A stretch of 44,187 bases of DNA from a bacterium (lineage in GTDB: Bacteria; Bacillota_I; Bacilli_A; RFN20; CAG-826), in the NCBI GenBank assembly GCA_029098125.1, contig JAQXNS010000135.1, positions 1 through 44,187 on the forward strand, written 5' to 3'. Under the pieces are notes generated by a model. It was not told the origin of the DNA. It did no database searches and saw only the letters and a list, made by a program, of their open reading frames with translations. The number at the start of each line of letters is the position of its first letter. The first letter of the stretch is position 1. This document shows positions 1 through 44,187 of the stretch, one piece after another. The translations under genes and the position numbers were made by a program.

Positions 1-254
1 GAAGATAAATATGATGATGTTTTAGAAGTGAATTCATTTAATACTTTTTCATTACTTGATCCATAAATTTTAACTTCAACCATCATTAATGGATCGCTGC
101 TGCCTCTAAAGTACATATTTTTATTGTCTTCAATATCAACCATTAACCATGTTTCACTTTTTCCTGGAAGTATTGATATTAATTTTCCTAATTCTTCTTT
201 TATTACATCTTTATTTTCGATATTAATATTTGTTTTTACATTAATAAATGGCAT
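1..254 (-). CDS. MIF / phenylpyruvate tautomerase family protein (3' end beyond window)
   Basis: Reverse strand reads MPFINVKTNINIENKDVIKEELGKLISILPGKSETWLMVDIEDNKNMYFRGSSDPLMMVEVKIYGSS...; N-terminal Met-Pro and M-x-F-x-G-S-S-[DE]-P match the MIF family; runs off the window edge. Confidence 0.8.
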   Translation of the reverse strand, partial: MPFINVKTNINIENKDVIKEELGKLISILPGKSETWLMVDIEDNKNMYFRGSSDPLMMVEVKIYGSSNEKVLNEFTSKTSSYLS

Positions 255-257
255 AAA

Positions 258-950
258 TTACCTCCTACTCTTATAAATTCTTACGTTATTATTCTTATGA
301 ATTCTTATAGAATTAACAGTAATTACTGAAATTAAAACAATAAATATTATTGATAAGATTATAATTCCATAACTTAAAAATACTTCCATTGGTAATGCAT
401 TTATAATTGGATCTGTTTTTGGATCAAAAACCCAATTGGTTTTTCCTGGAAATAAAATACTATGGAAAAATTTAAAAGCACTATCAACATCAATTAAAGC
501 AAAAATAGCAAATGCTCCAAGAAGAATTATCGGAACAAAACTTGCTAAAAATAATGGTGAAGCAGAAAATGGGTGATAAATTTTTATTTTTCCTTTTCCC
601 ATTAATAATAGATATATAAAAAATAAAGGAAGCGAAATAGCAAACACCACTAAATCTAAAGTAAATAATATTCTACAATCTAAAAAATGATTCATTCCTG
701 ATTCACTAAAAGCAAAAACACCTTCACTAAATGGTTCTTTATAAAATACTAAACAGCTCATCAGTTCATTAAACGAAAAGATCAAATCAGATTTACTCAC
801 GCCAGTTAAATTAGTGATATTAAATAAATCAATCATCAAATAATAAAGTGGCCAACATAAAAGGACAAAACCAATCGAAAAAGATACTAAAAGTAAAATA
901 AATAATAAAGAATAAATGATTGTATTTGTTGTTTTAAGTACTTTTTTCAT
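258..950 (-). CDS. DUF1461 / TIGR01906-type integral membrane protein
   Basis: Start taken at MKKVLKTTN (950); multiple TM segments and FHSILFPGKTNWVFDPKTDPIINALP motif. ORF-track extension to 1085 overlaps trxB and is not used. Confidence 0.7.
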   Translation of the reverse strand: MKKVLKTTNTIIYSLLFILLLVSFSIGFVLLCWPLYYLMIDLFNITNLTGVSKSDLIFSFNELMSCLVFYKEPFSEGVFAFSESGMNHFLDCRILFTLDLVVFAISLPLFFIYLLLMGKGKIKIYHPFSASPLFLASFVPIILLGAFAIFALIDVDSAFKFFHSILFPGKTNWVFDPKTDPIINALPMEVFLSYGIIILSIIFIVLISVITVNSIRIHKNNNVRIYKSRR

Positions 951-951
951 C

Positions 952-1854
952 TTAATCCTCGATAAAATGTAAAGCTGTTGCAGCATCTCCAACGGCACTT
1001 GCAATTTGTCTACATTCTTTATCAATGCAATCACCAATTGCAAATAAGCCTTTAACTGAAGTTTCAAATCTCTTATCAACTTCAATAAATCCTCTTGAAT
1101 TCAAAACGTTTAATTCTTTAACAAATGATGTAGGAGGAACTTGTCCAACATAAACAAAAATTCCATCAACTTTTAAAGTGCTAATTTCTTCGCTATTTGT
1201 GTCTTTTAAGATTACTTCTTGGATCGATTTATCTCCAATTAATTCTTTAATTTGTTTAAATTCAATAATTTCGACATTATTAAATTTCTTAATTTTGTCT
1301 ATTTCTTTTTTATCGCCTTTTAATTCATGGCGTGTAATTAAATATACTTTATTAACAATATTTGCTAGATACATAGCTTCTGTTAAAGCGCTATTTCCAC
1401 CACCAACAACAAGGACATCTTTATTTTTATAAAAAGCGCCATCACAAGTTGCACAAAAAGAAACGCCATGACCATAGAACTTTTCTTCGTTAGCAACATT
1501 TAAATTTCTAGCCTTTGTTCCAACAGCAATAAGGACTTTTTTAGCAAAATATGAAGAATATTCGCCTTTTACTTCAAAAATATCACCATTTTTGGACACA
1601 TTAGTGATTTCTTCATATTCTACTTCGATATCAAAATCCATTAATTCATTCATGAAATTCATTGCTAGGTCACTACCAACAATTTTTCCAACGCCTGGAT
1701 AATTTTCAATCTCAAAAGCATTAACAACGTTTCCGCCAACGCAGCTTTTTTCAAAAATTTTAAAATTTAAACCTGCTCTTTTTGCATAAATTGCAGCCGT
1801 AACTCCACCAGGTCCAGCGCCAATAATTGCTAAATCTAAAACATTATCCATCAT
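952..1854 (-). CDS. trxB: Thioredoxin reductase
   Basis: IIGAGPGGVTAAIYAKRAG, redox-active CATCDGAF, VVGGGNSALTEA, GLFAIGDC; AGGAGA upstream of ATG at 1854. Confidence 0.95.
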   Translation of the reverse strand: MMDNVLDLAIIGAGPGGVTAAIYAKRAGLNFKIFEKSCVGGNVVNAFEIENYPGVGKIVGSDLAMNFMNELMDFDIEVEYEEITNVSKNGDIFEVKGEYSSYFAKKVLIAVGTKARNLNVANEEKFYGHGVSFCATCDGAFYKNKDVLVVGGGNSALTEAMYLANIVNKVYLITRHELKGDKKEIDKIKKFNNVEIIEFKQIKELIGDKSIQEVILKDTNSEEISTLKVDGIFVYVGQVPPTSFVKELNVLNSRGFIEVDKRFETSVKGLFAIGDCIDKECRQIASAVGDAATALHFIED

Positions 1855-1883
1855 CGTTCTCCTATAAAAAAACACCTAATTAA

Positions 1884-2381
1884 TTAGATGTTTAAATTTT
1901 CTGCTAGTATTGTTTCTACATCATTATATGGGAGATTAAGTCCTAAAGAAAACTCTATAAATAAATTTCTTTTAATTTCTTTTAAAAAGTTTTCATCAGT
2001 AAATGATAAAGACTTCTTATCATTTAAAAATTCTTTTCTTTTTACTTCAAAAGATTTAATCAAAATAAGAATATTAATAGGATCTCCACTATCATATAAT
2101 TCTTTAAATTGCACTCTTCTTAACTTTGGATTTTGAAACCAAATTGGTTTTATTTCAGAAAGTCTAGAAATAATATCTTCAATTTCTTCTCTACAAAGAG
2201 CTTTTCTTAAATAATTACTATTTTCAATCGGTATATAAAACTTGAGTGAATTATTTTTATCATAGCAAGGTTCTAATACAAAATAGTCTTTAACGCCAAC
2301 ACCAACATCCATTTTTGTTATGTCAGTAATCTTGCATACTTGACCTTTTTTATTTACAACAATATCATTTAAATTAAACAT
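1884..2381 (-). CDS. CarD-like / CdnL-TRCF-domain regulator
   Basis: MFNLNDIVVNKKGQVCKITDITK...DYFVLEPCYDKNNSLKFYIPIEN, followed by helical region typical of CarD family. Confidence 0.6.
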   Translation of the reverse strand: MFNLNDIVVNKKGQVCKITDITKMDVGVGVKDYFVLEPCYDKNNSLKFYIPIENSNYLRKALCREEIEDIISRLSEIKPIWFQNPKLRRVQFKELYDSGDPINILILIKSFEVKRKEFLNDKKSLSFTDENFLKEIKRNLFIEFSLGLNLPYNDVETILAENLNI

Positions 2382-2644
2382 TTTATACCTCAAGTTTTTC
2401 AACTGATGTTTATTATATCATGATTTGAGATTTATTGTAAGTTTTAAACCTTGGCAAATAAATTATTAATGTTAAATTCACTAACCTATTTTTTAAATTA
2501 TTTAGCTATTATCTTATAAATAATATAAAAATTTCAAAAAAATAGTTGCGCGAAGTAAGTTTTCTATGTTAATATTATTGAGCGCTCGAAAGAAGCGTTA
2601 GTGATATTGTATCCTTAAGCATAAGCTTAAGAGTTACTCGAGGT

Positions 2645-2720
2645 GGACCAGTGGTGTAGCGGTTAACATGCCACTCTGTCACAGTGGAGATTGCGAGTTC
2701 GATTCTCGTCTGGTCCGCCA
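2645..2720 (+). tRNA. tRNA-Asp (anticodon GTC)
   Basis: Acceptor GGACCAG/CTGGTCC, anticodon arm CCACT-CTGTCAC-AGTGG, GCGAGTTCGATTCTCGT T-arm, encoded CCA. Confidence 0.95.
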
Positions 2721-2734
2721 TTTTTTTATATAAT

Positions 2735-2810
2735 GGCCCGATAGCTCAACAGGTAGAGCAAAGGACTGAAAATCCTTGTGTTCCCAGTTCGACCCTGGGT
2801 TGGGCCACCA
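2735..2810 (+). tRNA. tRNA-Phe (anticodon GAA)
   Basis: Acceptor GGCCCGA/TTGGGCC, anticodon loop CTGAAAA, CCCAGTTCGACCCTGGG T-arm, encoded CCA. Confidence 0.95.
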
Positions 2811-2823
2811 TTTCTGAAGATAG

Positions 2824-2848
2824 ACGCAATAATTAATTGCGTTTTTTT
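2824..2848 (+). terminator. Rho-independent terminator after tRNA pair
   Basis: ACGCAAT-AATTA-ATTGCGT followed by T-run. Confidence 0.8.
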
Positions 2849-3087
2849 CTTGGTTTTTAACTTCTTCCGTTGCAAAGTAAGCGTAAAAAATTTTCAGAAT
2901 CGACAAAAAAGTTCGAACTTGTTTTGACGCATACGTCGCAAAACATACCTCAAAAATTAAAACTAGCTCAAAAATAAATGAAAATACACATAAATCTTAT
3001 TCATTTTTTATATCTATTCGCCAAATAACGTCAGGTGAGGATTGAACTCGCATTATATTTTCTTTTATTTTATTCGAACAAAATGCG

Positions 3088-3115
3088 AAAAAAGAAGAGA
3101 CAAAAGCATCTCTTC
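3088..3115 (-). terminator. Rho-independent terminator (minus strand) downstream of DUF3137 gene
   Basis: Minus strand GAAGAGA-TGCTTTTG-TCTCTTC-TTTTTT. Confidence 0.65.
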
Positions 3116-3279
3116 CTTATTCATAAACATCTAATAAAAATAATTTCAAATACGAATGAAAAGCAACGATTTTTATTTGTTAATTTTTATGTGCTAATCC
3201 TCTATTTGATACCAGGCGACACTTAATTGTAACCAGGTTTTTAAGTGTAATTTTTGAACCAAAATCTTCAAAATATCTC

Positions 3280-3297
3280 AAAAACCCTGCAGAACTC
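3280..3297 (+). repeat. Dispersed motif copy A (AAAAACCCTGCAGAACTC)
   Basis: Exact core AAAAACCCTGCAGAA; 33-nt identity with copy B (CTCAAAAACCCTGCAGAACTCAACTATTTTTGT). Confidence 0.85.
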
Positions 3298-3326
3298 AAC
3301 TATTTTTGTAAAAATTGAATTTTTTC

Positions 3327-4280
3327 TTAGAATTCAAAATCTTTGTTGTGGAACTTTTCTTTTTCAAGATCCATGTCATCAGCAAGAGTTAAAGGAAGCT
3401 TTAATTCTGATGCATATTTGTTGATTTGTTCTTGATCAAGTTTCTTAAATAAACTAATTTTTGTCTTAGAAGTAAAATTGTTCATGAAAAGAAACAACTT
3501 ATTCTCTTTTAAAATGACAATTAATCTTGAAGAAATATCATCATCAAATTTCATCAAATTTAATTGAACTTGAGGTGTTATAACAAAGAACGCGAAAGCA
3601 GGATCATCACAAAAAACACTAAACCTTTTATTAAAATCCATAGATTCAAATTCAATAGCAGATTTCTTATTAGGTAATCTAAATGCTTCACCACCATTAT
3701 TTTTTTCCATAATTAATAAATAATGGTTAAACTTTCTTGGATATGTGAAAACATAAAATTTTCCTGGATTATGGTTTTCTGTACGATGTCTATTACCATC
3801 TTTGTCAGTATAATAATGATAAAAAATCAAATCATAATCTGCACCAACAAAAGTTAATCCTTCATTACTTGAACAAAAATAATTACTTGTTTTATATTCA
3901 TCTGGTCTATTCAAAATCTCAGATTGATTTAAAACTTCAAAAGAAAGACCTTTTGAGTAATCATAGCTATACCCTTCTTTGAAAAACATATTTAAAAAAT
4001 AATCTTTAAATTTTTCATTAATTTTTCGTTTAAATCTTGAATTAAAAAATGATTTAAAGACAAAAATAAACGTTATTCCAAGAATTATAAAGGCAAAACT
4101 TAATGCAAAGATTGTTTTGTAATCTTCAAAATCTTCGCTATACCATCCAAAAAAAGGCGTAGCAAATAAGAATAATCCAACAAATGCCACAGCAGAAGAA
4201 ATGCCCATTGCAATTAGGGCATTTTTTCTTATCTTTAATCTGTAAGCTTCTAAATTTTCAATTTCTTTTTCGTTATTCAT
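3327..4280 (-). CDS. DUF3137-domain membrane protein
   Basis: Two N-terminal TM segments then a DUF3137-like soluble domain; directly downstream of LemA, a common pairing. Confidence 0.65.
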   Translation of the reverse strand: MNNEKEIENLEAYRLKIRKNALIAMGISSAVAFVGLFLFATPFFGWYSEDFEDYKTIFALSFAFIILGITFIFVFKSFFNSRFKRKINEKFKDYFLNMFFKEGYSYDYSKGLSFEVLNQSEILNRPDEYKTSNYFCSSNEGLTFVGADYDLIFYHYYTDKDGNRHRTENHNPGKFYVFTYPRKFNHYLLIMEKNNGGEAFRLPNKKSAIEFESMDFNKRFSVFCDDPAFAFFVITPQVQLNLMKFDDDISSRLIVILKENKLFLFMNNFTSKTKISLFKKLDQEQINKYASELKLPLTLADDMDLEKEKFHNKDFEF

Positions 4281-4285
4281 TTAAA

Positions 4286-4870
4286 TTAGAATTCGAACTT
4301 AACGTCTTCACGTTTTTCTTCATCTGCTCTGAAGAAATCTTTATTTTCTGAGAAACCGATACGATTTGCAACAAATGAAGATGGGAAAGTAACTCTTCTT
4401 TGATTAAATGTTGAAACGTTTTGGTTGTAAACTCTACGTGCAGCTTGAAGTTGTTCTTCACAATCAGAAGTTCTTGCTTGAAGTGTTGAGAATTGAGAAT
4501 CAGCTTTTAATTGAGGATATTGTTCTAAAACAACATTAATTCCCCTTTGAACTTGATTGAGACTTGTGTTAAGTTGACTCTTTTCTTCGAGCGATAAATT
4601 GCTAATTCCTTGATTTGGATTTCTCATAGCAATTACTTTTTCTAATGTTTCAGATTCATGTTTTGCATAACCTTTAACAGTAGCGAGTAATTTTGTTAAT
4701 AAATCAAATCTTTTTGTTAATGCGACATCAATTCCGCTGTTTGCTTCATCAATTTTAACAGCTGCTCTTCTAAACCAGTTAGATGTTGAAATCCACCAAG
4801 CAACAATTGAAATAATAATGATTACAACAATTGCAATAATAACTAATGCAATAATTAATCCATCAGACAT
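4286..4870 (-). CDS. LemA family protein
   Basis: Single N-terminal TM then NWFRRAAVKIDEANSGIDVALTKRFDLLTKLLATVKGYAKHESETLEKV..., NRIGF. Confidence 0.92.
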   Translation of the reverse strand: MSDGLIIALVIIAIVVIIIISIVAWWISTSNWFRRAAVKIDEANSGIDVALTKRFDLLTKLLATVKGYAKHESETLEKVIAMRNPNQGISNLSLEEKSQLNTSLNQVQRGINVVLEQYPQLKADSQFSTLQARTSDCEEQLQAARRVYNQNVSTFNQRRVTFPSSFVANRIGFSENKDFFRADEEKREDVKFEF

Positions 4871-5214
4871 ATTTTTTCCTCCATAACGTTAAATATTTTA
4901 ATATATTCAACAAAAGTTAAAAAGAAAATATTTAATAAACGAGCGAAAAAACACTACATTTTCATCATCAATTAAAATAAAAATGCAAGAATAAATTAAA
5001 AACTTCAAAAAATTCGAATTAATTCGTTATTTTTTAACAATTGGATTGAATAATGTGTCCAGAATTTGAGCAATATTAAAAGTGATTTAAATGAAGTAGT
5101 AGTTAAATAGTAGATTTCTAGTGGAAGATGTCGTGAACCCCAAATGTTGGACACGTTTGAAGCTTTATATATGCATCCATAAAGCTATACATGTTATAAA
5201 CAGGAGGGATTTCG

Positions 5215-5730
5215 ATGGCGAGTTACACACAAGATCAGAAAAGAGAAATTATTAAATGGAGAATTGAAAAAGGACTATCAACTATTAAACTTTCAAAAAA
5301 ATTTGGAATGAATGTTGAATCAGTTAGACAATTAATTCACAGGTATGAATTGCATGGTGAAAAAGCAATTACTCAAACATACATGGATTATAAGGTAGAA
5401 GATATTATCAAAATAATTTCAGAAGTTTACGAAGGCTCATCAAAAGTGGCAGTTGCAATTAAATATAATACTGTACCTGGTAGAATCAATAAACGGATTA
5501 AAATGTATGGTAAAAATGTTTATAATTGTCCTAAAGAAAGAAATAAAGAAAGGACAAAATCCGCCATGAGTAATCCCAAAAAAGTACTGCTAACTGATTC
5601 TGATAAAGACCTTGAAATTAAAAAATTAAAGGAAGAAAAATTAGAATTAGAAGCTGAGGTAGAAGCCTTAAAAAAATTGAGAGCCTTGGTTCTACAAAGA
5701 AATGCGCGACAACTAAAGAAAAAACAATAG
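5215..5730 (+). CDS. IS3-family transposase OrfA (HTH)
   Basis: HTH-type N-terminus (KREIIKWRIEKGLSTIKLSKKFGMNVESVRQLIHRYE) and C-terminal coiled coil, in the IS3 OrfA position. Confidence 0.9.
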   Translation: MASYTQDQKREIIKWRIEKGLSTIKLSKKFGMNVESVRQLIHRYELHGEKAITQTYMDYKVEDIIKIISEVYEGSSKVAVAIKYNTVPGRINKRIKMYGKNVYNCPKERNKERTKSAMSNPKKVLLTDSDKDLEIKKLKEEKLELEAEVEALKKLRALVLQRNARQLKKKQ

Positions 5731-5759
5731 TTGTAAAAGAGCTAAGGTCAAAATATGGA

Positions 5760-6611
5760 TTGCGCATCATGTTGAAGGTGTTGGATCTCAAAAAGTCAAC
5801 TTATTACTATACCCTTAAAACATTAGAATTTGATAAAAATAGTGAACTTATGCAGCTTATTTTGGAAATTTTTACAGAAAATAAGGCTAGATATGGTTAT
5901 AGAAGAATTACTCTTGAACTTAAAAATAGGGATAAGCTTGTTAACCATAAAAAAGTAAAACGTTTAATGAAAAAAATGGGTTTATACGGAATTACACCAA
6001 AAGTAAAATATAAATCTTATAAAGGTGACATGAACGGTACTACTAAAAATCTTCTTCTTGATAAAGTTGTTGATGAAACAAATCATACCACCAAATTTGT
6101 CCAAAATTTCTCTACAACATCTTGTAATCAAAAATGGACAACAGATGTTTCTGAGTTTAAAATCAGTTCTGGAAAGCTTTATCTTTCACCGATTCTAGAT
6201 ATGCATAACGATGAAATTGTTTCATATGACATTTCAATAACACCAGATTTTAATCAAATAAAAAGAATGTTAGCTGGTGCTTTTGAAAAGTATGATTCGT
6301 TAAGTGGATTGATATTCCATAGTGATCAAGGTTGGCAATATCAAATGAGAGATTATAAAATTGCGCTTCAAGGTAAAGGGGTTATTCAATCAATGAGTAG
6401 AAAAGGAAATTGTTGTGATAATGGCATTATGGAACAATTTTTTGGAAAAATGAAAAATGAAATGTTCTATGGCCATGAAAAAGAATTTACTTCCCTAAAA
6501 CAATTGTCTGAAACAATGAAAGAATATATAAAATATTACAACGAAAAAAGAATAACAATAAAACTAAAAGGACTTACACCTTGTGAAGCGAGGGCGCGTG
6601 CGTTATTATGA
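5760..6611 (+). CDS. IS3-family transposase OrfB (DDE integrase core); probably expressed as an OrfAB fusion
   Basis: WTTDVSEF, HSDQGWQYQ, CDNGIMEQFFGKMKNE catalytic motifs intact; lies in the -1 frame of orfA. Confidence 0.92.
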   Translation: MRIMLKVLDLKKSTYYYTLKTLEFDKNSELMQLILEIFTENKARYGYRRITLELKNRDKLVNHKKVKRLMKKMGLYGITPKVKYKSYKGDMNGTTKNLLLDKVVDETNHTTKFVQNFSTTSCNQKWTTDVSEFKISSGKLYLSPILDMHNDEIVSYDISITPDFNQIKRMLAGAFEKYDSLSGLIFHSDQGWQYQMRDYKIALQGKGVIQSMSRKGNCCDNGIMEQFFGKMKNEMFYGHEKEFTSLKQLSETMKEYIKYYNEKRITIKLKGLTPCEARARALL

Positions 6612-6790
6612 GGGTGATAATTTATTTGTCCAAGAAAATGGGTTCACCACAAGACTAGTAGGTTTCTAGTACATTTCAAGTAGGTTTTTTACCAAAGAAT
6701 ACAAAAAATTGGACACTTTATGCAAAAAGCATCAATCATTTTTGTAAAAAATTGAATTTTAAGTTCAATAAATGCCACTAAATACTAAGA

Positions 6791-6815
6791 AAAAGGAGGC
6801 ACCACACCTCCTTTA
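6791..6815 (-). terminator. Terminator of glgB-glgP
   Basis: Minus strand AAAGGAGG-TGTGGTG-CCTCCTTTTT. Confidence 0.8.
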
Positions 6816-6833
6816 AATTAGTTAGTTGAATAA

Positions 6834-9248
6834 TTATTTTTTAAATTCGATTTTGTTTAAATGCCAAATGTCTTTATTGTATTGCTCAATTGTTCTATCG
6901 CTTGAGAAATATCCACTCTTTGCGATATTGACTAAGCAACTCTTTGTCCAAGCATCTCTGTTTTTATAATGTTCTTCAATCTTTTTGGATTCTTTAACAT
7001 AAGCATCAAAATCAAGTAAGATGTAGTATTCATCATTGTGATTCATGATTTCATCAAAGATTGCTCTAAATCTATCGTTGATTCCTTCGCACCATGGACC
7101 ATTGAATAATGAATCTAAAATTCTTCTAATTCTTGGGTTTTGGTTGTATAAATCCCAAGGATTGTAGACACCAGTATTTTTAATTGATTCAATATCTTTG
7201 ACTTTTAATCCAAATATGAAGCTATGATCATCTCCAACTCTTTCATGAATTTCAACGTTTGCACCATCTAATGTTCCAAGAGTTAAAGCACCATTCATCA
7301 TAAATTTCATATTTGATGTACCGCTTGCTTCTTTTCCAGCTGTAGAAATTTGTTCACTAATATCTGATGCAGGAATGATCAATTCAGCTAATGAAACACC
7401 ATAGTTTTCCATAAATACAATTTTCATATATTTATTTACTTCTGGATCGTTGTTAACAACATTTGCAACTGCATTGATTAAATTAATAATTTCTTTTGCA
7501 AAATAATAACTTGGTGCTGCTTTTGCTCCAAAAATAAATGTATGTGGAACCATTGTGAAATCTGGATTGTTTTTGATCTCAAAATAGTAATGAATGATTC
7601 TAAATACATTCAATAATTGACGTTTATAAGCGTGTAACCTCTTGATTTGTGTATCAATAATTGAGTGTGTATCAATTTCAATTCCGTAATTCTTTGCAAT
7701 GAAATCATGTAATCTAATTTTATTATTATGTTTAACTTTTCTTAATGCATTAAGTGTTTTATCATCGTCAACATAAGCTAATAATTTTTCTAAATCATCA
7801 GGGTTTCTAATCCAAGAATCACCGATTTTTGAAGTAATTAAATCTGATAATTCAGTATTTGAGTACATGAGCCATCTTCTATGAGTGACACCATTTGTTT
7901 TATTGTTAAATTTGTTAGGGAAATATTTATAGAAGTCTTTGAAAGTTTCTCTTTTTAAGATGTCTGTATGTAAAGCAGCGACGCCATTTACGCTAAAACA
8001 TGTGAAAATAGCTAAATTTGTCATTCTAATCATGCCATCTTTGATGATTTGCATATTATACATTTCACTTTCAGAGACATTATTTTGGTGCATCCAAATC
8101 AAACTTCTTCTGTTAATTTCTTCAATAATCATGAAACATCTAGGAATTAAATTTTGGATATATTGAATTGGCCATTTTTCTAATGCTTCAGGCATAATTG
8201 TGTGGTTTGTATATGCAATACATTTTGTTGCTTGTTCCCAAGCTTCATCCCAGCCAAATCCATGTTCATCCATTAAAATTCTCATTAATTCAGGAATTGC
8301 AAGAATTGGATGTGTATCGTTTAATTGGAAAACATAATGTTCATGGAATTTGTGTAAATCTCCACCAGTTCTTAAATATCCTCTAATAGCGCTTTGTAAA
8401 CCAGCACTAACGAAGAAATATTGTTGTCTTAAACGTAAGATTTTACCATGTTCAGTTGTATCATCTGGGTATAAACCATGGCAAAGTTCGTTAATTTGGT
8501 CTAAATAATCATTAAATGAGATGTTTGTTGGTAAATTTTCTTGGCTTGGTTGAGCTTTCCAAAGTCTTAAATTATTTGCAACGCCATTTTTATATCCAAC
8601 AATTGGGACATCGTATGGGCAAGCAGTAATTTTTGTTGCATTAACAGTTCTAATTGCGTATTCACCATTTGGTTTTAAGAAAGTTTCAGCATTTCCATAA
8701 AAACTAACTTCGACTGAATGTTTTGGTTTTCTAACTTCCCAAACATAACCGTTTTGTAACCATTGATCTGGAAGTTCGATTTGTTTTTCATTAACAATTT
8801 TTTGTTTGAAAAATCCATATTCATATCTGATACAGTTTCCATGACCTGGATATCCAAGTGAGGCAATAGAATCTAAAAAGCATGCAGCAAGACGTCCAAG
8901 ACCACCATTACCAAGTCCAGCGTCGGCTTCCATATCTTCTAATTCTCCAATATCGATGCCAAGTTCACTTAAACCATTTTTGCATAAATCATAAATTCCT
9001 AAATTCATCATATTATTTGTTAATAAACGACCAATTAAGAATTCCATTGAAAAGTAAATTAATTGTTTTTCATTATTTTCTAGAACGTATTCTCTTGATT
9101 GACGCCAATTATAATTAGCGTAATCTCTGACAAGTTCGCCTAAAATATCATATTTTTCATAAATATGAGCATCTTTTGGATCACGTCCATATTTTTCAAC
9201 CATACGTTCTGTATATTGTTGAACAAATTCTTTCTTATTCTTAAACAT
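6834..9248 (-). CDS. glgP: Glycogen/alpha-glucan phosphorylase
   Basis: EADAGLGNGGLGRLAACFLDS, RIHAYKRQ-like IKRLHAYKRQLLN, PLP-site EASGTSNMKFMMNGALTLGTLDGANVEI. Confidence 0.97.
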   Translation of the reverse strand: MFKNKKEFVQQYTERMVEKYGRDPKDAHIYEKYDILGELVRDYANYNWRQSREYVLENNEKQLIYFSMEFLIGRLLTNNMMNLGIYDLCKNGLSELGIDIGELEDMEADAGLGNGGLGRLAACFLDSIASLGYPGHGNCIRYEYGFFKQKIVNEKQIELPDQWLQNGYVWEVRKPKHSVEVSFYGNAETFLKPNGEYAIRTVNATKITACPYDVPIVGYKNGVANNLRLWKAQPSQENLPTNISFNDYLDQINELCHGLYPDDTTEHGKILRLRQQYFFVSAGLQSAIRGYLRTGGDLHKFHEHYVFQLNDTHPILAIPELMRILMDEHGFGWDEAWEQATKCIAYTNHTIMPEALEKWPIQYIQNLIPRCFMIIEEINRRSLIWMHQNNVSESEMYNMQIIKDGMIRMTNLAIFTCFSVNGVAALHTDILKRETFKDFYKYFPNKFNNKTNGVTHRRWLMYSNTELSDLITSKIGDSWIRNPDDLEKLLAYVDDDKTLNALRKVKHNNKIRLHDFIAKNYGIEIDTHSIIDTQIKRLHAYKRQLLNVFRIIHYYFEIKNNPDFTMVPHTFIFGAKAAPSYYFAKEIINLINAVANVVNNDPEVNKYMKIVFMENYGVSLAELIIPASDISEQISTAGKEASGTSNMKFMMNGALTLGTLDGANVEIHERVGDDHSFIFGLKVKDIESIKNTGVYNPWDLYNQNPRIRRILDSLFNGPWCEGINDRFRAIFDEIMNHNDEYYILLDFDAYVKESKKIEEHYKNRDAWTKSCLVNIAKSGYFSSDRTIEQYNKDIWHLNKIEFKK

Positions 9249-9268
9249 TTTAACGAGTTCCTTTCTAA

Positions 9269-11176
9269 TTATTTATTTGGATGTGAATATTTAAATATGC
9301 AAGCTGCAAATGGAGCAAGTTTAATAGTGATTTTATGTGGCTTATTTTCTGGTCCATAGTAATATGACATTACTTCTACACCATTATATGCATTTGATCC
9401 GCCATAAACATCTTTGTCACTATTAAAAATTTCTTTATAAGTGCCTTCTCTTGTTACACCAATATCATAATTTTCATAATAATTTGGTGTCATGTTATAA
9501 ACAAATACTAAATGAGAATCTCCAACTCTTCTTTCAAAAGCAAAAACTGAATCATTTTTGTTATCAACCATTAACCAATTGAAGTGGGCTGGATTGTGTT
9601 CTTCAAAATGCATTGCAGCTTCTGCTTTATAAATTAAATTTAAATCTCTAATCATTCTTGAGACAGAATCATGTTTTGGATAACGTTTTAATTCCCATGG
9701 AAGTGATTTTGTTTCATTCCATTCATCCCAACTTGCAAGTTCGTTACCCATAAAGTTAAGTTTTTTACCTGGGTGACCATATTGATATGCATATAAATTT
9801 CTAACTAAAGCAAATTTATTGCCATAATCACCCCACATTTTATTAATAATTGTGCCTTTCCCATGAACAACTTCATCATGTGATAATGGGAGCATAAAAT
9901 TTTCACTAAAGAAATATGCCATTGAGAATGTAAGCTTATTGTGATCATATTTCTTATAAATTGGATCAAGACCATAATATTTTAATGTATCATTCATCCA
10001 ACCTAAGTCCCATTTATAGTCAAATCCTAATCCACCATACTCTAATGGACGAGTTACACCAGTAAAATCAGTTGAATCTTCAGCAATCATCATTAAAGAA
10101 TCATGTGCATAATGTAGTTTTCCATTTAAACGACGAATGAATTCTGTTGCGCCATAATTTTCGCCATTATTTTTATTTCCATCCCAGAAAACAATATTAC
10201 TAACAGCATCGACTCTAATTCCATCAACATGGAAATATGTTGCAAAAAAGTTCATTGCACTCATTAAAAAGCTTCTAACTGGATCTTTTCCAAGATCAAA
10301 TTGATAGCTTCCCCAAGGTGAGAATTTATGTGAATCGCCATATTCATACATTGGTGAACCATCAAAATCACCAAGAGCCCATGGATCTGTTGCAAAATGA
10401 ACAGGAGCAAAATCTAAAATTACACCAATTCCAGCTTGATGTAATCTATCAATTAATGACATCAATTGCATTGGATTTCCATAACGTGAATCAACTGAGA
10501 AAAATCCAGTTGCTTGATAGCCCCAACTTCCATCAAATGGATATTGACAAAGTGGCATAAACTCAACATGAGTATAGCCAAGTTCTTTAACATAAGGAAT
10601 TAAATAATCAGCAATTTCTTCATAAGATAAATTACGATTATCAACTTTTCCTTTCCAACTACCAAGATGCATTTCATAAATGCTCATTGGTTGGTCAAAA
10701 TTTCTTGTTCTTGTCTTTAAAAATGGTGCATCATGCCATTGAAAACCTTCATAATTAAATAATCTTGAACATGTTCCAGGTCTATATTCACTTAAAAATG
10801 CAAATGGATCAGCTTTATCAACATATTCACCACGAGCATTTCTAAAATGAAACTTATAAACTGAATAATTGTGTAAATTAGGAATAAAAGTTTCAAAAAC
10901 CCCAGCATCATCGATTTTTTCCATCTTATTTGCTGTTGGATTCCGATTATTAAAATCTCCAATTACACTTACATCGCTTGCTAAAGGTGCATAAAGTCTA
11001 AAAATAACACCTTCTATTGTTTTATGTGAAGCAACTTCTTTAAATCTAGTTGGATCTTTTTTTAAAGGAACCTTAACATATTCTTTTCTTTGAATTTTTG
11101 TAAAGTGTGCACCAAAATATCTAAAACCATCAATGCATTGACCATTCAAATATTCATTAAGCAAACCAAAAGCCAT
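9269..11176 (-). CDS. glgB: 1,4-alpha-glucan branching enzyme
   Basis: CBM48-like N-terminus, YEMHLGSWK, GIRVDAVSN, MIAEDSTDFTGVTRP, LPLSHDEVVHGKGT, NFMGNELASWDEW. Confidence 0.95.
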   Translation of the reverse strand: MAFGLLNEYLNGQCIDGFRYFGAHFTKIQRKEYVKVPLKKDPTRFKEVASHKTIEGVIFRLYAPLASDVSVIGDFNNRNPTANKMEKIDDAGVFETFIPNLHNYSVYKFHFRNARGEYVDKADPFAFLSEYRPGTCSRLFNYEGFQWHDAPFLKTRTRNFDQPMSIYEMHLGSWKGKVDNRNLSYEEIADYLIPYVKELGYTHVEFMPLCQYPFDGSWGYQATGFFSVDSRYGNPMQLMSLIDRLHQAGIGVILDFAPVHFATDPWALGDFDGSPMYEYGDSHKFSPWGSYQFDLGKDPVRSFLMSAMNFFATYFHVDGIRVDAVSNIVFWDGNKNNGENYGATEFIRRLNGKLHYAHDSLMMIAEDSTDFTGVTRPLEYGGLGFDYKWDLGWMNDTLKYYGLDPIYKKYDHNKLTFSMAYFFSENFMLPLSHDEVVHGKGTIINKMWGDYGNKFALVRNLYAYQYGHPGKKLNFMGNELASWDEWNETKSLPWELKRYPKHDSVSRMIRDLNLIYKAEAAMHFEEHNPAHFNWLMVDNKNDSVFAFERRVGDSHLVFVYNMTPNYYENYDIGVTREGTYKEIFNSDKDVYGGSNAYNGVEVMSYYYGPENKPHKITIKLAPFAACIFKYSHPNK

Positions 11177-11515
11177 ATGTAACCTCCGAATATATTAAAT
11201 ATATTATAAGAAAATTTTTGCAATATTAAAAATGAATTTTAAAAATCGAATTAAAAATATTTCATTTTCTGAAAATTTTACATTTTTATTTTCATAAAGT
11301 ATATTTTTTATGGAAATTAATGTATTAAAAGTCACGAATTAAATCGAAAAATTTCAATTTTAAATTGCTAATGAAAAAATGAAAAAATATTATGAAAAAG
11401 TTTTTTAAATAATATAAATTTTTACAGTGTCAAAATATATTTTTCATTGTTTTACGCCCTAAGCATAAATTTTTTGCATTAAGCAATATATTACTTATAT
11501 TTTACAAATATAAAG

Positions 11516-11536
11516 TTTATAATATTAAGGCTTTAG
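11516..11536 (+). promoter_or_regulatory. ackA promoter -10 and initially transcribed region, shared with pfkA
   Basis: TTTATAATATTAAGGCTTTAG vs TTTATAATATTAAGCGTTTAG at 23266-23286. Confidence 0.6.
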
Positions 11537-11552
11537 ACAAAGGAGAAGATGA

Positions 11553-12749
11553 ATGAAAAAAGTTATGGCTGTTAACTGTGGTTCAAGCAGTGTTAAATTT
11601 AAATTATATGAAATGCCTGAAGAAACAGTTATTTGTTCAGGAATTGTTGAACGTATCGGACACGACGATGCTATTTTTACTATCAAATACGAAGACAAAA
11701 AAGATACTGTAATTATCCCAGTAAAAGATCATGCTGTTGCAGTTGAAAATGTTTTAAATGCTTTAATCGAAAAATCAATCATTAAATCATTAGATGATAT
11801 CAAGGCTGTTGGACATAGAGTTGTCCAAGGTGGTGCTTATTTTGATAAAAGTGAACCATGGAATGATGATACTTACTCAAAAGTAGAAAGTTTGATTCCA
11901 CTCGCTCCACTTCACAATAAGGCTCACTTAGTTGGATATAATGCATTCAAAAAAGTATTGCCTAACGTACCACAAATTGCTGTTTTTGATACAGCTTTCC
12001 ATCAATCAATGGATGCAGAAGATTATACATTCCCAATTCCATATGAATATACAGAAAAATATCAAATTAGAAGATATGGCGCACACGGAACAAGTCACAA
12101 ATATTTAAGTCAAGAAGGTAGAAAATACTTAGAAAATCCAGAAAATGACAGAATGATTATTTGCCATTTAGGTAGCGGCGCATCAATTACTGCAACTAGA
12201 CATGGAAAATGTGTTGCAACTTCAATGGGTTTAACACCACTTGGTGGAATTATGATGAATACAAGAACTGGAGATATGGATCCAAGCGTTTTCTATCAAA
12301 TTCAAGCAATGACTGGAAAAGGTTATGAAGAAATTTTCCAAGAAATGAATAAAAAAAGTGGTTTACTTGGCGTCAGCGGTATCTCAAATGATTCACGTGA
12401 TGTTGAAAATGCTGCAAAAAATGGTGATCCACGTGCAATTCTTGCTATAAAACTTTGGGCAAGAAGAATCGCTGATTACATTGGACAATATTATGTTCGT
12501 TTAGGCGGCTGTGATCTTATTATCTTCTCAGCAGGTATTGGAGAAAATTCAAGTGAATTTAGAGAAGCTGCAATTAAAAATATCGAAGAAGCTCTTAACG
12601 TCAGACTTGATGAAGAAGCTAACAAAAATACAAACAGAGGCAAAGAAGGAATTATTTCTTTACCATCATCAAAAATTAAAATCGTTGTCATTCCAACAGA
12701 TGAGGAAGTTATGATTGCTCGTGACGCCTATGATATTTGCTTAAAATAG
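11553..12749 (+). CDS. ackA: Acetate kinase
   Basis: VMAVNCGSSSVKFKLYE, AVGHRVVQGG, FDTAFHQSM, ICHLGSGASITA; AAGGAG ribosome-binding site. Confidence 0.98.
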   Translation: MKKVMAVNCGSSSVKFKLYEMPEETVICSGIVERIGHDDAIFTIKYEDKKDTVIIPVKDHAVAVENVLNALIEKSIIKSLDDIKAVGHRVVQGGAYFDKSEPWNDDTYSKVESLIPLAPLHNKAHLVGYNAFKKVLPNVPQIAVFDTAFHQSMDAEDYTFPIPYEYTEKYQIRRYGAHGTSHKYLSQEGRKYLENPENDRMIICHLGSGASITATRHGKCVATSMGLTPLGGIMMNTRTGDMDPSVFYQIQAMTGKGYEEIFQEMNKKSGLLGVSGISNDSRDVENAAKNGDPRAILAIKLWARRIADYIGQYYVRLGGCDLIIFSAGIGENSSEFREAAIKNIEEALNVRLDEEANKNTNRGKEGIISLPSSKIKIVVIPTDEEVMIARDAYDICLK

Positions 12750-12758
12750 GTTTTCAAA

Positions 12759-13769
12759 ATGTTTAATAAAGATAACGAAGTTAAAAAAATAGGTAAAAAT
12801 TTTAAAAAAGAATACGCTTTAGTCTTAAAAAAGATTAAAGAATATGATGAAATTGCAATTTTTAGACATATTCGCCCAGATTTTGATGCTTTAGGTACAC
12901 AATTTGGTTTAGCAACATGGATTAAAGACAATTTCCCAAACAAAACTGTTAAAGTTTTTGGAGATAATCACGTCACTTTTACTCCAAATGGACTTTTTAA
13001 AGAAACAGATAAAGAAAATGATGATTGGTTTTCAAGTCATAAATTTTTAGCAATCATTGTTGATGTTGGTGATCAAAAAAGAATCGCTGATCCACGTTTT
13101 TTGAAAGCAGATTATAAAATTAAAATCGATCATCACCCAGTTACAGATAAAATTTTTGATGTTGATATCACAAACACAAAAATGGCAGCTGCAAGTGAAC
13201 TTGTGTTAAATATGCTTTTAAATTTTAAAGGCAATTATATTTTGTCAAAAGAAGCTGCAAAGAATTTTTATATCGCACTTGTTGGAGATAGTGGCAGATT
13301 TATGTATAATTCCACCACTGCTCACACTTTTGAGGTTAGTAAAATCTTATTAAATTCAGGAATTAACATTGTCAATATTTATAATTTAATGTATCAAAAA
13401 GATGTTGATGATTTAGAAGTTACTAAATTTATTTTAAATTCATATAAAGTTTCTCCACATGGCGTTGCTTATTATGTTTTAAATGCCGAAGATTTAGTTA
13501 GATTAAAAATCACAACTGAAAGAGGCAAAGAAAACGTTAATTTGTTCTCAAATATTAAAGGAATTAATGTTTGGTGTTCAATAACAGAAGATACAACCGA
13601 GCCATGTTATAGAATTTCAATTCGTTCAAGATACTACACAATCAACGGTGTTGCTCAAGAATTTAAAGGTGGAGGCCATGCTCAAGCAGCAGGTGCTCAA
13701 ATAAAAGACTTAACTGAACTTGATTCTTTTATTTCACGTCTTGATGAACTTGTCGTAACAGGTAAATAA
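12759..13769 (+). CDS. nrnA: DHH-family bifunctional oligoribonuclease / pAp phosphatase (NrnA-like)
   Basis: HIRPDFDALGTQFGLA, DVGD, KIDHHPV, FKGGGHAQAAGA. Confidence 0.9.
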   Translation: MFNKDNEVKKIGKNFKKEYALVLKKIKEYDEIAIFRHIRPDFDALGTQFGLATWIKDNFPNKTVKVFGDNHVTFTPNGLFKETDKENDDWFSSHKFLAIIVDVGDQKRIADPRFLKADYKIKIDHHPVTDKIFDVDITNTKMAAASELVLNMLLNFKGNYILSKEAAKNFYIALVGDSGRFMYNSTTAHTFEVSKILLNSGINIVNIYNLMYQKDVDDLEVTKFILNSYKVSPHGVAYYVLNAEDLVRLKITTERGKENVNLFSNIKGINVWCSITEDTTEPCYRISIRSRYYTINGVAQEFKGGGHAQAAGAQIKDLTELDSFISRLDELVVTGK

Positions 13770-13770
13770 G

Positions 13771-16700
13771 ATGAATTTTGTCCCGCTTCATATCCGAACT
13801 GGATATAGCTTTTTAAAAAGCTCGATTAGAATAGAAAAATTATTCGAAAAAGCCAAAAATTTAGGATATGAAGCGCTTGGACTTTGCGATTTAAGTAATT
13901 TTTACGCTTTACCAAAATTTGATAAATGCGCAAAAAGTTATAAATTTGGTTCGATTTATGGAACAGAAATAAAAATTGAATCAAATATTCTTTCTTTTTA
14001 TGCTCTAAATGAAGAAGGATATCGAAACATCAATAAAATTATTTCTTTATCATCTAAAAAATCTTTAGATTATAAAGAAATAACTTTTGAAGATATCAAA
14101 GAATATAACTCTGGAATTGCTTTAGTTATCTCAACTGATAATGAAATTTTTAATGCAGTTAATGAAAAATTAAAAGAATACATAAAAAATCTTAAAAATC
14201 TCTATCCTATTATATATATAGGAATAGAAATTTATGATTTTAAAGATAAAGCACACATTGATTTAATTAGAGATTTTGCTTTAAGCAACAACATCAACAC
14301 TTTTGCTTTTCCAAAAATTTATTATCTAAATAAAGAAGAAGCAATTTCTCTCGATATTTTAAAAGCAATTGAAGAAAATACCCAACTTTTTGATAATTTA
14401 AAACCAACTTTTACTGAATATTATTTAAAAAGTGAAGAAGAATATAGTACTTATTACACAAAAGAAGAGCTTTCGAATACGAAAAAATTCTTACTTTCAT
14501 CAGACTTTGTTTTTAATAAGCCTCGTGGTGAATTAATTCATTATTTAAGTGGTAATGAAAAAGAAACAAGTGATTATTTTATTAAATTAATTAACGAAGG
14601 CGCAAAAAAGAGAAATATCGACGTAACAAATCCAATTTATAAGAATAGATTAAATAAAGAATACGTCACAATTAAAAAATTAGGTTATATAAATTATTTT
14701 TTAGTCGTTCAAGATTATGTAAATTTTGCTAAATCCAACTCAATTCCAGTTGGTCCTGGCAGAGGTTCCGCTGCTGGAAGTTTAATTTCTTATTGTCTTG
14801 GAATTACAGATGTTAATCCAATAAAATATAATCTTTTATTTGAAAGATTTTTGAATATCAAAAGAAATTCAATGCCTGATATTGATATTGATATATCAGA
14901 TGTTCGTAGAGATGAAGTTATTGCATATCTAGCAAATAAATATGGGTCAACTCGAGTAGCTCGAGTTGCAGCATTTCAAACAATTGCTGCAAAACAAGCT
15001 TTAAGAGACACAGCAAGAGTTTTAAACACTCCTTCAACTATTATTAACGATTTAAGCAAAGCTATTCCTAATAATTTTAAAGATGAAAGTTCTAAAAATT
15101 TCTCTTTAGATTACGCTTATCAAAATATTCCGGCTTTTAAAGGTTTAGTAGATAGCGATGAACAATATAAAAATATTTTTAAGATAGCGCATTATATTGA
15201 AGGTTTACCTCGTCAAAGAGGACTTCACGCTGCAGGCATTGTTTTAAACGAAGAGAATTTACTTGGCTCTATACCTTGTGATTACATAACAGAAAATGAA
15301 CTTGTCACACAATTTGAGAAGGATTATTTAGAATCTCAAGGCTTTTTAAAGATGGATATTTTAGGTCTTTCAAACTTAACAATTATTGATAGATGTTTGA
15401 AAAATATTGAAAAAACCCTGCAGAAGTCCATTAAAATGGAAGAAATCCCATTTGAAGACCCTGATATTTTTAAGCTAATTAACAACTTTACAACCATGGG
15501 AATTTTCCAATTAGATACTAGCGCTTCATTAAATGCACTTTTAAATATTCGACCAAAAAATTTCTTAGAAGTCGTTGCAACTATCTCTTTAGATCGTCCT
15601 GGTCCAATGCAATTTATTCCAACTTATTCAAGACGTAAAGAAGGTAAAGAAAGAATTTCATATCTATCACCAGTTCTAAAACCAATCCTTGAAGAAACAT
15701 ATGGAATCATTGTTTACCAAGAACAAATCATGCAAATCGCTCAAATCTATAGTGGCTTCACTTTTGCTGATGCTGATATTTTTAGAAAGGCAATTTCAAA
15801 AAAAGATAGAAATGAAATTTTAAAAATGAAAGCTAGTTTCATAAATGGCGCCATTAAAAAAGGACATAAAGAGCAAGAAGCAGATATTCTTTTTGAACAA
15901 ATTTTAAAATTTGCTAATTATGGTTTTAATAAATCCCATGCAGTTAGCTATGCAATGATTGCTTGCAAAGAAGCATATTTAAAATGTAAATATCCACTTC
16001 AATTTTATTCTTCGATTTTAGATCAACAATATGGTTCAAATGATGTTAAATTCTCAAAATATCTAGCTGAGATTAAAAAAATGGGAATAAAAGTTCATTT
16101 GCCTGATATAAATCACTCAACTTTAAGATTTATTTCATATGATAATGGATTATTGATGCCACTTCTTGGTATATCAAACATGCAAACAAAAACCATCTAT
16201 AACATCATTGAGGATAGAGAAAATCATGGAGAATATACTTCTTTTGTTGATTTTGTTGTAAGAATGCTCAGAACTAAAGACAAAATTAGTGAATCTCAAT
16301 TATCTAAACTTATTGATGCAGGTGCTTTTGATAGTTTATATCCAAATAGAAAATCACTCAAAATGTCAATTCCAAACGCTATTCAATATGCGCAAAACAC
16401 ATTATTTGAAGAAGGCAAATTATTAAATGATTTTGGAATCAAATTTGAAATGTTTGAAGCATACGATGATCCAATTGATCGAATTAATAACGAAGTTGAA
16501 GCACTTGGTGTAATGATTAGTGATTCGCCATTAAATCACATCGATAAAAATATCTTAAATGCTCATAAAATCACACAAATTGACAATCTAAAAATGAACA
16601 TAGAAAGCGAAATTATAGCAATTGTTCGTTCAATTAAATCAATAGTTGTTAAAAATGGCAAAGATAAAGGTAAACCAATGGCATTTTTAACAGTATTTGA

Positions 16701-16860
16701 TGAAAGTGATGAACTTGATGTTACTATTTTTAGTAGTTTATGGGCAGATTATGTAACCGAAATCAAAGAAAATTCAATCTTATTAATTAAAGGCAAGGCT
16801 GAAATTAGAAATTCAAAACCAAGTATGATTGCACGTGAAATTAAAGTTATTGAGGGCTAA
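13771..16860 (+). CDS. dnaE: DNA polymerase III subunit alpha, DnaE type
   Basis: PHP domain HIRTGYSFLKSS, VGPGRGSAAGSLISYCLGIT, MPDIDIDISD, YQEQIMQIAQIYSGFTFADADIFRKAISKK. Confidence 0.97.
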   Translation: MNFVPLHIRTGYSFLKSSIRIEKLFEKAKNLGYEALGLCDLSNFYALPKFDKCAKSYKFGSIYGTEIKIESNILSFYALNEEGYRNINKIISLSSKKSLDYKEITFEDIKEYNSGIALVISTDNEIFNAVNEKLKEYIKNLKNLYPIIYIGIEIYDFKDKAHIDLIRDFALSNNINTFAFPKIYYLNKEEAISLDILKAIEENTQLFDNLKPTFTEYYLKSEEEYSTYYTKEELSNTKKFLLSSDFVFNKPRGELIHYLSGNEKETSDYFIKLINEGAKKRNIDVTNPIYKNRLNKEYVTIKKLGYINYFLVVQDYVNFAKSNSIPVGPGRGSAAGSLISYCLGITDVNPIKYNLLFERFLNIKRNSMPDIDIDISDVRRDEVIAYLANKYGSTRVARVAAFQTIAAKQALRDTARVLNTPSTIINDLSKAIPNNFKDESSKNFSLDYAYQNIPAFKGLVDSDEQYKNIFKIAHYIEGLPRQRGLHAAGIVLNEENLLGSIPCDYITENELVTQFEKDYLESQGFLKMDILGLSNLTIIDRCLKNIEKTLQKSIKMEEIPFEDPDIFKLINNFTTMGIFQLDTSASLNALLNIRPKNFLEVVATISLDRPGPMQFIPTYSRRKEGKERISYLSPVLKPILEETYGIIVYQEQIMQIAQIYSGFTFADADIFRKAISKKDRNEILKMKASFINGAIKKGHKEQEADILFEQILKFANYGFNKSHAVSYAMIACKEAYLKCKYPLQFYSSILDQQYGSNDVKFSKYLAEIKKMGIKVHLPDINHSTLRFISYDNGLLMPLLGISNMQTKTIYNIIEDRENHGEYTSFVDFVVRMLRTKDKISESQLSKLIDAGAFDSLYPNRKSLKMSIPNAIQYAQNTLFEEGKLLNDFGIKFEMFEAYDDPIDRINNEVEALGVMISDSPLNHIDKNILNAHKITQIDNLKMNIESEIIAIVRSIKSIVVKNGKDKGKPMAFLTVFDESDELDVTIFSSLWADYVTEIKENSILLIKGKAEIRNSKPSMIAREIKVIEG
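15411..15428 (+). repeat. Dispersed motif copy D, inside dnaE
   Basis: AAAAACCCTGCAGAAGTC; exact core. Confidence 0.8.
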
Positions 16861-16863
16861 AAA

Positions 16864-19461
16864 ATGAGTAAAATTATAATCATCGACGGAAATAGTTTAT
16901 TATTTAGAGCATTTTATGCAACTTATCTTGATAAAGATAAAATCATGAGAACAAAAACTGGACAAGCAACTAATGCAATTTTTGCTTTTTCAAATATGTT
17001 AGCTCCAATTTTAACTTCATTAAAAAAGGATGATGGAATTTTTGTTGCATTTGATAAAGGTAAACACACTTTTAGACACAAAGAGTATGCTGAATACAAG
17101 GCAAATAGACCACCATGTCCAGAAGATTTATTGACACAAATGCCAATTGCAAGAGAACTTTTAGACAAGCTTGGAATCAAACATTATGAAGATGACAATC
17201 TCGAAGCTGATGATATTTGCGGAATTCTAGCAAAAAAAGCTGAAAAATTAGGCTATGAGGTCTTAATTTATACAAGCGATAAAGATTATTTGCAACTAAT
17301 TGACGACCATATCACAATCGAATTAATCAAAAAAGGTTTAAAAGATATAAAAGAAATGACTCCAACTTCATTTAAAGAAGAATGGGGTTTTGATCCAATT
17401 CAAATTACCGATTATAAAGGATTAAGAGGCGATGACAGCGATAATTTAAAAGGAATTCCTGGAGTTGGTGATAAAACCGCAAAAGATTTAATCACTCGTT
17501 TTCATAATTTAGAAAATATTATCGCTAATGCTGACACAAAAACAAAAGTTGGAAGAAATATCATTGAATTCCAAGATAACGGTAGACTATGTAAACGTCT
17601 TAGTGAGATTGCAGTTAATGAAGAAATTCCTGTTTCAATTGAAGAAGTATTATATAAAGGATATGACTTTAATGAGATTAGCGAATTTTCAACTCACTAT
17701 GAATTTAAGTATCTTCTTCCAAAATTACCAAAGAATTTTAGAAAGGAAAATACAAAACAAAAAGTCATAACTTTTGAAGAAATAGAGAACGCAGATGAGA
17801 TAGAAATTAAGGACGAAATTGCTCTTTTTGTTGACATCGAAAATGTCAATTATCATGAGGCAGAAATGAATGGTTTAGGCTTCGTTGCAAATGATAAAAA
17901 CTACTACATTTCTTTAAAAAACCTTGCAAAAAGCCAACATTTTTTGCAAATTCTAAAAAATCCAGCCATCAAAAAATATACTTTTGATTACAAAAAAGTA
18001 AGCGTTGTTTTAAAAAATAATAACATCGAAATTGATGGTTTATACTTTGATTTGTTGCTTGCAACTTACCTCATTGATTCATCACTTTCTAACGATATCG
18101 AAAGCGTTTTAGCTTACTATAAAGTTGATATTTCTTACGCATATAAAAACCAAGATTTGCTCTTTAACAACTCGTCAAAATTAGTCAGCGTCATCACTGC
18201 ATATTACTCAAAAGAACTATATCAAGAAGTAAAAGAAAAATTAGTTTCGCTCAACCAATATGAACTTTTAACAAATATTGAACAACCACTTACGATAGTT
18301 TTAAGCAGTATGGAAAGTGAAGGTTTTCCACTAAGTAAAGAAAAATTATTAGAATTTAAAACTGGCTACCAAGAAAAAGTCGATACATTGCAAAAAGAAA
18401 TTTATAGTTTGGCTAACGAAGAATTTAATATTAATTCTCCTAAGCAAGTTGGTGTAATTCTTTATGAAAAACTTGGCTTAACAAGCAACAAAAAAGGCTC
18501 AACAAGTGTTGAATATCTTTCTCAAATTAAATATGAACATCCAATTGTTTCAAAAATTCTTGAATATAGAAAATATCAAAAATTAATTTCAACATACATT
18601 GATGGTTTTATTCCATTTATTCAAAAAGATGGAAAAGTTCATCCAACTTTCAATCAAGCCTTAACTTCAACTGGAAGATTAAGTTGCAGCGAACCAAATT
18701 TACAAAACATCACAACAAGAGATGAAGAAAGCAAAAAAATAAGAGAAGCTTTTTTCTATGAAGATCCAAATTTAAATATTCTTTCTTTAGATTATTCTCA
18801 AATCGAATTAAGAATTCTTGCTTCTTTATCAAATTCAAAATCCTTAATCGACGCATTTAATAATAATTTAGATATTCACGCAGAAACTGCAAAAAAAGTA
18901 TTTAAATTAGATAGAGAACCAACAAGCAATGAAAGAAGACAAGCAAAAGCAGTAAATTTTGGCATTGTTTATGGAATTAGTGATTGGGGTTTAAGTGAGC
19001 AACTTGATATTAGCGTTGCTGAAAGCAAAAAAATCATTACAAATTTTTATGAAGCATATCCTGAAATTAGAGATTATTTAAATGGTCTTGTTGATTTTGC
19101 AAAGGATAATGGATACGCAAAAACTATGTTTGAAAGAAGAAGATATCTTCCTGAAATTAATAGTTCGCAATACCAATTAAGAGAATTTGCAAAACGCGCT
19201 GCAATGAACGCTCCTATCCAAGGTTCCGCTGCTGATTTAATAAAAATTGCAATGATTAATGTCTACAAAGCATTAAAAGAAAACAATTATGATGCAAAAA
19301 TTGTTTCTCAAATTCACGACGAATTAATCATTAAAGTAAATGATGATGAAAAAGATAAAGTCAAAGCTCTTGTTCAATATATCATGGAACATTCAGTTAA
19401 TCTAAATGTTTCATTAAAAGTAGATGGAGGTTATGCAAAGAATTGGTTCCTTGCTAAATAA
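16864..19461 (+). CDS. polA: DNA polymerase I
   Basis: 5'-3' exonuclease IIIDGNSLLFRAFYA..., polymerase SLDYSQIELRILA, RRQAKAVNFGIVYG, QIHDELI. Confidence 0.98.
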   Translation: MSKIIIIDGNSLLFRAFYATYLDKDKIMRTKTGQATNAIFAFSNMLAPILTSLKKDDGIFVAFDKGKHTFRHKEYAEYKANRPPCPEDLLTQMPIARELLDKLGIKHYEDDNLEADDICGILAKKAEKLGYEVLIYTSDKDYLQLIDDHITIELIKKGLKDIKEMTPTSFKEEWGFDPIQITDYKGLRGDDSDNLKGIPGVGDKTAKDLITRFHNLENIIANADTKTKVGRNIIEFQDNGRLCKRLSEIAVNEEIPVSIEEVLYKGYDFNEISEFSTHYEFKYLLPKLPKNFRKENTKQKVITFEEIENADEIEIKDEIALFVDIENVNYHEAEMNGLGFVANDKNYYISLKNLAKSQHFLQILKNPAIKKYTFDYKKVSVVLKNNNIEIDGLYFDLLLATYLIDSSLSNDIESVLAYYKVDISYAYKNQDLLFNNSSKLVSVITAYYSKELYQEVKEKLVSLNQYELLTNIEQPLTIVLSSMESEGFPLSKEKLLEFKTGYQEKVDTLQKEIYSLANEEFNINSPKQVGVILYEKLGLTSNKKGSTSVEYLSQIKYEHPIVSKILEYRKYQKLISTYIDGFIPFIQKDGKVHPTFNQALTSTGRLSCSEPNLQNITTRDEESKKIREAFFYEDPNLNILSLDYSQIELRILASLSNSKSLIDAFNNNLDIHAETAKKVFKLDREPTSNERRQAKAVNFGIVYGISDWGLSEQLDISVAESKKIITNFYEAYPEIRDYLNGLVDFAKDNGYAKTMFERRRYLPEINSSQYQLREFAKRAAMNAPIQGSAADLIKIAMINVYKALKENNYDAKIVSQIHDELIIKVNDDEKDKVKALVQYIMEHSVNLNVSLKVDGGYAKNWFLAK

Positions 19462-19463
19462 TT

Positions 19464-20852
19464 ATGCCTGAATTGCCAGAAGTTGAAACTGTAATTAATA
19501 CGATACGACCACATATCATAAATAAAGAAATCGAAAAAATTGAAGTATATTACGATAGACTAATCCAATCAAATTTGGATGAATTCAAGACCAAATTAAT
19601 CAATCAAAAATTCATCAATGTAACTCGTTATGGAAAGTTTATTTTTCTTCATTTAACAAATGATTTTGTAATCATTACGCACCTTAGAATGGAAGGGAAA
19701 TTTCGTTTTGAAAATTCTCATAATTTAAGAAAAAAGCACACTTCTGCAGGGTTTTTCTTTAAAGATGGCACTTCTTTAGCCTTTGATGACACTAGAAAAT
19801 TTGGATTAATGTATCTTAGCGATGAAGCAAATTTTAAAGAAACAAAGATGATTAAAAAGTTAGGAATTGAAGCTAATAAAATTAGTGAAAATGACTATGA
19901 ATTTTTGATCAAAAAATTCAAAAAAAATAAATGCATAAAAGAATTATTATTAGATCAATCTATCCTTGCTGGAATTGGAAATATTTACGCTGATGAAATT
20001 TTATTTTCAACAAAAATTAATCCTTTTAGAAAAGGAAATGATATTAGCGATGAAAAATATCATGAAATTTTTCAAGCATCAAACCAAATACTTAATAAAG
20101 CAATTACATTAGGTGGATCAACAATCCACTCCTTCCATCCAAGCGAAGGGGTTGATGGAAAATTCCAAGAAACTTTACTTTGTTATGGAAAAAGTGGAAC
20201 ACCATGTCCAAATTGTAATACAACTTTACACAAAGATTTTATTGGAGGACGAGGCACAACTTTTTGTCCAAATTGTCAAATTGATAAATCTTTAGAAAAA
20301 GGAATTGCAATAACTGGTCCTATAGGAAGTGGAAAATCAACAATCTTAAATTATTTTAAAGAAAAAGGGTTTATCACATATAGTTGCGATGAGATGGTTC
20401 ATAAATTATATGAAAAACCAGAAATTTCAAGAAAAATCTCACAAATTTTAAACGCACCTTTTGATATAAACAATAAAAAAACTACAAGACTTGCAAGAAA
20501 AATTATGATTGATAATCCTGAAATCAAAAAGAAAATCGAATCATATATTTATCCAATTCTTGAAAAAGAAATGGTATTAATTATTAAAAACAACGAAAAG
20601 CCAGTTTTTGAAGTCCCAACTTTATTTAAAGCACATCTAGAATATTTATTTAAAACTATTATCGTTATTGAGATTTCAAAAGAACAACAAATTAAAAATT
20701 TAGAAAATAGAAACGATGACATCAACTCATCGATTAATCTAAATAAAGATTACGAAATCAAAAAATACCAAGATAAAATAAAAATTGTTAAAGCTGATGG
20801 TAACTTTAACAATTTATATGCTCAAATTGATGAAATTATTAAATCAATATAG
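19464..20852 (+). CDS. Fused formamidopyrimidine-DNA glycosylase (MutM/Fpg) - dephospho-CoA kinase (CoaE)
   Basis: N-terminus MPELPEVETV...; Zn finger CPNCN...FIGGRGTTFCPNCQ; continues after a very short linker into GIAITGPIGSGKSTILNYFKEKGF..., CDEMVHKLYE, FEVPTLFKAHLEYLF in one 462-aa ORF. Confidence 0.93.
   Translation: MPELPEVETVINTIRPHIINKEIEKIEVYYDRLIQSNLDEFKTKLINQKFINVTRYGKFIFLHLTNDFVIITHLRMEGKFRFENSHNLRKKHTSAGFFFKDGTSLAFDDTRKFGLMYLSDEANFKETKMIKKLGIEANKISENDYEFLIKKFKKNKCIKELLLDQSILAGIGNIYADEILFSTKINPFRKGNDISDEKYHEIFQASNQILNKAITLGGSTIHSFHPSEGVDGKFQETLLCYGKSGTPCPNCNTTLHKDFIGGRGTTFCPNCQIDKSLEKGIAITGPIGSGKSTILNYFKEKGFITYSCDEMVHKLYEKPEISRKISQILNAPFDINNKKTTRLARKIMIDNPEIKKKIESYIYPILEKEMVLIIKNNEKPVFEVPTLFKAHLEYLFKTIIVIEISKEQQIKNLENRNDDINSSINLNKDYEIKKYQDKIKIVKADGNFNNLYAQIDEIIKSI
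19739..19756 (-). repeat. Dispersed motif copy F, inside mutM domain
   Basis: + strand CACTTCTGCAGGGTTTTT; exact core on the minus strand. Confidence 0.7.
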
Positions 20853-21722
20853 GCTAACTTTATTGATTGGAATAGTTTTTTCGATTTTTGAATCTAAAAT
20901 AGCACGTAATTGATTTGCCATAATGTCATTTCCACTACGTGAAAAACTATATAATTGTTGAATTTCTTTTAATGAAAAGTCGCTTGTAAAAATAGTGATT
21001 TTATTTTGTTTTGCTCTATTTTTTAAGATTGGAATTATGATATTATCACGAATTAATTCGTTTTTATATTCACTTCCAAAATCATCAAAAACTACTACTG
21101 ACATATTTGAATACGCTTCAAGAGTTTCACTAAATTCACTTTTGTTCTTAAAATATAAATCGTTTAACTCTTTAATTCTTACAGGAGTATTTAAAAAAGC
21201 AATTGGTGCATATTTCTCATTTGCAAAACTATGATTTACAATCGCAATTGCAGCATAAGTTCTTCCACTTCTTAAAGGTCCGTTAATAAAAACCCATTTT
21301 CCTTCTTTGATATAAGTGTAAATTACCTTCAAAGCAGTTTGATTAATTTCTTTTATTGAGACTTTTGATAATTCTTCATCAAAATCTCTTTCTAAAAACG
21401 AAGATAAATATTCACAATGTTTTAAATATGGTTCAAGTGGGACATAGTCTCTTTCAATAATTTTTCCGTTCCTAACTAAAATTAATCTTTGAGTCATATT
21501 TGCTTTTAAGCAATCTTCGTAAGTACGAATTTTTCTAGCTTTTTTAATATCGCTCAAATATTCAGAAAATTTCATGACATTATCAAAAATTTCCTGATTT
21601 GTATATCCTTCTTCAACTAAAATATGAAAATCATCATCATTTAATATCTTTGCATATAATTCCTTTTGATATTCTTTTAAAGAATCGTTAGAAATATGTA
21701 AATTAGCATTAAGTTTTTCCAT
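20844..21722 (-). CDS. dnaI: Primosomal helicase loader DnaI-like AAA+ protein
   Basis: AAA+ domain with NGPLRSGRTYAAIAI (P-loop variant), VVVFDDFGSEYKNE Walker B; directly follows dnaB. Confidence 0.85.
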   Translation of the reverse strand: MEKLNANLHISNDSLKEYQKELYAKILNDDDFHILVEEGYTNQEIFDNVMKFSEYLSDIKKARKIRTYEDCLKANMTQRLILVRNGKIIERDYVPLEPYLKHCEYLSSFLERDFDEELSKVSIKEINQTALKVIYTYIKEGKWVFINGPLRSGRTYAAIAIVNHSFANEKYAPIAFLNTPVRIKELNDLYFKNKSEFSETLEAYSNMSVVVFDDFGSEYKNELIRDNIIIPILKNRAKQNKITIFTSDFSLKEIQQLYSFSRSGNDIMANQLRAILDSKIEKTIPINKVSLY

Positions 21723-21726
21723 AATC

Positions 21727-22959
21727 CTAATCTCCTAAATCAAAATCAACTTCACTATTTTCAAATTTTGAAAAATCTACTTCTTCTTCATCAAAAGAAT
21801 CATCATTTTTAATTTGATCTTCTTCATTTTTTGCTTTAATTGTTGCCTTGGATTCATCATAAAGCACATTTATAACGTCAAGAGTTGATTTGCATTTTTT
21901 TCTAATTAATGTTGATGCAAGCTTTAAAATATAGTTTTTAGATAGCTCACCATCTTTTTTAGTTAAAACAAAATCAATTAAAGCATTGATCATTCCACTT
22001 GAAAAATTAAATTCAAAAGCAAGTCTTTCAAGCAAATTCTTATCAGCATCAACTACATCAATTCCATTTTGTTTTTCTTTTAAAAATAGTCTTGGCGCTG
22101 TTTCTTCATATTTACGAATTTTTGTTGCCCATTCGCTATTTCCATTAACATTTGATTTCTTTAAAACTTTAATTTCATTAGGTGTAAAGCTTTTAACCAC
22201 TGCTTTTGCCTTTCTTTTTACTTCATTTTCATCAAATTTTCTGCCTTTTGGACCAAATGGGTTGTAACATTCACTTAAAATCGATCCAATTACTTCTTCG
22301 CTTAATCCATAAAGGGTTCCAACTTTATGAGCAAATTCTATATATTTTTCATCGAATTCTTTGACATTAATTTGTGTGTTTTTCTTTAAATAGTTAAGCA
22401 ATTTGATATCAGAAAAATTGTCTTTGATATTATTTTTGCTTCTTCCAAGAAGTTTATCACCACTATTCATATCTAAAGCTTTGACATCAAAAATAACTTG
22501 GAAACTGTCTTGAATTTTTGCAGATTGATTGACATAATCTTCTTCATTAACTTTAGTTTCGTATTTACTGATAATCTCAAAAAATCTTTCTTCACCAACC
22601 GTCTCAATAAATAGTCCTTTTAAAACAAGGTTATTAAAGAAGTTTTTAGGTGTTTCTACATCGTTTAATATATATAAATAGGAAGAAGAATCATTTTTTT
22701 CATAAAAAGAAAGAAGTCCGATTGATTCAAGTGTCTTTTTAGCAAATAAAAAGTCCTGAAGTGACATTTCACATTTATTGATTAATTCATTAGTTGTTGA
22801 AAAAATGCGATTTGTTTTAATTGAATTCATTAAAAACATATACAAAAAAGCACTGTCTTTACCAATGAGTGGCAAATATAGATCAAATAAATAATTTAAT
22901 GAGCCCTCTTCTAAAAGGCCTCTTTTTGTTATTTCAATTTTCAAATCAACATTAATCAT
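21727..22959 (-). CDS. dnaB: DnaB/DnaD-type replication initiation and membrane attachment protein
   Basis: DnaD-like region LNYLKKNTQINVKEFDEKYIEFAHKVGTLYGLSEEVIGSILSECYNPFGP and gene order dnaB-dnaI. Confidence 0.8.
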   Translation of the reverse strand: MINVDLKIEITKRGLLEEGSLNYLFDLYLPLIGKDSAFLYMFLMNSIKTNRIFSTTNELINKCEMSLQDFLFAKKTLESIGLLSFYEKNDSSSYLYILNDVETPKNFFNNLVLKGLFIETVGEERFFEIISKYETKVNEEDYVNQSAKIQDSFQVIFDVKALDMNSGDKLLGRSKNNIKDNFSDIKLLNYLKKNTQINVKEFDEKYIEFAHKVGTLYGLSEEVIGSILSECYNPFGPKGRKFDENEVKRKAKAVVKSFTPNEIKVLKKSNVNGNSEWATKIRKYEETAPRLFLKEKQNGIDVVDADKNLLERLAFEFNFSSGMINALIDFVLTKKDGELSKNYILKLASTLIRKKCKSTLDVINVLYDESKATIKAKNEEDQIKNDDSFDEEEVDFSKFENSEVDFDLGD

Positions 22960-23149
22960 CTTAATGATTATAAACTACTTAAAATTAATTTTTAAGTTTA
23001 ACTTTAATTTCAACAACAATTAATTCGTCGACTTTTGTGTTCTAGTACCAAATATAGAAAGCAAAAATTTTGAATTTTTTAATCATATAAAATATCAAAT
23101 AATCAATATTAAATATGTATCAATCTTTTCAATTTAAACAAAAATAGTT

Positions 23150-23167
23150 GAGTTCTGCAGGGTTTTT
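23150..23167 (-). repeat. Dispersed motif copy B (dnaB-pfkA intergenic)
   Basis: + strand GAGTTCTGCAGGGTTTTT; exact core on the minus strand. Confidence 0.85.
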
Positions 23168-23253
23168 GAGAAATTTTTTGAATTTTTGTACCTTTCACCG
23201 CCCCATTTTTTAAACAATTTTTTATGTAAATTAATCAAAAAATATAGCAACTG

Positions 23254-23278
23254 TTAATATTATAATTTATAATATTAA
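23254..23278. promoter_or_regulatory. Perfect 25-bp palindrome overlapping the pfkA -10
   Basis: TTAATATTATAA-T-TTATAATATTAA; contains TATAAT on each strand. Confidence 0.75.
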
Positions 23279-23300
23279 GCGTTTAGGAGGCAATTTTGCT

Positions 23301-24260
23301 ATGGTTAAAAAAATTGGTATTCTCACAAGCGGCGGAGACTCACAAGGAATGAACGCAACTTTATTAGGTGCTATTAGAACAGGATGCCGTTTAGGAAAAG
23401 AAATGTATGTTGTCTATGATGGCTATAAAGGATTAATCGACAATAACTTTGTAAAAGTTGGTCCTGATTTTATGGATCAAACTTACAATAAAGGTGGAAC
23501 AGTTATCAAAACTAAACGTCTTCCAGAATTTAAAGAAGAAAGAGTTAGAAAAATCGCAGTTGAAAATTTAAAGAAAGAAGGAATCGAAGCTTTAATTGTT
23601 ATTGGCGGCGATGGCTCTTACATGGGTGCTAAAAAATTAACTGAAATGGGCATCAACTGTGTTGGTTTACCAGGAACTATTGATAACGATATTTCAAGTA
23701 GCGATTTTACAATCGGTTTTGACACTGCTTTAAATAATGTTGTCACTGCAATTGATCAAATCAAAGAAACAATGAGTTCTCATAATAGATGTTGCTTAAT
23801 TGAAGTTATGGGAAACAAATGTCCAGATTTAACACTTTTTGCTGGCATCGCATGTAAAGCTGATTATATCGTTACTGCAGATAGACCACTTGAAGAAAAA
23901 GAACTTATTGAAAGTTTGAAAAAAGATAAAGAAGAAGGTAAAGATTGTGAAATCGTTTTAATTTCAGAAAAATTATACGATTTAAATGAATTAACAAAGC
24001 ATATTAAAGAACAAACTGGTTGGGATACAAGAAACGATGTTTTAGGTTACATCCAAAGAGGTGGCGCTCCAACTGCTATGGAAAGATTCAACTCAATTAG
24101 AATGGGTAGCTATGCAGTCGAACTACTTGATCAAGGTATCGGTGGCGTTTGCGTTGGACTTGTTAACAACGAATTAAAATATTTTGATATTCTAGAAGCA
24201 CTAGATTTCCCAAGAAATAAACACTTAGATTTATACAAAACTTACGATTTAATCAAGTAA
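23301..24260 (+). CDS. pfkA: 6-phosphofructokinase
   Basis: KKIGILTSGGDSQGMNA, VIGGDGSYMGAKKLTEMG, LPGTIDNDI, VLGYIQRGGAPTAMER; AGGAGG RBS. Confidence 0.95.
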   Translation: MVKKIGILTSGGDSQGMNATLLGAIRTGCRLGKEMYVVYDGYKGLIDNNFVKVGPDFMDQTYNKGGTVIKTKRLPEFKEERVRKIAVENLKKEGIEALIVIGGDGSYMGAKKLTEMGINCVGLPGTIDNDISSSDFTIGFDTALNNVVTAIDQIKETMSSHNRCCLIEVMGNKCPDLTLFAGIACKADYIVTADRPLEEKELIESLKKDKEEGKDCEIVLISEKLYDLNELTKHIKEQTGWDTRNDVLGYIQRGGAPTAMERFNSIRMGSYAVELLDQGIGGVCVGLVNNELKYFDILEALDFPRNKHLDLYKTYDLIK

Positions 24261-24270
24261 GAGGTTTAAT

Positions 24271-25734
24271 ATGGAACACGTCAATATGTTTAAAAACACA
24301 AAAATTGTTTGCACTATCGGCCCTGCTAGTGAGGACATGAAAACTCTTAAAAAACTCATCGAAAATGGTATGAATGTTTTAAGAATGAACTTCTCTCATG
24401 GCGATTATGATGAACAATTAAAAAAGTTAGAAAGATGTAGATTGCTTGAAGAAGAGGGTATTTACATTCCTGCAATGCTAGATACAAAAGGTCCTGAAAT
24501 TCGTACAAATGACATGGAAAATGGCAAAATTTCCATTAAAAAAGGTCAAATTACTAGAATTTCGATGAAAAAGGTCCTTGGAACACCTGAAAAAATCAGT
24601 GTAACTTTCGACAAACTTTTTGATGATGTTTCAATAGGAAACCATATCAAAATCGATGATGGAAAATTAAATTATCTCGTTATTGGCAAAGATGAAGCTA
24701 AAAGAGAAATTATCTGTGAAGCACAAAATGATCATGATATTTCTTCAAAAAAAGGTGTCAATTGCTCCGGAGCAAAATTAAATTCATTAGATTTTATTAG
24801 TGAAAAAGATTTAAGTGACTTAATTTGGGGTTGCGAAAACGGTGTTGATTTTATCAGTGCTTCTTTTGTTAGATGTGCTCGTGATGTTCAAGATATTAGA
24901 AATGTTTTAATCACACACGGACATCCAGAAATTAAAATCATCGCTAAAATTGAAAACTATGAAGCAATCGGAAGATTAGAAGAAATCGTTGATGCAAGCG
25001 ATGCCATTATGGTTGCTCGTGGCGATCTTGGACTTGAAATTCCTGAAGAAGAAGTTCCAATCATTCAAAAGAAACTTATTGATATGTGTAGAGCAAAAGG
25101 AAAACCAGTAATCACCGCTACTCAAATGCTTGATTCAATGGTTTATTCTCCAATTCCAACTAGAGCTGAAGTTAGTGACGTTGCAACTGCTATTACTGAA
25201 TCAACTGATTGCGTCATGTTAAGTGGGGAAAGCGCTAGCGGTAAATATCCAGTCGAAGCAGTCCAAATGCAAGCAAAAATTGCTCACACTATGGAAAAAA
25301 CACTTGATTATGAAACTCTTGCTAAAGAAGCATATGATACTTCAAATAAAGATAACAACGATGCTTTAGCAAACGCAATTGCAAATACAGCAAAGTTAAT
25401 TGGCGCAAAATTAATTGTTTCATTCACATCTAGCGGAAGATCTTCAAGAAGAATTTCAAAAGCCAGACCATGTTGTCCAATTCTTTCAATTTCAAATGAA
25501 TTAACAACTGTTAGACAAAACGCAATTTATTGGGGTGTTTACAGTGTATTATTAAAATCTAAGAAAATGCCTCAATTCATTGAAGACATGGAAGTTGTTG
25601 CAATAGCTCATGCAAAACGCTTTGGACTTCAAGCTGGGGACACTATTATTATTAGTGGCGGTACTCCAACAGGAAGTGGAAGAACTAATTTCATGAGAAT
25701 TGTTACAATTCCAAAAGATAGAGATTTATTATAG
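24271..25734 (+). CDS. pyk: Pyruvate kinase
   Basis: TKIVCTIGPASED, DTKGPEIRT, IMVARGDLGLEIP, KPVITATQMLDSM. Confidence 0.98.
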   Translation: MEHVNMFKNTKIVCTIGPASEDMKTLKKLIENGMNVLRMNFSHGDYDEQLKKLERCRLLEEEGIYIPAMLDTKGPEIRTNDMENGKISIKKGQITRISMKKVLGTPEKISVTFDKLFDDVSIGNHIKIDDGKLNYLVIGKDEAKREIICEAQNDHDISSKKGVNCSGAKLNSLDFISEKDLSDLIWGCENGVDFISASFVRCARDVQDIRNVLITHGHPEIKIIAKIENYEAIGRLEEIVDASDAIMVARGDLGLEIPEEEVPIIQKKLIDMCRAKGKPVITATQMLDSMVYSPIPTRAEVSDVATAITESTDCVMLSGESASGKYPVEAVQMQAKIAHTMEKTLDYETLAKEAYDTSNKDNNDALANAIANTAKLIGAKLIVSFTSSGRSSRRISKARPCCPILSISNELTTVRQNAIYWGVYSVLLKSKKMPQFIEDMEVVAIAHAKRFGLQAGDTIIISGGTPTGSGRTNFMRIVTIPKDRDLL

Positions 25735-25759
25735 TTTACAAATTTTAAAAATAGGACTA

Positions 25760-25996
25760 AACTAATCTTGCAACGACGAAGACATGTTGCTTTAACCTTT
25801 ATATTATTAGAGAAAGAAACATTTGGTGAAAGTTTCTAATATAAAATCTAGCAAAACTACTTCCGAGCATTTAAGGAAACTTAACGATTAAGCTATCGAC
25901 AAAGTTAGAATGAAGTGATTAAGATTTTTTTCTTAATAACTAAGGTGGTACCACGTAAATAATGCGTCCTTAGAGTTTATCTCTAAGGACTTTTTT
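25760..25996 (+). promoter_or_regulatory. T-box leader upstream of thrS
   Basis: Stem I-like GAGAAAGAAACATTTGGTGAAAGTTTC; candidate specifier ACT in AAAACTACTTCCGAGC; T-box AAGGTGGTACCACG (25942-25955); terminator GTCCTTAGAG-TTTAT-CTCTAAGGAC-TTTTTT (25966-25996). Confidence 0.93.
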
Positions 25997-26012
25997 ATAG
26001 GAGGAATTAACG

Positions 26013-27941
26013 ATGGAATTAAAATTACTCGATGGAAAAATTTTAAATTTAGAAGAAGGTAAAAATGGTCATGATGCAGCACTATTAATCAGCGAAGGTC
26101 TTGCTAGAAATTCACTTGCTTACAAACTTAATGGTGAACTTTTTGATCTATACACACCAATTAAAGAAAGTGGCGAGTTTGTCATTATAACTTCAAAAAG
26201 TGAAGAAGCTAAAGATATTTTAAATCACTCCGCTGCTCATTTAATGGCAGAGGCTATATCCTTATTATATAAAGGTGTGAAATTTGGTGTCGGCCCTGCA
26301 ATCGAAGAAGGTTTTTATTATGACGTTGATTTTAACGGTTATGTCTTAAAAGAAGAAGATTTAGCAAAAATCGAAGCAAAAATGAAGGAACTTTCAAAGA
26401 AAAACGAATATATCGTTAGAAAAAACGTCTCAAAAGAAGAAGCTTTAGAAATTTTTAAAAATGATGAATACAAAAAAGAATTAATTAATGAATTAGAAGG
26501 AAATATTTCTATTTACAAACAAGGTGAATATATAGATTTATGTCGTGGACCTCATGTTCCATCAACTGGTTTTATAAAATATTTCCATCTTGATAATATT
26601 GCTGGTGCATATTGGAGAGGCGATTCTAAAAATAAACAACTAACAAGAATTTATGGTGTTGCTTCATTTTCAAAAGAAGAACTTGAACATATTTTATTCA
26701 TTAGAGAAGAAGCAAAGAAAAGAGATCATAGAAAAATTGGTAAAGAACTTGGCTTATTTACAATTTCAGAGTATGGTCCAGGTTTCCCATTCTATTTACC
26801 AAATGGTTTAATGCTTAGAAGACAAATTGAAAACTGGTGGTATGATATTCATGATGAATACGGATACAAATTAATCAAGACTCCAATTATGTTATCAAAA
26901 GAGCTTTGGTTAACAAGCGGTCACTGGGACCACTACAAAGAAAATATGTACACAACAAAGATTGATGATAGAGACTTTGCAATCAAACCAATGAACTGCC
27001 CTGGATCAATTCTTGTTTACAACAATGAACTTCATTCATACAAAGATCTTCCATTAAGACTTGGTGAATTAGGTCTTGTTCATAGACACGAAGCAAGTGG
27101 AGCTTTAAATGGTTTATTCAGAGTTAGATGTTTCACTCAAGATGATGCTCATATTTTCTGTACACGTGATCAATTAAAATCTGAAATCGAAACATTATTA
27201 AAACTTTACGACAAAATTTACAGTGTTTTTGGCTTAAAATATTCTATCGTCTTATCAACAAAACCAGAATCAGACTATATTGGAGATGATGCAATCTGGG
27301 AACAAAGCGAAAAAATCTTAGCTGATGCATGTAGAGCAACAGGAAAAGATTTTAAAATTAATCCTGGTGATGGCGCTTTCTATGGTCCAAAACTTGATTT
27401 TAAACTCAAAGATTGTATGGGTAGAATTTGGCAATGTGGAACAATTCAACTCGATATGAATCTTCCAGAAAGATTTGATTGCACATATATCAACTCAAAA
27501 GGTGAAAAAGAAAGACCAATCATGCTTCATAGAGCAATTCTTGGTTCATTTGAAAGATTTATTGGTATCATCACAGAGAATTTTGCTGGTGCTTTCCCAA
27601 CATGGTGTGCTCCACTTCAAGTCAAAGTTCTTCCTGTAAACGACGAAGTTCATAGCGAATATGCAAATCAAGTCGTTAACACTTTAAGAAAACACAAAAT
27701 TAGAGTTGAACTTGATCCAGCAAGTGAAAAATTAGGGTACAGAATGAGAAATGCTCAAATCAAGAAAATCCCTTACACACTTGTTATTGGTGACAAAGAA
27801 AAAGAAAATAATGCTGTAACATATAGAAAATATGGATCAAAAGATCAAATCACAGTTTCTCTTGATGAATTCATTAAGTTAATTGAAAACGAAATTGAAA
27901 CTAAAGCATTATTAATCGATCCAGAAAAGATGGCTTTATAA
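26013..27941 (+). CDS. thrS: Threonyl-tRNA synthetase
   Basis: TGS domain, HSAAHLMAEA, PMNCPGSILVY, RVRCFTQDDAHIFC, anticodon-binding C-terminus; AGGAGG RBS. Confidence 0.98.
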   Translation: MELKLLDGKILNLEEGKNGHDAALLISEGLARNSLAYKLNGELFDLYTPIKESGEFVIITSKSEEAKDILNHSAAHLMAEAISLLYKGVKFGVGPAIEEGFYYDVDFNGYVLKEEDLAKIEAKMKELSKKNEYIVRKNVSKEEALEIFKNDEYKKELINELEGNISIYKQGEYIDLCRGPHVPSTGFIKYFHLDNIAGAYWRGDSKNKQLTRIYGVASFSKEELEHILFIREEAKKRDHRKIGKELGLFTISEYGPGFPFYLPNGLMLRRQIENWWYDIHDEYGYKLIKTPIMLSKELWLTSGHWDHYKENMYTTKIDDRDFAIKPMNCPGSILVYNNELHSYKDLPLRLGELGLVHRHEASGALNGLFRVRCFTQDDAHIFCTRDQLKSEIETLLKLYDKIYSVFGLKYSIVLSTKPESDYIGDDAIWEQSEKILADACRATGKDFKINPGDGAFYGPKLDFKLKDCMGRIWQCGTIQLDMNLPERFDCTYINSKGEKERPIMLHRAILGSFERFIGIITENFAGAFPTWCAPLQVKVLPVNDEVHSEYANQVVNTLRKHKIRVELDPASEKLGYRMRNAQIKKIPYTLVIGDKEKENNAVTYRKYGSKDQITVSLDEFIKLIENEIETKALLIDPEKMAL

Positions 27942-27944
27942 AAA

Positions 27945-28409
27945 GTGAAAACTAACGTAATGAGAATACTTGATTCAAATAATATCAAGTATTCTCAATA
28001 TGAATATGAAGCAAATCAATCATTAACTGGTGAAGAAATCGCTTCAATTTTACATGAAGATGTTAAATCAGTATTTAAAACTTTAATAACAAAAGGAAAA
28101 AGTAATGACTATTATGCCTTCATGATTCCAGTAAATAAAGAATTAGATTTAAAAAAGGCAGCAAAGACAGTTTGTGAAAAAAGTGTTGAAATGATTCCTT
28201 TTAAAGATCTATTAAAAATTACTGGTTATGTTCATGGAGGATGTTCACCACTTGGATTAAAAAAAGACTACCAAGTTTCAATTGACGAATCTGTTTTAGC
28301 TTTAGAAGAATTATATTTTTCTGGAGGTAAAGTTGGTGTTCAAGTCAAAGTTAAAGTTGATGATTTTTTAAATCTAGCACATCCAAAAATAGCAGACCTT
28401 GTAAAGTAA
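27945..28409 (+). CDS. ybaK: YbaK/EbsC-type Cys-tRNA(Pro)/Cys-tRNA(Cys) deacylase (GTG start)
   Basis: KTNVMRILDSNNIKYSQYEYE, DVKSVFKTLITKG, GGCSPLGLKK. Confidence 0.9.
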   Translation: MKTNVMRILDSNNIKYSQYEYEANQSLTGEEIASILHEDVKSVFKTLITKGKSNDYYAFMIPVNKELDLKKAAKTVCEKSVEMIPFKDLLKITGYVHGGCSPLGLKKDYQVSIDESVLALEELYFSGGKVGVQVKVKVDDFLNLAHPKIADLVK

Positions 28410-28425
28410 TTTACAAGGTTTTTTT
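28397..28425 (+). terminator. Terminator of ybaK
   Basis: CTTGTAAA-GTAA-TTTACAAG followed by T-run. Confidence 0.85.
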
Positions 28426-28436
28426 CAAAAATAATG

Positions 28437-28454
28437 GGGTTCTGCAGGGTTTTT
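28437..28454 (-). repeat. Dispersed motif copy C (after ybaK terminator)
   Basis: + strand GGGTTCTGCAGGGTTTTT; exact core on the minus strand, followed by GAGAAATTTTT as in copy B. Confidence 0.85.
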
Positions 28455-28572
28455 GAGAAATTTTTACAAAATCAAATTAAATGAATGTTATAGCGAGAAA
28501 TAAGCCCTTAAATATTTTTATTAATTAGATCAAATTTAATGCCATTGCTATTAAAAATATCAAAAATAAAAA

Positions 28573-28609
28573 ATAGGGTTTATTATATCTTTATAAAAAT
28601 AAACCCTAT
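28573..28609. terminator. Hairpin between ybaK and starch locus, possible bidirectional terminator
   Basis: ATAGGGTTTAT / ATAAACCCTAT, 11-bp perfect stem with a 15-nt loop. Confidence 0.6.
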
Positions 28610-28668
28610 ATAATCTTTAAAAAATCTCAATAGAACTCGATATATAAAATATGTAAAAAGATTCTATA

Positions 28669-29313
28669 TTATTTTTCTTCTTTATCCTTTTCATCTTCAT
28701 CAGCATCGTCTTTAAATTTTGCTTTAATTAAAGCTGAAGCATGTTTAATTCCAAACACAACACTTATGAATGATAGAACAAGATAAACAATACTTGATAA
28801 AGTTATAAATGATTGAATTGAACTATTAGCATTAAATACTTCAAAAAATTGTTCTTTTTCAATAGAACCAGTCGATGATACATACTCGCCAATTAAAGTG
28901 GTTGCATCGCTAAGTTTTAGACTTGCAGCAATTGCAACAAAACTAACAATAATTAAGCAAACAAACATAGTGAAAAATACCACTAATTTATAATATTTGT
29001 TAATTAAAACAGATAATTGGCATTCTTTATCAACTTTTTTATAAAACAGATCAGCTGTAACAATTAATGAAATGCTACCAGCTATTACAAAAATTGCTCC
29101 TATATAATAAAGGATTTGTGGCATAGCACGATCAGATAAATATTGATTAAATTGTGCCATAAATGCATCACCATCAATTGATCCAATTGAAGTAGCTGTT
29201 TCAACTAAAGTTGAACCAGAAGATAATAATAATGAAGCTGAAATTAATAATAATATAAATCCAAGCAAATAAATAGCAGCAAAAACTGAACTTGCAATAA
29301 TTTTCTTTTTCAT
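28669..29313 (-). CDS. Four-TM membrane protein with internal duplication, unknown function
   Basis: Start MKKKIIASS at 29313, adjacent to malG; two repeats, each a GSI[DE]-containing loop plus TM segments. Confidence 0.7.
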   Translation of the reverse strand: MKKKIIASSVFAAIYLLGFILLLISASLLLSSGSTLVETATSIGSIDGDAFMAQFNQYLSDRAMPQILYYIGAIFVIAGSISLIVTADLFYKKVDKECQLSVLINKYYKLVVFFTMFVCLIIVSFVAIAASLKLSDATTLIGEYVSSTGSIEKEQFFEVFNANSSIQSFITLSSIVYLVLSFISVVFGIKHASALIKAKFKDDADEDEKDKEEK

Positions 29314-29317
29314 ACTA

Positions 29318-30253
29318 TTATCCTTTAACTGCTCCGGCAGTAACACCTTCAACATAATATTTTTGTAAGAACATAAACAATGTAACAATTGGAATTCCTA
29401 CAACGACACAGCCTGCAGCAAATTTAGTAAATAAGTTAATATCTGCGAATGTACCAAATAGCATATCATAAAGGCCAACAGAAACTGTCCAATATTCAAC
29501 ATTAGTTGGACCAATAATAACTCTAGCAAAGATGAAATCCATCCAAGGACCCGTAAAACTCATCAAAGCTGTATAAATAATAATTGGTTTTGATAAAGGT
29601 AAAATGATTGATTTAAAAATCTTAAAGTTTGAGCATCCATCTAATTTAGCACTTTCAACAAGTGAGTTAGGTATAACATCAAAGAAACCTTTTGCAACTT
29701 GGAATCCTAATCCACTACCAGCACTATATGCAATAATAATACCAAGAATTGCTAAACTAGGTTGGTCTTGGTTTGCGACTAATCCGATTGATTTAAGCAA
29801 AAAGTAAATAGCAATCATTGACATGAAACCTGGAAATAATCCAAGAATCATTGCTAGATTCATAAATGGCTTTCTCATTTTGAATTTCAATTTTGACATA
29901 CAGTATGCAACACTCAAAATTAAGAAAGTTGAAATAAGACAACAACAAACAGCTACAAGAAGTGTATTTCCCATCCATCTTAAAAATGCATGTTCAATGC
30001 CGTTATAAGTCATATTAAATAAATCAGCAAAATTTTTAAAGCCAACAGTTGAAGGAATAAAACCGCTAGTAACAGCACCAATAAATGTTCCGTCTTTATA
30101 TTCAGTTCTAAATGCACTACATGCGACCCAGAAAATTGGAATAATCCAGATAATCGAAAGAATCAATAATATGACATATGTAGCGCTTAAAGAAGCTATT
30201 TTACTTCTTTTTTGACTTTTATATTTTTGTCTTTTGTAAGGATCATTTATCAT
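29318..30253 (-). CDS. malG: Maltodextrin ABC transporter permease, MalG-like
   Basis: Permease EAA motif SLVESAKLDGCSNFKIFKSIILPLSKPI; C-terminus QKYYVEGVTAGAVKG. Confidence 0.9.
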   Translation of the reverse strand: MINDPYKRQKYKSQKRSKIASLSATYVILLILSIIWIIPIFWVACSAFRTEYKDGTFIGAVTSGFIPSTVGFKNFADLFNMTYNGIEHAFLRWMGNTLLVAVCCCLISTFLILSVAYCMSKLKFKMRKPFMNLAMILGLFPGFMSMIAIYFLLKSIGLVANQDQPSLAILGIIIAYSAGSGLGFQVAKGFFDVIPNSLVESAKLDGCSNFKIFKSIILPLSKPIIIYTALMSFTGPWMDFIFARVIIGPTNVEYWTVSVGLYDMLFGTFADINLFTKFAAGCVVVGIPIVTLFMFLQKYYVEGVTAGAVKG

Positions 30254-31716
30254 TGGAATGTGTCCTCCTCATTATAAGCTTTACTTCTTCGATATGTAAT
30301 CAAAGTAATTGTTGAAGTAATCATAAAGGTGATAATACCAATAACAGCGCCTGTATTATATTCCCCATTATCAATAGTTAATTTATATAACCATGTAACA
30401 AGTAAGTCAGTACCGCCAGCTTGATATCCAACATATGTTGGTCCACCACCTGTTAAAAGGAATATTGTATTAAATGAGTTAATATTACCAACAAATGATG
30501 AAATTAAATATGGGGTTGTAATAAAGACAACATAAGGTAAAGTTATTTTGAAAAACATTTTGGTTTTACTAGCACCATCAACTGTAGCAGCTTCATACAA
30601 ATCTGCAGGAATATTCATCAAAATACCGCTAGTCATTAACATTGTATAAGGAATACCAAGCCACATATTAACAATAATGACTACAACCTTTGCTACATAT
30701 TCATTATCTGATGCACTTAATCCTAAGAAACCAATTGGTTGATCAATCCATCCCAAAGATTGAAGTAATGAATTAACAGGACCATATTCACCTAAAAGAT
30801 TTCTCATAGATAATAAAGAAATAAATTGAGGAATTGCTATAGTTAAAATAAAGATTGTTCTAAAGACTTTTTTGCCCATTAAACCTTTTTTATTAATGAG
30901 AATAGCTAATAAAATTCCACCAAAATAACATGTTAATGTTGCTAGAATTGCCCATATAAATGTCCATCCAAGAACAGGTAAGAATCTAGCTTTAATTTCA
31001 GAACCTAATTGGCTCTCGCCAGTGAACATATAAACAAAATTACTAAAACCATTCCAATGGAACAAAACCGTTCCTTCAGCATTCATATCAAATTGATTAT
31101 ATGTAGTAAATGCCATACAAATCATAAAGATTGTAGGCAAAAGTGTGAACACTAAAGCAGCCAAACATGTTGGAGTAAGCATCAAAACATGGAATTTTGA
31201 ATCTAATAATGCTTTTAAATCATCTTTAAAAGTAGTAGGTTTTTTGCCTTTTTTTGCTTCTAAATCAGCTTTATATGATGATCCAATGTTACTAATCCAA
31301 ACAAGCAAATATAATATTATGATTGCGATAGTAACAAGACCAAACAACAACATTAATTGGTCATTGCTAGGTTGGGTCATCTCACCTGTCATTGGATCAA
31401 AGTCACCACCTTCACTGCCTCCTAATCTTAAATTTATTAAGGCTTTAAATCCGTAAGGGGTTCCATTAATTTCTGGACATAAAACCATAAAAAGAATAAA
31501 GAGCACTTGAAGGAAAAGATACATTGCACCTTTGACATATTGCCCATGATAGAAGGAACCACTTCCCATAATGAAATGGGATAGTTTGGTTCCTATACTG
31601 CCATCAACAAATCGTTTATGAAAATTGACAAAGAAGCTTTTGAATGAAGAAAAGAATGTAACAAAAGGATTTGGCTTTTTAACTTTTTCTTCTTTTCTCG
31701 TCATTTCGCTTTTCAT
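30250..31716 (-). CDS. malF: Maltodextrin ABC transporter permease, MalF-like, with N-terminal membrane extension
   Basis: EAA motif PADLYEAATVDGASKTKMFFKITLPYV, NSFNTIFLLTGGGPTYVGYQAGGTDLLVTWLYKLTID. Confidence 0.92.
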   Translation of the reverse strand: MKSEMTRKEEKVKKPNPFVTFFSSFKSFFVNFHKRFVDGSIGTKLSHFIMGSGSFYHGQYVKGAMYLFLQVLFILFMVLCPEINGTPYGFKALINLRLGGSEGGDFDPMTGEMTQPSNDQLMLLFGLVTIAIIILYLLVWISNIGSSYKADLEAKKGKKPTTFKDDLKALLDSKFHVLMLTPTCLAALVFTLLPTIFMICMAFTTYNQFDMNAEGTVLFHWNGFSNFVYMFTGESQLGSEIKARFLPVLGWTFIWAILATLTCYFGGILLAILINKKGLMGKKVFRTIFILTIAIPQFISLLSMRNLLGEYGPVNSLLQSLGWIDQPIGFLGLSASDNEYVAKVVVIIVNMWLGIPYTMLMTSGILMNIPADLYEAATVDGASKTKMFFKITLPYVVFITTPYLISSFVGNINSFNTIFLLTGGGPTYVGYQAGGTDLLVTWLYKLTIDNGEYNTGAVIGIITFMITSTITLITYRRSKAYNEEDTFQ

Positions 31717-31770
31717 TGTAATTTCCCTCCTTTCATTGATTAATTATTTATGTAAAAGTAAATTAATTTA

Positions 31771-33219
31771 TTATTCGATTGCTGCAGGTAATGAAGTTGG
31801 AATTGATGCTGGGTTTTTACCTTTTAACCAAATATAGTTCATCATGTATAAACCTTGTCTAATACCAGAAACTTCAGCTGTATTTGTTACAAGAGCAGTA
31901 CCTGTTGTTGGATAATTACTCTTAACAGCCATAGCAGCATAAATAGCTGGTGCAGATTTTGAATAATAGTAAGTATTTAATGTACCTGTAATGAAAGGTT
32001 GTGGTATACCCCAAGCACCCATTTCAACTTGAACTTTAGCAATATCATATTGACTTTGTGTTACTTTACCATCATTAAATAATTGATCAATTTGTGCACT
32101 TGCAGCTGTTGCTGAAGGAACAATTGTTTGTTTTTCAAATGCACTAGTTTGCATTTCAACTGATGAAAGATATTTAACTAAAGCTTGTTGTGCTAAGTAT
32201 TTGCTTGAATCTGTATTTGCATTAAGCATGAAAACTTTACAATCAGCAAATGATCCACCACGATAAACATCGCCGGCTTTAACTACATTATTATCTAATC
32301 CAGAAACGTTATTTTCAGTTAATGTGAATGTAGGAATTAATGCAACACCTAAATTTGCTTCACCAATAGCACTTGCAACTGCATTTTTAGCCCAAGAACC
32401 ATTGATAAGACCTAAACATGCACCATTTTGTAAATCTTTTTCCCAACCATCGCTAGAAGCAAATTTGAATCCATTTGGATTTTCTAAAGCATCTTGTACC
32501 CATCTTAAAGTAGCGATTCTATCATCACCTTGGCAATATGCTTCACCTTTTGTTCCGCCAGCTTCAGCACTAGCACCTTCATATAATTTTAAAGATGTGT
32601 AATGATCGCTAACTCTTGTTGAAAGTATTGACCATGAGAAATTGTATCCATCAGCACCATCACTTGAAGGAACAGTCCAGCCTTTACAATTATTTCTTTT
32701 TGCAGCTGCCATAATACCTTCAAATGATTTTACTTCTTCATCAGAAATTTTTGTTTTATCGTAATATAAGAAACATGCTTGTGAAATATATGGAGCAGCA
32801 TAAAGTGCTTGTTTTCCATTAACAATTGATTTGCAAACATCAACGAAAGTTGTTGGGTTATCAGTTTCAATTTGAGTTACAAGTGAAGTTTCACTGATTG
32901 GTTTTGCACATTTTGCAGCAGCAAGTTTACCAACATTATCGTGAGCAACAGTATAAATGTCGCCAGCTGCTTTTGGGTCTTGTGTAATAGTTCCAGCAAT
33001 ACTACCAACATCTGTACCTTTAACTATGATTTGGTAGTCAGCATAAGGATTGCCTTCTTGAGCAAGCCAAGCATCACATGCAGCTTGATAAAATTCAGCA
33101 GTACCTTCTTCGTTACCAACCCAAACTGTTAATTTTTTATCAGCGCCACCACAGCTTGTTGTTCCGCTGACCAATAAGATTGATAATGCACTAAGCATAA
33201 ATAATTTGTTTAATTTCAT
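31771..33219 (-). CDS. malE: Maltose/maltodextrin-binding lipoprotein, MalE-like
   Basis: Lipobox SGTTSC, KLTVWVGNEEGTAEFYQAACDAW, GSWAKNAVASAIGEANLGVALIPTF. Confidence 0.88.
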   Translation of the reverse strand: MKLNKLFMLSALSILLVSGTTSCGGADKKLTVWVGNEEGTAEFYQAACDAWLAQEGNPYADYQIIVKGTDVGSIAGTITQDPKAAGDIYTVAHDNVGKLAAAKCAKPISETSLVTQIETDNPTTFVDVCKSIVNGKQALYAAPYISQACFLYYDKTKISDEEVKSFEGIMAAAKRNNCKGWTVPSSDGADGYNFSWSILSTRVSDHYTSLKLYEGASAEAGGTKGEAYCQGDDRIATLRWVQDALENPNGFKFASSDGWEKDLQNGACLGLINGSWAKNAVASAIGEANLGVALIPTFTLTENNVSGLDNNVVKAGDVYRGGSFADCKVFMLNANTDSSKYLAQQALVKYLSSVEMQTSAFEKQTIVPSATAASAQIDQLFNDGKVTQSQYDIAKVQVEMGAWGIPQPFITGTLNTYYYSKSAPAIYAAMAVKSNYPTTGTALVTNTAEVSGIRQGLYMMNYIWLKGKNPASIPTSLPAAIE

Positions 33220-33233
33220 TTTTTTCTCCTTTT

Positions 33234-34016
33234 TTATTCTTTTACAATCGGACTATAAGATTTTGACTCAATTAACATAGTTCCACTTATAAAGTCTCTA
33301 ATTGTTCTATATTTTTTATTCAAAATTGTTATGATGAAAGAAATAACCATATAACATAAAATTCCAATCATTCCAGATGCTAAGTAAGGCAATAAAGTTT
33401 CTACAATGAGAATATACATAAATCTAAATAATACATGATACCACCTAGCACAAGACATTCTCTTAATTGCAAATAATTCGACTCCGCACAACATTTGTCC
33501 TATTGTTGACCTTTTTTTATTAATTAAAGGAACAACTAGAAATAGTAAAGTTTCAGTAATTAAGAATGATAATGCAACTAGAGTGAAACTATGCAAATCA
33601 TAACTAAATTTTAAATCCCTGAATTTTTGTTCGCTCATTTTATTTGTATAAGCTTCAATAATTTCAGGTGTTAATTGATTTTTATCAATATTTTGTACTA
33701 TATAGTTTTTATCCGCATCATCTTTATACACATAGTAATTTTGATCTTGGTATGATTTAACTTCGTTTTCCTCGATATATTTAATATCTCCATAACCAGT
33801 TTCTAATTTTGCTTTATCGCTATAAAGAATCATTTCTTCTTTATATTTATTTAAGTTATTAGCAATAGGTGTATTGATTGCTAATAAATTTAAACAAAAG
33901 AATAAAACAAATGTGATTGATACGTCAGCTAGATAGGATAAAATCCTTTTAATTAACATGGGTTTCGAATTTGGTTCAATGTCAATTGGAATATTCTGCT
34001 TGATTTTTTCTTCCAT
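33234..34016 (-). CDS. RDD-family membrane protein
   Basis: KPMLIKRILSYLADVSITFVLFF, NKKRSTIGQMLCGVELF, later hydrophobic segments. ORF track permits start at 34025; MEEKIKQ at 34016 avoids the malK overlap. Confidence 0.75.
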   Translation of the reverse strand: MEEKIKQNIPIDIEPNSKPMLIKRILSYLADVSITFVLFFCLNLLAINTPIANNLNKYKEEMILYSDKAKLETGYGDIKYIEENEVKSYQDQNYYVYKDDADKNYIVQNIDKNQLTPEIIEAYTNKMSEQKFRDLKFSYDLHSFTLVALSFLITETLLFLVVPLINKKRSTIGQMLCGVELFAIKRMSCARWYHVLFRFMYILIVETLLPYLASGMIGILCYMVISFIITILNKKYRTIRDFISGTMLIESKSYSPIVKE

Positions 34017-34018
34017 AA

Positions 34019-35929
34019 TTAGCAAATCTTCATGTCAATATTTGTTGAATAAATGCTAATCTTATCTCCTGGAATGTTAATAAATAATACATCACCAACA
34101 TTATAATTCTTATTTTTAATTAAGAATTTTTGTTCATTTGCTTGAACTAATGCATATTTATTAACTCCATAGTCAAGAATGTCAACTACTGAAACTCTTA
34201 AGCCATCACTTTCAGAGTCAGTAACTTCAACATCATTCATATTTGCGACATATTTATATGTACGTTTGTAGCAATTATTTCCCTCAATTGCGTTCATCTT
34301 GTAACCACTTTCTGTTAAAAGAGAGAACTTTTTATTTTCAATAACTGCATGGAAATAATATTTTCTAATTGTTTTATTGTATGTTGGACTTGATTCGTCG
34401 GTATCAACTTCTCTTAATTCTTCTTTATCAAATGTTCCTAACAATGAAATTTGATCATTGATTTCTTCTAAGCAAATCTCATTATCAGAAGTGACTTTAA
34501 CCTTATCAAATAAAATATCGAATGAATAAGAGTCATTAACTTTAACTTCATCGTCAACAAGTGCAAAAAGATAACGATTTCCAAATTGAAGATAAGCTAA
34601 ATTTTTATCATTAATTTTTTCGATCTTATCAACTTTTAAAGAATAAGTAGAGCCTCTTACGATAGCATAAGGAGGTACCTCAATATCAAGATTTTTATTA
34701 TCACAAACTCTTGTAAGTTGAGCTGGAGCATCGATTTCGACATCTAAGAAAGTAAGTTTTCCTTCAGAAATTTTTGCGCTGAATTTTGAATAACTTGGTA
34801 TCTTGCTTAATAAAGTAACCTCTGTTTCTGCATCAAAGAAATGAACTTTATCAATAATTGGTGAAATTCTAACTTTATCGCCAACGTTAATATTAGTGCC
34901 CTCAATTACCTTGACAATAATTTTGTTGCCTTCATCTTTTAATGAGAAATCTTGTTCTACTCCGCCAAGTTCACCATAAGCTATACATTCATTACCTAAA
35001 TGTTCGACGTTTGTAATCACGCATTCTAGACCATCTTCACTCAAAACTAGATGTTCTGGTCTTATGCCAAATATGACTTTTTTACTTCCATGTAAATAAT
35101 CATCATGTATCTTTGATAATTTTTCATAAGGTAAAACAATTTTTGAATCATTTTCAAATATTACTTCAACAATATCATTAATTCTATTTAATGTGACATT
35201 AAAGAAGTTCATTTGTGGAGTGCCAATAAATCCTGCAACAAACTTATTATAAGGTTCATTATAAAGATTCATAGGTGTGTCAATTTGTTGTACATACCCT
35301 TTTTTCATAACAACAATTCTAGTTCCCATTGTCATAGCTTCGACTTGGTCGTGGGTAACATAAATAAATGTTGTCTGTAGTTTTTTGTGTAATTTAGTGA
35401 TTTCTGTTCTCATTTGGGCTCTTAATTTAGCGTCCAAATTTGAAAGAGGTTCATCAAGTAAAAATACTTTAGGATCACGAACAAGAGCACGACCAAGTGC
35501 AACTCTTTGTCTTTGACCTCCACTCATTGCTTTAGGTTTACGATCCAAATATTCCTCGATATCCAACATTTTAGCAGCTTCTAAAACTTTTTCTTTAATT
35601 TCCGCTTCTGGCAAATGCCTATTGCGTAAACCAAAGGCCATATTTTCATAAACTGTCATGTGTGGATAAAGAGCATAACTTTGGAAAACCATAGCAATGT
35701 CACGATCTTTTGGTTCCATATCATTAACCAAAGTGTCCCCAATAAATAAATCGCCAGCTGTGATTGTTTCAAGTCCAGCAATCATTCTTAAGGTAGTTGA
35801 TTTGCCACATCCACTAGGTCCGACGAAAACAATGAACTCTTTATCAGCAATATCGATACTAAAATCGTTAACTGCTTTGTGTCCATTATCATATACCTTG
35901 TAGATATGACTTAATTTAAGATTAGCCAT
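34019..35929 (-). CDS. Sugar ABC transporter ATPase (MalK/MsmK-like) with long C-terminal extension
   Basis: Walker [46 protein letters not shown] region; 636 aa versus about 370 typical. Confidence 0.92.
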
Positions 35930-35972
35930 ACGTTCCTCCTATATGCTTAAAATACGAAAATAAAATATAATA

Positions 35973-35991
35973 AAACTCTAAAAAAGAGTTT
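35973..35991 (-). terminator. Weak hairpin between small membrane gene and malK
   Basis: AAACTC-TAAAAAA-GAGTTT; T-rich downstream on minus. Confidence 0.4.
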
Positions 35992-35993
35992 AA

Positions 35994-36398
35994 TTACCTA
36001 ACTACGATTCCTTTCTTTTCAAATCTGAACAAAAATTCACCGATGAGGGGGTCAAAACTTGGCAAACTACCAAACTTTTTACCATCTTTATCATAAATAA
36101 TATAAAAATCATCTATTAAAACCACATCTTTAATATTTGAAATTTTGATCTTCTTTTTAATAAATAGAATATGATTAATTAAATATTCGCCATCAATTTC
36201 TAGGTAATGAAATAATTGATCAGCGATTATTGGTATTGCACAAATAATAAATATTGAACAAAATACGTAAACTACTAAACCTATCGAACTGTAAGATTCA
36301 AAAATTGCACATAAAACAATAGTTATTATGCAGATGCTCATAACAATAGAACTAAAAATTACAGGTCTTTTTTGAATTGTAGTACGTACTTTATTCAT
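35994..36398 (-). CDS. Small two-TM membrane protein, PH-like C-terminal fold possible
   Basis: 134-aa ORF, two hydrophobic helices, located 4 nt downstream of pullulanase. Confidence 0.6.
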   Translation of the reverse strand: MNKVRTTIQKRPVIFSSIVMSICIITIVLCAIFESYSSIGLVVYVFCSIFIICAIPIIADQLFHYLEIDGEYLINHILFIKKKIKISNIKDVVLIDDFYIIYDKDGKKFGSLPSFDPLIGEFLFRFEKKGIVVR

Positions 36399-36402
36399 AT
36401 TT

Positions 36403-39198
36403 TTAAATCTTTTGAAGAATTATTGATTCATTTAAATCAAGTTTAAAGTTGCCACTAACAACGCTACCTTTTTCGTGTTTTGAATTATTTGATAACAATA
36501 TTTTATATTCACCATCAAGAGAAATAGAATTTTCACTTCCAGCGTGGAAAACGAAAATATTTTCTTTTCCTTCGCTACTCATATCAACATTAAAACTGAT
36601 AACATTATTCGCAACGCTAACATTCTTTAAATATTTGTTTATATCTTCACGATTTGGCAAAGATAAACCATCTAATTGTTTTCTTAAAGCAATTAAATCT
36701 TTGAAATATTTATAAGTATCTTCATTTTTAATTTTTAAAGAATAATCCATGTTATTAATGTTATCGCCAACATTATATGAATTTCCCTCATATTTTATAT
36801 TTCCATTTTCGTCTTCATACTCTTTTGTTCGTTTAAACTCTTCACCTTCTTGAAGGAATGGAACTCCTTGAGATGTAAAAACAATAGATTCAGCTTGTGT
36901 ATATTGCATATCTAAGTTTGAATTGTATTTTTGTTGAATCAATTGATCATATAATGTGTAATTGTCATGGCAAGAAGCATAATTAATAACTTGTTGTGGT
37001 TCGATGTTTTTAGATTTCTCATCTTTTGTTGAAAAAGCACCAGTAATACCCATTAGTATTGAGTTTGCTAAATAATTAGCTCCGCTTACCCAGCCTAAAC
37101 CAGGAGCATTGTCACCTCTAATTGCATTTCTAATTACATCGTTAAATGCACCAACATAAACTCCATCACCTGCGAAATATGATTGAGAAAGTGAAGATTG
37201 AACAGTTTTTTGACTTGTTAATTTCTTTGGATCAGTTCCATCAACTAACTTTGAAGTTCCACCAGTCCAAGGTTCACCATAAACCATAATATCCTTATTT
37301 ATAGCAGATAAATCTTTATAAACATCAATCATAGTTTGATTATCAAGTAAACCCATTAAATCAAATCTAAAACCACTAATTCCATATTCTTCAACCCAGA
37401 ATTTGCATGATTCTCTAATGAATTTATTAACCATGAATCTTTCACTTGCGACTTCGTTTCCACATCCTGAACCGTTAGAATATTCGCCGCTTCTGCTTGT
37501 TCTATAATAATAATAAGGAACGAGCGTTGTAAAACTGCTTCCTTCTGTTGAACCTGTATGATTATAAACAACATCCATGTTGACGTTAATTCCATTATTA
37601 TGTAATGCTGTCATCATTTGTTTAAATTCTTTTACTCTTGAGTATCCATCAGCAGGATTTAAAGAATAGCTTCCTTCTAAACAATTATAATTTTGTGGAT
37701 CATATCCCCAGTTATAATTTGTGTCCTTCATTGAAGTAGAAACATTACTCTCATCAACAGAATTGTAATCATATGATGGCATAATTTGAACATGGCTTAT
37801 TCCTAAATCTTTTAAATGATCTAAGCCTGTTGAAACTGTTTTACCACCTTCTGTATATGTTGTTCCAGATTCAGTTAAACCTAAGAATTTACCTCTGTAT
37901 TCTTCTTTAACACCACTATTTTCATTGATGGTCATATCTCTAATATGCATTTCATAAATTGATGCATCAGTTCCGTTTTCGCCAAAATTGACTGGAGTTT
38001 TATCATAGAACATTTCAGCATTAATCTTATTAAAGTTAATTACCATGCCTCTTTTGCCGTTTAACCCAGCTGATTTAGCGTATGGATCGATTATTTCGTT
38101 AACACCTTTTGAATTAGTAACTGTGTATGTATAATAAACGCCATCTAAATTTCTTGAAACTGTTGTTTCAAAAATACCTTTTTCTTTTCTTGTCATATCA
38201 ACAACTTCAATTGGCGTTTTGTCATTTATATAATCACCTGTTTTATATAAATTTAATTTCATTGAACTGCTTGTTGGAGCCCAAACTTTGAATGTAGTTG
38301 CTTTTGGATTAGAATCATTATCAAAAGATGCACCCAAATCGTCAGATGAATAATTATACTTCTCCCCAAATTCTTCAGTATCAAAATATGAAGTGACCAT
38401 GACCGTTTTCTTATCAGTCCAATCATTATCAAATTTATATGTAACTTCAATTGTAGAGGATAAATCAATTTCATTATTTAACTCAATAGTTAATTTTTTG
38501 GATTTTTCATTATATTCACCAAGTGAGTACTCTGTAATTGGATTACCATCAACAAAAACATTTAGTCTCTTACTATAAGGCTTAAATGTTGTTGAGTAAG
38601 GAGCAAAATAAACGCTAAATATTTTAGATGATTCTAAAACACATGTATTCATTTTTGCTTTTAACGCATCGTCCTTGTTAGTGTAAATATCCATTGCTCC
38701 ACTCTTTGAGTAGATATCCATAAATCCACCAAGAGAAGTTTTGCTAACTTCAATTGAACGATCATTATCAGGGTCTTTTTTCCAATCTTCAGTAGTGACT
38801 AAAAAACCAATAACTTTGGCTTCTTTTTCCCCAGTAACTTTATCTAAAGGAACATCAACAAAAACACCAAAGTCATCATAATATTCAAATGGGTAAAAAG
38901 CTCCATTGCCTCCATTTGTAATATCCCAAGCCCAAATTCCATAACCTTGATATGGGCTTCTATTATTTGCTAAATCATCTTTTCTGCGGTAATGAAATCT
39001 AATTTTTGTTGTTGTTTCTTCAACTAATTTTGAATAATCAGTTGTATCTTTTTTGTATGTTGAAACTACATCACTATCATTTGGTGATATTAATTGTTCA
39101 TATGGTTCATCAGGTCCCATTCCAGAATCAGCACATCCAGAAATTAGGCCAACAGGTAACAATAAACTTAACAATAAAACATTTAATCTTTTTTTCAT
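36403..39198 (-). CDS. pulA: Pullulanase lipoprotein (type I, GH13, CBM41-like N-terminus)
   Basis: Lipobox LISGC; FHYRRKDDLANNRSPYQGYGIWAWDI; YNWGYDPQNY; GISGFRFDLMGLLD; VYGEPWTGG; NYASCHDNYTL. Confidence 0.93.
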   Translation of the reverse strand: MKKRLNVLLLSLLLPVGLISGCADSGMGPDEPYEQLISPNDSDVVSTYKKDTTDYSKLVEETTTKIRFHYRRKDDLANNRSPYQGYGIWAWDITNGGNGAFYPFEYYDDFGVFVDVPLDKVTGEKEAKVIGFLVTTEDWKKDPDNDRSIEVSKTSLGGFMDIYSKSGAMDIYTNKDDALKAKMNTCVLESSKIFSVYFAPYSTTFKPYSKRLNVFVDGNPITEYSLGEYNEKSKKLTIELNNEIDLSSTIEVTYKFDNDWTDKKTVMVTSYFDTEEFGEKYNYSSDDLGASFDNDSNPKATTFKVWAPTSSSMKLNLYKTGDYINDKTPIEVVDMTRKEKGIFETTVSRNLDGVYYTYTVTNSKGVNEIIDPYAKSAGLNGKRGMVINFNKINAEMFYDKTPVNFGENGTDASIYEMHIRDMTINENSGVKEEYRGKFLGLTESGTTYTEGGKTVSTGLDHLKDLGISHVQIMPSYDYNSVDESNVSTSMKDTNYNWGYDPQNYNCLEGSYSLNPADGYSRVKEFKQMMTALHNNGINVNMDVVYNHTGSTEGSSFTTLVPYYYYRTSRSGEYSNGSGCGNEVASERFMVNKFIRESCKFWVEEYGISGFRFDLMGLLDNQTMIDVYKDLSAINKDIMVYGEPWTGGTSKLVDGTDPKKLTSQKTVQSSLSQSYFAGDGVYVGAFNDVIRNAIRGDNAPGLGWVSGANYLANSILMGITGAFSTKDEKSKNIEPQQVINYASCHDNYTLYDQLIQQKYNSNLDMQYTQAESIVFTSQGVPFLQEGEEFKRTKEYEDENGNIKYEGNSYNVGDNINNMDYSLKIKNEDTYKYFKDLIALRKQLDGLSLPNREDINKYLKNVSVANNVISFNVDMSSEGKENIFVFHAGSENSISLDGEYKILLSNNSKHEKGSVVSGNFKLDLNESIILQKI

Positions 39199-39206
39199 AT
39201 TTTCTC

Positions 39207-41195
39207 CTAAAAGCCACTAGCATCAAAAAAGCCTTTTTTTAGAGCTTCACCCTTGATATCAACGGATTGTTTGATAATATTTTCATCCCATTTTTGTGTG
39301 TTTTCAATTACATAATCTTTATTAAACAATCCTAATAAGAATCCAGTATATCCACTGACATCTATTAATAAAATATTATTTTCATATGTGTAATCTTTAT
39401 GCCATTTACTTGGCTCCCAACTCCAAATATATAGCTCGTTTTGCTCGAAATATATAGGATTTAGATTTATTACGTTAAAATATCCATCAATTAAAGTAAT
39501 TTTGTTAAAGACAAATCTTCTAGTTTTTGAATTATTACCATTTTTAACAACAATATTTAAAACCTCTTCATTATTTATAACATGATCTCCAATAGTAATA
39601 TTCACTTTTTCATTGAAACTCACTTTTGATGATTCATCATCGTTAAAATAATAGAAACTCTCGCTAGCATTTGAGGTTTTTAATTCTACATTTAATTTAT
39701 CAGCAAAGCTCTCACCTCTGCTAGAAATTGTAAAACTTGGTCGTGGTAAAACATGGCTTCTAACCAAATAGCAAATTCCTGATTGATCAAAATTGATAGT
39801 TGCAGTTTTGGACGAAACAACAACTTTTGAACCAGTAACTAAATCATAATAATTTCCATCACTTAAATGATTAAATTTTACAGTTTTTGTATAATTTTTC
39901 TTCTCAGCGTCAATATTTAATACATACGCGCCATCATCTTCCTCGCTATATCTTTCATTTACAAAAACTAAATCATCACTTTCAGAATGTAAATCTTCTT
40001 CAGCTCCTATAAAACGATTATGGAATCTATTTGCAGAAGCAACCAATTCACTTTCGAATCCATAAGAACCTATTTGTCCAACATCAATATTTGCATTTGG
40101 TCTTGCTAAAAATAAAGCATTGATTCCTTTTCTAGAAGCAATAACACCCCATTCTTTTGCAACACGAGTTTCATTAATATGAGTTGAGGATTCAACATAA
40201 GTATCGTGACTTTCAACCCAAGTAATAACCTTGCTTACATCAACATTTTTGCCATATTGTGCATTACAAATAGCGTCTGCGCTTTTTGAAGAAACAACGC
40301 CTTTATGAACACCTTGAATATAACCATCACATGTTACATCCATCATGTTAGCATATAAATTAATATCTCTTTCTAAAGGATTGTTTAGAACTTCTCCATA
40401 AGCGTACAATTCTTTATTTTCTTTTTCTTTATAATAATCTTTTGCTGCTAATAAAGTGTTTTCCCAAAAATTACTAGGATAATCCTTGTCTTGACTCGTC
40501 TCAATATGTTTTGCAGCATCAAACCTAAATCCATCGATTCCAGCATCTATGCATTCTTTTAAATAAGATAAACATCTTTCTTGAACGTATGGATTTCCAG
40601 TATTTAAATCTGGTAGCTTTCCATATGGGTAATATTGTGTTTCTGCCCCGCTTCCTGTGGCATTCTTATTATGATGGAAAGTAGATGTATCCCCTTTATC
40701 ATTACGATGTTCATAAATATAAGGTTCATATTCACCTACTTTTGGAGAAACTTTTGGTGTTCCGTCGTCTTCCAAATCATCATCGCTGATATTTGCCATA
40801 TGATTAAAAACTACATCGCAATATATTGAAATACCATATTTATCGGCTTCAAGACATAATTCTTTCAACTCTTCTTTGGTGCCTAAACTACTTGAGGAAG
40901 CAATAGAAAAACTTAAAGGTTGATAAAAACTCCACCACGTAGATCCACCATTTTTTGGAGTTTGCAATGGCATAGTTAAAATAGATTTAAAACCAGACTC
41001 ATATATTCCAGGTAAATTATCTTTAATTTGTTTAAACGTCCAACAAAAAGCATGTAAAGTCAAACCATCATCATTGTTTTGAGGTAATTTTTCAACATAA
41101 TTATCTTCAAAATCTTCATATGATTTTGAACAAGATACAGAAATTATTGGCAAAGTTAATGCCAACCCTAGAAAAATATAATGTTTTAGTTTCAT
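39207..41195 (-). CDS. Alpha-amylase lipoprotein (GH13, AmyE-like)
   Basis: Lipobox ISVSC; DVVFNHMAN, GIDGFRFDAAKHIE, YGEVLNNP, WVESHDTYVE; GGAG RBS supports ATG at 41195 over the TTG at 41207. Confidence 0.92.
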   Translation of the reverse strand: MKLKHYIFLGLALTLPIISVSCSKSYEDFEDNYVEKLPQNNDDGLTLHAFCWTFKQIKDNLPGIYESGFKSILTMPLQTPKNGGSTWWSFYQPLSFSIASSSSLGTKEELKELCLEADKYGISIYCDVVFNHMANISDDDLEDDGTPKVSPKVGEYEPYIYEHRNDKGDTSTFHHNKNATGSGAETQYYPYGKLPDLNTGNPYVQERCLSYLKECIDAGIDGFRFDAAKHIETSQDKDYPSNFWENTLLAAKDYYKEKENKELYAYGEVLNNPLERDINLYANMMDVTCDGYIQGVHKGVVSSKSADAICNAQYGKNVDVSKVITWVESHDTYVESSTHINETRVAKEWGVIASRKGINALFLARPNANIDVGQIGSYGFESELVASANRFHNRFIGAEEDLHSESDDLVFVNERYSEEDDGAYVLNIDAEKKNYTKTVKFNHLSDGNYYDLVTGSKVVVSSKTATINFDQSGICYLVRSHVLPRPSFTISSRGESFADKLNVELKTSNASESFYYFNDDESSKVSFNEKVNITIGDHVINNEEVLNIVVKNGNNSKTRRFVFNKITLIDGYFNVINLNPIYFEQNELYIWSWEPSKWHKDYTYENNILLIDVSGYTGFLLGLFNKDYVIENTQKWDENIIKQSVDIKGEALKKGFFDASGF

Positions 41196-41253
41196 AAACA
41201 ACTCCAAAAGTTATCAATTTTATAGTTAATAAAAATTTATTATTTTTTAAAAA

Positions 41254-41379
41254 CTCATAAACTTAATATCTAATTTATGAGTAGCAGATAAGAGTTCTAA
41301 ACTATTGGTTTAGCATTTACAAAATTATGTTAAGCCAATAATATAAAACTCTTGCCTTATCATTTAAAAACTCATATCG
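41254..41379 (-). promoter_or_regulatory. Structured leader of alpha-amylase gene, candidate transcription attenuator
   Basis: TATGAGT (41376-41370) can pair with ACTCATA (41282-41276), which also forms the 5' arm of a CTCATAAA/TTTATGAG + TTTTT hairpin (41281-41254); a ~75-nt imperfect hairpin lies between. Confidence 0.55.
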
Positions 41380-41438
41380 AATTTACTATATATAATTTAT
41401 TTAATAATAAATTTTTAAAATTTATAACCTAAAAATGA

Positions 41439-41454
41439 GGTGCTATAAAGCACC
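41439..41454 (-). terminator. Terminator of starch-binding lipoprotein gene
   Basis: Minus strand GGTGCT-TTAT-AGCACC-TCATTTTT. Confidence 0.75.
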
Positions 41455-41468
41455 CCATTAAAGATTAA

Positions 41469-42485
41469 TTAAGCAGCTTTAGTAACTGTGATTTTAGCGC
41501 TAGCATCAGCAGCAAATTCACCAATTGTAATTGTATATGAACCAGCTTCTGTTATCTTGATATTTGCATCATTTGCAGCATCAGATGCAACGCCAAGTAA
41601 TGTTTTACTAGCGTCATCTAATCTTCCTGCGCCCCAGTTAACAGTCCAATCAGCATCAGCTCTAATTTTCCATTCATCGTTAGCAGCAAATTCAACTGTA
41701 GCACTAAATGCTGTATTATCTGCATTTGCAGTTAATGAAACATCAGTATTCCAACCAGATGCAGCAAAACTACCAATGACACCATATGTATGTTCAGCAG
41801 CTTTCCATTCTTTAACTTCTTCATATCCGTCAACTTCGCTAGTAATTTCGCTATCTTTAATTAAGCCAACACCATATCCTGGTTTTCCTTCACCACCAGC
41901 AAATTTAACACCATAAACTGTATATGATCCAGAACCGCCAATGCAAACTGGATTGCTTGCCCATGAGAAACCGTTCTCATCTGCAGCTTCTTGGAATGCA
42001 GGCATAAATAATGTGTCTGGTGTTAAGCTAATTGCATAAGCTGTATGTGGATCTGGTATCCATTGTGTAACTGACCAAACTTCATCAACTTCATCATATG
42101 AAGCTTCACCAACTTTAATAGCAAATGAACCATTACAATTAACTTTTTTATCTTCTTTCATAGCTTGTGCTGTCCAACCAGCGTCTTTTGCACCAAGTCT
42201 AACATCAGATAATTTTACTCCGTATTGAATTTCATTATCTCCAGCTGCTGTTTTAATAGCTTCTGGTAATTCGCTTGCTTTAACAGCTGTCATTAAGTTT
42301 ATTACATTACCATTATCGTCTAATGCAGCGTCCCAAGCTGAGTCATGTTCGCCAACTTGGAATTGTCCTAATGCTAACCATTTTGCATCAAGTGGTTGCT
42401 CTGATGGTTGTTTGTTACATCCTGTAATACCAAGAATTGCAGCTGCGCCTAAAACAGCAATTTTTACTAATTTAACTTTTTTCAT
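41469..42485 (-). CDS. Surface lipoprotein with SusE/SusF-like starch-binding C-terminal region
   Basis: Lipobox GITGC; YGVIGSFAASGWNTDVSLTANADNTAFSATVEFAANDEWKIRADADWTVNWGAG resembles SusE/F or X25-type modules; ATG preceded by AGGAGG. Confidence 0.7.
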   Translation of the reverse strand: MKKVKLVKIAVLGAAAILGITGCNKQPSEQPLDAKWLALGQFQVGEHDSAWDAALDDNGNVINLMTAVKASELPEAIKTAAGDNEIQYGVKLSDVRLGAKDAGWTAQAMKEDKKVNCNGSFAIKVGEASYDEVDEVWSVTQWIPDPHTAYAISLTPDTLFMPAFQEAADENGFSWASNPVCIGGSGSYTVYGVKFAGGEGKPGYGVGLIKDSEITSEVDGYEEVKEWKAAEHTYGVIGSFAASGWNTDVSLTANADNTAFSATVEFAANDEWKIRADADWTVNWGAGRLDDASKTLLGVASDAANDANIKITEAGSYTITIGEFAADASAKITVTKAA

Positions 42486-42564
42486 TTAAATATATCCTCC
42501 TAAGTTAAAAATAGCACATTAAAATTTTACGTTTTAAGTAAAAACTACTTTAAAAAAATATTTA

Positions 42565-42582
42565 ATGTAAGTGCTTACATTA
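42565..42582. promoter_or_regulatory. cre-like palindromic operator upstream of starch-binding lipoprotein
   Basis: AATGTAAG-TG-CTTACATT; TGTAAGTGCTTACA differs from a cre pattern (TGTAAnCGnTTACA) at one position. Confidence 0.6.
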
Positions 42583-42754
42583 TATTCATCCTTAAAAAAG
42601 AAAACAAGATAAAAACATAATTTTACTTAACTAAAAACATAGATTTGATGTTTTTTATCTTTTTACTGGTAATACTTTCTAATGTATCGTTTCAATATAT
42701 ATACATTATAAAAATTTATACATAAAAATTTATAATCATATTATAATTTAAAGC

Positions 42755-44187
42755 GTGATTGAAATTAAAAATCTAACAAAAATCTATAAAAATAAGAATA
42801 AAACAAACACAAAGGCTTTAAATGATGTTTCGTTTTCCTTGCCTGATAGTGGTTTTGTTTTCATTTTAGGAAAAAGTGGATCTGGAAAGTCAACTTTAAT
42901 TAATTTATTAGGAGACCTTGATTCCAAAACATGCGGAGATATATTAGTTGATGGAGAATCGCTTTACACACTTAATAATGAAAAAAGAAGAGAATATAAA
43001 GCGTCATATTGCGGATTTATTTTTCAAGACTATCGTTTAATTAATGAATTAACAGTTAAAGAAAACATCCTTATTTCTCTTGAAATTATTAACGATATAT
43101 ATAATAAGGATAATAGGCTAAAAGAAGTTCTTAGCAAAGTAGATCTTGATGGATATGAAGATAAAATGGTTAATGAACTTAGTGGAGGAGAAAAGCAAAG
43201 GGTTGCAATTGCAAGAGCTCTAATTAAAAATCCAAAAATAATTCTTTGTGATGAACCAACTGGAAATCTTGATAAAAACACTTCTACTAAGATATTAGAC
43301 ATATTAAAAGAAATTTCTAAATCTTGCTTAATCTTTATGGTCAGCCATGATGAAAGCGCAAGTTTAAAATATGCTTCACGTAGAATAATTCTAGAAGAAG
43401 GAAAAATAATAAAAGATGAGATAAGAAATGCTGATTATAAAAATGAATGTTTAGTTGAAAACGGCACACTCTTTTTGCCATTTGAAAAGAATTTAAGCGA
43501 TGAAGAAAAAGAAAAAATCAAACAAGATTTAAAGAATAACAACATAAAAAGAATTGAACAATTAGATAATGGTTTTAAAGAGAATCACACCACTTACAAA
43601 TCTCAAAATATTCAAAAAACACTGCAGAACTCCACTAAAATTGAAAAAAACTTAAAAAATAGACTTCTTGGAAGATACTTTAAAAAAGGGATTTTTTCAT
43701 CAATTTTAAATTCAATTTTGTTTTCTCTCTTGACGATTTTATTGATTCTAGTCCAGACTTTTATAAACTTTGATTCTTCAAAAATTGTTTTAGATAACAT
43801 CGATTTAAACAATCAAAAAAATATAGTAATTACAAAAACAAAAATGCTCGAAGAAGTAAACAAAAAAACAATAATTAGTTTTAGCAATGAGGAAAAAGAA
43901 GAATTATTTGGAAAAGATATAAAATATTATCCTTATATAAATTACTCCTCATCACTAAAAAAAGAATTTTATGGATCAATAACAATCGATGGAGTTTTAC
44001 CAGGTTCAAAAGAATATTTATACGAAAGTTCCTTGTATGTAGTTAAAGTAATTGGCACTGCTATTGTTGATAAAGAATATTTAAGCAATACTTTTAACGA
44101 TGGAAAAGAGATTGAAGTATTAGCTGGTGATATTAATGATACCTTACACCCATATGGCGTCATCCTCACTGATTATCTTGCTGATTC
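42755..44187 (+). CDS. MacB/FtsX-like ABC transporter ATPase-permease fusion (truncated at window end; GTG start)
   Basis: GTG ATT GAA ATT AAA...: IEIKNLTKIYKNKNKTNTKALNDVSF, ILGKSGSGKSTLINLLG, LSGGEKQRVAIARALIKNPKIILCDEPTGNLD, then TM segment; open to 44187. Missed in the ORF track. Confidence 0.9.
   Translation, partial: MIEIKNLTKIYKNKNKTNTKALNDVSFSLPDSGFVFILGKSGSGKSTLINLLGDLDSKTCGDILVDGESLYTLNNEKRREYKASYCGFIFQDYRLINELTVKENILISLEIINDIYNKDNRLKEVLSKVDLDGYEDKMVNELSGGEKQRVAIARALIKNPKIILCDEPTGNLDKNTSTKILDILKEISKSCLIFMVSHDESASLKYASRRIILEEGKIIKDEIRNADYKNECLVENGTLFLPFEKNLSDEEKEKIKQDLKNNNIKRIEQLDNGFKENHTTYKSQNIQKTLQNSTKIEKNLKNRLLGRYFKKGIFSSILNSILFSLLTILLILVQTFINFDSSKIVLDNIDLNNQKNIVITKTKMLEEVNKKTIISFSNEEKEELFGKDIKYYPYINYSSSLKKEFYGSITIDGVLPGSKEYLYESSLYVVKVIGTAIVDKEYLSNTFNDGKEIEVLAGDINDTLHPYGVILTDYLAD
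43615..43632 (+). repeat. Dispersed motif copy E, inside ABC transporter gene
   Basis: AAAAACACTGCAGAACTC; one mismatch in the 15-bp core, flanks also resemble copy A. Confidence 0.75.

Follow-up and report, generated by a model that had tools for sequence, protein, structure and literature searches.

Competing pairings in a hairpin-rich spacer between a SusE/SusF-like lipoprotein gene and an alpha-amylase gene of a Bacilli_A bacterium

Internal terminators that follow binding-protein genes set the stoichiometry of ABC operons, as established experimentally in Clostridia (PMC9045158). The folding energies of these terminators range from −38.3 to −10.1 kcal/mol and their efficiencies from 20.7 to 96.1% (PMC9045158). 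In addition, Vibrio is known to make an sRNA from a malK 5′ UTR (PMC8265627). Here, we analyzed a spacer between two genes of a putative starch-use locus and compared it with such systems.

The window, that is, the whole stretch of DNA analyzed, comprises 44,187 nucleotides of contig JAQXNS010000135.1 (assembly GCA_029098125.1). The element under study is the minus-strand spacer between a SusE/SusF-like lipoprotein gene (41469–42485, minus strand; Pfam PF16411) and an alpha-amylase gene, whose start region (41193–41207) was assigned from the sequence, the ORF, and PF00128 and contains GGAG at 41205–41202 and ATG at 41195–41193. The amylase ORF (39207–41207, minus strand; PF00128) opens a co-oriented run of genes (28669–41207, minus strand; ORF list and Pfam) that encodes, in order, the amylase, a pullulanase, a 134-aa protein, a MalK-like ATPase, an RDD protein, a 482-aa protein, two permeases, and a last, unassigned product. 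The 482-aa protein, which occupies the position of a binding protein in the run, had no Pfam match. The MalK-like ATPase (34019–35929, minus strand) carries an extra C-terminal region of ~270 aa past the TOBE domain, also without a Pfam match. The SusE/SusF-like domain is known from starch binding at the outer membrane of Bacteroidota; here it is carried by a lipoprotein in a lineage of Gram-positive type and is linked with amylase and pullulanase in several genera. Elsewhere in the window, a T-box leader (25764–25974, plus strand) precedes a threonyl-tRNA synthetase-like gene (26013–27941), followed by a gene with an aminoacyl-tRNA editing domain (27945–28409).

Reading the minus strand 5′ to 3′, the spacer begins with a strong terminator-like hairpin directly 3′ of the SusE-like gene (41459–41434, about −16 kcal/mol). 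An A+T-rich stretch follows, in which the preliminary description had seen a −10-like hexamer, TATAGT; the hexamer is present (41390–41385), but it has no recognizable −35 partner. Downstream of it lie TATGAGT (41376–41370), the upstream P1 or antiterminator-like strand; a long imperfect hairpin (41353–41290) that folds equally well on either strand; and ACTCATA (41282–41276), a shared segment that can pair with 41376–41370 or within a second terminator-like hairpin. This second hairpin and its T tract (41282–41249), formed by ACTCATAAATT and AAGTTTATGAGT, have 11 pairs, including two G-C pairs, and a folding energy of −9.5 kcal/mol. Its layout is ACTCATAAATT...AATTTATGAGT-TTTT, with the stem at 41282–41253 and TTTT thereafter (T5 when the last stem base is included), and ~57 nt separate it from the amylase start codon (A at 41195). 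All of the pieces named in the preliminary description, from TATAGT through the two competing strands and the long hairpin to the terminator-like hairpin and T tract, were found where it had placed them. Sequence comparison also revealed an exact 14-nt direct repeat, TATGAGTTTTTAAA, at 41376–41363 and at 41259–41246, the second copy containing the T tract. The two copies flank 103 nt, hold both TATGAG copies, and reach past the pairing segment (p = 0.004). The competing copy could thus have arisen through a small duplication.

The two alternative structures on the minus strand consist of TATGAGT paired with ACTCATA around the long hairpin (P1) and of ACTCATAAATT folded into the 11-pair hairpin with T5 after it. 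When transcripts of increasing length were folded computationally at equilibrium, P1 was about 90–96% formed while the 3′ end of the transcript was up to 41257, and the terminator-like hairpin was ~97% formed from transcript end 41253 onward. The proposed mutually exclusive antiterminator and terminator pairings are thermodynamically coherent, with a calculated changeover between these two transcript ends. Because P1 dominates first and the terminator-like hairpin thereafter, the attenuator proposed in the preliminary description is possible, although, given the terminator, the competitor reaches only p ~0.03–0.07.

We compared the strength of folding with that expected by chance. The minimum free energy was −34.6 kcal/mol (z = −4.5), and none of 200 shuffles folded as well. 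Among the 10 intergenic regions longer than 100 nt in the window, the spacer had the strongest fold, exceeding the tRNA and T-box regions. A terminator-like hairpin accompanied by a competitor ≥7 nt long upstream of it was obtained in 0 of 3,000 dinucleotide shuffles of the spacer, and most of the significance of this combination is due to the hairpins. When a terminator-like hairpin was present, a competitor of at least 7 nt occurred in 7.3% of shuffles, and the duplex energy was matched in 2.8% (p ~0.03). Among 69 terminator-like hairpins of the compared loci, three, including the present one, had such a competitor. These results indicate that the hairpins are far from chance; the case for the alternative pairing, on which a switch would depend, is weaker. 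Of seven window hairpins compared, the second hairpin had the lowest stability per base. The plus strand folded with equal significance, and G-U asymmetry was absent; thus, the sequence carries no sign of selection on the minus-strand RNA.

Searches for relatives of the element were performed at several levels. Rfam 15 cmscan of the window and of 41150–41480, at the gathering score and with E up to 5, gave no family match in the spacer, which excludes a known RNA family at these thresholds. Only two chance miRNA matches, both under the gathering score, were returned for the element with E up to 5; as a positive control, the scan of the window recovered the T-box and two tRNAs. A covariance model built from the single sequence, termed R1, which has limited reach and loses distant relatives, retrieved this locus only, along with its own palindromic opposite strand, from the genome itself and from 26 genus, 224 family, and 395 sampled class genomes; the other matches in the genus had E values of 0.13 or worse. 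This outcome is to be read as an absence of detectable relatives rather than proven uniqueness. A conserved aptamer recurring in several genomes, as expected of a riboswitch, was likewise not found by R1 in the genus, family, or sampled class, and the suggestion of a riboswitch aptamer is not borne out by these searches, in which neither an Rfam family nor a second copy was found. DNA searches of the 26 genus genomes gave short A+T-rich matches only, and no similar DNA was found in phage and plasmid records. The 15-mer GATAAGGCAAGAGTT occurred in 106 stretches of IMG/VR, which was judged to be about chance level, and R1 applied to 80 of these 106 stretches gave a single weak match (23 bits, E = 0.19). 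A multi-copy or mobile hairpin repeat was rejected because the genome holds a single copy.

Thirteen amylase orthologues, 45–51% identical, were found in other genera of the family, and the lipoprotein-amylase order is kept at 10 of these 13 loci, in eight genera. In nine of these 10 loci, the spacer is 62–145 nt long, with a hairpin and T tract after the lipoprotein stop codon and a short segment upstream of the ATG that often resembles an extended −10; the spacer of the tenth (L039) is longer and different. The hairpin at 41459–41434 has a counterpart that sits likewise after the lipoprotein gene in the orthologous loci. An arrangement of lipoprotein gene, predicted terminator, and amylase gene is common across the family. 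R1 found nothing in the 10 loci, and the alternative pairings, whose loss from orthologous leaders the preliminary description had named as the outcome that would speak against it, are absent at the one distance compared (amylases 45–51% identical, other genera). The genus DNA search, R1, and the orthologous amylase leaders together gave no conserved leader. Because the module that follows the first hairpin is absent from orthologous spacers and from the R1 searches of the genus, family, and sampled class, it appears to be specific to this species among the sequences compared. A scan of genome contigs for closer orthologues yielded one distant Ruminococcus locus, and an order-wide search yielded no more. 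The amylase itself is absent from the other genus members examined, and its nearest relatives, ~50% identical, are in other genera, which suggests horizontal transfer or repeated loss.

As for transcription of the spacer, a good promoter-like site, TTGTTT-17-TATAAT with the −10 at 42584, precedes the lipoprotein gene, and no promoter-like site within the spacer scored above the shuffle median; the scoring used approximate frequencies taken from general knowledge. For this reason, read-through from the lipoprotein promoter is the simplest assumption, and the amylase mRNA may plausibly include the spacer in this way. In several orthologues, however, a promoter-like extended −10 is found near the amylase ATG, so that the amylase may have a transcript of its own; a start near the ATG seems likely for the orthologues and may also be used here. 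Just past the TATAAT, over the start region, lies a perfect 16-bp palindrome of the LacI/CcpA type, ATGTAAGTGCTTACAT (42565–42580), and a second perfect TGTAAGCGCTTACA core is found elsewhere in the genome (G000:C138:7535). Upstream of orthologous lipoprotein genes, this operator has no clear counterpart, perhaps with the exception of locus L096.

We tentatively favor, with a probability of about 0.42, a lineage-specific enlargement of an internal terminator or hairpin region that would lower downstream expression without ligand sensing. Polymerase starting at the lipoprotein promoter would first meet the strong hairpin at 41459–41434, and polymerase that reads through would then meet the extra module, composed of the long stable hairpin and the weak terminator-like hairpin at 41282–41249. 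Together, the hairpins would cut transcription of the amylase gene and those that follow it and would also shield or process the end of the lipoprotein mRNA, and P1 would at most slow the second hairpin. Both terminator-like hairpins lie between the lipoprotein gene and the downstream genes, as expected of internal stoichiometry terminators; we infer that either could terminate, with an efficiency that would govern the effect on stoichiometry, and that the spacer may in this manner set the ratio of lipoprotein to amylase, pullulanase, and ABC transporter. The family-wide gene order with, in nearly all of the 10 loci, one strong hairpin and T tract argues for this reading, as do the distribution of promoter-like sites, the strength of the hairpins relative to chance, and the precedent in Clostridia (PMC9045158). 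On the other hand, the orthologues manage with one terminator and nothing shows that the extra module is selected, the extended −10 near several orthologous ATGs may uncouple the amylase, and the competitor segment and the 14-nt repeat would be superfluous. The second hairpin also falls a little short of the least stable published internal terminator, and the published partner is an ABC binding protein rather than a SusE-like lipoprotein.

The exclusive pairings and their sharp calculated switch, with a combination of hairpin and competitor that none of the 3,000 shuffles reproduced, would be accounted for by a regulated transcription attenuator located before the amylase and maltodextrin-transporter genes: P1 would close the long hairpin as an antiterminator, and when P1 is not stabilized by a ligand or protein, the ACTCATAAATT terminator would stop transcription before the amylase. 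We consider this, the main rival reading, less likely, as the competitor alone reaches only p ~0.03–0.07, the terminator is weak, the opposite strand folds as well, and neither an Rfam match nor a homologue was found in the genome, the genus, the family, the sampled class, or the orthologous leaders. Antitermination of the LicT type was rejected, as the CAT_RBD antiterminator protein gave zero matches in the genome (92% complete), and the same search was positive in E. coli, B. subtilis, and two others. Because no second instance exists anywhere in the sequences searched, a small-molecule riboswitch makes up only a small part of the attenuator reading, and its own chance is slim. It is also very unlikely that, in this one species, transcription of the amylase and maltodextrin-transporter genes is tied to a signal derived from starch by a riboswitch or protein-controlled attenuator that is new and narrowly distributed. 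For a gut-type uncultured lineage, a true sugar-responsive RNA switch would be an uncommon way of controlling starch use. The absence of the element from orthologous spacers, the 14-nt repeat, and the strand-neutral fold with no G-U asymmetry are also consistent with a lineage-specific palindromic insertion or duplication relic at the DNA level that has no RNA function. Such a relic is unlikely: the single genomic copy does not fit a multi-copy mobile repeat, the hairpin stops short of the repeat borders, and neutral hairpins of this strength should decay. Finally, the compact stable fold, the terminal T tract, and the −10-like hexamer 7 nt before 41378 would suit a small RNA of ~130 nt with its 5′ end near 41378 and its 3′ end at the T tract (41249), produced from TATAGT or by processing of the lipoprotein 3′ UTR and either acting in trans or persisting as a stable decay product, for which the Vibrio sRNA offers a precedent. 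We regard this as improbable, given the absent −35 and the absence of homologues even within the genus. As the evidence stands, the element is probably an ordinary species-specific spacer with strong hairpins.

Compared with described systems, the element resembles attenuating riboswitches and T-box leaders in that one segment, located before metabolic genes, can pair into either an upstream helix or a terminator-like hairpin, whereas it differs from them in having no Rfam match, no conservation, no recognized junction core, and an A+T-rich terminator. As in the RAT of LicT/SacY-type systems, the leader of a sugar operon contains a hairpin and a terminator that share sequence, the 3′ strand of the former with the 5′ arm of the latter, but the cognate protein was not found in this genome and the element measures ~100 nt versus ~30 nt. 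In the msiK motif (Weinberg 2010, PMC2864571), too, sugar-import genes are preceded by a long hairpin that has a large bulge (11 nt, versus 12 nt here). This motif, however, precedes msiK genes and has a basal stem that covers the ribosome-binding site, whereas the stem of the present element, for which Rfam gave no match, is in competition with a terminator-like hairpin. The internal terminators of Ruminiclostridium cellulolyticum ABC importers (PMC9045158) differ in the upstream gene, which is SusE-like here, and the present spacer has two terminator-like hairpins, the second weaker, plus a long extra hairpin of putative function. With these terminators, the spacer shares a T-tailed hairpin and a long spacer that follow the gene of an exported protein, the binding protein in their case, and precede the rest of a sugar-uptake operon.
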